From positions 7,032 through 58,928 of the forward strand of contig JAPLKK010000130.1 of NCBI GenBank assembly GCA_026388115.1: 51,897 bases of DNA. Reading direction: 5' to 3'. Source of the DNA: Elusimicrobiota bacterium. Its GTDB lineage: Bacteria > Elusimicrobiota > Elusimicrobia > UBA1565 > JACRDR01. The notes under the pieces are model-generated. The model did no database searches. It was given only the letters and a program-made list of their open reading frames with translations, and was not told the DNA's origin. The position numbers and the translations under genes were made by a program. Every line of letters begins with the position of its first letter. Positions within the stretch are counted from its first letter, which is position 1. This document shows, one piece after another, positions 1 through 51,897 of the stretch.

Positions 1-63
1 ACCGCGCCCGCGGCCGTCGTCCTCGGGCGCGACTGGCGGCGCTGCCGCCGGCTGGCGCCTTGA
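1..63 (+). CDS. C-terminal end of an unidentified protein (5' cut)
   Basis: Frame 1 is open from the first base to a TGA at 61-63 and encodes a tail of 20 residues ending RRCRRLAP. It lies 15 bases before the pilus ATPase on the same strand, so it may be the last part of the preceding gene in that operon. Too little is visible to name a family. The frame is chosen only because it ends at a stop just before the next ribosome binding site, so it may not be coding. Confidence 0.4.
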   Translation, partial: TAPAAVVLGRDWRRCRRLAP

Positions 64-78
64 ACTAGAGGGAGATTC

Positions 79-1167
79 ATGGAACTTGTGCAGATCCTGA
101 AGACCGCCGTCGGACACGGCGCCAGCGACATCCACCTCGTCATCGGCAAGCCTCCCATGATGCGGACCGACGGCGAGATCCAGGAGGTGCCCGGCTTCGG
201 CATCATCAGCGCCGAGGAGTCCAAGCGCCTCGTGTACTCCATCCTCTACGAGGAGCAGCGCGCCAAGTTCGAGGAGCACTGGGAGCTCGACTGCTCGTTC
301 GCCGTCCGCGACGTGGCGCGCTTCCGCGTCAACGTGCTGCTCCAGCGCAACGGCGTCGAGGCCGTCATGCGCGTCATCTCCTCGAAGATCCCGACGCCCG
401 ACCAGCTCCGCCTCAGCAAGACCGTGATCGACTTCGCGGACCTGCCCCGCGGCTTGGTGCTCGTGACGGGGCCGACCGGCTCGGGCAAGACCACGACGCT
501 GGCCGCGATCATGGAGCTGATCAACCAGAAGTTCAAGTGCCACGTGCTGACCATCGAGGACCCCATCGAGTTCGTCTACGAGTCCAAGAACTGCATCTTC
601 CGCCAGCGGGAGGTCGGGCAGAACACCAAGAGCTTCAACGACGCCCTGAAGCACGCCCTGCGCCAGGACCCCGACGTCATCCTCATCGGCGAGATGCGCG
701 ACCTCGAGACCATCCAGCTCGCGCTGACGGCCGCGGAGACCGGCCACCTCTGCTTCGGCACGCTCCACACGCAAGACTGCCCCTCGACCATCGACCGCAT
801 CATCGACGTCTTCCCGCCCCACCAGCAGACCCAGGTGCGCGTGATGCTCTCGACGGCTCTGGCCGGCGTGGTGACGCAGCTGCTCATCCCGCGCAAGGAC
901 GGTCAGGGCCGCGTCGCCTGCCGCGAGATCATGGTGACCACCCCGGCGATCTCCAATCTGATCCGCGAGGGCAAGACCCACATGCTGTATCAGGCGATCG
1001 ACACCGGCGCCAAGTTCGGCATGATATCGATGGATAAATCGCTCGCCGATCTGGTCAAGCAAGGGCTGATCGCTCCGGAGGAGGCGCTGTCGCGCGCCCA
1101 CAGCCAGGACACGCTCAAGAGCCTCATCGGCTACACGGGCGCGAGCAAGGCGCAGGTGACGGGCTGA
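79..1167 (+). CDS. pilT: PilT/PilU-type type IV pilus retraction ATPase
   Basis: Hexameric secretion-type ATPase that powers pilus retraction (twitching motility) at the inner-membrane base of a type IV pilus. The 362 residues match the usual PilT length. An N-terminal PAS-like domain (about 1-110; ASDIHLVIGKPP near the start is typical) precedes the RecA-like core. The core has Walker A GPTGSGKT at 131-138, a Walker B/Asp-box region with GEMRD at 204-208, a His box (GTLHT) and the PilT signature AISNLIRE at 290-297, which normally reads AIRNLIRE. The start is supported by a GAGGGAG ribosome binding site at 68-74. The next gene starts on this gene's final base, so the two are probably co-translated. 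PilT and PilU cannot be separated from sequence alone, and no other pilus genes are in the window. Confidence 0.93.
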   Translation: MELVQILKTAVGHGASDIHLVIGKPPMMRTDGEIQEVPGFGIISAEESKRLVYSILYEEQRAKFEEHWELDCSFAVRDVARFRVNVLLQRNGVEAVMRVISSKIPTPDQLRLSKTVIDFADLPRGLVLVTGPTGSGKTTTLAAIMELINQKFKCHVLTIEDPIEFVYESKNCIFRQREVGQNTKSFNDALKHALRQDPDVILIGEMRDLETIQLALTAAETGHLCFGTLHTQDCPSTIDRIIDVFPPHQQTQVRVMLSTALAGVVTQLLIPRKDGQGRVACREIMVTTPAISNLIREGKTHMLYQAIDTGAKFGMISMDKSLADLVKQGLIAPEEALSRAHSQDTLKSLIGYTGASKAQVTG

Positions 1168-2183
1168 TGGACACCGCCAAGATCGTTGAGGCGCTCAGGG
1201 CCTTGCGGCTCCTGGAGCGCATCCCCGCGGACCAGCTCCCGACGCTCGCGGGGTATCTCAAGCCTCAGAGCTTCGCCGACGGAGCGCTCATCTTCGAGGA
1301 AGGCTCGCCCGGCGACTCGCTGATGCTGATCTACGAGGGCCACGTCCGCGTCTCCAAGCGCGTCGCGGCCGACCGCGGCGGCCAGGACGTCAAGGACCTG
1401 GCCATCCTCGGCCCCGGCGAGTGCCTCGGCGAGATGGCGATCATCGACCCCGGCCCCCGCTCGGCGCGAGCGACGGCCCAGGGGGCGGTCGACCTCTTCG
1501 TGCTCGAGCGCGCCGACCTCAACCGCTGGCTCACGGCCAACCCGGCCCTCATGGTCGGCTTCTTCGCCGAGCTGGTGCACGTGCTGACGCGCCGCCTGCG
1601 GCGCTCCTCCAACGAGCTGGCGCTGATCTTCGACCTGACGCAATGGCTGCTCGAGCCGATCCCATCGGGCAAGGACCTGCTGCAGAAGGTCCTCGGGCAC
1701 CTCGTGCCCCACATCGAGGGCTCCTGGGTCGGGGCGGCCTTCCTCTATAACGAGTACAACCGGGAATGGGACTGCGTGGCGACCGAAGGGGCGTTCAAGC
1801 CGCCCGAGGCCGTGCCGGACTTCGCGGGCAAGAAGACGCTCTGGCTCGACCCCCGCACCGTGGCCGCCGCGGTGCCGGGGCACCAGCGCCTCGAAGGCTA
1901 CCTCGTGCTCCAGACGCCGAGCGAGCCCGCGCCGGAGGTCAAGACGGAGATCAACCGCACCCTGGCCACCGCCGCGGGCCTGATCCACTCGGCCCTCGAG
2001 AACATCCGCTTCCGCACCGAGGACCAGCTCCGGGCGCGCCTCAAGGCCGCCCGTACCTATGGCACAAGGCGATGGCCGTCGCCGCGGCCCGCGCCGCCTA
2101 CGATAGGAAGGGGGAGAGCATCGTGCTGTGGGACGTGCGCGAGAGCTCCATCGTGGCCGATTTTCTGCTGCTCGTCAGCGTGA
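1167..2183 (+). CDS. Cyclic-nucleotide-binding (Crp-type cNMP domain) protein without DNA-binding domain
   Basis: Residues about 10-135 form a cNMP-binding beta-roll with a recognisable phosphate-binding cassette: G88-E89, then PRSARA with Arg98. No helix-turn-helix follows. The remainder (about 150-295) resembles a GAF-like or other alpha/beta sensory region that I cannot name. The gene starts one base inside the pilT stop. A link between cAMP and pilus retraction is plausible because many PilT loci carry such proteins, but that is inference. The last 37 residues (302-338) are Arg/Pro/Cys-rich and read through the beginning of rsfS in another frame. This looks like a frameshift or a poorly constrained tail, so the true C-terminus probably lies near 2060-2110. 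Confidence 0.8.
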   Translation: MDTAKIVEALRALRLLERIPADQLPTLAGYLKPQSFADGALIFEEGSPGDSLMLIYEGHVRVSKRVAADRGGQDVKDLAILGPGECLGEMAIIDPGPRSARATAQGAVDLFVLERADLNRWLTANPALMVGFFAELVHVLTRRLRRSSNELALIFDLTQWLLEPIPSGKDLLQKVLGHLVPHIEGSWVGAAFLYNEYNREWDCVATEGAFKPPEAVPDFAGKKTLWLDPRTVAAAVPGHQRLEGYLVLQTPSEPAPEVKTEINRTLATAAGLIHSALENIRFRTEDQLRARLKAARTYGTRRWPSPRPAPPTIGRGRASCCGTCARAPSWPIFCCSSA

Positions 2184-2440
2184 CGTCGCCGGCGCATCTC
2201 GAAGCGGTGGACGCCGCCGTCAGCGACCTGCTCGAAGAGTCGGGCCTCGTGCTGCGCCATCGCGACGGCAAGAACTCGAACGTATGGCGGGTGCTCGATT
2301 ACGGCGGCCTGCTCGTCCATCTGATGAACACCGAGGCGCGCGCCTTCTACGCGTTGGACAAGCTCCACCACGAGACGCCGAAGCAGCGGTGGCTGGCGCC
2401 CAGGCACGGGGGCAAGGAACCGCCTAGCCGGCGCGCATGA
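2072..2440 (+). CDS. rsfS: Ribosomal silencing factor RsfS
   Basis: RsfS (formerly the DUF143/Iojap family) binds ribosomal protein uL14 and blocks joining of the 30S and 50S subunits when nutrients are low. From the ATG at 2072 the protein has 122 residues, close to the usual 105-130. It shows the family pattern: an AYDRKGESIVLWDVR opening, SSIVADFLLLVSVTS, then the region around the conserved W and DYGGLLVHLMN near the C-terminus. An earlier start in this frame would run far back through the cyclic-nucleotide-binding gene, so 2072 is preferred. The 3' end overlaps argS by 4 bases (ATGA), which implies translational coupling. Confidence 0.92.
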   Translation: MAVAAARAAYDRKGESIVLWDVRESSIVADFLLLVSVTSPAHLEAVDAAVSDLLEESGLVLRHRDGKNSNVWRVLDYGGLLVHLMNTEARAFYALDKLHHETPKQRWLAPRHGGKEPPSRRA

Positions 2441-4089
2441 TCCTCGAGCGCGTCAAGAAAGAAGCCTCCGCGCTCATCGGGGCGTGGGCGGCGCGCCGCG
2501 GGATGAAAGACCCCCCCGCCGCCTCCTTCGCCCCCGCCCCGGCGCATGTCGCCGCCGACGTGTCGGTGCCCTGGCCCCTGCCGGCCGCGAAGGCCCTCAA
2601 GCGCAAGCCGCTGGAGATCGCCGCCGAGCTGGCCGCGGACCTCGCCCGTGTCCCGGGCGTCGAGAGAGCCGAGCCAGCGCCGCCCGGCTTCGTCAACCTT
2701 CGCCTGTCGATGGCGGCGCTCGCCGAGAACCTCGCCTCCGTCTTGAAAGACCCCGGCCGCTACGGCGCCGGGCTGGCCGAGAAGCCGCGTTCCATCAATC
2801 TCGAGTACGTCTCCGCCAATCCGACCGGGCCGCTCCACGTCGCCTCGGGGCGCGCGGCCACCTTGGGCGACAGCCTCGTGCGCATCCTGCGCCGGCTCGG
2901 CCACAAGGCCTGGGCCGAGTACTACGTCAACGACGCCGGCGGCCGCATGGAGAAGCTCGGCCTATCGCTGAAGGCGCGCTACGAGCAGGCGAAAGGCAAG
3001 GACGCCCCCGTGCCCGAGGACGGCTATCACGGCGAGTACCTCAACGACATCGCCGCGAAGCTTCCCGAGGAGGCCGCGCGCTGGACGCCGGAGCAGTTCG
3101 GCCGCTACGCGATGAGCGTGCTGCTGGAGTCCCAGCAGCTCGACATGGAGCTGTTCGGCGTGCGTTTCGACCGGTGGTTCCTCGAGAGCGAGCTTTACAC
3201 CTCGGGCGCCGTGCAGAAGACCCTCGAATTTCTGCGCGGGCGCGGCATGGCCTACGACAAAGACGGCGCGGTATGGCTCGGCACCCACGCCGTCGAGGGA
3301 TCCGAGGACGACAAGGACCGGGTCCTCGTCAAGAGCACCGGCCAGCCCACCTATTTCCTGCCGGACATCGCCTACCATAAGGACAAGTTCGACCGCGGCT
3401 TCACGGAGCTGATCGACATCTGGGGCGCCGACCATCACGGCTACGTCCCGCGCATGAAGGCGGCGATTGCGGCGCTCGGCAAGGCCCCGGAGTCCTTCCA
3501 GGCGATCATCCATCAGCTGGTGCACCTATTCCGCGGCCAAGAGGCCGTGAAGATGTCCAAGCGCTCGGGCGAGTTCGTGACCCTGCGCGAGGTGGTGGCG
3601 GAGGTGGGGCGCGACGCCTGCCGCTTCTTCTTCGCCCTGCGCACCGCCAACTCCCACATGAACTTCGACTTGGAGCTCGCGAAGAAGCAGAGTTCGGAGA
3701 ACCCGGTCTACTACGTGCAGTACGTGCACGCGCGGATCTGCTCGATCTTCCACGAGGCGGAGAAGCTGATGGGAGAGAAGGCGGCCCAGAGACTCGACGC
3801 GGCTCCCCTGGACCGGCTGGCGACGCCCGAGGAGCGCGCCCTGCTCATCAAGCTGGCGTGGTTCCCGGCGATCCTGCAGACCTGCGAGGCGGAGCTCTCC
3901 CCGCATCCGCTCGCGGGCTACCTGATGGAGCTGGCCGGCCTGTACCACCCCTTCTACGAGAAGTGCCGCGTCGTCGAGCCCAAGGACCCCGAGACGAGCC
4001 GCGCCCGCCTCGCCCTCTGCGGCGGCGTCCGCGCGGTCATCGCCCAAGGCCTGGACCTTCTGGGCGTTTCGGCGCCGGAGAAGATGTAG
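2437..4089 (+). CDS. argS: Arginyl-tRNA synthetase
   Basis: Class I aminoacyl-tRNA synthetase that charges tRNA-Arg; 550 residues is the expected length. The order is an N-terminal Add-1-like tRNA-binding domain (about 1-105), the Rossmann catalytic domain and a C-terminal DALR anticodon-binding domain (about 425-550). The signature NPTGPLH lies at 128-134. The HIGH-equivalent reads HVAS (134-137) instead of the common HVGH, while KMSKRSGE (372-379) is canonical and includes the KMSK lysines. The ATG overlaps the rsfS stop. No second argS is in the window, so this is presumed to be the working copy. Confidence 0.95.
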   Translation: MILERVKKEASALIGAWAARRGMKDPPAASFAPAPAHVAADVSVPWPLPAAKALKRKPLEIAAELAADLARVPGVERAEPAPPGFVNLRLSMAALAENLASVLKDPGRYGAGLAEKPRSINLEYVSANPTGPLHVASGRAATLGDSLVRILRRLGHKAWAEYYVNDAGGRMEKLGLSLKARYEQAKGKDAPVPEDGYHGEYLNDIAAKLPEEAARWTPEQFGRYAMSVLLESQQLDMELFGVRFDRWFLESELYTSGAVQKTLEFLRGRGMAYDKDGAVWLGTHAVEGSEDDKDRVLVKSTGQPTYFLPDIAYHKDKFDRGFTELIDIWGADHHGYVPRMKAAIAALGKAPESFQAIIHQLVHLFRGQEAVKMSKRSGEFVTLREVVAEVGRDACRFFFALRTANSHMNFDLELAKKQSSENPVYYVQYVHARICSIFHEAEKLMGEKAAQRLDAAPLDRLATPEERALLIKLAWFPAILQTCEAELSPHPLAGYLMELAGLYHPFYEKCRVVEPKDPETSRARLALCGGVRAVIAQGLDLLGVSAPEKM

Positions 4090-4157
4090 CCGCTTGCGCC
4101 GGCGCCTTTCGCTGTTCTAAGCTCATCCGACACTCGCACCCGACAGGGGAGGGCTTC

Positions 4158-4769
4158 ATGAAAACGAAGGCTTGTTGGATACTGCTCTTGGCGGCCGGCT
4201 GCTCCGGCATCAAACCCTATCCGGTCGAGCAGCGCCCCCTGGCGGCGGTGATGCCGTTCACCTACTCCGCGCAGCCGCAGGAATATACCAAGAGCGTCGG
4301 CGGCCTTCCCGACGCCTTGGCCGGCGCGCTCTTGCGCACCGGCCGCGTCCGCATGCTCGAGCGCCAGCGCCTCGAGGCCATGGCGGCCGAACAGAAGCTC
4401 TCTCTTTCCGGCGCCATCGACACGACCACGGCCGTGAAGCTCGGCCAGATGCTCGGAGCGAAGGAGGCCGTGCTCGGCTCGGTCGTGTCGGTGTCGGTCC
4501 GCGAGGAGGGCCGCAGCGTGAATTTCGCCACCAAGACCGACCGCTGGGCCGAGGTCGAAGTGGAAGCGAGGCTTGTGGACGTCGAGACCGGCGAGCTCCT
4601 GGCCTCGGGCCGCGCCTTCGGCAAGGCCTCCAGCGCGGAGAAGCACGCCTTCGGCGGGACGATCGGCGAGCTGGCCTCAAAGGAAGCCTTGGTCCAGCAG
4701 GCCATCCAGGGGATGGGAGAGAAGCTCGCCAAGGACCTGGCCGCCGGGATACGGCCGGCGACGAAGTAG
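4158..4769 (+). CDS. CsgG/GNA1162-like lipoprotein
   Basis: A 203-residue lipoprotein. The ATG at 4158 follows a GGGGAGGG ribosome binding site and gives a short hydrophobic signal ending in the lipobox LLAAGC, with the acylated Cys at residue 15. The mature part resembles the CsgG/GNA1162 fold: a PLAAVMPF strand, then a helix ending VRMLERQRLEAM, an LGQMLGAKEAVLGSV segment, and a strand around VEVEARLVDVETGELLASG. Proteins of this type sit in the outer membrane as assembly or export factors for surface polymers. Which polymer is served here is unknown. Its stop is one base from the stop of the convergent hemL. Confidence 0.75.
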   Translation: MKTKACWILLLAAGCSGIKPYPVEQRPLAAVMPFTYSAQPQEYTKSVGGLPDALAGALLRTGRVRMLERQRLEAMAAEQKLSLSGAIDTTTAVKLGQMLGAKEAVLGSVVSVSVREEGRSVNFATKTDRWAEVEVEARLVDVETGELLASGRAFGKASSAEKHAFGGTIGELASKEALVQQAIQGMGEKLAKDLAAGIRPATK

Positions 4770-4770
4770 C

Positions 4771-6051
4771 TTAGAAGGCGGCGCGGAAAGCGCGGCGGAC
4801 CGCTTCCAGCGTGCGGTCGATGTCGGCGCCGGTGTGCGCCGTCGACAGGAACGCCGCCTCGAACTGCGCCGGCGGGAAATACACGCCCTGCTCCAGCAGG
4901 GAATGGAAGAAGCGCGCGTACCGCTTGGTGTCCGCCCTCTTCGCGCTCGCGTAGTCCGTCACGGGGTCCGGCGTGAAGAATACGGTGAACATGGACGCGG
5001 CGGCCTGAACGCGCGCGGGCACGCCCGCCTGCCGCGCCGACTCCGCGATGCCGTCGGCGAGGCGGCGCGTGAGCTTCTCCAAGGCGCCGTAGGGCCTGCG
5101 CCGGCGCAGCTCCCTGAGGCAAGCGAGCCCGGCCGCGACGGCCACCGGGTTTCCGGAGAGCGTCCCCGCTTGATACACCGGGCCCAGCGGAGCGACGCGC
5201 TCCATGAGGTCGCGTCTTCCGCCGTAGGCGCCGATGGGGAATCCGCCGCCGACGATCTTGCCCAGGCAGGTGAGGTCCGGACGGATCTTATAGCGCTCCT
5301 GCGCGCCTCCTAAGGCGACGCGGAAGCCCGTGATGACCTCGTCGAAAACGAGCAAGGCGCCGTGGCGGGCCGTGAGCCGCCGCAGGGTCTCGAGGAATCC
5401 CGGCGCCGGCAAGACGACGCCCATGTTCCCGACCACGGGCTCGACGATCACGGCCGCGATGGCGCGGCCGGCTCGCCTGAACGCGGTCTCGACCGCCCTC
5501 ACGTCGTTGTAGGGCAGCACCAGCGTCATCCGCGCCCAAGCCTTCGGCACGCCGGCCGAGTCGGGCCGGCCGAGCGTCAAGGCGCCCGAGCCCGCGGCGA
5601 CGAGCAGGCCGTCGGAATGGCCGTGATAGCAGCCCGAGAACTTCACGATCACGTCGCGGCCGGTAGCGGCGCGCGCCAAGCGGAGCGCGCTCATGACGGC
5701 CTCGGTGCCGGAGCTGGTCAGCCGCACGCGCTCCATCGAGGGAAAGGCGCGGCGGATCTCCTCGGCCAACAGCACCTCGCCCTCGGTCGGCATGCCGAAG
5801 GTCGCCCCTCGAGCGGCCGCCAAGACGGCCGCCCTCGTGACGGCCGGGTGGGCGTGCCCCAGGATCAACGGACCCCACGAGAGGCAGTAGTCGATGTACC
5901 GCTTGCCGCCGGCGTCCGTCAGCCGCGATCCGCGCCCTTGAGCGGCGAAGACCGGCGTGCCGCCGACCGCGCGGAAGGCGCGCACCGGCGAGTTGACGCC
6001 GCCGACGAGGACGCGGCAGGCGCGGGAAAAGAGCTTTTTGGTGTTTTTCAT
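4771..6051 (-). CDS. hemL: Glutamate-1-semialdehyde 2,1-aminomutase
   Basis: PLP enzyme of the C5 pathway that converts glutamate-1-semialdehyde to 5-aminolevulinate for tetrapyrrole synthesis. The 426 residues match the family length. The PLP lysine is K265 in CLGKIVGGGFP, the same residue number as in E. coli. The N-terminal VGGVNSPVRAF, SSGTEAVMSALRLAR and FDEVITGFR motifs are all present. A longer open frame exists upstream to 6456, but the ATG at 6049-6051 overlaps the EamA stop (ATGA) and gives the canonical N-terminus. It is the last gene of the hemB-eamA-hemL unit. Confidence 0.95.
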   Translation of the reverse strand: MKNTKKLFSRACRVLVGGVNSPVRAFRAVGGTPVFAAQGRGSRLTDAGGKRYIDYCLSWGPLILGHAHPAVTRAAVLAAARGATFGMPTEGEVLLAEEIRRAFPSMERVRLTSSGTEAVMSALRLARAATGRDVIVKFSGCYHGHSDGLLVAAGSGALTLGRPDSAGVPKAWARMTLVLPYNDVRAVETAFRRAGRAIAAVIVEPVVGNMGVVLPAPGFLETLRRLTARHGALLVFDEVITGFRVALGGAQERYKIRPDLTCLGKIVGGGFPIGAYGGRRDLMERVAPLGPVYQAGTLSGNPVAVAAGLACLRELRRRRPYGALEKLTRRLADGIAESARQAGVPARVQAAASMFTVFFTPDPVTDYASAKRADTKRYARFFHSLLEQGVYFPPAQFEAAFLSTAHTGADIDRTLEAVRRAFRAAF

Positions 6052-6479
6052 GGTTTTGCGATGAGCCAGACGCCGCTGACGACCATCGCGGTGCCCGCGG
6101 CCTTGGCGACCGTGAACGGCTCTTTGAGGAACACCGCCGCCATGATGGCGGCGATCAGAGGGTAGCTGGCGCACACGGGCACGATCCTGGACGCCTCGGT
6201 CGTGTTGAGGGCGCGATAGAACAGCCAAAGACCCAGCAGCGGCGTGACGGCGCTGCCGCAGAGCACCCACAACAGCCGCTTGTCCGCCCGCCACACGGCC
6301 GCCCGGACCTCGTCGAACCGGATGACCATCGGGGTCAACAGGACGATGAAGACGAGATAGAGGCGGGCGATGAAGAGCTGGGCGGGCTCCAGGTAACGCA
6401 GCGCGAACTTGTCGAAGATCGGGCTCGACGCCCAACAGAGCATGACGGCGACGCAAAGAAGGGCGGTGGCGACGGTCAC
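6048..6479 (-). CDS. Half-size EamA/DMT-family permease
   Basis: A 143-residue, very hydrophobic protein with about four or five membrane helices. It matches one EamA repeat: [21 protein letters not shown] near the start, then [21 protein letters not shown] and an [10 protein letters not shown] helix end. Most DMT transporters carry two such repeats (about 300 residues), so this one must pair with itself or another half, as SMR-like members do. The start is GTG at 6477-6479, overlapping the hemB stop (GTGA), and its own stop overlaps hemL. Its place inside a haem-precursor operon hints at a metabolite related to aminolevulinate or amino acids, but the substrate is unknown. Confidence 0.8.
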
Positions 6480-7450
6480 GCGCCGATCCAGCGCGCCGCG
6501 TCGAGAGCGTAATAGGTGAGGATGAAGTCGGCGCCGGCGCGCTTGATCGACACCAGGGTCTCGAGCGCGATGCGCTTTTCGTCGAGCCAGCCCTTGGCGG
6601 CCGCCGCCTTGATCATCGCGTACTCTCCCGAGACGCTATACGCCGCGGTCGGCACGCCGAAGCGCTGCTTGACGGCGGCGAGGACGTCGAGATAGGCGAG
6701 GGCGGGCTTGACCATCACCATGTCCGCTCCCTCCTCGAGGTCCAGCTCCACCTCGCGCAGGGCCTCCAGGACGTTCGGCGGGTCCATCTGGTAGGTCGAG
6801 CGGTCGCCGAACGACGGCGGCGACTCGGCCGCGTCGCGGAAAGGGCCGTAGAAGCCGGAGGCGTACTTGGCCGCGTAGGCGAGGATGGGCGTGTCCTGAA
6901 AGCCCGCCCCGTCCAAGGCCGAGCGGATCGCCTTCACCTGCCCGTCCATCATGCCGCTCGGCGCGATGATGTCCGCGCCCGCCTTCGCCTGGCTCACCGC
7001 GGTCTTGCCGGCCAGCTCAAGCGTGGCGTCGTTGTCGACGCGGGTGCCCTTGACCACGCCGCAGTGGCCGTGGTCGGTGTACTCGCAGAAGCAGAGGTCC
7101 GCCATCACGGCGAGCTCCGGCAGCGCGTCCTTGAGCGCCGCCGCCGCGCGCTGGACGATGCCGTCGGCCGCGTACGCTCCGCGCGCGAGCGCGTCCTTCT
7201 TTTCCGGGATGCCGAAGAGGATGACGGAGCGGACCCCGGCGCTCCACGATTCTTTGGCGAGCTTGACCGCCTCGTCGACGGAGAGCTGGAACTGGCCCGG
7301 CATCGAACCGATCGCCCGGCGCACGCCCGCGCCGGGACGCACGAACAGCGGCAGGACGAAATCAGCGGGATCGAGCTTCGTTTCGCGGATCAGCTCGCGA
7401 AGGACCGGCGAGGAGCGCAAGCGGCGCAGGCGCGTGACGGGAAATGCCAT
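6476..7450 (-). CDS. hemB: Porphobilinogen synthase (5-aminolevulinate dehydratase)
   Basis: Condenses two 5-aminolevulinate molecules to porphobilinogen in the cytoplasm. The 324 residues are a standard length. The catalytic-zinc cysteines are C120, C122 and C130 in [11 protein letters not shown], so this is the Zn-dependent type. The Schiff-base lysines are K195 ([14 protein letters not shown]) and K248 (MVMVKPAL). The ATG at 7448-7450 lies 9 bases after a TACAAT -10 box. It is first in a three-gene unit with overlapping stops and starts. The other tetrapyrrole genes (hemA, hemC, hemD) are not in the window. Confidence 0.96.
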
Positions 7451-7459
7451 AACAGAGGC

Positions 7460-7465
7460 ATTGTA
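7460..7465 (-). promoter_or_regulatory. -10 box for hemB operon
   Basis: On the minus strand TACAAT ends 9 bases before the hemB ATG. A transcript starting about 7 bases after it would have a leader of only about 2-3 bases. No good -35 box is visible 16-18 bases further upstream. Confidence 0.4.
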
Positions 7466-7494
7466 CTAAAAGGAGTCTTCGGGTTTGCCCTCGG

Positions 7495-8157
7495 CTACTT
7501 CGGCTTCGGGAAGAGGCCTTCGAGGCCGCCGAGCGAACCCTCGATGCGCAGGCCGTCGACCGTCTCCGCCGGCACGGCGAAGGCGACGGGCGAGGCCGGC
7601 GGCTGGCCCGAAGGGATGCGGGAAAGCTGTCCGGGCTTGAGGGTGATGGTTTTGCCCGCCGCCGCGACTTCGACCTCGTGCTCGATGGCGGCCGCCTGCG
7701 TCTCGCGCGGGTCCGTCTTTCCCCAGCAGAGCGTCCCCCGCAGGACCGCCACCGCCTGCGGCGTGGCCACCCGCAACCTTCGGCCCTTGGGAAGCTCGTG
7801 AAAGACGCCCAGCAGCCATTCGCCCATCTTGAACTGCATCAGGGCGTCGTCCGCCTCCCCGCCCAACACGACGTCCGAGCGGCCGCCGACCACCAGCACG
7901 GCCCCATCGCCAAGCTCGACTTGGGCGATCCCGCCGGGACCCGTCTTCAACTCGTCGCCGGGGATCAGGCTCGCGCCCGTGTCGGCGGGCGTGAACCCCT
8001 GGTGCCCCAGCGCGCGGATCGACACGGGGCCCGCGACCTTCAGCACCCGCGCGTATTCCCCCTCTTCCAGAGGCTTCGGCCCCGCGGGCGGAGCTTTCGC
8101 GTGCTTCGCCGCGAAACCCGCCGCCGGGAGCAGCAGGCACAGCGCAATCGCTTTCAT
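7495..8157 (-). CDS. Exported FecR-domain protein
   Basis: A 220-residue protein with an N-terminal signal peptide (MKAIALCLLLPAAGFAA) and then a FecR-type beta-rich domain: VSIRALGHQGF, a GDELKTGPGGIAQVELGDGAVLVV core, GEWLLGVFHELPKGRRLRV and TPQAVAVLRGT. In the family this domain occurs both in sigma-regulator proteins and in stand-alone periplasmic proteins; with no anti-sigma region or membrane anchor visible, the second is likelier. An open frame extends to 8211, but the ATG at 8155-8157 gives the signal peptide and overlaps the addA stop (ATGA). It ends with a Pro/Lys tail. Why it is coupled to addAB is not clear. Confidence 0.8.
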   Translation of the reverse strand: MKAIALCLLLPAAGFAAKHAKAPPAGPKPLEEGEYARVLKVAGPVSIRALGHQGFTPADTGASLIPGDELKTGPGGIAQVELGDGAVLVVGGRSDVVLGGEADDALMQFKMGEWLLGVFHELPKGRRLRVATPQAVAVLRGTLCWGKTDPRETQAAAIEHEVEVAAAGKTITLKPGQLSRIPSGQPPASPVAFAVPAETVDGLRIEGSLGGLEGLFPKPK

Positions 8158-11100
8158 CAGCCGCATTCTACGATTTCCGCGGCGCGCAAAAAGAGAAGTT
8201 TGAAGCCGCACGGCTCGCCCAGGGCCCTCCGGACCGCCTCGCGATACACCGAGCCCTGCTCGCGGTAGGCCGCCGATGCGACCCTCGCTTCGCCCGCCCC
8301 GACGCGATCGGTCTTATAGTCCACGACCCACAGCCTTCCCGCCACCCGGCACAAGAGGTCGATCGAGCCCCGCACGACCTGGCCCTCCCTCGCGTAGGCG
8401 AAAGGGAGCTCCCGCCCGAGGATCTCGGCCGCCGCCAGCTCCCGGGCCGCCCCGGAGCGCAAAAAGCCCCCGAGGATGTCGCGCGCCTCGCGCTCGATCG
8501 CGCGCCAATGAGGCGAAGGGCGTTCGCGCTCGAGCCTCCGGCACGCTTCTTTGACGGCGCGCTCCAGGTCGGGCGGCGCGGAGAGATCGAGATGCTCGAG
8601 CACCCGGTGGCAAGCCGTTCCCACCAGCGCCGCCGACGACGGTCCGGCCGTGGACGGCTCCTCTCTCCATTGCGCGTCGGGCACGGCCGAAGGCGCGGCC
8701 GTGGCGCTGGTCGTCCGCGCCTGGCGCGCGAGGGCGGCGGCCTGGCGCCGCTCGGTCCAGCGCCGCGCGAACTCCTCTCCGGCGCCGGACAGCAGATCCT
8801 GCGCCGGCGCTCGCCTCGACCTCGGCGCCCGCCGGGCCTCGCCCTCCTCGCGGCTCACCGGCACGCGCCAGCCGCCGAGCGTCAGGGCGGAGGCCTCCGC
8901 CTCGGGCCCGGGCCACGCGCCGGCGCCGGACAGCAGGTCGCCGAAGCTGCCCGCCGACGGCTTGCGGCCCCCCAAGAGGATCAAGTGGTCCTTCGCGCGC
9001 GTCATCGCCACGTAGAGCAGGCGCACCGCCTCGTACCCCTCGCGCGCGGCTTCCTCGCGCTTGAGCAGCGCCATCGCGGCGTCCGCCGCCCGCGCCTTGT
9101 TCAGGCACAGCCCCACGGACCCGGAGGACCAATCCACGCGCCACGACGGCCCGTCGCCGCCGGAAGGCCGCGCTCCGACGTTCGGGACCAGCACCACCGG
9201 CCATTCCAGGCCCTTGGCCTTGTGGATGGTCAGCACGCGGACCGCGTCCAGATGCTCGTCGGCCAGCGGGCTCTCCCCTTCCTGCGCCGATTCGCGCACC
9301 GAGCGCTCGACCGCGCCGATGAACTCCTTGAGCGTCGAGCCCCGGGACTCGCCCGCCTCGGCCGCCAACCGCGCGAACTTCAGCAGGTTCGACGCCGTCT
9401 GCTCGCCGTAATAGGCCGCCGATGCCAGCTCGATGAGGAAGGTCTCGCGGAAGACCCGCGCCATGAAATCCCCCAAGGGCTCGCGTCCGGCTTTCAGCCC
9501 CAGCCCTCGCAGGCATCGCCACAGGCCCTCCAGCCGCGCGCGGGTCTTGGGCGCGAGCGCGGCCGGCGGAGCCTCGCGGTAATCGAGACGGCGGGCCAGC
9601 GCCAGCTCGTAGAGCTCGCGATCGTCGAGCGCGCACACGGGCGAGCGAAGAAGCCCGGCCAAGGAGACGCGGTCTTCCGGGTCGTCGAGGACGCGCAGGA
9701 GGTTCAGCAGGTCCAGCACCTCCTGCGTGCCGTAGAAGTACCGGTCGGCTTCCACCGCGTACGGCAGCCCCGCGTCCTTGAGCGCGTCGAGATAGGGCTC
9801 GAGCGCCGTGGTGGTCCGCAATAGGATCGCGATGTCGCGGAAGGCTAGCGGGGCGGAAGCCCCGCTGTGCCGGCCATCTTCGGGGCTACGGGGAGGCCGG
9901 CCGAGCGGGCGGCCGGGACCCGCGCGCTCGGCGATCCACCGGGCGATCCAAGCGGCTTCGGCCGAGCGCGTCTCGTCGGCGGAGGCGTCGGCCAAGCCCG
10001 CGACCACCAGCTCGACGCCCGGACCCGCCGCATGCTCGGGCGCGGCGCGGAACGGGTCGATGGGCAGATAGGCCGGTTGAAGGCGCGCGACCGGCCGCAT
10101 CAGGGCTCGATGGACCTCGTTGACGGGGCCGATCACGCCGGCGTGGCTGCGGAAGCTCGTGCGCAGGTCGCATTTGAGCGCGCCCTGCGAGAGCAAGAGC
10201 TCGGCGAAGCGCTCGTACGCCCCGATGTCCGCCCCGCGGAAGCGGTAGATGGACTGCTTGGGGTCTCCCACGACGAACAGCTTGCCCGGCTCGAGCTCGA
10301 GCTCCTCCCAAGACCCGGCCCGGCGGCCGCGCTTTTCGGCGAGATAAAGGAGCAGCTCGCCTTGCAGGGGGTCGGTGTCTTGGAACTCGTCGATGAACAG
10401 GGCCGAGAAGCGCGCCTTGAGCTCCTCGCGCGCCGCGGGGACGTCGCGCACCAGGTCGCGCGCGCGGCGCAGCAATCCGAAATAAGACACGAAGCCGCGG
10501 CGCCGATGGCGCTCGCAGAAGCGTTCGGTGAACGGCGCGACCAGCGCGACCGCGCGGCGCACGAGCCTCTCGGCGTCGCCCGAGGTCGCCTTCGCCAGGG
10601 CGGTCGCTTCCTTGTAGAGCGCCTCGTCGGGGTCGCCCTCCCAGGCTTTCGGCCAGGCGCTCACGGGAACCGGCTCGAGGTCCGGCTTGGCGGCGAGCGC
10701 GCCGCGGCCGGCGCAAGCCTCGGCCAGGTCCTCGAGCCTTGCCGCCGCCTTCGCCGCCCGTTCGACGATCCTGCTCGCCTTGGGGGCCGAGGGCTTGGAC
10801 GCCACCCGTCTCAAGCCGCGGGCCAAGGCCTGCAGGCGCTCGCGCATGGCGGGCGTCGCTCCCGGGGCGCACTGGCGCGTCTCCTCCAAGCACAACGAGC
10901 GCGCCAGGGCCTCGAGGTCCTCCAGCCCCGCCGACGGCAGCATCTCGAGCCACGCCTCGCGCCTCGGCGCGCGCTCGCCGAGCTCGGCGTCGAGCCACAG
11001 GGCCCATTCCGATTCGAACAGCTCGCCGAAGGCCGCGCCGTCGTCCACCTCGAAGCCGGGGTCCACGCCGGCCTCGAGCGGGTACAGCCGCAGCAGGTGC

Positions 11101-11522
11101 GAGGCGAAGTGGTGGATGGTGCCGATGAGCGCGCGGTCCATGCGCTCCAGAGCCGCCCGCGCGGTCACGGCGGCCGCCTCGGGGCTCACGCCGAAGCGCT
11201 CTTGGACCTCCGCGAGGATACGCCGCGCCTCGTCGCGCCGGCGGCCTTCGGGCAGGCCGCCGCCCGTCTCGGCCGCCAAGTCCGACAGGCGCGAGGACAG
11301 CCGCAGCTGGATCTCGCCGGCCGCCTTCTCGGTGAAGGTCAGGGCCACGATGCGCGTGAGATCCACGCCGCGCCCCTCGCCCCCCCCCGCGAGCAGGGTG
11401 AACAGCACGCGGTCGGTCAGCAGCGTGGTCTTGCCGGTGCCCGCGCCCGCCTCGACGACGACGTTCGCCCCCAGCTCGAAGCGCGCCCGGTCCCGCTGCG
11501 CCTGGTCCGCGGTCTTCTTCAC
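8157..11522 (-). CDS. addA: AddA-type ATP-dependent helicase/nuclease subunit
   Basis: Subunit A of the AddAB complex, which resects double-strand breaks for RecA loading (the counterpart of RecBCD). From the GTG at 11520-11522 it has 1121 residues. It is an SF1A UvrD-like helicase: Walker A AGAGTGKTT at 25-33, LTFTEKAAGEI (motif Ia), IDEFQDTDPLQ (motif II), VVGDPKQSIYRFRGAD (motif III), TIHKAKGLEW (motif V) and VAMTRAKDHL (motif VI). It ends in a PD-(D/E)XK nuclease (GSIDLLCR then VVDYKTD). The open frame runs on upstream inside addB, but the GTG overlaps the addB stop (GTGA) and gives the expected N-terminus just before Walker A. A 58-base palindromic repeat sits in frame at 9845-9902. Confidence 0.92.
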   Translation of the reverse strand: MKKTADQAQRDRARFELGANVVVEAGAGTGKTTLLTDRVLFTLLAGGGEGRGVDLTRIVALTFTEKAAGEIQLRLSSRLSDLAAETGGGLPEGRRRDEARRILAEVQERFGVSPEAAAVTARAALERMDRALIGTIHHFASHLLRLYPLEAGVDPGFEVDDGAAFGELFESEWALWLDAELGERAPRREAWLEMLPSAGLEDLEALARSLCLEETRQCAPGATPAMRERLQALARGLRRVASKPSAPKASRIVERAAKAAARLEDLAEACAGRGALAAKPDLEPVPVSAWPKAWEGDPDEALYKEATALAKATSGDAERLVRRAVALVAPFTERFCERHRRRGFVSYFGLLRRARDLVRDVPAAREELKARFSALFIDEFQDTDPLQGELLLYLAEKRGRRAGSWEELELEPGKLFVVGDPKQSIYRFRGADIGAYERFAELLLSQGALKCDLRTSFRSHAGVIGPVNEVHRALMRPVARLQPAYLPIDPFRAAPEHAAGPGVELVVAGLADASADETRSAEAAWIARWIAERAGPGRPLGRPPRSPEDGRHSGASAPLAFRDIAILLRTTTALEPYLDALKDAGLPYAVEADRYFYGTQEVLDLLNLLRVLDDPEDRVSLAGLLRSPVCALDDRELYELALARRLDYREAPPAALAPKTRARLEGLWRCLRGLGLKAGREPLGDFMARVFRETFLIELASAAYYGEQTASNLLKFARLAAEAGESRGSTLKEFIGAVERSVRESAQEGESPLADEHLDAVRVLTIHKAKGLEWPVVLVPNVGARPSGGDGPSWRVDWSSGSVGLCLNKARAADAAMALLKREEAAREGYEAVRLLYVAMTRAKDHLILLGGRKPSAGSFGDLLSGAGAWPGPEAEASALTLGGWRVPVSREEGEARRAPRSRRAPAQDLLSGAGEEFARRWTERRQAAALARQARTTSATAAPSAVPDAQWREEPSTAGPSSAALVGTACHRVLEHLDLSAPPDLERAVKEACRRLERERPSPHWRAIEREARDILGGFLRSGAARELAAAEILGRELPFAYAREGQVVRGSIDLLCRVAGRLWVVDYKTDRVGAGEARVASAAYREQGSVYREAVRRALGEPCGFKLLFLRAAEIVECG
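9845..9902. repeat. 58-base double-hairpin repeat, copy A (inside addA)
   Basis: Matches 13480-13537 at 55 of 58 positions. It has one perfect hairpin (8-bp arms 9847-9854 and 9859-9866, 4-base loop) followed by a second one (7-bp arms 9869-9875 and 9895-9901). It is read in frame and adds a peptide of the form GRPPRSPEDGRHSGASAP just before helicase motif IV. Differences between the copies fall in the first loop and in the segment between the second pair of arms. Confidence 0.85.
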
Positions 11523-14500
11523 GACAGCCGCCTCGCCTTCTCGAAATCCCGCATGAGCTTCGAGCCCGCCGCCCTGCGCCAGGTGGCGGCGTGGGACTTG
11601 CGGCAGACCGGAGCGAAGGAGCACCAGCGGCAGCAGCCGGCGGGTCCCTCCTCTTTGAAGATCAGGAACTCTCCGCGCGCGATGCGCGCGCCGTGGTCTT
11701 TGAGGTTCGCGGCCAGCCCCGCGCGCGCCGCCTCCCACTCCTCGCGCGAGAGGGCCACGATCGCCGGCTCGCCCCCGCCGCCGCGCGTCCCCTCGAGGCA
11801 GTACAGCGCCGCCCCGGCCGCCTGGGCGCCGTCCGGCCCCGAGGCGAGCGCCATCTCCAGGTACAGCGGCGGCTGCAGCGACTCCATGCGTTTGAGGGCG
11901 TCGCCCAGCTTGGCCGGGCCCTTGCCGGACTTGTAATCGACGATCCAGAGAGCGCCGCCCGGCCCCTCGTCGATGCGGTCCGCGCGGCCGCGCAGCCGCA
12001 GGCCCGCCACATCCGCGGAGAGCTCCTCCTCGAAACGCCGGGGGACGAAACCGCTCGCGCGGATGCGCTCGACGTCCTTTTCGGCGAGCGCGCGCAACCG
12101 CTGCGCAAGCCGCCGCCGCGCCGCCTCCCACACGACGGGATAGACGCCCAACGACCGCCAGCCGGCGCTCGCGAGCACCCGGACGATCGCCGCGTCGAAA
12201 GCCGGCTGCCAGGAGCCCGAAGGGCGCGCGAAGAAGCGGTCGTCCGCCAGGGCGCGATGGAAGCGCTCGAGCACCCGGTGGGCCAGCTCGCCCCGCGCGG
12301 TCGCCGGCAGCTCGCCCCGCTCGACCGGCTCCTCGACCTCGCCCAGCCGCAAGAGCCGCGAGGCGAAGAACTGGAAGGGACAGCGGATGAACTGCTCGAG
12401 CGCCGTGGGAGACAGCCCCCGCGCGCTGGCCCGCTTGAGCCACTCGAGCGGAGAGCCGATGAGGCCGTCCATGGCGCCGGGCTCGCCGTAGCGCGACAGT
12501 TCCGGCAAGCGCTCGCGGCAGGAGTCGAGCAGGGCGCCGTCGAGGCCCAGCGGCTCCAGGAGCGCCCGGCTGGGCCGGCCCCCCAGCGCCGCCAGCGCCG
12601 CCGCCTCCTTGGGCGACAACCGCTCGAGCCCCGCGAAGGCGAGCTTCTCGAACGGGCGGCGCGGCGCGCGGACGGCCTCGTCGAGGTCGGTGCCCGCGGC
12701 GCGGCAAAGCTCGCGCAGATAGATCGACGGGACCTGCGCCCGCCCGTCGTCGGAGGAGCGGGGGTACACGCAGGTCAGGCTCTCGGTCGCCGAGCCCGCG
12801 AGCAGGGCGAACAGGAGCCTTTCCTCGCCGTAGCCCTCGAGCTTCGGGAGGATCCAGTAGCCGCCGGGATCCTCCAGCCGGGAGCGCACCGCGTCGGGCA
12901 GCAAGGCGTCCTCGCGCACCTGCCGCGGGAACACCCCCTCCCCCTCCTGCAAGCCGATGAGGAACAGATGCTTGAACGACTCTCCGCGCGCGTCCATCGC
13001 GTCGAGCACGCGGACGCCGAGGTTCGCGGGCGGGCACGGCGCCTCGTCCCGCAGCAGGGACTCCTCGAAAGCGTCCAAGAAGGCTTCGAAGCCCGCGTCG
13101 GGCGCGGCCGGGCCGAACTGCGCAAGCGCGTCGACGGCCGCGAGCGTCTCGCGCCGCCCGTCGCCGCCCTCCCCCGGATCTTGTTCGAAGTTCTCATCGA
13201 GCAGCCGCCGCGCGTGCGCCGCCATCGCGGGCCAGTCTCCGGGGCGGTGCCCGGCGGGCCCGGCGAGGGCGGCGTGAAGCGTTCTAAGCCAATCGAGGAG
13301 CTGCGCGGCGCGGCGCCGGGGCACGACCGGCCCCTCGGGCTCGCTCGTCAGCGGAAAATCGGCCTTCGTCCAGGGCTCGAGCCTCCCTTCCCATTGGAGC
13401 CACCCCGAGTGCAGGCCGAGGCCCTCGATCAGGCGCGTCCAGTCCGCGACCAGCGCCGCGCCGCCGGCCTCGAAGCGGCCTAGCGGGGCGGCAGCCCCGC
13501 TGTGCCGGCCCTCTCCGGGGCTACGGGGAGGCCGGCCCAGCCGGAAATCGGGCGAGCGGATCAGGTCGAGCACGACCCGCGCCGGGAATTCCCGGCGGCG
13601 CAGCGTGAGAAGGTTCAGCGCCCGCTTGACCGCGGGCAGGCGCAAGAGCGCCCCGCTCGAGCCGAGCCAGTAGGGGATGGCGTTGTCCTCGAACACGTCC
13701 GCGACCCAGCCGCGGTACGGCTCGAGCGTGCGCGCCACCACCCCGATATCGGCGAAGGCGGGGGCGTCCTTGCGGCCGCGCAGGGCGAGGATCTCCTTGG
13801 CGACCGTCCAGATCTCGTCGCGCGAACCCGAGGCGCTGAAGACGCGGAAGGCGCCGGCCCTCAGCCGCGTCTCGCCCCGAGCCTGTCGAGGGGCCTTGCC
13901 CTGAGCTCCTCGAACGGGCTCGATCGAAAAGAGCGTCTCCAGGGCGCCGCCGAGCGCCAGGGCCGAGTCGTCCGCCTCCAGGTGGCGGCTCGGCGCGCGG
14001 CCGAGCCGCGTCTCGAGGAAGCGCCGCGCGAACTCGAAGCCGGGCCGGCCCTTCACGTACGGGAAGAAGAGCGAGCAAGGGAAGGCGCCGGTGACCGCCT
14101 CGAAGAAGTCCGCCTGGGCGCCCGTCAGGTCATAAAAGCCGTAGTACATCAGCTCCCGATGCCGCCCGAGGCGCGACGCCCGGCCCGAGGCCGCGGCCTC
14201 GGCCGCCTCGCGCGTCAGCGCCGACGGCGCCGTGACGCCGGCCTCCTCCAGCCGGCGCCGGTAGCGCGAAAGCAGGCCGAGCACGCTCTCCAACCGACGG
14301 CGGCCGGCCTCATCCGCGATGAGCCCCGACAGGTGCTCCGAAAATTGCGCGGGGTCGACGCCGGCGTCCAGCAGGTCGCGCAGGCTCGCGCGATAAGCGG
14401 CGGCCAGACCGCGCGAGGGTCTGGCGCCCGTCGCTTCCAGCAGCCGGTCGAGGATGAGGTCGTGGAAGAGGGCGCTCGGCGCCAGCCTCCCCGAAGGCCC

Positions 14501-14734
14501 GCCGGCCGCCTCGACCGCCTCGAGCGCGAGGCTGAAGAACGTGTGGAAGCGCAGGCCGACGACGGCGCGGCCCGCCTCGACCGAGACAAGGCGCTCCAGC
14601 CGGTCGGCCATGCGCCGGGAGGGGGCGACCACGGCGACGAGGCGGCCCGGCCCGGGCGCGAGCTCGCCCAGGCGGGACAGGAAGGCCCGCTCGAGCGTCG
14701 GGGTGAAAGGTCCGCAGAAGACCTCGAGGCTCAC
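11519..14734 (-). CDS. addB: AddB-type helicase-nuclease subunit with Fe-S staple
   Basis: Partner of AddA; 1071 residues, close to typical AddB. The N-terminal VFCGPFTPTLERAFLSRL and HTFFSLALEAV regions resemble the inactivated helicase half of AddB; I see no clear Walker A there. The C-terminal PD-(D/E)XK nuclease has LRGRADRIDEG and WIVDYKSG. The four cysteines of the AddB 4Fe-4S staple look complete: one in QFIRCPFQFFASRLL before the nuclease and three in CRWCSFAPVC near the C-terminus. The start is GTG at 14732-14734. The stop overlaps addA by 4 bases. A second copy of the palindromic repeat lies in frame at 13480-13537. Confidence 0.9.
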   Translation of the reverse strand: MSLEVFCGPFTPTLERAFLSRLGELAPGPGRLVAVVAPSRRMADRLERLVSVEAGRAVVGLRFHTFFSLALEAVEAAGGPSGRLAPSALFHDLILDRLLEATGARPSRGLAAAYRASLRDLLDAGVDPAQFSEHLSGLIADEAGRRRLESVLGLLSRYRRRLEEAGVTAPSALTREAAEAAASGRASRLGRHRELMYYGFYDLTGAQADFFEAVTGAFPCSLFFPYVKGRPGFEFARRFLETRLGRAPSRHLEADDSALALGGALETLFSIEPVRGAQGKAPRQARGETRLRAGAFRVFSASGSRDEIWTVAKEILALRGRKDAPAFADIGVVARTLEPYRGWVADVFEDNAIPYWLGSSGALLRLPAVKRALNLLTLRRREFPARVVLDLIRSPDFRLGRPPRSPGEGRHSGAAAPLGRFEAGGAALVADWTRLIEGLGLHSGWLQWEGRLEPWTKADFPLTSEPEGPVVPRRRAAQLLDWLRTLHAALAGPAGHRPGDWPAMAAHARRLLDENFEQDPGEGGDGRRETLAAVDALAQFGPAAPDAGFEAFLDAFEESLLRDEAPCPPANLGVRVLDAMDARGESFKHLFLIGLQEGEGVFPRQVREDALLPDAVRSRLEDPGGYWILPKLEGYGEERLLFALLAGSATESLTCVYPRSSDDGRAQVPSIYLRELCRAAGTDLDEAVRAPRRPFEKLAFAGLERLSPKEAAALAALGGRPSRALLEPLGLDGALLDSCRERLPELSRYGEPGAMDGLIGSPLEWLKRASARGLSPTALEQFIRCPFQFFASRLLRLGEVEEPVERGELPATARGELAHRVLERFHRALADDRFFARPSGSWQPAFDAAIVRVLASAGWRSLGVYPVVWEAARRRLAQRLRALAEKDVERIRASGFVPRRFEEELSADVAGLRLRGRADRIDEGPGGALWIVDYKSGKGPAKLGDALKRMESLQPPLYLEMALASGPDGAQAAGAALYCLEGTRGGGGEPAIVALSREEWEAARAGLAANLKDHGARIARGEFLIFKEEGPAGCCRWCSFAPVCRKSHAATWRRAAGSKLMRDFEKARRLS
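13480..13537. repeat. 58-base double-hairpin repeat, copy B (inside addB)
   Basis: Near-identical to 9845-9902 (three mismatches). It keeps both palindromic arm pairs and is read in the same frame, adding the peptide GRPPRSPGEGRHSGAAAPLG between LDLIRSPDF and a helix containing DWTRLIEGLGL. See the repeat at 9845. Confidence 0.85.
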
Positions 14735-15593
14735 GGATGGGGCCGGTGCCGGGAGAAGGGGTAGGAGAAGGAGTAGGAGGATGCGCCGGCGCCGTCGAGC
14801 CGGCCACTCCGCCCGCGACGCGGGAAAGGATGCCGGAGGCCCACCCGGAGCACGCGCGCGCGCTGCCGCATTCCGCCAAGGCCCGGCGGCAGTCCTCCTC
14901 GGGGCCCAGCAGGCGGCATTCCTTCATGAAATCCCGGGGCGCCTCATGGACCCAGTGCCCTTCGATACGCGGGTCGGCCGCGCCGCGGCGACGGGCGGAG
15001 CCGGCGATGCCGTAAGTGACGCCGCCGGGCGCGGTCTCCGGAACGGGAGCCGCGCCGGGCGCGCTGACGCCGAACACCCTCGGGCCGACGGCGGCGCCGG
15101 CGGCGGCGAGCGCCGCCCGCTTCTCGGCCGCGGCGCGTAAGGCATCGGCCACGCCGGGGCGGCGGGCCAGGTCCTCGGCCGCGGCGCGCAGCGCCGGGTC
15201 CTTGGCGGCTTTGGCGACCAAGGCGCCGAACTCCGGCTGCGCCCTGAGCTCGCGCACGAAGTCCTCGGCGGTGGGCCCGGGCGCTTGCCGCGCGCGGCTC
15301 TGCGCCGCCTCGGTCACGAAGCGGTCGTAGATCTTCTTGAGCTTGGGGCGCCTCATGAAGTCGCGGCCGAAGGCCGCGGCGGCCGGCTCGCCCTCGCGCG
15401 CGGAAAGCAGGGCGGCTAGCTCCTCGAAGCTCATCGGCATGGGCGGCGCGGGGGCCGGCGACTCGCTCTTCGCCTCCGTCGCCTGCGGCGGCGCGGCGGC
15501 GCGCGGCGCGCACCGCCGCGCCAGCAGATAGGCCGCCAGCGCGACCGGCACGCAAGCCAGGAAGAAGAGAGTCAAACTATCACGGCGCGCCAC
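14731..15593 (-). CDS. Membrane-anchored protein of a paralogous family (unknown function), likely frameshifted near its 3' end
   Basis: Starts with GTG at 15591-15593 and has one N-terminal membrane helix (LTLFFLACVPVALAAYLLA), a Pro/Ala linker, then a helical domain of about residues 55-155 with FMRRPKLKKIYDRF and FVRELRAQPEFGALV. The same domain occurs in the protein at 30044-30730. A Cys-rich segment (four Cys, about 225-255) and a Thr/Ser/Pro tail follow. The frame does not stop before addB but runs about 420 bases into it. In the neighbouring frame a TGA at 14731-14733 overlaps the addB GTG by 4 bases, like the other junctions here, so I place the end there and suspect a one-base shift in the repetitive stretch 14740-14800. 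I do not recognise a known family. Confidence 0.65.
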
Positions 15594-15603
15594 CTCAGGA
15601 TTC

Positions 15604-15609
15604 TATAAA
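15604..15609 (+). promoter_or_regulatory. -10 box for mazG, overlapping a divergent -10 box
   Basis: TATAAA ends 10 bases before the mazG ATG. On the other strand TATAGA (15602-15607) lies 8 bases before the GTG of the gene ending at 14731. The two divergent genes are only 26 bases apart, so their promoters must overlap. Confidence 0.4.
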
Positions 15610-15619
15610 ATGCATCTTC

Positions 15620-16042
15620 ATGCTCCGACCTCTTCCTGAGCTTAGCCGGCTCGTCAGGCTCGTTGCGCGGCTGCGCGCGCCGAAAGGCTGTCCCTGGGAC
15701 CGTGCACAGACCCACGTATCGCTGATCCGCTATCTGCGCGAGGAAGCCAAGGAGCTCGAGCGGGCCCTCAGGCGCGGCCGCTGGCACGAGGTCGAAGACG
15801 AGCTGGGCGACCTCTTGCTGCAAGTCCTGCTCCACGCGCGCATCGAGGAAGAGGCGGGGCGCTTCGACATCGAGGACGTGGCGAAGAGCCAGAGGCTGAA
15901 GCTCCGCCGCCGCCATCCCCACGTTTTCGGCAAGCGCCGGTTCAAGACGCCTCGCCAAGTCCTGGCGAACTGGGACCGGATCAAGGCCGAGGAGAGGCGG
16001 CGCCGGGAGGCGGACCTCGTCCGCCGCGGAGGGAAGAAATGA
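15620..16042 (+). CDS. mazG: MazG-family nucleoside triphosphate pyrophosphohydrolase
   Basis: An all-alpha NTP pyrophosphatase that cleaves NTPs to NMP and PPi, used for pool cleaning or control of (p)ppGpp-related nucleotides. At 140 residues it is a single-domain MazG rather than the two-domain E. coli form. The Mg-binding residues are visible: EEAKE at 41-45 and E61-x-x-D64 in EDELGDLL. The family hallmark GCPWDRAQTH comes before them, and a YLREEAKEL helix and FGKRRFKTP follow as in MazG. The Lys/Arg-rich C-terminus is typical. The stop overlaps the next gene by 4 bases (ATGA). Confidence 0.93.
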   Translation: MLRPLPELSRLVRLVARLRAPKGCPWDRAQTHVSLIRYLREEAKELERALRRGRWHEVEDELGDLLLQVLLHARIEEEAGRFDIEDVAKSQRLKLRRRHPHVFGKRRFKTPRQVLANWDRIKAEERRRREADLVRRGGKK

Positions 16043-16479
16043 GAGTCACGATCATGCTCGCCGATTACGCCCAGGCGGTCAACGGCAAGCTGTACATCAT
16101 GGGCGGCGGCTGGTCGCTGACCGGCCCCGCGCCGAGCCCCTCGGCCATCGCGGTGAAGATCGAGGTCCCGTGGAACGACACCAACCGCAAGCACGTTTTG
16201 AAGGTCGAGCTCCTCGACGGCGATTACCGCGCGGTATCGACGCCGACGCCGGAGGGGCAGGCGCCGGTCGCCATCAGCGGCGAATTCGAGGTGGGCCGTC
16301 CGCCGGGGCTGATGCCGGGGACGCCGATCGACGTTCCCTTCGCTTTCAACCTTCCGCCGATCCCGCTCGAGCCCGCCCGGCGGTACGTGTGGCGGATATC
16401 GGTGGACGGCAAGACCGAGGACGACTGGGAGGTCGCGTTCTCCACGCGGCCGGCTGCGGCGGGCGCCGCCGCCGCATAG
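16039..16479 (+). CDS. DUF6941-like protein
   Basis: A 146-residue soluble protein with the pattern I associate with DUF6941: LADYAQAVNGKLYIMGGGWS at the N-terminus, then alternating beta strands and a C-terminal YVWRISVDGK segment. It has no signal peptide or membrane helix, so it should be cytoplasmic. Family members have no established function. It is translationally coupled to mazG (ATGA at 16039-16042) and ends in an Ala-rich tail. Confidence 0.7.
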   Translation: MRVTIMLADYAQAVNGKLYIMGGGWSLTGPAPSPSAIAVKIEVPWNDTNRKHVLKVELLDGDYRAVSTPTPEGQAPVAISGEFEVGRPPGLMPGTPIDVPFAFNLPPIPLEPARRYVWRISVDGKTEDDWEVAFSTRPAAAGAAAA

Positions 16480-16498
16480 ACTTTTCATAGCCCCGCGC

Positions 16499-16527
16499 TT
16501 GCGGGTGAGAAGCCCGCCGCTTATACT
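16499..16527 (+). promoter_or_regulatory. Promoter of the lipoprotein gene at 16534
   Basis: TTGCGG (16499-16504), a 17-base spacer and TATACT (16522-16527). The ATG follows after 6 bases, so the transcript should start at or next to the start codon (leaderless). No ribosome binding site is present. Confidence 0.55.
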
Positions 16528-16533
16528 TCGCGC

Positions 16534-17736
16534 ATGAGGCGGTGGTGTCTGCTGGCGGCCTGCCTGGCGGGCTGCGCGACGGGACGTCCCCGCGACGTCC
16601 GCTTCTCCCCGCGCAACTCCGACCAGGAACGGCTCGCCGCGGCGCTCGAGGCCGTCTACGTCGTCGTCGAGGAGCCGCGCCGGCCCAAGGCGCCGCCGGC
16701 CGGCCTGATCGGCCACATGTCGCAAAAGTTCAAGGACGAGGCGCTCGGGCGGGTGCCGGCCGAGGATCTCGCCCGCGCGGCGGCGAAAGCCCTGCGCGCG
16801 GCGGGCGCCTGGGCCGCCGTCTATCGGGTCGCCCCGCCGAACGCCCCCGACCCCTACCCAGCGCTGCTCGGCGCGTCCTCGGTCCTGCGCCTGAAGGCCG
16901 GAGAGATCGAGGTCTCCTCCGAGAAGCGCATCGAGGCCGAACGAAGGAACAAGAAGGGGAACGTCACGGCGGAGAAGGTCCGCTGGATCCTGACCGGCCG
17001 CCTCCGGCTCGACGCCGCGCTCGCCGACCCCGCCGCCGGCGAGCGGCTCAGCGCCTTCTCCGTCACCGGCGAAGCTTCGGCCGACGTCTGGCAGGACGGC
17101 GCTCCGGACACGGCGGCCTACAAGCACCGCATGGCCGCCGCGCTCATGTCCGACTGCGCCGACCGGCTCGCGAAGCGCTTCGCCCTGCCGGCGGCGGCCC
17201 GTTCCTCCGGAACGCCCGACGAAAGGCGTCCCGGGTGGGACTGGTTCGAGCCTCGGCTGGCCGTCCTGCCGTTCACCGACGAGACGACGAGCGCCGACGG
17301 GCCGGCGGCCGCCCGCAAGACGGTGCAGGCCGAGCTGGCCGAGGCCGGCTACGCGGTCATCCCGCTGGGCGAGGTGGACGCCGCCCTCAAGGCGCACGGC
17401 ATCACGCTGGGCGGCCAGCTCGCGGGGGCGACCCCGGAGGAGCTGGCGCACTGGCTGAACGCCGAGCGGCTGGTCTACGCGAACCTCGAGTACTACCAGA
17501 AGATCCCCGCCATGGTGGCGGGGACCCTGTCGATCTGGGAGGCGAAGAGCCGGCGCAAGGCCACCGTCACGGTCGCGGCGACGCAGGAAGAAACGCTCGG
17601 GTCCGAGGGCTCCGCCGAGCTGCGGCGCGTCTCGGGGCTGTCGGCGGCGGCGGCGGCGAAGCTCCCCGCCAACGCCACGCTCCGCTTCGCCCGGCGCGCC
17701 CTCGCCTCGCTGCCGAGGCGCGCGCCCGCCCGCTAG
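16534..17736 (+). CDS. GNA1162-like lipoprotein with N-terminal extension
   Basis: A 400-residue lipoprotein with signal peptide and lipobox CLAGC (acylated Cys14). The C-terminal half (about 235-370) resembles GNA1162/DUF799 lipoproteins: LAVLPFTDET, then a helix, AGYAVIPLGEVDAALKAHGI, and GATPEELAHWLNAERLVYANLEYY. The first half (about 30-215) has a similar alternation of helices and strands and may be a second, diverged copy of the same fold. In the Neisseria family such proteins are outer-membrane lipoproteins of unclear role. The stop codon overlaps the stop of the convergent M16 peptidase gene (CTAG). Confidence 0.72.
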   Translation: MRRWCLLAACLAGCATGRPRDVRFSPRNSDQERLAAALEAVYVVVEEPRRPKAPPAGLIGHMSQKFKDEALGRVPAEDLARAAAKALRAAGAWAAVYRVAPPNAPDPYPALLGASSVLRLKAGEIEVSSEKRIEAERRNKKGNVTAEKVRWILTGRLRLDAALADPAAGERLSAFSVTGEASADVWQDGAPDTAAYKHRMAAALMSDCADRLAKRFALPAAARSSGTPDERRPGWDWFEPRLAVLPFTDETTSADGPAAARKTVQAELAEAGYAVIPLGEVDAALKAHGITLGGQLAGATPEELAHWLNAERLVYANLEYYQKIPAMVAGTLSIWEAKSRRKATVTVAATQEETLGSEGSAELRRVSGLSAAAAAKLPANATLRFARRALASLPRRAPAR

Positions 17737-20372
17737 GCCCGGAGCAAGGAGGCGAGGGCGGCCTTCTCGCCGACGGCGATGGCGGCGGTCCGGCCGGGGT
17801 CGAACAGCCGCGCCGCCGTCCGGCGCACGTCCTCGCTCGTGACGGCTTCCAGGCGCGGGACCCACGCGGCCAGCTCGCGCTCGGGGGCCAAGCCGTCGAT
17901 CTCGAGCTTCCAGAGCGTGTCGGCCATGCCCTCGAGCGAGGCGAGACGCAGCGCGAACGTGCCGGCCAGATACCGCTTGGCCGCGGAGAGCTCGGCGGCG
18001 CCGACGGGCTCCTCGCGCAACCGCGACACCTCGCGCCGCATCTCCGCCAGCGCCCGCGCCGCCACCTCGGGGCGCGTCTGCGCGTCGGCCACCCAGGTCG
18101 AGCAGCGCGTCAGCGTCGCGATCCGGGCGTAGGCGCCGTAGGTCCAGCCCTTGTCGATGCGCAGGTTCATGAAGAGCCTCGACGTGGAGCTTCCGCCGAG
18201 GATGTGGTTCAGCACCGTGAAGGCGGCGTAATCCGGGTCGCGCGGCCGCAGGTCGAGCACCTGGGCGAGGCAGAGGTCGACCTGGCGGGAGCCGGGCCGC
18301 TCCACCGCCCGCAGGCGCGCGGGCGCGGGCGGCGGGACCGGCGGGGCCTGGACCGGCGCGGCTCCCGCGTCCAGCCGGCCGAGGCTCGCCTCGAGCATCC
18401 GCCGGGCCCGGCGCAAGGAGACGTCCCCGACCAGCACCAGCGTCGCTCCGGCGGCGCGGAAATGGCGCGCGCGGAACCCTCGCAGCGCGACGCCGCGCAC
18501 GGCGGCCAGCTCGCCGTCCGACGGGAAGGGGCGCCCGTAAGGATGGCCGCGGTACAGCTCCTCCTTGAGCGCCTCGCCGGCCATGAAGTCGGGGTCCTGG
18601 CGCGCCTGGCGCATGCGCTCGAGCGTCTGCTCGCGCCAAAGCCGCACCTCCGTCCCGGGATACGAGGCGGCCGCGAGGATGCGGGCGAACTCGGGCAGAA
18701 AGCGCGGAAGGTTCCGCGCCAGCCCCGACGCGGACAAGAGCGCCAGCTCGCGGCGGCTCTCTATGGAGACGGAGAATCCCATGCTCGCGAAGGAGCGGGC
18801 GATCTCGGCCGCGCCGCGGCCGGGCGCGCCCTTGAACAGCAGCGCCGCCGCGGCCTCGCTGGTCCCCGCTTCGCCTTCGGCCTCGGCCGCCTTCCCGGCC
18901 GCCAGCGAGAGCCTCAGCTCGACGAGCGGAAGGCGCGTGTCGCGCACGAAGAGGACCGGAAGGCCGTTGGCGAGCCGCCAGCGAGTAAGGCGCGGCGGCC
19001 GCACCCGCTTCATCGGCCCGACGGGCGGAGGCGGCGCGCCGCTCGCCCTCCGCGACTCGGGCGGGGCGACGGGCGTCGGCGGCTCGGGCGGTTCGGGCTG
19101 GGGCGGCACCGGACGGACGACCACGATGCCGCGCCCCGGCCCGGCGAGCCAGCGGCGGGCGGCGGCCCGCAGGCCGGGGCGGGAGACCGCGGCGAGCCTG
19201 GAGAGGTCTTGCGCCAAGCCCGCGGGATCGCCGATCAGCGCCGCATAGGAGCTCAACATCCGCGCGCGCTCGAGCTGGAACTGCAGGCCGTTGAGCCACT
19301 GGAACTCGATCTGCGTCTTGGCGCGCGACAGGTCGGAGGCGCCGAGCCCGCGCCGGAGCAGCCGTCTCAGGAAGGCGTCAAGGCTTCTCAGCGCCGCTTG
19401 CGGGTCGGCGCTCGCCTTGAGCAGGACGTCCACGCCGAAGATCTCCGGGCCCCGCGCGTTGGTATGGTGCGTCCACCAGGGCATGCTGGCGCCCGTCGAA
19501 AGCGCCAGCCGCCCGCGGCGCACCAGCTCCTGATGCAGCGGGCTTTCCTCTCCTCCGCTCAACGCCTCGGCGAGCACCATCAGCGCCCAGTAGTCGCGGC
19601 TGCCTCGCGCCGGGGCGCGCCAGCCGACCATGAGGCGGGGGAGCTTGGCCAGCGGGTCCGGAAAATCGACGCGCCGCTCTTGCGCCGGCGCCGGCTCCTC
19701 GACATCGGGACGAGGCGAGAGCACACGCGCGGCGACGGCGCCGAAGTAGCGGCCCGCCAGGCGGCGCGCGCGCGCGAGCGTGACGTCGCCCGCCAAGGCC
19801 AGCACCGCGTTGTTGGGCGCGTAATGGGATCCGTAGAAGGCGAGGACGTCCGCCAGCCGCGCGTTGCGGATGTCGGCGGCGTCGCCGATCGTCGGGTGCC
19901 GGTTCTCGAAGCGCTCGAACACCGCCGCTCCCATGCCCTCGGTCTGCGCCCGCCGGTAAGGCTGGTTGAGATAGGAGCGGCGCAGCTCCTCGAGCACGAC
20001 CTGCTGCTCGAGCGCGAGCGCGCGCGCGTCGACGCGCAGCGCGTGCATGCGGTCCGCCTCGGCCCACAACACCAGCTCGAGCGCGGCCGTCGGCACCACG
20101 CTGTGGTAGGTGGTGTTGGTCTTCATCGTGTAGGCGTTGCGCACGCCGCCGTTGCTCTCGATGAGGGACGAGATCTCGCGCGGCTTGAGATTGCGCGTCC
20201 CCTGGGCCATGAGGTGCTCGAAGAGGTGCGCGAAGCCGGCCAGGCCCGGCCGCTCGTCCTGCGAGCCGACGCGGTAGGTCAAGGAGACCGCGACCGCCGG
20301 GCTCGCCGGATCGGGCGCCACCACCACCTCGAGGCCGTTGGCCAGCTTGAACCGTTCGACGCGCAGCCGCAT
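17733..20372 (-). CDS. M16 family zinc peptidase, active and inactive halves fused
   Basis: An 879-residue M16 (pitrilysin/processing-peptidase-like) protein. The N-terminal half carries the inverted zinc motif HLFEH (in FAHLFEHLMAQGT) and a downstream EQQVVLEELRR helix that should provide the third ligand. The second half (from about 455, after a Pro-rich linker) has the same fold (RWRLANGLPVLFV, SYPGTEVRLWREQTLERMRQARQDP, a GHPYGRPFPSDGEL stretch) but lacks HxxEH, as in the non-catalytic partner subunit. No signal peptide is visible, so it is predicted cytoplasmic. It closes a chamber that degrades short unfolded peptides, by analogy with family structures. A TATACT box lies 6 bases before the ATG. 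Confidence 0.9.
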   Translation of the reverse strand: MRLRVERFKLANGLEVVVAPDPASPAVAVSLTYRVGSQDERPGLAGFAHLFEHLMAQGTRNLKPREISSLIESNGGVRNAYTMKTNTTYHSVVPTAALELVLWAEADRMHALRVDARALALEQQVVLEELRRSYLNQPYRRAQTEGMGAAVFERFENRHPTIGDAADIRNARLADVLAFYGSHYAPNNAVLALAGDVTLARARRLAGRYFGAVAARVLSPRPDVEEPAPAQERRVDFPDPLAKLPRLMVGWRAPARGSRDYWALMVLAEALSGGEESPLHQELVRRGRLALSTGASMPWWTHHTNARGPEIFGVDVLLKASADPQAALRSLDAFLRRLLRRGLGASDLSRAKTQIEFQWLNGLQFQLERARMLSSYAALIGDPAGLAQDLSRLAAVSRPGLRAAARRWLAGPGRGIVVVRPVPPQPEPPEPPTPVAPPESRRASGAPPPPVGPMKRVRPPRLTRWRLANGLPVLFVRDTRLPLVELRLSLAAGKAAEAEGEAGTSEAAAALLFKGAPGRGAAEIARSFASMGFSVSIESRRELALLSASGLARNLPRFLPEFARILAAASYPGTEVRLWREQTLERMRQARQDPDFMAGEALKEELYRGHPYGRPFPSDGELAAVRGVALRGFRARHFRAAGATLVLVGDVSLRRARRMLEASLGRLDAGAAPVQAPPVPPPAPARLRAVERPGSRQVDLCLAQVLDLRPRDPDYAAFTVLNHILGGSSTSRLFMNLRIDKGWTYGAYARIATLTRCSTWVADAQTRPEVAARALAEMRREVSRLREEPVGAAELSAAKRYLAGTFALRLASLEGMADTLWKLEIDGLAPERELAAWVPRLEAVTSEDVRRTAARLFDPGRTAAIAVGEKAALASLLRA

Positions 20373-20378
20373 GGGCGG

Positions 20379-20384
20379 AGTATA
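20379..20384 (-). promoter_or_regulatory. -10 box of the M16 peptidase gene
   Basis: TATACT on the minus strand ends 6 bases before the ATG at 20370-20372, which predicts a leaderless transcript. A TTGAGG is found 20 bases upstream, further than the usual spacing. Confidence 0.45.
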
Positions 20385-20418
20385 GCCTAAGACGCCGCAC
20401 CGCGCCTCAACAATTTGG

Positions 20419-20424
20419 GATAAT
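20419..20424 (+). promoter_or_regulatory. -10 box of guaB
   Basis: GATAAT ends 7 bases before the guaB ATG. No Shine-Dalgarno sequence lies between them. The divergent M16 promoter is within 45 bases. Confidence 0.4.
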
Positions 20425-20431
20425 CGAAGCG

Positions 20432-21931
20432 ATGCGCACCAACGGACGCAACGCCAAGAAGCTCCTCGCTCGCACCGCGCCGCCGCCGAAGTCTCCGGAG
20501 GCGCTGCGCCAGACCTTCACCTTCGGCGACGTCCTGCTCGTCCCCAAGCGCTCGCCGATCACCTCGCGCCGCCGGGTGGACACCACCGGCCGCTTCTCGC
20601 GCCGCATCACCCTGAAGCTCCCCATCGTCAGCGCCAACATGGACACGGTCACCGAGGCCCAGATGGCGATCGCCCTGGCGCGGGACGGCGGGCTGGGCGT
20701 CATCCACCGCTTCCTGACGATCGAGGAGGAGTGCGCCGAGGTGGCGCAGGTCAAACGCGCCGAGAGCATCGTCATCGAGCGCCCCTACACCCTCTCGCCC
20801 TCCGACACGGTGGGCGAGGCCCGGGCGCTGATGCGCCGCCGGGAAGTCGGCGGCCTCCTCGTCGTGGACAAGGCTTCCAAGCTCCTCGGCATCGTCACGA
20901 CGCGCGACCTGAAGTTCAAGCCGGCGAAGGACGACGCCAAGCCGGTCACCGCGGTCATGACGAGGAAGCTCGTCACCGCGCGGCCCGGCGTGTCGCTCGA
21001 GGAAGCCGAGCGCCTCCTCGGCTCCGCCAAGGTGGAGAAGCTCCCCTTGGTGAGCGCCTCGGGCGAGCTCAAAGGCCTCATCACGGCGAAGGACCTGACC
21101 AAGCGCCGCCTGGCCCCCGACGCCTCGCACGACGCGAAGGGCCGCCTCCTCGTCGGCGCCGCGGTCGGCGTCATCGGCGACTACCTGGAGCGCACCGCGG
21201 CCTTGCTCGAGGCCGGCGCCGACGTGCTGGTGCTCGACGTGGCGCACGGCCACGCGGACCACGTCCTGCGCGCCGTCGAGAAGATCAAGGCGCGCTGGCC
21301 CTCGGCCGAGCTCGTCGCCGGCAACGTCGCCACCTATGAGGGCGCGCGCGACCTCGCGGCGGCCGGGGCGGACGGGATCAAGGTCGGCGTCGGGCCCGGC
21401 GCCACCTGCTCGACGCGCATCGTGACCGGCGCCGGCGTGCCGCAGCTGAGCGCCGTCATGGACTGCGCGCGCATCACGCGCGAGCTGGACGTTCCCATCA
21501 CCGCCGACGGCGGCATCCGCGACTCCGGCGACATCACCAAGGCGCTCGCCGGCGGCGCCTCCTGCGTCATGATCGGAAGCCTCCTGGCCGGCACCGACGA
21601 GAGCCCCGGCTGGACGGTCGTGCGCAAGGGGATGAAGTACAAGGCGTACCGCGGCATGGCCTCGCTCGCGGCGACGCTGTCGCGCAAGCACAAGGCCGGC
21701 GAGGCGGAGCTGGAGGCCGAGCAGCTCGCCGAGGTGGTGCCCGAGGGCGTCGAGGCGCTCGTGCCCTATCGCGGCCGCGTCGCCGAGGTGCTCGCCCAGC
21801 TGGAAGGCGGGCTGCGCTCGGGCATGAGCTACTGCGGCGCGCCCGACCTGGCGACGCTGTGGAGCAACGCCGAGTTCATACGCATCACCCCCGCCGGCTG
21901 GTCCGAGTCGAAGCCGCACGCCATTGAATGA
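20432..21931 (+). CDS. guaB: IMP dehydrogenase
   Basis: NAD-dependent oxidation of IMP to XMP, the first committed step of GMP synthesis. The 499 residues match the usual length. The TIM barrel is interrupted by a CBS-domain pair (about 108-230). The catalytic Cys is C326 in GPGATCSTR. Other hallmarks are [29 protein letters not shown] and the [19 protein letters not shown] phosphate-binding loop. The N-terminus is about 20 residues longer than in many GuaB proteins, with a basic stretch. The stop overlaps the start of the next gene (ATGA). Confidence 0.96.
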
Positions 21932-24021
21932 GCGCGACGACGCTGCTGTTCCTCGCCGCCTCCGCCTTCGCCCAAGCCCCCGTCTCCCCCGCCCAGCTGC
22001 CCGGATTGTCGACCTCCTACTATACCCCCCCGCCCGCGGCCGTTTCGGCCCCGGTCCCGGGCATGACCCCGCTGCCCGAGCCGCCCAAGCCGCTGTTCGC
22101 GGCGCCGGCTCTCGCGGGCGTCGCCTCCACGCTCGACCCGCTGAACGCGCGCGAGCTGATGCGGGCCTCGTCGCTGCTGCGCGAGGACTCGCGCTTCCCC
22201 CAGGGGGCGCTCTTCGCGACGTTGAGCCTCGACGAGCCGACGAAGTCGGACTACCAGGACTGGGCGGTCTACGGCTCCACGCCCGACCGCAAGGCCTTCG
22301 GCGTCCTGCTTCAGCGCGAGCAGAACGCGACCTATGAGGCGGTGGTGAATCTCACGCGCGGCAAGGTCGAGAGATTGGCGCGCAAGCCGGGGGTGCAGGC
22401 GGGACTCTTGGTCGAGGAGCTGACCTCGGCCGCGGCCATCGTGCGGCGCGACCCGAACTGGCAGGCCGCCCTGCGCCGCCGCGGCATCAACGACTTCTCC
22501 GCGGTGCTCCTGGACTGCTGGGCCCCCGGCACGGCCGGCGTGACGGGCGCCGACGGCCCGCGCTTGGTGCGCGTCCTCTCCTTTTTCAAGGGCAAGTCCT
22601 CGAACTTGTACGCGCGGCCGGTCGAGGGGCTCGTGGCGGTCGTGGACATGGCCTCGCGCAGCGTGACGCGCTTGGACGACACGGGCGAGGTGGATCTGTC
22701 TCAAGACGACGGCGCCTTCGACGAGCAATCGGTCGCCCAGCCGGCCTTGGGACCCAAGCCGCTCCAGCTCGCGCAGGCCGAAGGCCCGACCTTCGAGGTC
22801 CACGGCTGGCAGGTGCGCTGGCTCAACTGGACCTTCCGGTTCGCGCTGCTCCCGCGCGAGGGGCCGGTGCTCTACGAGGTGGCCTACAAGGACGGCGCCG
22901 GCACGCGCAAGATCCTGCACCGCGCCTCGCTCTCGGAGATGGTCGTGCCCTACGGCGACCCGTCGGCGGCATGGTCCTGGCGCGGCGCCTTCGACGTCGG
23001 CGAGTACGGCGTCGGCCGTCTCGCCTCGCCGCTCGAAGCGGGCACCGACGTGCCGGACAACGCCGTCGCCTTCGATGCCGACTTCGTCGACGATTACGGC
23101 AAGGTGCTCACGCTCAAGCGGGCCCTGGCGCTCTACGAGCGGGATGGGGGTTTGCTGTGGAAGCACTATACCCTCGACCCGGAAGCGAACGAATCGCGCC
23201 GGGCGCGGGAATTGGTCTTGACCTCGATCGCCGTCATCGGCAACGACGACTACGGGCTCAATTGGGTCTTCCACCAGGACGGCACTCTCGAGTTCGAGGC
23301 GGACCTGACGGGCGTGCTCTTGGCCAAGGGTGTGCTGCCTCCCGACGAAACGACCGTCGAGGACCGTTACAGCGTCCGCCTCTCGACCCGCCTCGCGGCG
23401 CCGCTCCATCAGCACTTCTTCAACCTGCGCCTGGATTTCGACGTGGACGGGCCGGAGAACAGGCTCTACGAGGAGACCGTCACGCCCGCGCCCTACAGCC
23501 CGACCAACCCGACCGGCAACGCCTTTCAGGCGCGCCTGCGGCCGATCGAGAGCGAAAGGGAGGCGCGGCGGAACCTCGATGTGGGCGAGCAGCGCCGCTG
23601 GCTCGTGGCGAGCGTCGCCTCCGCGAAGGACGGCCATCCCGCGGGCTACGAGATCGCGCCCGGCGAGACCTCCGTCCCCTACGCCGACGCGGGCTCGGCG
23701 CCGCGCCGGCGCGCGGGCTTCCTCGACTACGCGCTATGGGCCACGCAGTACAACCCCGAGGAGATGTACGCCGCGGGCTTGTACCCGAATCAGGCCGCCG
23801 GCGGCGACGGCCTGCCGAGATACTCCAGCGGCAAGTCCCTCGACGGCAAGGACCTCGTCGTCTGGTACACCTTCGGCATCACCCACATCCCGCGGACCGA
23901 GGATTGGCCCATCATGAGCGTCCACAAGGCGGGGGTCAAGCTCGTGCCGGTGGGGTTCTTCAAGCAGAACCCGGCCTTGGGCGTTCCCCGCCCGAAGTCT
24001 ACTTCTCCGAAAGCTCAATAA
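21928..24021 (+). CDS. Exported copper amine oxidase homologue lacking the topaquinone tyrosine
   Basis: A 697-residue protein with a short signal peptide (cleavage near AFAQA), so periplasmic or secreted. The C-terminal 400 residues are clearly the copper amine oxidase catalytic domain. The copper ligands are present: H494 and H496 in LHQH, H653 in THIPR. The catalytic-base Asp is D356 in FDVGEYGVG. In the signature N-Y-D/E-Y the first Tyr, which becomes topaquinone, is replaced: the sequence reads IGNDDYGLNW with D440 at that place. It therefore should not form the normal cofactor, and amine oxidation is doubtful. It is coupled to guaB by a 4-base overlap, and its 3' end overlaps the convergent cyclase gene by 23 bases. 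Confidence 0.85.
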   Translation: MSATTLLFLAASAFAQAPVSPAQLPGLSTSYYTPPPAAVSAPVPGMTPLPEPPKPLFAAPALAGVASTLDPLNARELMRASSLLREDSRFPQGALFATLSLDEPTKSDYQDWAVYGSTPDRKAFGVLLQREQNATYEAVVNLTRGKVERLARKPGVQAGLLVEELTSAAAIVRRDPNWQAALRRRGINDFSAVLLDCWAPGTAGVTGADGPRLVRVLSFFKGKSSNLYARPVEGLVAVVDMASRSVTRLDDTGEVDLSQDDGAFDEQSVAQPALGPKPLQLAQAEGPTFEVHGWQVRWLNWTFRFALLPREGPVLYEVAYKDGAGTRKILHRASLSEMVVPYGDPSAAWSWRGAFDVGEYGVGRLASPLEAGTDVPDNAVAFDADFVDDYGKVLTLKRALALYERDGGLLWKHYTLDPEANESRRARELVLTSIAVIGNDDYGLNWVFHQDGTLEFEADLTGVLLAKGVLPPDETTVEDRYSVRLSTRLAAPLHQHFFNLRLDFDVDGPENRLYEETVTPAPYSPTNPTGNAFQARLRPIESEREARRNLDVGEQRRWLVASVASAKDGHPAGYEIAPGETSVPYADAGSAPRRRAGFLDYALWATQYNPEEMYAAGLYPNQAAGGDGLPRYSSGKSLDGKDLVVWYTFGITHIPRTEDWPIMSVHKAGVKLVPVGFFKQNPALGVPRPKSTSPKAQ

Positions 24022-25669
24022 CGCCTTTCCAGTCCTTGGGCGGCCGGCGGCGGTACTGCTCGGCGAGCGATTTCAAGAAGCGCGCGGGCAGGTCCTTGGC
24101 CGGCCGCTCGTTGAGCGCTTCGTAAGCCTTCTCCCAGTCGCCGGCCTCGAGCGCCGCCAGCCCCTGCCCGATGGCGTAGGCGCGGTCCATGTCGCCGGGA
24201 GGCGGCGTCAGCTCGAAGAGATCGAGCGCGACGCCCATGCCCGCCGGCTGGAAGCGCCCGAGGCGCAGGGGCGCGGCGGCGGCGGGGCTGACCCGGCTCG
24301 CGACCTCGCGGCTCGCCAGCACCGGAGCCTCGACGAACTTCGTGATGCCCTCGATGCGCGAGGCCTGGTTGACGACCGCGCCCAGCACGGTGTAGGAGAA
24401 GAGCTGCTCCGAGCCGAGCGCGCCGGCGACGACCTCGCCGGTGTGCAGCCCGATGCCGCAGCTCCACTGCGGCGCCACCTCGGCCAGACGGCGGGTCACG
24501 GCGAGCGCGGCACGGACCGCGCTGTCGACGTGGTGCCGGTCGGGCAGCGGTACGTTCCAGCAGGCGAGGATGCCGTCGCCGGTGTACCGCAGGACCACCC
24601 CGTTCTCGCGGAAGATCTCCTCGCTGATCGCCGTCATGGCGCGCCGCAGGTCCCCGATATGCTCCAGGAGCAGCCCCGCCGGCTCCTCCAGGCGCTTCGA
24701 AAAACCGCGGATATCGCAGAACATCACCGTGCTCTCGGCCACGTGAGGCTCGAGGCTCGAAGGCTCGCCGGCGCTCTCCAGCATCTTCTCGATGACCGGC
24801 TTCGAGAAGAACTGCGCGAATCTTCCCTCGCGCGCTTCCAAGCGCCTGACCGAAAGCGTCCGGCCGACGAGGTCGGCCACCAAGCCCACGAGCCTCGCGC
24901 TCTCCTCGAGGGTGGCCGCGCTCTCGCCCTGCGAGGCCCCCGCCGCGTAGAAGACGATCGCGGGTTCGCCGGGCACCCGCACCGCGGCGGCGATCGCCCA
25001 ATCGACCCCTTCCTGGACCGTCGCCTCGGCGCCGCCCGGCGTCCAGGTGTACAGCGTCGGCCGCGGCGCCTCCGCCAGCGCCTTGCGCACGAGGGTGCCG
25101 CTCCACTCCGGCCGCTCCGCCACCTCCTCGGCGACGTCCAAAGCCAGGATGCGGCCCTCCTGGTTGGCGACGGCGACCCAGCGGGCCCGCGCGGCGAGCC
25201 GCAGCATCGTCGAGACGTGGAGGAAGAACTCCGGCTCGCTCTTGACCCGCAGCAGCTCCGGCAGCTCGAGCAGGTCGAGCAGGCGCAGGCGGTCGGAGCC
25301 CGGAGCGTCCTTGTAAACCTCGGACGCCTCCAGCGTCTTCTGGGCCTGCGGCGGCGGCTCGGCACGGACGCCGTCCACCCGGAAGGCGAAGCGCGTCGAG
25401 CCCACCACGAACTGCTCGCCCGGCGAGAGCACGAAGCCGTCCTTCGCCTCTCCCTGAAGATAGACAGGGTTCGCCGCGCCGGACAGCCGGTCCACCCGCA
25501 GGCGGCCGCCCTCGAGCTTGACCACGAAATGCTTGCGGCTCAGGCTGGGGTCCGCCGCGACGCGCAGATCCGCTTCCTCGCCGCGCCCCACGACCGAAGG
25601 CGTTCCCTCCGCCAGCGTGAAGCGCAGCGGTCGCTCGCCTTCGCGCAGGGCTTCGAGGAACGCGCTCAT
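23999..25669 (-). CDS. FHA-domain adenylate/guanylate cyclase (class III)
   Basis: A 556-residue soluble protein. Residues about 12-98 form an FHA phospho-threonine-binding domain (GRGEEADLRV, then SLSRKH at 42-47). The middle (about 130-285) looks GAF-like. A class III nucleotide cyclase follows (about 312-480) with both metal Asp residues, D319 (VMFCDIRGFS) and D365 (YTGDGILACW), and the transition-state pair N434 and R438. The C-terminal helices (about 500-556) could be a TPR-like tail. The ATG at 25667-25669 lies 2 bases after the kinase stop, so they are co-transcribed. Its FHA domain could read Thr phosphorylation by that kinase. Confidence 0.9.
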   Translation of the reverse strand: MSAFLEALREGERPLRFTLAEGTPSVVGRGEEADLRVAADPSLSRKHFVVKLEGGRLRVDRLSGAANPVYLQGEAKDGFVLSPGEQFVVGSTRFAFRVDGVRAEPPPQAQKTLEASEVYKDAPGSDRLRLLDLLELPELLRVKSEPEFFLHVSTMLRLAARARWVAVANQEGRILALDVAEEVAERPEWSGTLVRKALAEAPRPTLYTWTPGGAEATVQEGVDWAIAAAVRVPGEPAIVFYAAGASQGESAATLEESARLVGLVADLVGRTLSVRRLEAREGRFAQFFSKPVIEKMLESAGEPSSLEPHVAESTVMFCDIRGFSKRLEEPAGLLLEHIGDLRRAMTAISEEIFRENGVVLRYTGDGILACWNVPLPDRHHVDSAVRAALAVTRRLAEVAPQWSCGIGLHTGEVVAGALGSEQLFSYTVLGAVVNQASRIEGITKFVEAPVLASREVASRVSPAAAAPLRLGRFQPAGMGVALDLFELTPPPGDMDRAYAIGQGLAALEAGDWEKAYEALNERPAKDLPARFLKSLAEQYRRRPPKDWKGVIELSEK

Positions 25670-25671
25670 GC

Positions 25672-28600
25672 TCAGCGCAGCGCCGGCAGCCGGTCCCACT
25701 CGCCGACCGGGATCGTCACGATGCGGCCGGCCTCGTCGACGCGGCGCTGCGCCAGAGCCGCGGACACCTCCCGCAGGCGCTCGGCCGACGGCCTATCCGC
25801 GAGCCAGCCGACGTCCCAGCCCTGGATCGACCAGTTGCCTGCCGCATAGAGGGTGCGGCCGTCCGGCGAGAACACGAGGTCCTCGACCAGGCCGCCCTGG
25901 CGCAGCGGCCGCCCGGTCGGCTCCGCCGTGCGCGTATCCCACAGACGGATGACGCCGTCCATGCCGCCGGTCGCGGCGGCGGAGCCGTCCGGCGAAAACG
26001 CGGCGGACCAGATCTCGGCGCCGTGCGCCAAAGGCGAGCCGACCCGTCTGCCCGTCCTGGCGTTCATCAGATGCGCCGTCCCGTCGCGTCCGGCCGTCAG
26101 GAGCAGCGCGCCGTTCGCGGAGAACAAGAGGCGCGAAAGCGCGGCCTCGTGGGCCACCGGCTCGCCGAGAGGCGCGCCGCTCGCCGCGTCCCACAGGCGC
26201 ACCGTGTGCGCTTCGCCGTCGGCCGTCGCGATCCTGCGGCCGTCGGGGCTCCAGGCCAGCTCGCCGCCGCCATGCGGCAGCTCCCGCTCGACGCGGTCCA
26301 GCGCCGCGCAGGAGCGGATCAGCGTCTTTCCCGTCTCCGAATCCGCCAGCCGCAGCCCGTCCGGCGAGAAGACCGCCGAATGGACGAAGTCCTTCGTCCG
26401 CGTCCCGCCGAGCCGGCGGCCGGACTCGACGTCCCAGACCGCCAAGCCGTCCTCGAGCGAGTAGGTGACGAGCCGGCGCCCGTCGGGGCTCAGCGCGATG
26501 GTCGAGAGCTTGTCCTTTCCGGGCGAGAACGGCCCCGCCGCGTGCGCGCCGGTCGCGCCGTCGAAGACCTCCGCCTCCTTCGACTCGCCGAGCATCGTCG
26601 CGACGCGCTTGCCGCTCCGGTCGAAGGCCACCAGGCGCAGATCGCTCCTCCTGCCGCCCAAGGGTCCCGCGATCTTCGCGCCGGACGGCACGGAGAGCAT
26701 GGTCGGGGCCGGCCCCTCCTTGGCGAAGTCCACGCCGATCAGCCGCGAGCCGTCCGGGCTGAACCGCGCGGAAGACAGGAGCAGCTGGACCTGCGTCCGG
26801 CCCGCGGGCGCGTCGGCGACGTCCCAGAGCCGGACCGTGCCGTCGCGGCCGGCGGTGGCCAGCGACTTGCCGTCGGCGGCGAACGCCGCGGCGAGGACCG
26901 GGCTGCCGTGGACCATGCGCTTGCCGAACGGGCCCGCGGGATCGAGCGACCACAACAGCGCCGCCCCGTCGGCGCCCGCGCTGGCGACGCGCTTGCCGTC
27001 CGCGCTCGCCGCGAGCGCCAGGACGGCGCCGCCGTGGCTCAGCGAGCGCTCGACGGGCTTGCCCAGCTGGTCCTCATGCGCCGAGGCCCCGATCCACTGC
27101 CGGATCGTGCCGTCCTCGCCGGCGGTCACGATCGTGCCGGAGCGCGTGTACACGGCGGCGTTCAGGCGCCCGTCGTGGCGCATCACCTTGCCCACCGCCC
27201 GGCCGCTCGAGCGGTCGAACAGGGCGGCGCGCGCCCAGGTGAGCGAAAGGATCTTCGATCCGTCCGGGGAGAAATGCGCCTCCTCCAGAGGCCCGATCGC
27301 CAGCTTCGTCTCCGAGTCGTAGGCGATGTCGCGGCCGGCGCGCTTTCCCGACGGCACCTCCCAGAACTGGACCGACTCATGCAGGCAGGTGAGCAGCGTC
27401 TTCCCGTCGCTCGAGAATTCGAAGTAAGGGATCTCCCACTTGCTCTGCCCGGCGCGGTGCCTCATCGGAACGCCGGCCGGCCGGCCGCTCTCGGCCTCGA
27501 ACAACCGCACCTCCGGCTCCTCGGTCATGACGGCCGCCGCGAGCAGGCGCCCATCCGGGCTGAAGGCCGCCCTGCCGCCCTGGACCCGGGCCACCTCGCC
27601 GCCGCTGCGGCCGTCCAGCAACAGCACCCGCCCGCCCGGCAGGCGGATGAACGCACGGCCGCCGTCCGCGCTGAAGCCCGCGCCGGAGGACTCGCCGATA
27701 TAGCTGGCGTAGAGCGACTCGTCGGCGACGCGCGCCACGACCGCCCCCGTTTTGCCGTCGAGCAGCATGACGCCGTCTTTGCCCGAGGCGAGGACCCGGC
27801 TGCCGTCGGCGTTGACGGCGACGGCGTCCACCGGCCGCTTGAGGTCCCAGACTTGGCGCGGGCGGGCGAGCATGGCCAGATGCGACAACGCGCCGCGGCG
27901 CGCGAGCGCCGAGGGATGGAGGACGTTGGCGCGCGCGTACAGCACGGCGGCCGCGGCGTCGTCGCCGTGGTCTCCCGCCTCGCGGGCGCGCACGGCGTAC
28001 ACCTCGGCGAGCTGGGCGCGCAAAGCGGAGCGCTGGCTCAGCAGCATGGCGAAGGCCGTCGACAACGCCGCGCCGGCCACGGCGCAGGCGAGCACCACGG
28101 CGGCGTTGCGGTGCACGAACTTGCGGAAACAATAGGCCTGGCTCGACGACAGGGGCGAGACGGGCTGCTCGGTCCGCCGCGCGACGAGGTCGGCCAGCAC
28201 CTCCGCCGCCGAGCCGTACCGCTTCTCCGGCCAGGGCTCGAGGCAACGGCGGGTGATCGCGGCCAGATCCTCGTCGGCGGCGGGCTCGGGGGCGCTCACG
28301 CGCCGGATGCCGTCGCGGTACTCTTCCAGCCTCCGCTCCAAGTCCGGGGCCGCGTCCAGCGCGGCCTTCAGGTCTTCCTCGTGCGGAGGCCGGCCGGTCA
28401 AGACGGCGTAGAGCGTCGCGCCGAGGCCGAACAGGTCCCAGCGGACGTCCGGGAAGAGCTGCTCGTTCTGCCGGAAGGTCAGCGCCTGCTCGGGCGCCAT
28501 GTAGTACAGCGTGCCCAGCGCGCCGGTGGACTCGCTGGCGATGCGGGACTGGCCGAAATCGGCCACGCGCACCCGCCCTTCCTCGTCGAGCAGGACGTTG

Positions 28601-29100
28601 GCCGGCTTCAAGTCGCAGTGGAGGATGCCCTTGGCATGCACGTAGGCAAGGGCCCGCGCGATCTCCTCGGCCCAACGCGCCGCCTGCTCCGGCGTCGCGC
28701 GCTTGTCCGGGTCCACGAAGGCCGCGAGCGAGCCCCCCTCCATCAGCTCCATGGCGTAGTACGGCGGGTCGTTGGTCAAGTCGGCGTCGAGAAGGCTGAC
28801 GACGTTCGGGTGCTTGTCGAGCTTGATGAGCCGCTCCACCTCGCGCTGGAGCAGCAGCCAGTCCACGCCGTGGCGGCGCGGGAAGAGCTTGAGGGCGACC
28901 CACTTGCCGGTGCGCTCCTGCCAGGCCTTCCACACCTCGCCGTAAGCGCCCGCGCCCAAGCGCTCGACGAGCGCGTAGCCCTTGATCGCCGGGGCGGAGG
29001 GGTCCTGGCGCGCGGCCTCGCGGTTGGACAACCGACGCGAGCCCTCGGCTTGCTCCGAGTCCTGCCTCAGCGTATCGCCGGTCGAAGAGGGGTGATCCAT
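25672..29100 (-). CDS. Ser/Thr protein kinase with C-terminal WD40 repeats
   Basis: 1142 residues. Kinase domain about 40-310: P-loop GAGAYGEVW at 49-57, VALK Lys at 71, catalytic HCDLKPAN at 161-168 with D163, DFG at 181-183 and MAPEQ at 201-205. The residue before D163 is Cys, not Arg, so it is a non-RD kinase. One membrane helix follows at about 332-353. The rest (about 410-1100) is a long series of WD40 blades (FSPDG, RLWD, ATAGRDGTVRLWD motifs), probably forming two propellers on the far side of the membrane. The start at 29100 is chosen over an upstream start because of the -10 box 6 bases before it and because the extension runs into an inverted-repeat element. Confidence 0.92.
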   Translation of the reverse strand: MDHPSSTGDTLRQDSEQAEGSRRLSNREAARQDPSAPAIKGYALVERLGAGAYGEVWKAWQERTGKWVALKLFPRRHGVDWLLLQREVERLIKLDKHPNVVSLLDADLTNDPPYYAMELMEGGSLAAFVDPDKRATPEQAARWAEEIARALAYVHAKGILHCDLKPANVLLDEEGRVRVADFGQSRIASESTGALGTLYYMAPEQALTFRQNEQLFPDVRWDLFGLGATLYAVLTGRPPHEEDLKAALDAAPDLERRLEEYRDGIRRVSAPEPAADEDLAAITRRCLEPWPEKRYGSAAEVLADLVARRTEQPVSPLSSSQAYCFRKFVHRNAAVVLACAVAGAALSTAFAMLLSQRSALRAQLAEVYAVRAREAGDHGDDAAAAVLYARANVLHPSALARRGALSHLAMLARPRQVWDLKRPVDAVAVNADGSRVLASGKDGVMLLDGKTGAVVARVADESLYASYIGESSGAGFSADGGRAFIRLPGGRVLLLDGRSGGEVARVQGGRAAFSPDGRLLAAAVMTEEPEVRLFEAESGRPAGVPMRHRAGQSKWEIPYFEFSSDGKTLLTCLHESVQFWEVPSGKRAGRDIAYDSETKLAIGPLEEAHFSPDGSKILSLTWARAALFDRSSGRAVGKVMRHDGRLNAAVYTRSGTIVTAGEDGTIRQWIGASAHEDQLGKPVERSLSHGGAVLALAASADGKRVASAGADGAALLWSLDPAGPFGKRMVHGSPVLAAAFAADGKSLATAGRDGTVRLWDVADAPAGRTQVQLLLSSARFSPDGSRLIGVDFAKEGPAPTMLSVPSGAKIAGPLGGRRSDLRLVAFDRSGKRVATMLGESKEAEVFDGATGAHAAGPFSPGKDKLSTIALSPDGRRLVTYSLEDGLAVWDVESGRRLGGTRTKDFVHSAVFSPDGLRLADSETGKTLIRSCAALDRVERELPHGGGELAWSPDGRRIATADGEAHTVRLWDAASGAPLGEPVAHEAALSRLLFSANGALLLTAGRDGTAHLMNARTGRRVGSPLAHGAEIWSAAFSPDGSAAATGGMDGVIRLWDTRTAEPTGRPLRQGGLVEDLVFSPDGRTLYAAGNWSIQGWDVGWLADRPSAERLREVSAALAQRRVDEAGRIVTIPVGEWDRLPALR

Positions 29101-29106
29101 GCGGCA

Positions 29107-29135
29107 AGTATGCCGCCGCTCGAAATCAAATGCAA
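29107..29135 (-). promoter_or_regulatory. Promoter of the kinase-cyclase operon
   Basis: Minus strand: TTGCAT (29130-29135), a 17-base spacer, then CATACT (29107-29112), with the ATG 6 bases downstream. This predicts a leaderless transcript. Confidence 0.5.
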
Positions 29136-29158
29136 GCCTAAGGAGCCTCCAAGTTCCC

Positions 29159-29296
29159 GGGCCTAAGCGGAGCTTTGTTCCTCCGGCTTCTGGCGGCGGC
29201 TTTGGGCCGCCGCCACCCAACGCGGCCGCCGCGTTATAGGCGTGAGTAGCGGCGGCCGCTCATGGGCGCCGGAAGAACAAAGCTCCGTTTAGGCCC
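29159..29296. repeat. 138-base element with 29-base terminal inverted repeats and internal hairpins
   Basis: The arms are 29159-29187 and 29268-29296 and match at 27 of 29 positions when one is reverse-complemented. Between them lie three more palindromes: 10-bp arms 29191-29200 and 29206-29215, 7-bp arms 29219-29225 and 29229-29235, and 5-bp arms 29248-29252 and 29256-29260. It fills the gap between the response regulator stop (29315) and the kinase promoter. It may be a MITE-like mobile repeat, a strong bidirectional terminator, or both. No protein is encoded. Confidence 0.8.
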
Positions 29297-29314
29297 AGCC
29301 TCTCCGCGGCGAGG

Positions 29315-29995
29315 CTATTCTAAGAAGCGGAAGCCTTTCCCGGGGATGGTTTGGATCTTGTCGGCCAGCTCTTGGGGGAGCTTTTTTCGCAGGTTGGTGA
29401 GGTGCGTGTCCACGACGTGGTCGACGGTGATCGTGTGCCAGAGCTTGGAAAGGATCTGCTTGCGGCTCATCACCTTCGGCCGGTTCTTCACCAGATACCA
29501 GAGAAGGTCGAACTCCTTGCCGGTCAGGTTGGTGATGGGCTCGCCCTTGTAGGTCACGATGTGCGATTTGACCTGGATCTCGCAGTCGCCGGCCTTGAGC
29601 GTGTCGCCCTCCTCGGTGTCGTAGGCGAGGCGCCGCAGCAGAGCCTCGACCCACAGGATCAGCTCCTGCGGCGCCACGGGCTTGACGAGGTACTGGTCGG
29701 CGCCGGCGGAGAACCCCTCCGCCTTGTTCTCGAAGCCGGACTGCCCCGTCAGGATGACGACCGGGGTCGTGCCCAGCTCGGGGTGGCTGCGGATCTTCTT
29801 GCACAGGTCCAGGCCGGAGCCGTCGGGAAGATTGATGTCGACCACCGCGAGGTCGGGCTTCTCGTTGGTGAAGATGTGCCAGGCCGGAGTGACGCCGTCG
29901 GTCGCGATGACGCGGTAGCCGGTGCCGGAGAGCGCGGCCTGCGCGATCGCCCGCGAATTCGGCTCGTCTTCGACAAGAAGGATGGTCTTGCTCAT
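29315..29995 (-). CDS. OmpR/PhoB-type response regulator
   Basis: 226 residues: receiver domain (about 1-120) with D10, phospho-acceptor D53, T83 and K105 in place, then a winged-helix DNA-binding domain (about 130-226; WYLVKNRPKVMSRKQILSKLW and HLTNLRKKL). It should bind DNA as a dimer when phosphorylated. No histidine kinase is adjacent, so its partner is elsewhere. The downstream kinase-cyclase genes are on the same strand but separated by the 138-base inverted-repeat element and by their own promoter. A TATCAT -10 box ends 9 bases before the ATG. Confidence 0.93.
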   Translation of the reverse strand: MSKTILLVEDEPNSRAIAQAALSGTGYRVIATDGVTPAWHIFTNEKPDLAVVDINLPDGSGLDLCKKIRSHPELGTTPVVILTGQSGFENKAEGFSAGADQYLVKPVAPQELILWVEALLRRLAYDTEEGDTLKAGDCEIQVKSHIVTYKGEPITNLTGKEFDLLWYLVKNRPKVMSRKQILSKLWHTITVDHVVDTHLTNLRKKLPQELADKIQTIPGKGFRFLE

Positions 29996-30004
29996 AGGGC
30001 TCCG

Positions 30005-30010
30005 ATGATA
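30005..30010 (-). promoter_or_regulatory. -10 box of the response regulator gene
   Basis: TATCAT on the minus strand, 9 bases before the ATG at 29993-29995; the leader would be only 2-3 bases. No clear -35 box. Confidence 0.35.
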
Positions 30011-30043
30011 TCAAAACCGAGAGAGGAAGGTGCCGGCCTTCAG

Positions 30044-30730
30044 CTAGCGGTCGGGGGCGGGAGCCTCGACCGGCTGGCCGGGGGCCTTCAGGCGGCTGAC
30101 GGGGTCGTAGCGGCCTCCGGCCTCGGCGCCGAGAGTGTCGGCATTTTTGTCCGACGGAGCGGAGTCCGGCAAAGGCAAAACATCGGCGGCCTCGGTTCCC
30201 GGGCGCTTGAGGCCGTGGAGCAGCCGGTTGACCTCGGGGTTGCGCGTGACCATCGCGGCGACGGCGCGGAAGCCGGGCGCCTTGGAATGGACCCGGACCA
30301 GGTCGCCGAACTCCGGCGCATGCTGGAGCGTGGAGACGAACTCCTGCGCCGGCCGCGTGGCGGGGCCCGCCGCGAACTCCAAGTAGATCTTCTTGAGCGG
30401 CTGGTTGGCCATGAAGGCCGCGGTGAAGCGGACGGCGGCGGGGTCGGCGCGCCGCGGCGACAATATCTGCATCAATTCGGCGAAGGTGAGCGGCCCGCGC
30501 GGCGCGGGGGCCTGCGGCTCGGCCGGCGCCGCCACGTCCACGGCCTCGTAGCTCTTGTCCTCCGTGTTGACCGAAAGCCGCTGCGTGTTCAATCCGCCGC
30601 CCACGAAATGCGGATAGATCTCGAGGCCCAGGGCCATCCCAAGACAGAGCACGCCCACCATGATCATCGTCACCAGCGACGTGTCGAGGGCGTCGGCGTA
30701 AGTCTCCGCCGTTTCGGTGGCCAAGGCCAT
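30044..30730 (-). CDS. Membrane-anchored protein, paralogue of the gene at 14731-15593
   Basis: 228 residues, unknown function. One N-terminal membrane helix (about 17-36, MIMVGVLCLGMALGL), then a linker and a helical domain at about 80-180: LTFAELMQIL, FMANQPLKKIYLEF, QEFVSTLQHAPEFGDLV, ATRNPEV-like and LLHGLKR. These align in order with the protein at 14731-15593 (FEELAALL, FMRRPKLKKIYDRF, EDFVRELRAQPEFGALV, LARRPGVADAL). The tail is Pro/Asp-rich. A TATCCT box lies 7 bases before the ATG, so it probably has its own leaderless transcript. The domain faces the periplasm if the helix is a signal anchor, which is inferred. Confidence 0.7.
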   Translation of the reverse strand: MALATETAETYADALDTSLVTMIMVGVLCLGMALGLEIYPHFVGGGLNTQRLSVNTEDKSYEAVDVAAPAEPQAPAPRGPLTFAELMQILSPRRADPAAVRFTAAFMANQPLKKIYLEFAAGPATRPAQEFVSTLQHAPEFGDLVRVHSKAPGFRAVAAMVTRNPEVNRLLHGLKRPGTEAADVLPLPDSAPSDKNADTLGAEAGGRYDPVSRLKAPGQPVEAPAPDR

Positions 30731-30737
30731 CGATCCA

Positions 30738-30743
30738 AGGATA
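30738..30743 (-). promoter_or_regulatory. -10 box of the membrane protein gene at 30044-30730
   Basis: TATCCT on the minus strand ends 7 bases before the ATG at 30728-30730. The -35 region reads TGGCGA at a 17-base spacing, a weak match. Confidence 0.35.
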
Positions 30744-30889
30744 GCACGCGCCGCCTCGCGTCGCCAGGCGTCTCAGACCGCGCTGACGAGGCGTATCCTA
30801 TTAAAAGACTCTTAAGCACTGAGCTGTTAGCAACATATCGGCCGGTGGCGGCTTCGTTGCGTTACCTAATGATGTATCCGGAGGTCATC

Positions 30890-32572
30890 ATGACGCCACG
30901 CACCGCTGACACAGCCCCCACGAAGCAAAAGACTCCACTCTCCACCCCGCCCCCGAAGCGCGGCGCGGACCTGCTTCACGACCCTCTCTTGAACAAGGGC
31001 ACCGCTTTCACCCATGAGGAGCGCCGCCAGTTGGGCATCCTCGGCCTCTTGCCCCCCGCCGTGTCCACGCAGGAAGTGCAGCGCGGCCGCGCCCTCAACA
31101 GCGTGCGCAAGGGCGCCACCGACCTCGACAAGTACCTCGAGATGCTCTCGCTGCTCGACCGCAACGAGTCGCTCTACTACCAGCGCCTGATCGCGAACAC
31201 CGAGGAGCTGATGCCCATCGTCTACACGCCCACGGTCGGCAAGGGCTGCCAGCTCTACGGGCACATCTACCGGCGCGCGCGCGGCCTGTTCATCACGCGC
31301 CACGAGCGCGGCATGGTGCGTGAGGTCCTCGCCAACTGGCCGCACAAGGACGTGCGCGTCATCGTCGTGACCGACGGCGAGCGCATCCTGGGCCTGGGAG
31401 ACCTCGGCTCCAGCGGCATGGGCATCCCGGTCGGCAAGCTCTCGCTGTACACCGCCTGCGGCGGCGTGCCCCCGAGCCAGACGCTGCCCATCACGATCGA
31501 CGTGGGCACCAACAACGAGACTTTCCTCAAGGACCCGCTGTACCTCGGCGTGCGCGAGAAGCGCATCACCGGCAAGGAGTACGACGACCTCATCGAGGAG
31601 TTCGTGCTCGCCGTCCAGGAGCTGTTCCCGAAGGCGCTGATCCAGTTCGAGGACTTCGCCAACCACAACGCGTTCCGCCTGCTGGCCAAGTACCGCGACC
31701 GCGCCTTCTGCTTCAACGACGACATCCAGGGCACGGCGGGCGTGACGCTGGCCGGCCTGTACTCCGCCAGCCGCATCACCGGCCGGACGCTGCGCGAGGA
31801 GAAGCTCCTGTTCCTGGGAGCGGGCGAGGCGGCGATCGGCATCGCCGATCTCGTCGTCAGCGCGATGGTGGCCGACGGCGCCGAGCGCGGCGAGGCGCTG
31901 AAGCGCTGCTGGTTCGTGGACTCGAAAGGCTTGGTGGAGAAGGGCCGCAAGGACCTGCAGGACCACAAGAAGCCGTACGCCCACGCCTTCCATCCGGTCT
32001 CCGACCTGGCGGCGGCCGTGCGCGAGCTCGAGCCCACCTGCCTCATCGGCGTCTCGGGCAAGCCGCAGCAGTTCACCGAGGAGATCGTGGCGCTCATGGC
32101 GCGCATCAACGACCGGCCGCTCGTGTTCGCGCTGTCGAACCCGACGGCTAACGCGGAGTGCACCGCCGAGCAGGCGTACACGTGGTCGGGCGGCCGGGCG
32201 ATCTTCGCCAGCGGCAGCCCGTTCCCCGCGGTCCAGTACGACGGCAAGCGCTTCGTCCCGGGCCAGTCGAACAACTCCTACATCTTCCCCGGCGTGGGCA
32301 TGGGAGCGGTGGCCTGCGGCGCCAAGCGCATCACCGACGAGATGTTCTTCGAGGCGGCGCGGGCGCTGGCCTCGCGGGTGAGCAACAAGGACCTGGAGCA
32401 GGGCAGCTTGTTCCCCCCGCTCTCGATCATCCGCGACGTGTCGGCGCATGTGGCCGCGGCGACGGCCCAGGTGGCCTATCAGCGAGGTCTCGCGACCGAG
32501 CCGAAGCCGAAGAACCTGCTGGCCTTCATCCGGAGCAAGCAGTACCAGCCCGAGTATCCGAAGTACGCCTAG
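30890..32572 (+). CDS. NAD-type malic enzyme (large form)
   Basis: Oxidative decarboxylation of malate to pyruvate and CO2 with reduction of NAD(P). The 560 residues match the SfcA/MaeA-like and eukaryotic-type malic enzymes rather than the short or MaeB forms. Motifs: LPIVYTPTVG-type region (ELMPIVYTPTVGKGC), VVTDGERILGLGDLG, FEDFANHNAFRLL, FNDDIQGTAGVTLAG, the dinucleotide site FLGAGEAAIGIA, and FALSNPTANAECTAEQAY. The ATG at 30890 follows a GGAGGT ribosome binding site at 30880-30885; an open frame continues far upstream but overlaps other genes. It is followed by a hairpin array. It would feed pyruvate and NADH into metabolism alongside the acyl-CoA operon. Confidence 0.94.
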   Translation: MTPRTADTAPTKQKTPLSTPPPKRGADLLHDPLLNKGTAFTHEERRQLGILGLLPPAVSTQEVQRGRALNSVRKGATDLDKYLEMLSLLDRNESLYYQRLIANTEELMPIVYTPTVGKGCQLYGHIYRRARGLFITRHERGMVREVLANWPHKDVRVIVVTDGERILGLGDLGSSGMGIPVGKLSLYTACGGVPPSQTLPITIDVGTNNETFLKDPLYLGVREKRITGKEYDDLIEEFVLAVQELFPKALIQFEDFANHNAFRLLAKYRDRAFCFNDDIQGTAGVTLAGLYSASRITGRTLREEKLLFLGAGEAAIGIADLVVSAMVADGAERGEALKRCWFVDSKGLVEKGRKDLQDHKKPYAHAFHPVSDLAAAVRELEPTCLIGVSGKPQQFTEEIVALMARINDRPLVFALSNPTANAECTAEQAYTWSGGRAIFASGSPFPAVQYDGKRFVPGQSNNSYIFPGVGMGAVACGAKRITDEMFFEAARALASRVSNKDLEQGSLFPPLSIIRDVSAHVAAATAQVAYQRGLATEPKPKNLLAFIRSKQYQPEYPKYA

Positions 32573-32579
32573 GTCGCGC

Positions 32580-32706
32580 CCGGCACGCCTTTGGCGTGCC
32601 GGCTGAAGCCCGCGCGCAAGAGGAACGCGCGCGGGGCGCTCTCCAAGGGGGCTCCGCCCCCTATGGCGCCGTCGGGACCGAGCGGAACAGGGTGCCGCTC
32701 GGTCCC
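32580..32706. repeat. Array of four hairpins after the malic enzyme gene
   Basis: Four palindromes follow one another: 10-bp arms 32580-32589 and 32593-32602 (loop TTT); 9-bp arms 32609-32617 and 32627-32635; 7-bp arms 32646-32652 and 32656-32662; and 12-bp arms 32674-32685 and 32695-32706. None is followed by a run of T, so this is not a classic intrinsic terminator, though it may stop or protect the transcript. Confidence 0.75.
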
Positions 32707-32741
32707 AGGACGGCTGTTACCCCTGGTCTGGGCAGAAATCC

Positions 32742-32784
32742 TATAATCGTTCCTAGTCGTTTTCCGTCGGATTCCGGGAGGAGG
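32742..32784 (+). promoter_or_regulatory. Promoter and ribosome binding site of the acyl-CoA oxidation operon
   Basis: A perfect TATAAT lies at 32742-32747; the best -35 candidates (TTACCC near 32717) are weak. The leader would be about 38 bases and ends with a strong AGGAGG at 32779-32784, 7 bases before a GTG start. Unlike most promoters here this one is not leaderless. Confidence 0.5.
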
Positions 32785-32791
32785 GACCGGG

Positions 32792-33934
32792 GTGGACTTC
32801 GAGTTCAGCGATGAGCAGCGCATGACGATCGACGGGGCCCGCCGCTTCGCGGCCGAGAGGCTGGCCCCGGTCGTCGCGGAGCTCGATGAGAAAGGCGAGG
32901 TCAATCTCGAGGCCCTCAAGGAGCTGGGCTCGCTGGGCTATCTCGGAATGACGGTCCCGGAGGAGTACGGCGGGTCCGCGCTCGGCGCCGTGGCTTACGC
33001 CGGCTCGATGGTGGAGCTCAGCAAGGCGGACGCGGGAACGGCGGTCGCCGTCTCGGTCCAGAATTCACTGGTCAACGACGCGATCGTTCATTTCGGGACG
33101 GAGAAGCAGAAGAAGGAGTACCTGCCCAAGCTCGCCGGCGGCGAATGGATCGGCTGCTTCTCTCTGACCGAAGCAGGGGCCGGCAGCGACCCCGCCTCGA
33201 TGGTGGCGACCGCGGTGCGCGACGGCGGAGATTACGTCCTCAACGGGACCAAGAATTTCACGACCAGCGGCGCGATCGCCGACGCGATCGTCGTGTTCGT
33301 GCGCTGCGACCCGCAGCCCGGAGGCAAGGGGCTGTCGGCGTTCCTGCTCACCAAGGACGCCGCCGGCTTCCAGGTCGGTAAGCACGAGAACAAGATGGGG
33401 ATCCGCACCTCCAGCACCACGGAGATGGTGTTCTCGGACTGCCGCCTCCCGGCCGAGGCGCTGCTCGGCGAGGAGGGCAAGGGCCTCAAGATCGCCTTGT
33501 CCACGCTCGACGGCGGCCGCATCGGGATCGCGGCCCAGGCGATCGGCATCGCCGAGGCGGCGCTGGACGAGAGCGTGCGCTACGCCAAGGAGCGGGAGCA
33601 GTTCGGCAAGCCGATCGCGGAGCTGGAGGGCATCCAGTTCCTGCTGGCGGACATGGCCACCGACGTGGAGCTGGCCAAGACGATGCTCTTCAAGGTGGCC
33701 TGGCTGAAGGACTCGGGGCACAAACGCTTCACCAAGGAAGCCGCCATGCTCAAGCTCTTCGCCTCGGAGATGGCCCATCGCGTCTGCCATAAGGCGGTGC
33801 AGATCCACGGGGGCTACGGATTCATGAAGGAGTACAAGGTGGAGCGGCTGTACCGGGATCAGCGGATCACGGAAATATACGAAGGCACCTCCGAGATCCA
33901 AAGGGTCGTCATCGCCAGGAACATTCTAGGGTAA
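32792..33934 (+). CDS. Acyl-CoA dehydrogenase (short/medium-chain type)
   Basis: FAD enzyme that makes the 2,3-double bond in acyl-CoA and passes electrons to ETF. 380 residues, standard for butyryl-CoA-type members. Motifs: CFSLTEAGAGSDPASM, TTSGAIADAIVVF, YAKEREQFGKPI, the HGGYGF segment, and catalytic base E364 in YEGTSEIQR. The GTG start follows an AGGAGG 7 bases upstream. It is first in a seven-gene operon with the ETF subunits next, which supports use of ETF as acceptor. Chain-length preference cannot be read from sequence. Confidence 0.93.
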   Translation: MDFEFSDEQRMTIDGARRFAAERLAPVVAELDEKGEVNLEALKELGSLGYLGMTVPEEYGGSALGAVAYAGSMVELSKADAGTAVAVSVQNSLVNDAIVHFGTEKQKKEYLPKLAGGEWIGCFSLTEAGAGSDPASMVATAVRDGGDYVLNGTKNFTTSGAIADAIVVFVRCDPQPGGKGLSAFLLTKDAAGFQVGKHENKMGIRTSSTTEMVFSDCRLPAEALLGEEGKGLKIALSTLDGGRIGIAAQAIGIAEAALDESVRYAKEREQFGKPIAELEGIQFLLADMATDVELAKTMLFKVAWLKDSGHKRFTKEAAMLKLFASEMAHRVCHKAVQIHGGYGFMKEYKVERLYRDQRITEIYEGTSEIQRVVIARNILG

Positions 33935-33939
33935 ATCAA

Positions 33940-34713
33940 ATGAACATAGCGGTCATCCTCAGGCAGGTCCCGGACACCGAGGCCGTCGTCCAGCCGGACG
34001 CGGCCCGGCCCGGCAGCATCCAAGAGGCGGAGCTCAAGTTCGTCCTCAACCCGTTCGACGAGTACGCGGTGGAGGAAGCGGTGAAGATCACCGAGAAGGC
34101 CGGGGGCGACGCCGTGGGCTTCTGCATCGGCCCCGACCGCTCCGAGGCGGCTATCCGCGGCGCCCTGGCCGTGGGCCTGCGCCGCGCGGTCTTGATCACG
34201 GACGCCGCGGCGGTGGAGGCGGACGTGGTCACGCAAGGCCGCATCCTGGCCGCGGCGATCAAGGGCTTCGCGCCCGAGCTGATCCTCTGCGGCCGCGAGC
34301 TGATCGACACGTCGGACGACGCCATGGCCGCGGTCGTGGCGCACTTCCTGGACATCCCGCACGTGCTCGAAGCGGTCAAGATCGAGGTGGACGGCGGCAA
34401 GGCGACGGTCACCCGCGAGGTGGAAGGCGCCGACCTCGAGATCGAAGCCCGGCTGCCGGTGGCCGTCTCCTGCTGCAAGGGGCTCAACGAGCCGCGCTAC
34501 CCGAAGATCCTCGACATCAAGCGCTCCCGGACGAAGGAGATCAAGCGGCTCACCCTGGCCGAGCTCGGGCTCGAGTCTCTACCCGCGAAGAGCCGGGTCG
34601 TGGAGCTCCGGCTCCCGCCCGCCCGGCCGAAAGGCATCCGGGTGGACGGAGAGCCCGCCGTCGCGGCGGGGCAGGCGGCGGAGTGGCTGTCCAAGACAGC
34701 CAAGGTGGTTTGA
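33940..34713 (+). CDS. etfB: Electron transfer flavoprotein beta subunit
   Basis: 257 residues, typical EtfB/FixA. The N-terminus MNIAVILRQVPDTE and the LNPFDEYAVEEAVKI segment are diagnostic. The family signature region VTREVEGADLEIEARLPVAV and the CGRELIDTSDDAMAAVVAHFL nucleotide-binding part are present. It forms a heterodimer with the next gene product and takes electrons from the acyl-CoA dehydrogenase. It lies 5 bases after that gene and 1 base before etfA. Confidence 0.94.
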   Translation: MNIAVILRQVPDTEAVVQPDAARPGSIQEAELKFVLNPFDEYAVEEAVKITEKAGGDAVGFCIGPDRSEAAIRGALAVGLRRAVLITDAAAVEADVVTQGRILAAAIKGFAPELILCGRELIDTSDDAMAAVVAHFLDIPHVLEAVKIEVDGGKATVTREVEGADLEIEARLPVAVSCCKGLNEPRYPKILDIKRSRTKEIKRLTLAELGLESLPAKSRVVELRLPPARPKGIRVDGEPAVAAGQAAEWLSKTAKVV

Positions 34714-34714
34714 A

Positions 34715-35689
34715 ATGGGCGGCATACTGGTTTGGGCCGAGACGTCGAAGGACGGGATGCGCAAGGCGACCCGCGAAGCCGCGGCCGTGGGCCTGAAGCT
34801 GGCCGAACAGACCGGGGCGCCGCTGGCCGCGGTCGTCTGCGGCGCGACGCCGGAGGCGGCCGCCGGGCTGGGCCGGCTCGGGTTCTCCAAGGTGTACGCC
34901 GCGGCCGGACCCGCGTTCGAGAAGTACTCCAGCGAGGCTTACGCCGCGGCGGTCGCGGACGCGGGCGCGCGCATGGGAGCGGACGTATTCCTGATGGGGG
35001 CTACCGCGCTCGGGCGCGACCTCTCGGCGAGCCTGGCCGCGCGGCTCGACGCGGCGCTGGCCACGGACGTGACCGACATCCAATGGGGCAAGACCCCGCT
35101 GACGGTGATCCGGCCCGTCTACTCCAGCAAGCTCCTCGCCGTGACCGAGCTCGCGGCGGAGCGCAAGGTGCTCTCGCTGCGCCCGAACGTCTTCCACGCG
35201 GGCGCGGAGCGCGAGCAGACCGCCCAGGTCGAGCCGCTCCCTTGCGAGGCCGCGAACATCCGCGCGCAGGTGCTCCGGGCGATCGAGGACGCCGGGGACG
35301 CCCTGGACGTGACCGAGGCGGACATCATCGTCTCCGGAGGCCGCGGAGTCGGCGGCCCCGACGGCTTCAAGCTCATCGCCGACCTCGCCCAGACCCTGCG
35401 CGGCGCGGTGGGCGCGTCGCGGGCGGCCGTGGACGCCGGCTGGATCCACTACAACCACCAGGTGGGACAGACGGGCAAGGCGGTCTCGCCGGTGCTCTAC
35501 ATCGCCTGCGGCATCTCGGGGGCCATCCAGCATTTCGCCGGCATGGGCTCGTCCAAGTTCATCATGGCCGTCAACAAGGACAAGGACGCCCCGATCATGG
35601 AGAAGGCCGACTTCTGCATCGTGGGAGACTTATTCAAAGTGCTGCCGATCCTCAAAGAGGAGCTGGCCAAGGTCGTCAAGACGAACTGA
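34715..35689 (+). CDS. etfA: Electron transfer flavoprotein alpha subunit
   Basis: 324 residues, the normal EtfA length. The C-terminal FAD domain is complete: SGGRGVGGPDGFKLI, then GASRAAVDAGWI, HYNHQVGQTGKAVSP, YIACGISGAIQH and AVNKDKDAPI. With EtfB it shuttles electrons from acyl-CoA dehydrogenase to the membrane EtfD-like protein encoded at the end of the operon. Its stop shares one base with the ATG of the next gene (TGATG), indicating tight coupling. Confidence 0.95.
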   Translation: MGGILVWAETSKDGMRKATREAAAVGLKLAEQTGAPLAAVVCGATPEAAAGLGRLGFSKVYAAAGPAFEKYSSEAYAAAVADAGARMGADVFLMGATALGRDLSASLAARLDAALATDVTDIQWGKTPLTVIRPVYSSKLLAVTELAAERKVLSLRPNVFHAGAEREQTAQVEPLPCEAANIRAQVLRAIEDAGDALDVTEADIIVSGGRGVGGPDGFKLIADLAQTLRGAVGASRAAVDAGWIHYNHQVGQTGKAVSPVLYIACGISGAIQHFAGMGSSKFIMAVNKDKDAPIMEKADFCIVGDLFKVLPILKEELAKVVKTN

Positions 35690-36456
35690 TGGACTACGAG
35701 ATCCTGAAGACCGACGAGAAGGACGCGGTCCTGACGGTCACGCTCAGCCGGCCCCAGGCGCTCAACGCCCTCAACTCCCGGTTCTTTCGGGAGATGGACC
35801 ACGTGCTCGCGGCGGCCGCCGCTAAGCCCGGCCTGCGGGCCATGATCGTGACCGGCGAGGGCAAGGCCTTCGCGGCCGGGGCCGACATCGCCGAGATGGC
35901 GGGCATGGACGCCGCCGCCGCCGCGGAGTTCTCGCGCGCGGGGCAGCGCACCTTCCGCGCCATCGAGGAGTTCGAGCTGCCCGTGATCGCCGCCGTCAAC
36001 GGCTTCGCCCTCGGCGGCGGCTGCGAGCTGGCCCTGTCCTGCGACATCCGCATCGCCAGCGCCGCGGCCAAGTTCGGCCAGCCCGAGGTCAAGCTGGGCC
36101 TGACGCCGGGCTACGCCGGGACCCAGCGGCTGCCGAGGCACGTCGGCGCGGGCAACGCACTGTACCTGCTGCTCGCCGGCGAAATGGTCACGGCTGAGGA
36201 GGCGCTGCGCATGGGGCTGGTGCAGAAGGTGGTGGCCCCGGAGCAAGTGATGGCCGAGGCGCTGGACCTCGCCAAGAAGATCGCCGCCAGGGGCCCGCAG
36301 TCCGTGCGCAAGGTCAAGCGCCTCGTCCGCCAGGGGCTGCTCTCGACGTTCGACGCGGGCTGCGCGATGGAGTCGACGGAGTTCGCCTCCCTGTTCGGCG
36401 GCGAGGGCGGCGAGGGCATGAAGGCTTTCTTGGAAAAACGTCAACCCAAATGGTGA
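35689..36456 (+). CDS. Enoyl-CoA hydratase (crotonase family)
   Basis: 255 residues. Hydrates trans-2-enoyl-CoA to 3-hydroxyacyl-CoA. Both catalytic glutamates are present, E113 (GGGCELALSCD) and E133 (FGQPEVKLGL), together with the CoA and oxyanion-hole segments KAFAAGADI and ALGGG. An open frame extends upstream into etfA, but the ATG at 35689 gives the canonical N-terminus (MDYEILKT) and overlaps the etfA stop. Confidence 0.94.
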   Translation: MDYEILKTDEKDAVLTVTLSRPQALNALNSRFFREMDHVLAAAAAKPGLRAMIVTGEGKAFAAGADIAEMAGMDAAAAAEFSRAGQRTFRAIEEFELPVIAAVNGFALGGGCELALSCDIRIASAAAKFGQPEVKLGLTPGYAGTQRLPRHVGAGNALYLLLAGEMVTAEEALRMGLVQKVVAPEQVMAEALDLAKKIAARGPQSVRKVKRLVRQGLLSTFDAGCAMESTEFASLFGGEGGEGMKAFLEKRQPKW

Positions 36457-36459
36457 ACC

Positions 36460-37812
36460 ATGGACTACGCGCAACGGCTTGAGAACGTCGCGGTGCTGGG
36501 CGCCGCGGGCAAGATGGGCAGCGGCATCGTGCTGCTGGTCGCCGTGGAGATGGCGGACCTGGGCCTGAAGCCGGAGAACAAGGGCAAGAAATACGTGCTC
36601 CATGCCGTGGACGTCTCGCACGCGGCCCTGTCGGGGCTGATGAAGTACATGCGGGAGCAGGCGCGCAAGACCGCGGAGAAGCGCATCGTCGCCTTGCGCG
36701 CGGTCTACGCGGACCGGCCCGACCTCGTCGAGAACCGGGACATCATCGAGCAGTACGTCTGCGACGTGCTCGACGTGATCCGCCCGGTCACCGTGCTCGA
36801 GGCGGCCTGCGAGGCCAACGTGATCTTCGAGGCCGTCAGCGAGGACGTGGAGCTCAAGGCACGGCTGCTCACCCGCGTGGCGGCCGACAATCCCCGCCGG
36901 CCGTGGGTGTTCACCAACACCTCCTCGGTCCCGATCGAGGAGATCGACGCCAAGGCCCGGCTCGGCGGCCGGATCATGGGCTTCCATTTCTACAACCCGC
37001 CCGCCGTGCAGAAGCTGGTGGAGCTCATCCGCGGCCGGACCACGCTGCCGGAGGTGGCGGAGTTCGCGCAAGCGCTCACGAAGAGCCTGCGCAAGACCGT
37101 CGTGCCCTCCAGCGACACCGCCGGCTTCATCGGCAACGGGCATTTCATGCGCGACCTGCTCCATGCCATCGCCGAGGCCGAGCGGTTGAGCCGCGAGATG
37201 CCGTTCGTGGAGGCGGTGTACGCGGTCAACCGGGTCAGCCAGGATTTCCTCGTGCGGCCCATGGGCATCTTCCAGCTCGCGGACTACGTCGGGCTCGACG
37301 TGTGCCAGTGCATCCTGCGGGTGATGGACCCCCGGCTGCCGGGGCAGAACCTGCGCAGCCCGCTGATCGACCGCCTGCTGGGCCTCGGCGTGCGCGGCGG
37401 CCAGAACCACGACGGTTCCCAGAAGGACGGGTTCCTGCGCTACGAGCGGGGCAAGCCGGCCGGGGTGTACGATCCCGAGGGCAAGCGGTACGTTCCGATC
37501 TCCGAGTTCCAGGCGACGGCGGACGCGAAGCTGGGACCGCTGCCGGAGCCGGCGCTGGCGTGGAAGGCGGCGGTACGGCATCCCGCCCGGGAGAAGGTCT
37601 TGGCGGACTTCTTCGGCAAGCTCGAGACCCTGCGGACGCCGGGAGCCGAGCTGGCGCGGCGCTACGGCGCGCGCTCGCGCGAGATCGGCCTCGGGCTGGT
37701 GCGCGACGGCGTGGCCGCCAAGGCCGAGGACGTGAACACGGTCCTGCTGACGGGCTTCTTCCACGCTTACGGACCGATCAACGACTACTTCTCCGAAAAG
37801 GTGGCGCGATGA
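36460..37812 (+). CDS. 3-hydroxyacyl-CoA dehydrogenase, long single-gene form
   Basis: NAD-dependent oxidation of 3-hydroxyacyl-CoA to 3-ketoacyl-CoA. The Rossmann site is VLGAAGKMGSG (12-22). Catalytic residues are visible: S155/S156 in TNTSSVP, H176 and E188 in GFHFYNPPAVQKLVELI, N226 in GFIGNGHF. The protein has 450 residues against about 285 for stand-alone family members. It has no hydratase domain, and the extra material is in an insertion after residue about 30 (with EQARKTAEKRIVALRAVYADRP) and an extended C-terminal domain. The next gene overlaps by 4 bases. Confidence 0.88.
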   Translation: MDYAQRLENVAVLGAAGKMGSGIVLLVAVEMADLGLKPENKGKKYVLHAVDVSHAALSGLMKYMREQARKTAEKRIVALRAVYADRPDLVENRDIIEQYVCDVLDVIRPVTVLEAACEANVIFEAVSEDVELKARLLTRVAADNPRRPWVFTNTSSVPIEEIDAKARLGGRIMGFHFYNPPAVQKLVELIRGRTTLPEVAEFAQALTKSLRKTVVPSSDTAGFIGNGHFMRDLLHAIAEAERLSREMPFVEAVYAVNRVSQDFLVRPMGIFQLADYVGLDVCQCILRVMDPRLPGQNLRSPLIDRLLGLGVRGGQNHDGSQKDGFLRYERGKPAGVYDPEGKRYVPISEFQATADAKLGPLPEPALAWKAAVRHPAREKVLADFFGKLETLRTPGAELARRYGARSREIGLGLVRDGVAAKAEDVNTVLLTGFFHAYGPINDYFSEKVAR

Positions 37813-39062
37813 ACACCGCGAACAGACCGCGACGAAAGGTGTACGTGGCCGCAGGCTACAACACCGTCTCCATGGGGACGGGCAGGAAGGAATTCAGCCC
37901 CAAGAAACCGCGCCCGGGGCTGGAAGATTACATCCAGCAGGCCGGCCGGGGCGTGTTGGGACAGATCGGCGGCGCCAAGAACGTCGACGAGGGCGTCATC
38001 GGCAACTTCATGGCTGCCCGCTTCAACAGCCAGGGAAACCTCGCCGCCCTCATCCCGGCCATCGACCCGGGCCTGCAGTACAAGCCATGCACACGGACAG
38101 AGGGCGCTTGCTGTTCCGGAGCCTTGGCGCTGATGTCCGCCGTCAAGTCCGTGCTGGCCGAGACCGCCGAGACCGTCCTGGCCGTCGGCGTCGAGGTCCA
38201 GAACACGGTGAAGGCGGTCTACGGGGCCGACATACTGGCCACGGCCGGCTGGAGCCGGGAGCGAAAGGCGGGCCACGCGTATTTCTTCCCCGGCAAGTTC
38301 AGCGACCGCGCCGGCGCCTACTTCCAAAAGCACGGGCGCGAGCGCACCCGCAAAGCCATGGCGCGCTGGTACCGCAACGCCATCGAGAACGCGCGGCTGT
38401 GCCCCACGGCCCAGGAGCACCACAACACCGCCAAGGACCTCGAGGCGCTGGCCATGGCCGAGCCCAACCCGAAGAGCTTCGTCGAGCATCTGAACTTCTA
38501 CGATTGCTCCAAGGTGTCCGACGGCGCCTGCGCCGCGGCCGTCCTCTCCGAGGAGGGGCTCCGCCGCGCGGGCATCCCGAAGAGCGAGGCGGTGGAGATC
38601 GTCGCCTGGGGACAGGTGGAGGCCGACCTCACGCGAGCGCCGGAAGACCCGACCCGTCTCGAGACCACGCGGCAGGCGGTCGAACAGGCGCTCAAGGCGG
38701 CGGGCGTCGCCACAGACCGGCTGCGCACCGTCGAGGCCCACGACTGCTTCACCATCGCGGGGCTCATGGCGGTCGAGGCCATCGGTTTGGCCAAGCCCGG
38801 CGAGGGGCCCGATTTCGTGCTGGCCGGCGAGACGTCCCGCGGCGGGCGCGTGCCCGTCAACACCACCGGCGGCCTCATCGGCTGGGGCCATCCCACCGGC
38901 GCGACCGGCGTGCACCAAGCGGTGACGCTCTGGGAACAGCTCACGGGCAAGGCGGGCGACTGCCAGCTCGAGCCGGATGCGAAGCGGCCCTACGGCCTCT
39001 CCATCAACATGGGCGGAGACGACAAGACCGTGGTCGCCATCCTGTACCGCAAAGGCGGTTAA
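37809..39062 (+). CDS. Thiolase, SCP2/SCP-x type
   Basis: 417 residues. Thiolytic cleavage of 3-ketoacyl-CoA to acetyl-CoA and a shortened acyl-CoA. The nucleophile is most likely C101 in EGACCSGALAL. The second part has AHDCFTIAGLMAVEAIG and GGLIGWGHPTGATG, with a C-terminus KPGEG-like loop earlier and NMGGDDKTV at the end. The HDCF arrangement is that of the SCP2-type thiolase group and not of FadA/PhaA. The ATG overlaps the stop of the previous gene (ATGA); the longer open frame upstream is a shadow. Confidence 0.88.
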   Translation: MNTANRPRRKVYVAAGYNTVSMGTGRKEFSPKKPRPGLEDYIQQAGRGVLGQIGGAKNVDEGVIGNFMAARFNSQGNLAALIPAIDPGLQYKPCTRTEGACCSGALALMSAVKSVLAETAETVLAVGVEVQNTVKAVYGADILATAGWSRERKAGHAYFFPGKFSDRAGAYFQKHGRERTRKAMARWYRNAIENARLCPTAQEHHNTAKDLEALAMAEPNPKSFVEHLNFYDCSKVSDGACAAAVLSEEGLRRAGIPKSEAVEIVAWGQVEADLTRAPEDPTRLETTRQAVEQALKAAGVATDRLRTVEAHDCFTIAGLMAVEAIGLAKPGEGPDFVLAGETSRGGRVPVNTTGGLIGWGHPTGATGVHQAVTLWEQLTGKAGDCQLEPDAKRPYGLSINMGGDDKTVVAILYRKGG

Positions 39063-39068
39063 GCGCCC

Positions 39069-40973
39069 GTGCGCTGGCACACTGTAGACGCCGTCGTCGT
39101 AGGGACCGTCCTCCCTATCGCCGTCGGGCTGTTCCTGCGGACGGTCTGGGGCAAGTTCCGGCTGCTGCGGGCGTTGGCCCCGTCGCCCGAACCCGTGGCG
39201 GAGCACCCGCGTCGGTTGCGGGAGCTTTTGACCGTGTTCCTCGGGCAGGAGAAGCTCTTCCAAGACCCCGTGCCCGGGATCATGCATGCCGTCATCTTCT
39301 GGGGCTTCTGCGTGCTGCTCTTGCGCGCCCTGACCCTCTTCGGCATGTCTTTCGCCGGCTTCGAATTCCACCTCCCGTGGCTTGGCCGCGAGACCGTGCT
39401 CGGGCATTGCTACGGCCTGTCGAAGGACACGGCCAATATCGCCGTCAGCGTCATGGTGCTCGTGGCTCTTTGGCGCCGCTATGTGGCCCGCGTGCCGAGG
39501 CTGCGCAACACCGGAGCCGCCCTGTTCGTGCTGCTGATGATCCTGGGGCTGATGCTCAGCGACATGGTGTTCGAGGCGGCCCTGCGCGGCGCGATCCCGG
39601 CGCCCGCGGGGCACGCGGCCCTGCTGTTCCATTGCGTCGGCATCCTGGTGTTCTTGGCCTATCTGCCCACGGGCAAGCACATGCACGTGATCTCGTCGGT
39701 CTTCAACGTCTACCTGCGGCCCCTGCACCGCAGCGGAAGATTGACCAAGCTGGACATGGCGGATGAGAAGGTCGAGACCTTCGGCACGCCCCATATCGAG
39801 CAGCTGACCTGGAAGGACGGCCTGGACCTCTACACCTGCACGGAATGCGGCCGCTGCAATGAAGCGTGCCCCGCCAACGGCGTCGGCAAGAAGCTGGCCC
39901 CGCGCGAGATCGTGACCGCCGAGAAGGAATGCCTGCAGCGCGAGGCCGGGCGCCTGCTCCGCAGCGACGGCAAGGAGGCCGAGGAGCTGACGCCCGCCGT
40001 CGTCTCAGCCGAGGAGATCTGGGCCTGCACCGCCTGCCAAGCCTGCGAACAAGCCTGCCCCGTCAACATCTCCCACGTGCAGCGCATCAATTCCCTGCGG
40101 CGAAGCGAAGTGATGATGCAGGGGAGGTTCCCGGCGGAGCTCAAGCGGGTCTTCAAGGGCCTGGAGACGAACTCCAATCCCTGGGGCGTCGGCTCCTCCC
40201 GCCGCATGGAGTGGGCCAAGGGCTTGGACCTGCCGCTGTGGCGACAGACCAAGGGCGCCGAATACCTGCTTTACTTCGGCTGCGCCGGCAGCCTCGACGA
40301 CCGCGCGGTCAAGGTCAGCCGCAGCCTGGTCAGCCTGCTCAAGCGCTGCGGGGTCTCCTTCGCGGTCCTGGGCGAGGAAGAGCCGTGCTGCGGCGAGACC
40401 GCCCGGCGGCTGGGCGAGGAGGCCCTCGGCCAGACGCTGGTCGAGCAGAACGTCGCGCTCTTCAACGAGCTGGGGGTCAAGAAGATCCTGACCTCCTGCC
40501 CGCATTGCTACAACACGTTCAAGAACGAGTACCCGGATTTCGGCGCGAAGCTCGAAGTCGTCCATCACACCCAGCTCCTGCAGGACCTGGTCCGCCAAGG
40601 CAGCCTCAGGCCTGGCGCCGCAACGGCCGCGCGGGTGGCGATCCATGATTCCTGCTACCTCGGACGGGTCAACGGCGTGTTCCAGCCCGCGCGCGACCTG
40701 CTCGCGGCCGTCGGCGGCGTGGAAGCGGCGGAGCCCCGGCGCTCCGGCGAGCGAGGCTTCTGCTGCGGGGCCGGCGGAGGGATGTTCTGGCTCGAGGAGA
40801 AGGGGGAGCGCATCAACTACGAGCGGGTGCGCCAGCTGGCCGAGACCCAGCCCGCGGTCATCGCCACCTCCTGTCCCTACTGCCTGACGATGCTGGAGAC
40901 GGGGGTCGCCGACATCGGCCGCGAGGGCATCGCCGTCAAGGATCTGGCCGAGATACTGGACGAGGCGCGGTAA
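39069..40973 (+). CDS. EtfD-like membrane ETF:(mena)quinone oxidoreductase
   Basis: 634 residues. The first about 240 form a membrane domain with five or six helices (cytochrome b/NarI-like), including candidate haem-ligand histidines. Then come two 4Fe-4S motifs, CTECGRCNEACP and CTACQACEQACP. Two CCG domains follow, as in HdrD/GlpC: (FGCAGS ... EEPCCGETA ... TSCPHCYNTF) and (HDSCYLGR ... GFCCGAGGG ... TSCPYCLTML). This arrangement is the EtfD type, which takes electrons from EtfAB and reduces the quinone pool. The start is GTG at 39069. It ends the acyl-CoA oxidation operon, which supports the assignment. Confidence 0.88.
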   Translation: MRWHTVDAVVVGTVLPIAVGLFLRTVWGKFRLLRALAPSPEPVAEHPRRLRELLTVFLGQEKLFQDPVPGIMHAVIFWGFCVLLLRALTLFGMSFAGFEFHLPWLGRETVLGHCYGLSKDTANIAVSVMVLVALWRRYVARVPRLRNTGAALFVLLMILGLMLSDMVFEAALRGAIPAPAGHAALLFHCVGILVFLAYLPTGKHMHVISSVFNVYLRPLHRSGRLTKLDMADEKVETFGTPHIEQLTWKDGLDLYTCTECGRCNEACPANGVGKKLAPREIVTAEKECLQREAGRLLRSDGKEAEELTPAVVSAEEIWACTACQACEQACPVNISHVQRINSLRRSEVMMQGRFPAELKRVFKGLETNSNPWGVGSSRRMEWAKGLDLPLWRQTKGAEYLLYFGCAGSLDDRAVKVSRSLVSLLKRCGVSFAVLGEEEPCCGETARRLGEEALGQTLVEQNVALFNELGVKKILTSCPHCYNTFKNEYPDFGAKLEVVHHTQLLQDLVRQGSLRPGAATAARVAIHDSCYLGRVNGVFQPARDLLAAVGGVEAAEPRRSGERGFCCGAGGGMFWLEEKGERINYERVRQLAETQPAVIATSCPYCLTMLETGVADIGREGIAVKDLAEILDEAR

Positions 40974-40996
40974 GACAGCGCGCGACGACAGTCCGC

Positions 40997-43216
40997 ATGT
41001 CAAAAAATAAGAAGCACGCCCCGGAGGTGCCCCCGCCTCCTTCCCCCTTTTGGTTGCCGGCGCTCCTCTTCCTGGCCCTCCCCATCTACGAGATGCGCTG
41101 CGCGCTCGCTGAGCACGACTTCCCTCACAAGGCGACGTTCGTCCATGACCAGGTCCTGAGCGCGCTCTCGATCCTCTGCTTCGTCGCCGCCGCCGGCCTC
41201 GCGGTCAGCGCCAGAGTCCGGGACGCGGTCCGCGACCACCTGGACTCGCTCGGCCGGCGCCCTGCGCGCGCCCACGCCATCTGGTTGGGGGCGGGCTTTC
41301 TGGCGCTGTGGGCGTGGCTGTGGTTCATCCGCTATTGCCAGTACCGAAGCTTCGGGCTGGCGGTCGACACCACCGACAGCATCAGCATGGCCCATCATTT
41401 CGTGCATTTCGGGACGCTGGTCCGCCCGGCCGAGGGGATCAGCAACGGATTGTCCGAGCATTTCACCCTGCTCGAGGCGGTCTTCTCGCCGCTCACGCTC
41501 CTTTCGCGCAGCCCTGTCCTGCTGCTGCTGGCGGAGAACTTCTTGTTGGTATCGGGACCCATCGCCGTTTACGGCCTGGTGTGGACGCTGACCGCATCGT
41601 CTTTCGCCGCCTTCGCCGGTCTGCTCCTCGCGCTGTCGTCTCCGGTGTTCTACGAGGTCCTCACCGCCAACTTCTCACTCTCCTTCAACTGGCAGGGAGT
41701 CCTCATGCTCTGGGCGATGCTTTTCGCCTTGCGTCGCCGCTGGTGGAGTGCGGGGCTGTTGACGCTCCTGCTGGCCGGCTGCACCGAGGAGATGCCGGTG
41801 GTGTTCTTCGGGCTCGGCCTGTACTCGATCCACGCGCTCGGCTGGAGGCAGTGGAGGAGCTGGCTGATCGGCCTCGGGATCTGCGCAGCGAGCCTCGGCC
41901 TTTGGTTCTACGAGCAGGACGTCATGCGCCACTTCAGCGCATTGGAAGGCACGGTCGGGCGAGGGGTCCTCGTGCGGCCGGAGCATTTCCGGCTCCTCGT
42001 CCCCGAGGGGACGCCCACGGACCGCATCCTCATCGAAATCGTCTCGCACCCGCTTCGCACGTTCGCCGGCCTCTTCTCCTCCCATTACAACTTCTACCCG
42101 ACCTTGCAACTCTTGTTCTCCTCGGGGTTGCTGCCTCTGCTGTCGCCGTGGCAACTGCTCCCCTTCGCGTGCGCCGATCTTCCCCACCTCTTGGCTACAT
42201 TTCAGATCAGGCCGGAGAGCCTCCTTGGCGGCATCCCGAACGATGTCGGGTTCCAGAACTTCGGCCTCCGCTATGGCGCCATCGTGTGGGGTCCGTTGTT
42301 CTGGGCGACCGCCTACGGCATCCAAAAGGCCTACCTCTGGTTAAGCTCCAGGAAATGGGAAGGGTGGCTTCTCGTATGGGCTCTCCTCGTCGCCGGCTTC
42401 GGCTTCCGGGTCGCCCATCGCACCTTGAGCGCAGCCTCGATGGTCAAGGCACAGTGGTTCGACGCGGTTCCCGCCCTCGCCTCGCGGATACCTCCGGACG
42501 CCCGGGTCTGGACCGACGAGTGGGCTTCTCCCGTCCTGGCGAACCGCCCGTGGATCGACTCGCTGACCATGTATCGCCAGGCCCAGCACGGAAGGTTGTT
42601 CCGTCCCGACTTCGTCCTCTATCCCCGGGAGTTCTCGTACTACGCGCCCTCGCCGTACAAGCTGCAAGTGCTGACCTTCCTGGCGCGGGAGGGCTACGTG
42701 AAGGTCGCCGAGGAGTCCGATTTCCTTCTCTTGGCGCACCCGAAGCCCGATCCTCATCCGACGGCCACGCCGCAGTGGATCGAACTTCCGGCGCCACAGG
42801 AGAGGGTAGCGGCAATCTATGTCCGGGACGTGCTGACCGGAGGCGCGCAAGCGTCGTCGAACGGGCCCGGCGCGCTCGCAGAGTTACCTGATGCGGAAGC
42901 GATCAACGCCGAAGCGGAGAAACTTTCGAGCCAAGGCCGCTTCGATGAGATCGCGGATGCCTTTCGGAAGTTGATCCGCTGGGATTCCAAGCTCTTTCAG
43001 GCCCGAGTCAATCTTGGAATTACCCTCGCAGATCAACAGAAGTGGAAGGAGGCCGAGGAGCAGTTCCGGACGGCGATCGAGTTGAGCCCGAACCACCCGC
43101 AGTCCCACTTCAACCTGGGTGAATGCCTGCGGTTCCAGAACCGCATCGACGAGGCGACGACGGAGTACGCTGAAGCCAAGCGATTGGACCCCAAACACTT
43201 CGCGGCCCTTCCGTAG
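40997..43216 (+). CDS. DUF2079-type polytopic membrane protein with C-terminal TPR repeats
   Basis: 739 residues. About 10-12 membrane helices (residues about 15-475) with a DTTDSISMAHHFVHFGTL and NGLSEHFTLLEAVFSPL pattern resembling DUF2079 (glycosyltransferase GT-C-like) proteins. A soluble, probably periplasmic segment follows (about 480-625), then roughly three TPRs (about 640-739: EAEKLSSQGRFDEIADAFRK, ARVNLGITLADQQKWKEAEE, SHFNLGECLRFQNRIDEATT). The Asp in the first loop would be the catalytic or metal-binding site if it is a GT-C enzyme. The TPR extension is unusual for DUF2079. It starts 23 bases after the EtfD-like gene, but a functional link is doubtful. Confidence 0.75.
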   Translation: MSKNKKHAPEVPPPPSPFWLPALLFLALPIYEMRCALAEHDFPHKATFVHDQVLSALSILCFVAAAGLAVSARVRDAVRDHLDSLGRRPARAHAIWLGAGFLALWAWLWFIRYCQYRSFGLAVDTTDSISMAHHFVHFGTLVRPAEGISNGLSEHFTLLEAVFSPLTLLSRSPVLLLLAENFLLVSGPIAVYGLVWTLTASSFAAFAGLLLALSSPVFYEVLTANFSLSFNWQGVLMLWAMLFALRRRWWSAGLLTLLLAGCTEEMPVVFFGLGLYSIHALGWRQWRSWLIGLGICAASLGLWFYEQDVMRHFSALEGTVGRGVLVRPEHFRLLVPEGTPTDRILIEIVSHPLRTFAGLFSSHYNFYPTLQLLFSSGLLPLLSPWQLLPFACADLPHLLATFQIRPESLLGGIPNDVGFQNFGLRYGAIVWGPLFWATAYGIQKAYLWLSSRKWEGWLLVWALLVAGFGFRVAHRTLSAASMVKAQWFDAVPALASRIPPDARVWTDEWASPVLANRPWIDSLTMYRQAQHGRLFRPDFVLYPREFSYYAPSPYKLQVLTFLAREGYVKVAEESDFLLLAHPKPDPHPTATPQWIELPAPQERVAAIYVRDVLTGGAQASSNGPGALAELPDAEAINAEAEKLSSQGRFDEIADAFRKLIRWDSKLFQARVNLGITLADQQKWKEAEEQFRTAIELSPNHPQSHFNLGECLRFQNRIDEATTEYAEAKRLDPKHFAALP

Positions 43217-43265
43217 CGCAGGGCGCGACTACCGGTTACGCGACGCGTGGCGCGCAATGAGCAGG

Positions 43266-44363
43266 CTACTTGGCCGAGCAGCGGTCCACGGAGTGGACCT
43301 CCCAATAGAGCTCTTCGCGGAACTCGGGGGTGATGTCCAGGCGCCCGATCGAGGCCTTCGAGAATATCTCGCGCAGGGGCGCGGCGTTGTAGGACTTGGC
43401 TCCGTGGAAGACCTTGTGGATGAGCTCGTTGACCGGCCCGGCGCCCTGGTTGTAGGCGGCCACGGCGGTGAGCCACCCCCTGCGCTCGCCGGTCACCTCC
43501 GTGAAGCGGTCGCGGCGCATATACGCCAGGTACGCGGCGCCCAAGCCGAAGTTGGTCTCGAGGTTGAAGATATGGCCGTGCTCGTCTTTGTGGGAGAGCA
43601 CGGCGCGACGCTTCGCCCTCTGCTTGGCGGCGATCTCGGAGGCGGGCGCTCCGGAAGCCTGGAGAGCTCGGATCTCTTTCGCGAGCGCGTCCACGTCGGG
43701 CGCGCCCTCGACGCCCGCGGGCATGCTCGCGCCGAGCTGCCGCGCGTAGGCTTCCGTCTGCGCCCAAAGCGTAGGATCTGCCCGCAGGCGCGAGATGACC
43801 ATGGCGACGGTGTCGTTGGTGAGCTGAGCCACGCCCTTGGCGGAGGTCGTCCAGCCCGAAGCCCGCGGGTCGAAGCTCGATTCGCGGAAGGTCAGGCACA
43901 TGAGCAAGGCGGAAGGGATGTCGAAGTTCTCGGCCGCCGCGCGGGTGGCGCGCACCAGCCGCCACAAGTCGGTGGCCGCGAAGCCCGCGTCGCGGGACAC
44001 GTCCAAACGCACGCCCTTTTTCAAGAAGTGGCGGATCAGGGCCGGCCGGTCCTTGTACACCTCGGAGGGCAGCTGCGGGATGTTGAGGACCGTGAGGATG
44101 AAGGACTTCTCGACCTCCGACAACCGGCGCCCCTTGTGGGCCGCGAGCAGCTCGGCGTACTGGGCCTGCGCCTCGACGCTGACCGGCGCGCCCAACCCAT
44201 CCACCGCCGCCGTCGAGCTCGCGGGCGCGCGAAGCTCGCGGGCCCCGGCCCGGGGCCCGCCGCTCCCACCTCCGGGCTGGGCAGCCCAGAGCGGCATGAG
44301 GGTCAGCATCAGCAACAGCGCCATCACCACTTCGACTTTACCTCTCAAGCGGACGCCATGCAA
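43266..44363 (-). CDS. Exported lytic transglycosylase (SLT domain)
   Basis: 365 residues from a TTG start; ATG at 44324 is an alternative that keeps the signal peptide (MALLLMLTLMPLWA). The SLT fold is visible: catalytic Glu in FRESSFDPRAS, SAKGVAQLTNDT and AAYNQGAGPVNELI. It cleaves murein strands to 1,6-anhydromuramyl products in the periplasm. An Ala-rich, Lys/Arg-bearing insert of about 80 residues (around 205-285) interrupts the domain between the QLTNDT and LGAAYL elements. It is convergent with the gene ending at 43216. I cannot settle the start codon. Confidence 0.85.
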   Translation of the reverse strand: MHGVRLRGKVEVVMALLLMLTLMPLWAAQPGGGSGGPRAGARELRAPASSTAAVDGLGAPVSVEAQAQYAELLAAHKGRRLSEVEKSFILTVLNIPQLPSEVYKDRPALIRHFLKKGVRLDVSRDAGFAATDLWRLVRATRAAAENFDIPSALLMCLTFRESSFDPRASGWTTSAKGVAQLTNDTVAMVISRLRADPTLWAQTEAYARQLGASMPAGVEGAPDVDALAKEIRALQASGAPASEIAAKQRAKRRAVLSHKDEHGHIFNLETNFGLGAAYLAYMRRDRFTEVTGERRGWLTAVAAYNQGAGPVNELIHKVFHGAKSYNAAPLREIFSKASIGRLDITPEFREELYWEVHSVDRCSAK

Positions 44364-44385
44364 ACGTCTTCTGACCCCCTGTTCG

Positions 44386-44415
44386 TTTACCGGCCGCCGG
44401 ATTACGTGTTATCAT
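44386..44415 (+). promoter_or_regulatory. Promoter of the two-component system
   Basis: TTTACC (44386-44391), an 18-base spacer and TATCAT (44410-44415). The leader would be about 34 bases with no strong Shine-Dalgarno sequence. Confidence 0.4.
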
Positions 44416-44454
44416 CTCTCGTCGGCCTTGCCGTCGCGGCCGACGTGCAGATCC

Positions 44455-45141
44455 ATGGCCGGCGAAAAGATCCTCATCGTCGAAGACGACCTGGCCTTCC
44501 TCAGGCTGCTGAAGGAAGGATTGCAGGCCGAGCGGTACCAGGTCTCCACCGCGCGGGATGTCTTCCAAGCCCGCATCGAAGTCAAGCGCGCCCCCCCCGC
44601 GTTGATGCTGCTGGACGTGGGCCTGCCGGACGAGAGCGGGCTCGACCTGTGCCGCGAGCTCAGAGCCGAGCCGCGCACGGCGAGCCTGCCGATCCTCTTC
44701 GTGACCGGCAAGAAGAGCCTCGCGGACAAGGTGCTGGGGCTGAAGCTCGGAGGCGACGACTACCTCACCAAGCCCTTCGAGCTTCCCGAGCTGCTCGCGC
44801 GGGTCGAGGCCTTGCTCCGGCGCTCCAAAGGCGCGGGCGGGGCGGCCGAGAGCTTGGCGGAAGGGGAACTGCGCGTGGACTTGGCCGCGCACCAGGCGTA
44901 TCTTAAAGGAAAGCCTCTGAAGCTCTGGCCGAAGGAGTTCTTGCTGCTGGAAGCCTTCCTCCGCGCGAGGAACCGGATGCTCACGCGCCAACATCTCTAC
45001 GAGGCCGTCTGGCGGGTCCCCTACGACGGCAACACCCGGCAGGTCGATTTCCTCGTCCACCGCCTGCGCCAGAGGCTGGGGCCCTACGAGGACCGCATCG
45101 TCGGCGTGCGCGGGCTCGGCTACCGCTTCGAAAGCCGCTGA
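44455..45141 (+). CDS. OmpR-type response regulator
   Basis: 228 residues: receiver with D11-D12, phospho-acceptor D54, T84 and K106, followed by a winged-helix DNA-binding domain (about 130-228; LWPKEFLLLEAFLRARNRMLTRQHLYEAVW, RQVDFLVHRLRQRL). It ends with the GVRGLGYRFE typical of this family. The ATG at 44455 is preferred over a longer open frame beginning inside the transglycosylase gene. The partner histidine kinase starts 4 bases after the stop. Confidence 0.93.
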   Translation: MAGEKILIVEDDLAFLRLLKEGLQAERYQVSTARDVFQARIEVKRAPPALMLLDVGLPDESGLDLCRELRAEPRTASLPILFVTGKKSLADKVLGLKLGGDDYLTKPFELPELLARVEALLRRSKGAGGAAESLAEGELRVDLAAHQAYLKGKPLKLWPKEFLLLEAFLRARNRMLTRQHLYEAVWRVPYDGNTRQVDFLVHRLRQRLGPYEDRIVGVRGLGYRFESR

Positions 45142-45145
45142 CCCG

Positions 45146-46585
45146 ATGCGGCTGAGGACCCGGCTCTCCTGGGCGTTCGGCGGGCTCGCCGTGGCGGTCC
45201 TCGGGCTTTCCGCCGCCCTGACCCTATGGGCCGAAGACCGCTACCTCGTGCGCAAAGACCGCGAGGAGAATCTCCTCCTGCTCTCCCGCTTCGCCCAAGG
45301 CTGCGGCGAGGCGCTGCGGCTCAAGAGCGACGCGGGGCTCGTCGCCTACGTCCTCTCGGCATCCGAGGAGCCCGGCCGGGTCTTCGCCGGCTTCTTCCCG
45401 CCCAACGGGACGGCGGTGATCCACAGCGACCCCTCGCTGCGCGGCGAGGCCATCATCCCGCCGGCGTCGGTCCGCAAGCTGATGGCGAAGGGATCCTCGG
45501 AGGTCCCGAAGCCGGACCTCCACACCGGCAATCCCCTTCAGATCCTCCTGCAAAAGGTGACCGCCGAGGGACGCGAACGCGGCGTGGCCGCGCTCGGCTT
45601 CGATCCGGCTCACCTGAGAGCCCGCCGGCTAACGGCCTTGAGCAACAATCTGCGGCGCATCGGCGCCGTCTCGCTCGCGGCGCTGGCGGCGAGCGTCCTG
45701 CTCGCTTTCTATCTCGCCTTCCTCGTGACCAGGTCCGTCGAGGAGCTCTCTCGAGGCGCCCGGGCGCTGGCCTCGGGCGACCTACGCCATCGCATCCCGG
45801 TCCGGGGCGCCGACGAGGTGGGCGACCTGGCCCGGGAGTTCAACGCGATGGCCGAGCGGCTCGAGCAGGCCGAAAGGAGCCGGGAGGATTTCCTCTCCTC
45901 CATGACCCACGAGCTCCGCTCCCCCACCGCCTCCATCGCGGGCTACTCCGACATGCTGCTGAGCGGCGAGGGCGGCCCTCTCGAGCCGAAGCAGGAGGAG
46001 TGGGCCGAGGCCATCAAGCGCTCCGCCAAGCGCCTGGGCGCGATGATCAACAATCTTCTCGACGTCGCGAAGCTCGAGGCGGGGCTTCTGGAGTTCGCGC
46101 CGGCCGAGGTCCCGCTCGCGGACGCCGCGGCCGACGCCGCCGACTCGCTGCTGCCTTTGGCGCGCGAGAAGGGAGTCTCCATCCGGGTGCCTCCCGATGA
46201 GGGGCTGTCGGCCTGGGCCGATCCGGATTCGGTGGCCCAGGTGTTCACGAATCTGCTCGGCAACGCGCTCAAGTTCACGCCGCAGGGCGGCGAGATCGTC
46301 GTGGAGGTGCTCGCGGGCGCCGAAAGCCGCGGCGAGGTCCTGGCGCGGGTATGCGACTCGGGTCCGGGGATAGCGGACGAGGCCCTCGCGAAGCTCTTCA
46401 CTCGTTTCTATCAGGCGCCGGGGACGCGGGAGAAGACGCCGGGCAAGGGCACGGGGCTGGGGCTCTATCTTTCAAGGCGGCTCATCGAGGCGCAAGGCGG
46501 GCGGATCTGGGCGGAGAACCGGCGACCGGCGGGCGCGATCCTCAGCTTCTCTTTGCCTGCGGCTCAAAAGAAGCGGGCCGCCTAA
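45146..46585 (+). CDS. Membrane sensor histidine kinase
   Basis: 479 residues. Two membrane helices (about 10-28 and 173-196) enclose a periplasmic sensor domain of about 145 residues without a recognised fold. HAMP (about 194-245) and a HisKA dimerisation domain follow, with phospho-acceptor H255 in SSMTHELRSP. The ATP domain has N (TNLLGNALKFTP), G1 (DSGPGIADE), F (FTRFYQAPG) and G2 (GKGTGLGLYL) boxes. It is co-transcribed with the regulator at 44455. The stimulus is unknown. Its periplasmic domain is small enough for simple ligands or envelope stress. Confidence 0.93.
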   Translation: MRLRTRLSWAFGGLAVAVLGLSAALTLWAEDRYLVRKDREENLLLLSRFAQGCGEALRLKSDAGLVAYVLSASEEPGRVFAGFFPPNGTAVIHSDPSLRGEAIIPPASVRKLMAKGSSEVPKPDLHTGNPLQILLQKVTAEGRERGVAALGFDPAHLRARRLTALSNNLRRIGAVSLAALAASVLLAFYLAFLVTRSVEELSRGARALASGDLRHRIPVRGADEVGDLAREFNAMAERLEQAERSREDFLSSMTHELRSPTASIAGYSDMLLSGEGGPLEPKQEEWAEAIKRSAKRLGAMINNLLDVAKLEAGLLEFAPAEVPLADAAADAADSLLPLAREKGVSIRVPPDEGLSAWADPDSVAQVFTNLLGNALKFTPQGGEIVVEVLAGAESRGEVLARVCDSGPGIADEALAKLFTRFYQAPGTREKTPGKGTGLGLYLSRRLIEAQGGRIWAENRRPAGAILSFSLPAAQKKRAA

Positions 46586-46730
46586 TACCTCGCGGCCGAT
46601 CTTGTCCGTCGGTGCCTTGGCCAGTCGTCCGCTGAGTATCACTGCGTGACATCTATTGTGTTTCGGTCCCATCCATTCCCATACTACACCAGCAGACGTT
46701 ATCCAACGTTGCCTTGCGACCCTTTCCCGC

Positions 46731-46759
46731 TTGACGGCGAGGCCGCTCTAGCGTATTCT
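46731..46759 (+). promoter_or_regulatory. Strong sigma-70-type promoter with an upstream palindrome
   Basis: TTGACG (46731-46736), 17 bases, TATTCT (46754-46759). An inverted repeat ACGTT-N4-AACGT lies at 46696-46709, upstream of the -35 box, and could be an operator. The leader is about 40 bases with a GGGGAGGG ribosome binding site around 46793-46800. Confidence 0.55.
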
Positions 46760-46807
46760 CCCTGCGCAGGCGCCGCGCCAGCCGCGGCCGGACGGGGAGG
46801 GAACTGG

Positions 46808-47437
46808 ATGCAGGTGACGAAGAAGCCGTACAAGATCGCGATCATCTCGACGCATGGGACGGGAAAGACAACCCTTTGCTACGACGTCGCCGCTGCTTTC
46901 AAGAAGATCAATCTCAGGACGAAGGTGTTCTCCGAGGTCGCCTCCCTCGCCTTCGAGCAGGGCATCCCCATCAACCAGTCCACGACCCTCTCGGCGCAGC
47001 TCTACATCATGCTCACGCACATCTGCGAGGAGCTCAAGGGCGGCTTGCGCAACTACGAGGTCGTGGTGTGCGACCGCAGCGTGTTCGACAATTGGGTCTA
47101 CCTGGAGCGGCGCTGCGGCCGGGGCGCCAACTCGTTCATCCTCGACTTCATCAGGCGCTACGCCGAGGAGTTCCCCTACGACGCCGTCTACAAGCTTCCG
47201 CTCGTCGGCGAGCTTTTACCCGACGGGGTGCGCGACGCCGACAGCCGCAAGTTCCAGGCGGACATCTACGAGCGGCTCAACGAAGTGCTCAACGAGCTGG
47301 CGATCCCCCACACGACGCTGCCGGTCCCGCGCTCCGCGCTGCGCCACGAGTGGCGCGACTTCATTCTCGAGGAGACGCTGTCGCGGCTGCGGCCCGCGAT
47401 CGCCGGCGGCGTCCCCGTGCCGGCGCTGGCCGGATAA
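46808..47437 (+). CDS. P-loop ATPase/nucleoside-kinase-like protein (AAA_28/NadR-like)
   Basis: 209 residues from the ATG at 46808, which has a good ribosome binding site; a longer frame to 46646 would start inside the promoter region. The P-loop is STHGTGKTTL (about 15-24). A CDRSVFDNWVY Walker-B-like segment follows and a C-terminal helix with ADIYERLNEVLNEL. This arrangement is common to small AAA_28/NadR-type kinases that phosphorylate nucleotides or cofactors. Substrate not identifiable. It is followed after 83 bases by the gene at 47521. Confidence 0.75.
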   Translation: MQVTKKPYKIAIISTHGTGKTTLCYDVAAAFKKINLRTKVFSEVASLAFEQGIPINQSTTLSAQLYIMLTHICEELKGGLRNYEVVVCDRSVFDNWVYLERRCGRGANSFILDFIRRYAEEFPYDAVYKLPLVGELLPDGVRDADSRKFQADIYERLNEVLNELAIPHTTLPVPRSALRHEWRDFILEETLSRLRPAIAGGVPVPALAG

Positions 47438-47520
47438 TCGCAAGCGACACCATTGCCGGGTGTCCGGCGTCTAAAGCCGAGCGACGCGCGCATTTGCTAT
47501 CGTCGCCGCATCCGTATTCC

Positions 47521-48129
47521 ATGAAGATACTGCTCGTCACCTCGAGCCCCGACGCTCCGTGGGGCAGCCAAGCGCTGGCCGAGAGCGGCCATGATGTCGT
47601 TGTCGCCGCCCGAGTCGCGCAGGCGCGCAAAGAGGCGCGCACCGGCGCCTTCGACGTGGCCGTGGTCAATGGCGACATCGACGGGAAGGGCGATGGAACG
47701 GCCTTGGCGGACGAGCTCGCGAAGTCCGTGCCGGCCCTCAAGATCGTCCTGGTGGCCGACACGGCCGGTCCCCGGCCCGCGGGGCGGATAGCGGTATTCG
47801 GCAAGCCGTCCTGCTTGGCGGACCTGAGAGCCATTTTCCACGCGATCGAGTCTCCCGCGGGCCCGGTCGCGACGATCGACTACCCATGTCCTGGAGAGAA
47901 GATCACGGCCAGCTCCTATACCTTCCGCATCCGCGTGCTCGGGGACCACTGCAGGGTCGAAGTCAGCGTAGACGGCGGCTCCTGGCACACCTGCCGCCGC
48001 AGCGGCGATCATTGGTGGTACGATTGGTCGGACTTCGACAAGGGCCCCCATACGCTGAGGGCTCGGGCGCTGGAAGAAGGCCAGGACGAAGGCACGTCCG
48101 CCGTGCGCGAGTTCGTGGTCGTTCGCTAG
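47521..48129 (+). CDS. Pseudo-receiver domain fused to an Ig-like domain
   Basis: 202 residues. The first about 105 resemble a CheY-like receiver (MKILLVTSS, GKGDGTALADELAKSVPALKIVLVAD, AVFGKPSCLADL), but the phospho-acceptor position reads Asn (VAVVNGDIDG) and the acidic pair after strand 1 is missing, while the Lys in GKPS is kept. Residues about 115-202 look like a small beta-sandwich of the bacterial Ig/chitinase-accessory kind (EVSVDGGSWHTC, WWYDWSDFDKGPHTLRARA). There is no signal peptide. The two parts do not usually occur together, so the role is unclear. The assignment of the second part is weak. Confidence 0.55.
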   Translation: MKILLVTSSPDAPWGSQALAESGHDVVVAARVAQARKEARTGAFDVAVVNGDIDGKGDGTALADELAKSVPALKIVLVADTAGPRPAGRIAVFGKPSCLADLRAIFHAIESPAGPVATIDYPCPGEKITASSYTFRIRVLGDHCRVEVSVDGGSWHTCRRSGDHWWYDWSDFDKGPHTLRARALEEGQDEGTSAVREFVVVR

Positions 48130-48293
48130 CGGCTTGCCGGCGCCTGACGAAATCGCGGCGCCGCGGCTTTCCACTCAGTTCCGGACGGGCTAGGGCGCGT
48201 CCAAGATGTCCGGCCCGCAGCAGATTAATCCTTATTCCGCATCAACAATATTCCTAAAAAAGACTTTAGTGGGAGCCGTCCGCGCTTGTGGAG

Positions 48294-48299
48294 CATACT
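48294..48299 (+). promoter_or_regulatory. -10 box of the lytic transglycosylase gene at 48306
   Basis: CATACT ends 6 bases before the ATG. The 60 bases upstream are AT-richer than their surroundings, but no good -35 box lies 17 bases away. Confidence 0.35.
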
Positions 48300-48305
48300 C
48301 CCCTC

Positions 48306-49466
48306 ATGAAACGGAAAACCTTCTTGGCGGCATCTATCGCTTCCCTCCTGTCTTTATCCTTGCCGGGCGCCTGTGAGGAGCTTGGGGCCGTGCTGGAGCG
48401 GGTTTCCAGCCCCGACATCCAGGTCGACGCCGCCCGAGACGCCGTCCGAGCGGCGGATGTCCCCCCCGTCCCGCAGGCGCGTGATGTGGAGCTCACCGCG
48501 GAGCAGCGGGCGATGCTGATCGAGGCCTCCATGGTCCTCGAGAGCGACATGGTCGAAGATCTTCGCAAGCAGACCGCGGAGTGGGCCAAGACGAACAGCC
48601 CCGAGAAGGTCAACGAACTGTTGCACGAGCGGATCACCGAACTGGCGGGCACGGAAAAATACAAGAGCCTCTTCGGGGACCCTTCGGACAACAGGCCGGA
48701 CATGCAGCGGAGTTGGCGCGAGACGGTCAATGCCTTCCAGAGCCGCGCCCTGCCGGATGCCGCTCCCGTGCAGAACCCGAACCGCCAGCAGATCGTGGCC
48801 GCGCTGAGCGCGAGACCGCAGGATTCGGCGGCCGCGGAGTCCGGCGGCTCGGCCGAAGAAGTGTACAAGGCCCACAAGGCCGCCTTCGTTAAGATCTGTC
48901 AGAAGTACTCGGACGTGGATAAACAAGGCGACGGCTTCCCGCGCGCCATCCTGGGCATCCTGCGGGCGGAAACCAATTTCGGGCAGGGCTGCGACCGCTC
49001 GCGGTCGGGCTCGTGCGGATCGCCTTCGCCGGTCTCTCGAGCCATGAACGGGGCCCAGCGCAACGCGGCCTTCCGGATCGGCGCCAAAGGGATGTTCGGG
49101 CCCTGGCAGGCGACGACGGCTCCGGCCTCATCCGCCGGGGCGGCCGGGATATGCCAGTTCCTCCCCGGCACGGCGGAAGGACAGCTCGCGGCCTTCCGGC
49201 GCGACTTCGGCGGCGACGGCCCCAACCTCTTCGGCTTCGATGGCTGCGTCCCGATGGTCGCCATCTACTTGAAAGACTATCTGGACAAGCACCACGGCGC
49301 GCGCTCGGGGATCGAGAACGCGGTCCGGGCGTACAACGGCGGGGCGGGATTCAACCCGAACAACAAGGAGACGAAGGGCTACCACGCGAAGGTCATGAAG
49401 TCCATGCAGGCCCAGACCGGCGTCCCTCAGACCTGCCGCGAAATCCTCGCGTCGGCGGGGAACTAA
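48306..49466 (+). CDS. Exported lytic murein transglycosylase (MltB-like)
   Basis: 386 residues with a signal peptide from the ATG at 48306 (MKRKTFLAASIASLLSLSL); the frame starts at 48288 but this ATG gives the basic N-terminus. The catalytic domain is C-terminal: LGILRAETNFGQ with the likely catalytic Glu, AAGICQFLPGTAEG, VPMVAIYLKDYLDKH and AVRAYNGGAGFNPN. The N-terminal 190 residues are helical and unassigned. Several Cys residues in the catalytic half could form disulfides. It would cut peptidoglycan in the periplasm. Confidence 0.8.
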   Translation: MKRKTFLAASIASLLSLSLPGACEELGAVLERVSSPDIQVDAARDAVRAADVPPVPQARDVELTAEQRAMLIEASMVLESDMVEDLRKQTAEWAKTNSPEKVNELLHERITELAGTEKYKSLFGDPSDNRPDMQRSWRETVNAFQSRALPDAAPVQNPNRQQIVAALSARPQDSAAAESGGSAEEVYKAHKAAFVKICQKYSDVDKQGDGFPRAILGILRAETNFGQGCDRSRSGSCGSPSPVSRAMNGAQRNAAFRIGAKGMFGPWQATTAPASSAGAAGICQFLPGTAEGQLAAFRRDFGGDGPNLFGFDGCVPMVAIYLKDYLDKHHGARSGIENAVRAYNGGAGFNPNNKETKGYHAKVMKSMQAQTGVPQTCREILASAGN

Positions 49467-49480
49467 AGCGCCGCAAATCG

Positions 49481-50218
49481 CTAACGGCCGACGGCGCCGA
49501 GCCTTTCAAGCCGGGCGCGCCGGCGCATCGCCCGCCAGCAGAACCAAACCGCGCCGCCGCCCAACGCGAGCACCCCGGCGACGATCCAGCGCAGTTGCGC
49601 GCGACGCGCGCGCTTGCGCCGGATCTCCTCCTGCCGCCGCTCGAAGGCCGCGCGGTCCTCGAGCAGCGTCTGACACACCTTCACCCTCACGCGCCGCAAC
49701 TGCTTATAGTCTTCGTACGCGTCGTTCAACCGGACGTAGCTTCCGGCGTCGTTCTTGCTCCGCTTCATGAGTTCCGGCAATCCCGCCGCGACCCGGATGC
49801 GGAACAGCCGCATGAGCTGCCTCGTCCCGTCGGCCAAGTCACCGCAGGCGCGGTCCACCTCGGCCGCCAACGCGGCGCGATCGCGCTCCAAAGGCGCTAG
49901 ATCGTCCGCCCGGGCGTAAAGAGCCCGCAGAGCGTCGAGCCGGTCGACGGAAGGCATGATCCGGTCGCCCTCGGCGTGCAGGCGCGTTCTGATGCTCTCG
50001 ATGGCCTTATCGTCGTCGGAGGCACCGCTGCCGGCCAGCTTCCAGCGCCTTCGATCGGATTGGGAGCCCATCGAGGCCCTCAGGATGAACTCGATGGTAC
50101 TTCCGACCTGTTCGTCGGCAAGTTCGTCCTGCCTCTGCCGCGAATGCTCCTGGGCCCCGCTCAACGCGGCCGCCATGGCAAGGGCCAGCGCCGTCAGGGC
50201 GCAGGGGTGAACCCGCAT
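49481..50218 (-). CDS. Exported coiled-coil protein with a C-terminal membrane helix, unknown function
   Basis: 245 residues. A signal peptide (about 1-22) leads into a long charged, helical region (about 25-205) and a membrane helix near the end (about 211-231, WIVAGVLALGGGAVWF) followed by Arg-rich residues. This predicts a protein with its helical part in the periplasm and its tail in the cytoplasm. I recognise no family. It lies 12 bases after the aminopeptidase gene on the same strand, so they are probably co-transcribed. It is convergent with the transglycosylase gene ending at 49466. Confidence 0.6.
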   Translation of the reverse strand: MRVHPCALTALALAMAAALSGAQEHSRQRQDELADEQVGSTIEFILRASMGSQSDRRRWKLAGSGASDDDKAIESIRTRLHAEGDRIMPSVDRLDALRALYARADDLAPLERDRAALAAEVDRACGDLADGTRQLMRLFRIRVAAGLPELMKRSKNDAGSYVRLNDAYEDYKQLRRVRVKVCQTLLEDRAAFERRQEEIRRKRARRAQLRWIVAGVLALGGGAVWFCWRAMRRRARLERLGAVGR

Positions 50219-50230
50219 CGCAAGGGAGGC

Positions 50231-51364
50231 TTAACGCCGGGCTCTCAGGTTCTCTTTGGAGAACTGCCTCTCCAGGCTGGCGTCGGTGAACCGGCCGTCC
50301 TTGCGGATCAGCTTGCCGTCGAACCACATCTCCCCGCCGCCGTACTCCGGCCGCTGGATGACCACCATGTCCCAGTGGACGGCGGACTTGTTGCCGTTGT
50401 CCGCGTCGTCGTAGGAGTTGCCCGGGGTGAAGTGGAAGGAGCCGGCGATCTTCTCGTCGAAGAGCGTGTCGAGCATCGGCTCCCGGACGAAGGGGTTGAG
50501 CCCGATCGCGAACTCGCCCACGTACCGCGCGCCCGCGTCGGTGTCGAAGACCTTGTTGAGCTTGTCGGAGTTGGCGTCCGCCACAGCCTCCACGATGCGG
50601 CCGTTCTTGAAGGTCAAGGTCACGCCGTGGTAGACGATGCCGTCGTGCAGCGTGGGGGTGTTGTAGCGGATCGTGCCGTTGACCGAGTCGCGCACCGGCG
50701 CCGTGAAGACCTCGCCGTCCGGGATGTTGACCTTGCCCGCGCACTTGATGACCGGGATGTTCTTGATCGAGAAGGAGAGGTCCGTGCCGCGGCTGGTCAG
50801 GCGCACCTTGTCGGTGCGCCGCATCAAGGCAACGAGACGGTCCATGGCCTTGTCCATGCGAGGGTAGTCCGCGCAGCAGACGTCGTAGAAGAAGTCCGCG
50901 AAGGACTCCGAGGACGTCTTGGCCAACTGGGCCATGGCGGCGTTCGGGTAGCGCAGGACCACCCAGCGGGTATGGTTGAGGCGCTGCTTCATGTGCACCG
51001 GCTGCATGAACAGCTTCTGCAGCATGTCCATCTGCTTTGCGGGCATGTCGGCCATGTCGAAGGGGTTGTCCGAGCCGCGCAGGCCGATGTAGCAGTCGGC
51101 TTGCTTCATGAGGCCCAAGTGGATCTTGGCGAGCTTCTTGAACTGCGCCTCGCCGGCATGGCCCACGAACTGGCGCATGATGGATTCGTCGTTGTAGTAC
51201 CAGAAGGTGGTGGCGCCTTTCTCCGTGGCGCGGCGCAGGATGGGCCTCGCCAAGTCCAAGGCGTCCTTTCCCTTGACCTCGAGATAGAGCGTCTCGCCTT
51301 TCTTGAGGCCGGTGGAATAGTCCACGAGCAGCTTGGCCAGGGTCTCGTTGCGGGGATCGTTCAT
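50231..51364 (-). CDS. M29 family metallo-aminopeptidase (AmpT/AmpS-like)
   Basis: 377 residues, typical of M29 thermophilic-type leucyl aminopeptidases. The ATG at 51362-51364 is preceded by GGGAGGAGG; the longer frame upstream is not used. The two-metal site residues are visible: E in GEFAIGLNPF, E in DEKIAGSFHFTPG with its His, and the His and Asp of NKSAVHWDMVVI. It removes N-terminal residues from peptides in the cytoplasm. The next gene on the strand starts 12 bases downstream. Confidence 0.92.
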   Translation of the reverse strand: MNDPRNETLAKLLVDYSTGLKKGETLYLEVKGKDALDLARPILRRATEKGATTFWYYNDESIMRQFVGHAGEAQFKKLAKIHLGLMKQADCYIGLRGSDNPFDMADMPAKQMDMLQKLFMQPVHMKQRLNHTRWVVLRYPNAAMAQLAKTSSESFADFFYDVCCADYPRMDKAMDRLVALMRRTDKVRLTSRGTDLSFSIKNIPVIKCAGKVNIPDGEVFTAPVRDSVNGTIRYNTPTLHDGIVYHGVTLTFKNGRIVEAVADANSDKLNKVFDTDAGARYVGEFAIGLNPFVREPMLDTLFDEKIAGSFHFTPGNSYDDADNGNKSAVHWDMVVIQRPEYGGGEMWFDGKLIRKDGRFTDASLERQFSKENLRARR

Positions 51365-51468
51365 GGGCGCCTCCTCCCAGGACCCTGAAGATAGCAATTG
51401 CAGGGGGTCGTCAGCCTCCGGCACGGGGCGGCGCCATCCTATTGACGCCAAGCCGGCGGCGGGGCATC

Positions 51469-51897
51469 ATGGAACACGTGATCCCCTTCGCGGCGCTGCT
51501 CGCCTGCGCCGTCTTCGCGGGCGCGGCGGGCGGGTTCCCGGCCTGCGTGAAGCCGAAGGACCCCGCCGACAAGGCGTTCCCCACCTTGGACGCGCTGCTC
51601 CGCTGCCAGCGCGGCGCGCGAAAGCGCTTCCAAGCGAGCCTCCAGCTGCGCCAGGGCGCGGCGCCGCGCGACGACCAATGGGACCGGCTCGACGATTTCC
51701 AGCGGGCCGAGGTCCGCGAGTTCCTCAAGCGCCATCCGGAGCGCGCCTCCCATGAAGAAGACGCCGCCCGGACGCCCCCGGTGAGCCCGTCTCCCAGCTC
51801 CGCGCGAGACCGAGACCTCGACATGCTCAGCACGGCGCTCCAGGCTCGATCGGACGGCGGCAAGAAAGGCGTCACGCCCGAGATGGCCCGCGAGGTC
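51469..51897 (+). CDS. Exported protein of unknown function (3' end cut by window)
   Basis: 143 codons are visible, with no stop before the end of the window. The N-terminus MEHVIPFAALLACAVFAGAAGG is a short hydrophobic signal, followed by a charged, mostly helical sequence with three Cys. A Pro/Ser linker follows, then an RDLDMLSTALQARSDGGKKG helix. Nothing matches a family I recognise. The start is ATG at 51469; GTG at 51478 is possible. It is divergent from the aminopeptidase gene, 104 bases away. Confidence 0.6.
   Translation, partial: MEHVIPFAALLACAVFAGAAGGFPACVKPKDPADKAFPTLDALLRCQRGARKRFQASLQLRQGAAPRDDQWDRLDDFQRAEVREFLKRHPERASHEEDAARTPPVSPSPSSARDRDLDMLSTALQARSDGGKKGVTPEMAREV

Follow-up and report, generated by a model that had tools for sequence, protein, structure and literature searches.

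Introduction

Rickettsia is the best-known source of palindromes translated in frame within genes, and REPs have been described from a limited set of phyla. The Rickettsia palindromic elements (RPEs) are about 150 bp long, according to a review of Ogata 2000 and 2002 (PMC10969869), and RPE-4/6 are tagged with CGTC (PMC3733652). The tags of the GTAG- and CGTC-tagged REPs (Di Nocera 2013, PMC3733652) supply TAG stops to adjoining genes, and some copies lie in frame within genes, among which repair functions such as recBCD and the UvrD/REP helicases stand out; Elusimicrobia go unmentioned in that survey. For IS200/IS605-derived elements and TnpA-REP substrates, the cleavage or target tetranucleotide is set by complementarity to a guide borne by the element itself (PMC8266576).

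The repeats described here were met in a 51,897-nucleotide stretch (the window) of an Elusimicrobiota MAG of 286 contigs. They very probably represent a short mobile element, non-autonomous and belonging to one order of Elusimicrobiota.

Results

A sequence-only reading of the window had reported a 58-base palindromic repeat in both addA and addB. The pair was recovered with 3 mismatches in 58 bases; folding confirmed two hairpins in each copy, and the AddA and AddB translations confirmed a shared reading frame on the minus strand (Table 1). The repeat unit is 57 nt long and begins with CTAG; in both window copies a second tetranucleotide, now decayed, comes after it. In shuffled windows the left half of the element was never matched and the right half 0.01 times on average, and the folding energy of the addA copy was reached by none of 200 shuffles. 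Over the full element with its tetranucleotides the two copies are identical at 57 of 61 positions, but the nearest relative of either one is a copy elsewhere in the genome (59/61), so they look like separate insertions. Their proximity is unremarkable, since two of ten copies would fall within 3.7 kb with a chance of about 8% under random placement.

Table 1. Coordinates of the two element copies and their host genes in the window
Feature	Position	Strand	Remarks
addA, UvrD-type helicase and PD-(D/E)XK nuclease	8157..11516	-	Host of copy 1; AddA chain of PDB 3u44; start perhaps a few codons upstream, near 11525
addB, PD-(D/E)XK nuclease subunit	11519..14734	-	Host of copy 2
Copy 1, 57-nt palindromic element	9845..9905	+	Inside addA, antisense to the gene; covariance model hit G000:C207:16876-16936
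Copy 1 left CTAG	9845-9848		
Copy 1 decayed right tetranucleotide, CGAG	9902-9905		
Copy 1 hairpin 1, TAGCGGGGC / GCCCCGCTG	9846..9867	+	Takes in 3 bases of the left CTAG
Copy 1 hairpin 2, GCCGGCC / GGCCGGC	9869..9901	+	Conserved GGGGCTA inside
Copy 2, same 57-nt element	13480..13540	+	Inside addB, frame as copy 1; covariance model hit G000:C207:20511-20571
Copy 2 left CTAG	13480-13483		
Copy 2 decayed right tetranucleotide, CCAG	13537-13540		
Copy 2 hairpin 1	13481..13502	+	By alignment
Copy 2 hairpin 2	13504..13536	+	By alignment

On the minus strand the AddA insert reads GRPPRSPEDGRHSGASAPL and the AddB insert, in the same frame, GRPPRSPGEGRHSGAAAPL. The AddA insert comprises 19 residues immediately N-terminal to the conserved FRDIAILLRT strand. 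Alignment with 12 AddA and 10 AddB orthologues showed the flanking sequence kept and the insert missing; removal of the 19 residues brings AddA into exact register with its orthologues, and in AddB the difference from relatives exceeds the insert by a few residues. The peptide was looked for in AddA and AddB of organisms without the repeat, where its presence would have spoken for a native domain, and was not seen. The insert-free orthologues thus bear out the earlier view: the repeat is an insertion, and neither a native domain nor a sign of common ancestry of AddA and AddB. By their sequences, the two in-frame insertions appear to be independent. AddA of another genome (G180) has 12 residues at this position that resembled an old insert, but the DNA encoding them is not that of the element.

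Covariance-model searches found 10 copies in the window genome, dispersed inside and outside genes, and 32, 3, 8, 23 and 50 copies in five relatives; three further genomes hold traces. The nine positive genomes, among 341 of the phylum, all belong to one order, the other 332 having none, and presence is patchy within genera. Two genomes hardly ever share a host site. The exact core pattern, searched over 84,980 species genomes, occurs in 22 stretches, every one in Elusimicrobia MAGs and none in Rickettsia. A viral origin was ruled out, the exact core being found in no viral contig. The window repeats are members of an interspersed family of one Elusimicrobiota order.

The two-hairpin structure covaries, with 98.1% of cells paired and 33 double changes in the hairpins against 9.4 in shuffles, none of 500 shuffles reaching as high a number. 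At either boundary of the element stands a CTRR tetranucleotide (CTAG, CTGG, CTAA, CTGA). Each end has a subterminal hairpin, and the two ends do not form an inverted repeat. Pairing and covariation link the left tetranucleotide to the 3' arm of hairpin 1, the combinations being CTAG/GCTG (53), CTGG/GCCG (31), CTGA/GTCG (4) and CTAA/GTTG or ATTG (6). The covariation of the left tetranucleotide, taken alone, could be ordinary stem conservation. The right tetranucleotide, which lies outside any hairpin, matches the left one (CTAG-CTAG 22, CTGG-CTGG 6, mixed 2; Fisher 5e-5), with the proviso that the copies are related and the p-values given here and below overstate their independence. A known structured RNA family was ruled out, no covariance model of Rfam 15 matching the element.

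One firm filled/empty pair was obtained at the DNA level, between two species of one genus. In moaA a single CTAG in the empty congener (G184) stands against CTAG-element-GTAG in the filled genome (G185), with matching flanks; the CTAG is thus present on both sides with one copy mutated, which fits a target-site duplication and also an IS200-type end. The moaA stop codon lies within the target CTAG.

The same holds more widely, as 41 of the 98 solitary or first copies are located on a stop codon. When a copy sits on a stop-codon CTRR, insertion regenerates the stop. Of 52 CTAG copies, 31 take the stop position, against a background of 45 in 164 CTAG sites (p 5e-5), and the enrichment is also seen against intergenic CTAG sites (31:11 vs 45:51, p 0.005). 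It is the left end of the element that lies at the stop in 21 cases and the right end in 6 (p 0.006). Copies of the CTGG type are not at stops. The commonest home of the element is directly on the stop codon of a gene and not the gene interior.

About 30% of the copies lie inside called genes, on either strand, the calls coming from a codon model built for this analysis and not from curated annotation. A length that is a multiple of three was found for 28 of 29 genic copies and for 39 of 69 others (p 4e-5); 28 of the 29 measure 57 nt, whereas other copies often deviate. FeoB shows a 20-residue gap over the insert when aligned with solved FeoB structures, and congeners have homoserine kinase without the insert; a search for DDAH, an alternative host gene, found no orthologue. 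The frame used in AddA and AddB recurs in a gene for an SSF-family transporter, while FeoB and other genes read the element in other frames, some on the other strand. Coding tolerance is therefore not specific to one peptide. With dispersed copies, insert-free orthologues and in-frame insertions in AddA, AddB, FeoB and homoserine kinase, the proposal of an interspersed element that tolerates translation is supported.

A mobilising enzyme was sought among 50 Y1 (PF01797) proteins from 11 genomes. No clade in their tree tracks the carriers, and at the 30 Y1 loci scanned, out of 50, neither the pattern nor the covariance model detected a copy within about 1.5 kb on each side; on these 30 loci and the tree, a REP/RAYT partnership was rejected. 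Lagging-strand insertion would predict an orientation bias. None was seen when orientation was set against residual GC skew over 20-kb stretches (22 vs 23), a weak test on MAG contigs.

Discussion

In the one filled/empty pair the element went into a CTAG, which now flanks it on either side. It spreads to unrelated sites and is met where it is least harmful: on a CTAG, CTAA or CTGA serving as stop codon, where the stop is regenerated; between genes; or within a gene, where an insert of a multiple of three with a stop-free frame adds about 19 Gly/Pro/Arg/Ala-rich residues to a tolerant loop. Base pairing of the CTRR site with the 3' arm of hairpin 1 may select the target, and the element might move through single-stranded DNA with the help of a Y1 (HUH) transposase supplied in trans, much as in IS200/IS605 and REP/RAYT systems. 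We regard this mechanistic step as a real possibility that falls a little short of probable. More tentative still is the idea of a self-guided element, whose hairpin 1 arm would be an exchangeable address for CTAG, CTGG, CTAA or CTGA. Subfamilies would then be retargeted by compensatory change, and the stop-rich target set (three of them, all but CTGG, consist of C and a stop codon) would let the element enter gene ends without harming them, moved by an unrecognised or trans-acting transposase.

The position on stop codons also agrees with a functional RNA element of the 3' end, acting as 3' stabiliser, ribosome-stalling or termination signal, with intragenic copies as by-products. The enrichment over intergenic CTAG sites, the preference for the left end and the conservation of both hairpins by covariation all point that way, and REPs close to stop codons reduce translation in E. 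coli (PMC12306157). A T-run follows the element in only 2 of 117 copies, however, so it is not an intrinsic terminator; with nearly a third of the copies genic on either strand, sites unshared between genomes, patchy presence within genera and CTGG-type copies away from stops, we consider such a function unlikely. A similarly low probability is given to a conventional DDE-type MITE, moved by double-strand cut-and-paste with a 4-bp target-site duplication through an insertion sequence with a CTRR target. The direct CTRR repeat at both ends and the moaA pair would suit it, but terminal inverted repeats are absent, 57 bp leaves very little room for paired transposase ends, and a plain duplication leaves unexplained why the left target pairs and covaries with an arm of the element.

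Both subunits of one enzyme carry the same peptide, which might recall a native domain kept from a common ancestor or as a conserved interaction motif. This is scarcely credible given orthologues that lack it, the same DNA in the transporter gene, FeoB and others, and the closer kinship of each copy to copies elsewhere than to its partner. Hardly more can be said for an assembly artefact or a local duplication in the addAB operon: the genome is a fragmented MAG, but each copy has unique, different flanks, and matching copies occur in independently assembled Elusimicrobia MAGs.

The mobile element preferred here works like the RPEs and REPs and forms a new family that carries a tag of its own. 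The likeness to RPEs proposed from the window holds for behaviour, namely short palindromic repeats that have entered unrelated protein genes in frame, where they contribute a conserved peptide, and that are patchy among relatives. It does not extend to family membership by sequence, tag or occurrence: RPEs have a palindrome of about 100-150 bp or a CGTC end, whereas the present element has 57 nt, CTRR ends and two separate hairpins, belongs to another phylum and sits mostly at stop codons. With GTAG-/CGTC-tagged REPs and REPINs (PMC3733652, PMC3116915) it shares tetranucleotide-tagged hairpins, the supply of TAG stops, in-frame genic copies and tandem clusters. Its tag is CTRR, however, and its unit consists of two unlike hairpins, in contrast to the GTAG REP with GTAG 5' of a single 20-40 nt hairpin; the REPIN combines two inverted REP copies with inverted tags, while here the tags are direct (CTGG...CTGG). 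It also differs from the REP/RAYT system (REPtron), with no copy of the element at the 30 Y1 loci searched, out of 50, and no carrier-confined Y1 clade in the tree of 50 proteins.

Two subterminal hairpins, and a CTRR target apparently complementary to a putative element-borne guide, recall IS200/IS605-derived elements and TnpA-REP substrates. The guide would here be the 3' arm of a hairpin instead of a tetranucleotide 5' of it, neither an autonomous partner nor a Y1 clade was seen to follow the element, and its orientation showed no strand bias. Those E. coli REPs that lie no more than 15 nt from a stop codon (PMC12306157) likewise place a hairpin directly after the stop, but in the present element the boundary tetranucleotide itself holds the stop codon.

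For annotation, the recurring peptides GRPPRSPxxGRHSGAxAPL and LAGRSPAVPALxGAxGxAG call for caution, as they are not domains. The family extends the behaviour of in-frame palindromes to Elusimicrobiota, with a different tag. Its target tetranucleotide varies naturally, one site can be compared filled and empty in the DNA itself, and a filter on survival is visible (copies on stop codons, between genes, or of a length divisible by three). The family is a compact natural data set on site choice by a very small mobile element and on the addition of peptides to proteins such as AddAB and FeoB.

An inserted repeat in addA and addB

The two copies in addA and addB differ at 3 of 58 bases, fold into two hairpins each and are read in a common minus-strand frame, as the sequence-only reading had described. 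In shuffled windows, the left half of the repeat was matched zero times and the right half almost never. A search of the genome that holds the window (G000, 4.15 Mb in 286 contigs), suggested by the same reading, revealed a dispersed repeat with 9 copies by BLAST and 10 by a covariance model built from copies in related genomes. Its proposal that the repeat is a genuine interspersed element able to be translated without harm, and not a sign of common ancestry of AddA and AddB, was upheld: orthologues lack the peptide, and the addA and addB copies alike have a nearer relative elsewhere.

Coordinates and loci of the features discussed
Feature	Location	Strand	Remark
addA	8157 to about 11516	minus	host gene of the 9845-9902 copy
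addB	11519-14734	minus	host gene of the 13480-13537 copy
Tandem and single copies in 2010-codon frame	L164:2976-3154 and 2079-2139		
Conserved Y1-like protein	L061 (G000:C170), L056, L057, L058, L062, L066, L075, L076, L078, L084		

The proposed comparison of AddA/AddB alignments also argues for insertion over a native domain. The peptide was found neither in AddA orthologues from 12 genomes nor in 10 AddB orthologues, although the AddB loop differs in length by several residues beyond the insert. G000 AddA minus 19 residues, ERAGPGRPLAFRDIAILL, aligns gaplessly with that of G181, ENAGPGRAYEFRHVAILL. Compared with AddA of known structure, the insert site is a variable-length place ahead of a conserved strand, and the loop seems tolerant in general. 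At this loop, addA of G180 (L262) encodes about 12 residues that have no relation to the element. In G000 FeoB, the element is read in a different frame, LAGRQPRCAGPLRGYGKAG, and shows up as a 20-residue gap against FeoB domains of solved structure, with the TVEKKEG motif on one side and DLPG on the other; the AddA frame recurs in an SSF-family transporter gene. The homoserine kinase gene of G185 contains the element, which is absent from two congeners. A comparison of 237 genes close to copies turned up just two possible cases of site correspondence between genomes, and because sites almost never correspond the copies are young or mobile.

Structure and target tetranucleotide

An alignment of 33 copies gave hairpins of 9 and 7 pairs, with 98.1% of cells paired and 33 double-change cells versus 9.4 in shuffles, a signal that collapsed once the partner arm was slid. 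Covariation of the two-hairpin structure is thus strong; no Rfam family was matched. In all copies, including the one at window positions 9845-9905, the second hairpin has a wide internal loop with a near-invariant GGGGYTA, a possible partner for AGCCCC in hairpin 1 in a candidate pseudoknot.

The element is mostly 57 nt long (range 55-59) and its target rule is unusually clear. The left tetranucleotide among 117 copies is CTAG (57), CTGG (40), CTAA (6) or CTGA (4), summarized as CTRR; the final two of its bases are paired, in covariation, to the 3' arm of the first hairpin (CTAG/GCTG, CTGG/GCCG, CTAA/GTTG or ATTG, CTGA/GTCG). The right tetranucleotide lies 3' of hairpin 2, outside any hairpin, yet is the same as the left one: copies without another directly after them showed CTAG-CTAG 22 times, CTGG-CTGG 6, CTAG-CTGG 2 and CTGG-CTAG 0. 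Neighbours in head-to-tail arrays share one common tetranucleotide, hence the array period of 57-58.

An empty site was found at the 3' end of moaA in G184, GGCGGC-TAG-GCCCTCCGGGTCCG, and a filled one in congeneric G185, GGCGGC-TAG-element-GTAG-GTCCTCCGGGTCCG; the single CTAG of the empty site therefore flanks the insert on both sides, with one copy mutated. The TAG of that CTAG is the moaA stop codon. MoaA usually has a C-terminal Gly-Gly, unbroken at the filled site, and IscA of G184 keeps its native C-terminus, ending on the TAG of the element. Dispersal, CTRR on both sides, a net 57 nt and a regenerated stop codon are directly observed.

Distribution of the copies

By the covariance model, same-order relatives carry 32, 3, 8, 23 and 50 copies (a few weak), and none was found in six further close genomes, some from the genera of G184/G185 and G188. 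Positive genomes numbered 9 of 341 across the phylum, every one in the same order. The exact core pattern matched 22 stretches in 84,980 species genomes, all Elusimicrobia MAGs, and had no match in the viral contigs scanned.

Counting solitary copies and first copies of arrays (98), the boundary tetranucleotide serves as stop codon of the flanking gene in 41, while 29 copies are genic and 28 intergenic, based on a codon model trained in this analysis and with a few genic calls being short or weak ORFs. With p-values that are optimistic because copies are related, CTAG copies are enriched at stops (31/52 versus 45/164 background CTAG sites, p 5e-5; p 0.005 versus intergenic CTAG sites alone) and face the stop with their left end (21 versus 6, p 0.006), and lengths are multiples of three in 28/29 genic versus 39/69 other copies (p 4e-5). 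CTGG, which contains no stop codon, is found at stops in 0 copies, with 17 genic and 12 intergenic.

Within a 2010-codon open frame in G188:C121 (L164), three copies stand in tandem and a fourth lies apart from them; their translation repeats the unit RQAERLIAPMxPGTAGLPP. In the genes at L200 and L229, which come from G185 and G188 and are 46% identical, a copy lies no more than 10 bp from one end, making them the best candidate for a common insertion site, old or recurrent. Two genomes from a different genus (L231, about 2971-3000, and L232, about 3119-3148) have an identical inverted repeat, CCTATTTTAAAAATAGGACTTTAGGCC, just upstream of their copies, which marks an orthologous site or else a composite element of larger size.

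Mechanism and relation to known systems

The CTRR site would be chosen through pairing with a hairpin arm of the element, which would travel as single-stranded DNA. This is suggested by the covariation and two-hairpin layout, resembling IS200/IS605 ends and TnpA-REP substrates, whose cleavage site is selected by a guide tetranucleotide (PMC8266576). Counting against this mechanism, no clade among 50 Y1 proteins (HUH-type transposases) of 11 genomes tracks the carriers, 30 Y1 loci checked contained 0 copies, and copy orientation is independent of GC skew.

Ten of the 11 genomes examined from the order each have one closely related copy of a Y1 (PF01797) transposase-like protein, with none seen in G182. 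This protein is present in carriers and non-carriers both, looks vertically kept and not mobile, and is perhaps a domesticated protein.

In-frame palindromes are known from Rickettsia (review PMC10969869), and GTAG/CGTC REPs likewise provide TAG stops and insert into repair genes, among them recBCD and those for UvrD-type helicases (PMC3733652). The latter survey makes no mention of Elusimicrobia or a CTAG tag, and a literature search of incomplete coverage found no description of the element family. The likeness to Rickettsia palindromic elements drawn earlier holds for the kind of phenomenon, as does that to the REPs, but not for family membership. Because its tag, two-hairpin layout and direct tag repeat differ from both, and it fell outside in the REP/RAYT (REP-associated Y1 transposase) membership tests, the element works like Rickettsia palindromes and REPs but is a separate family.
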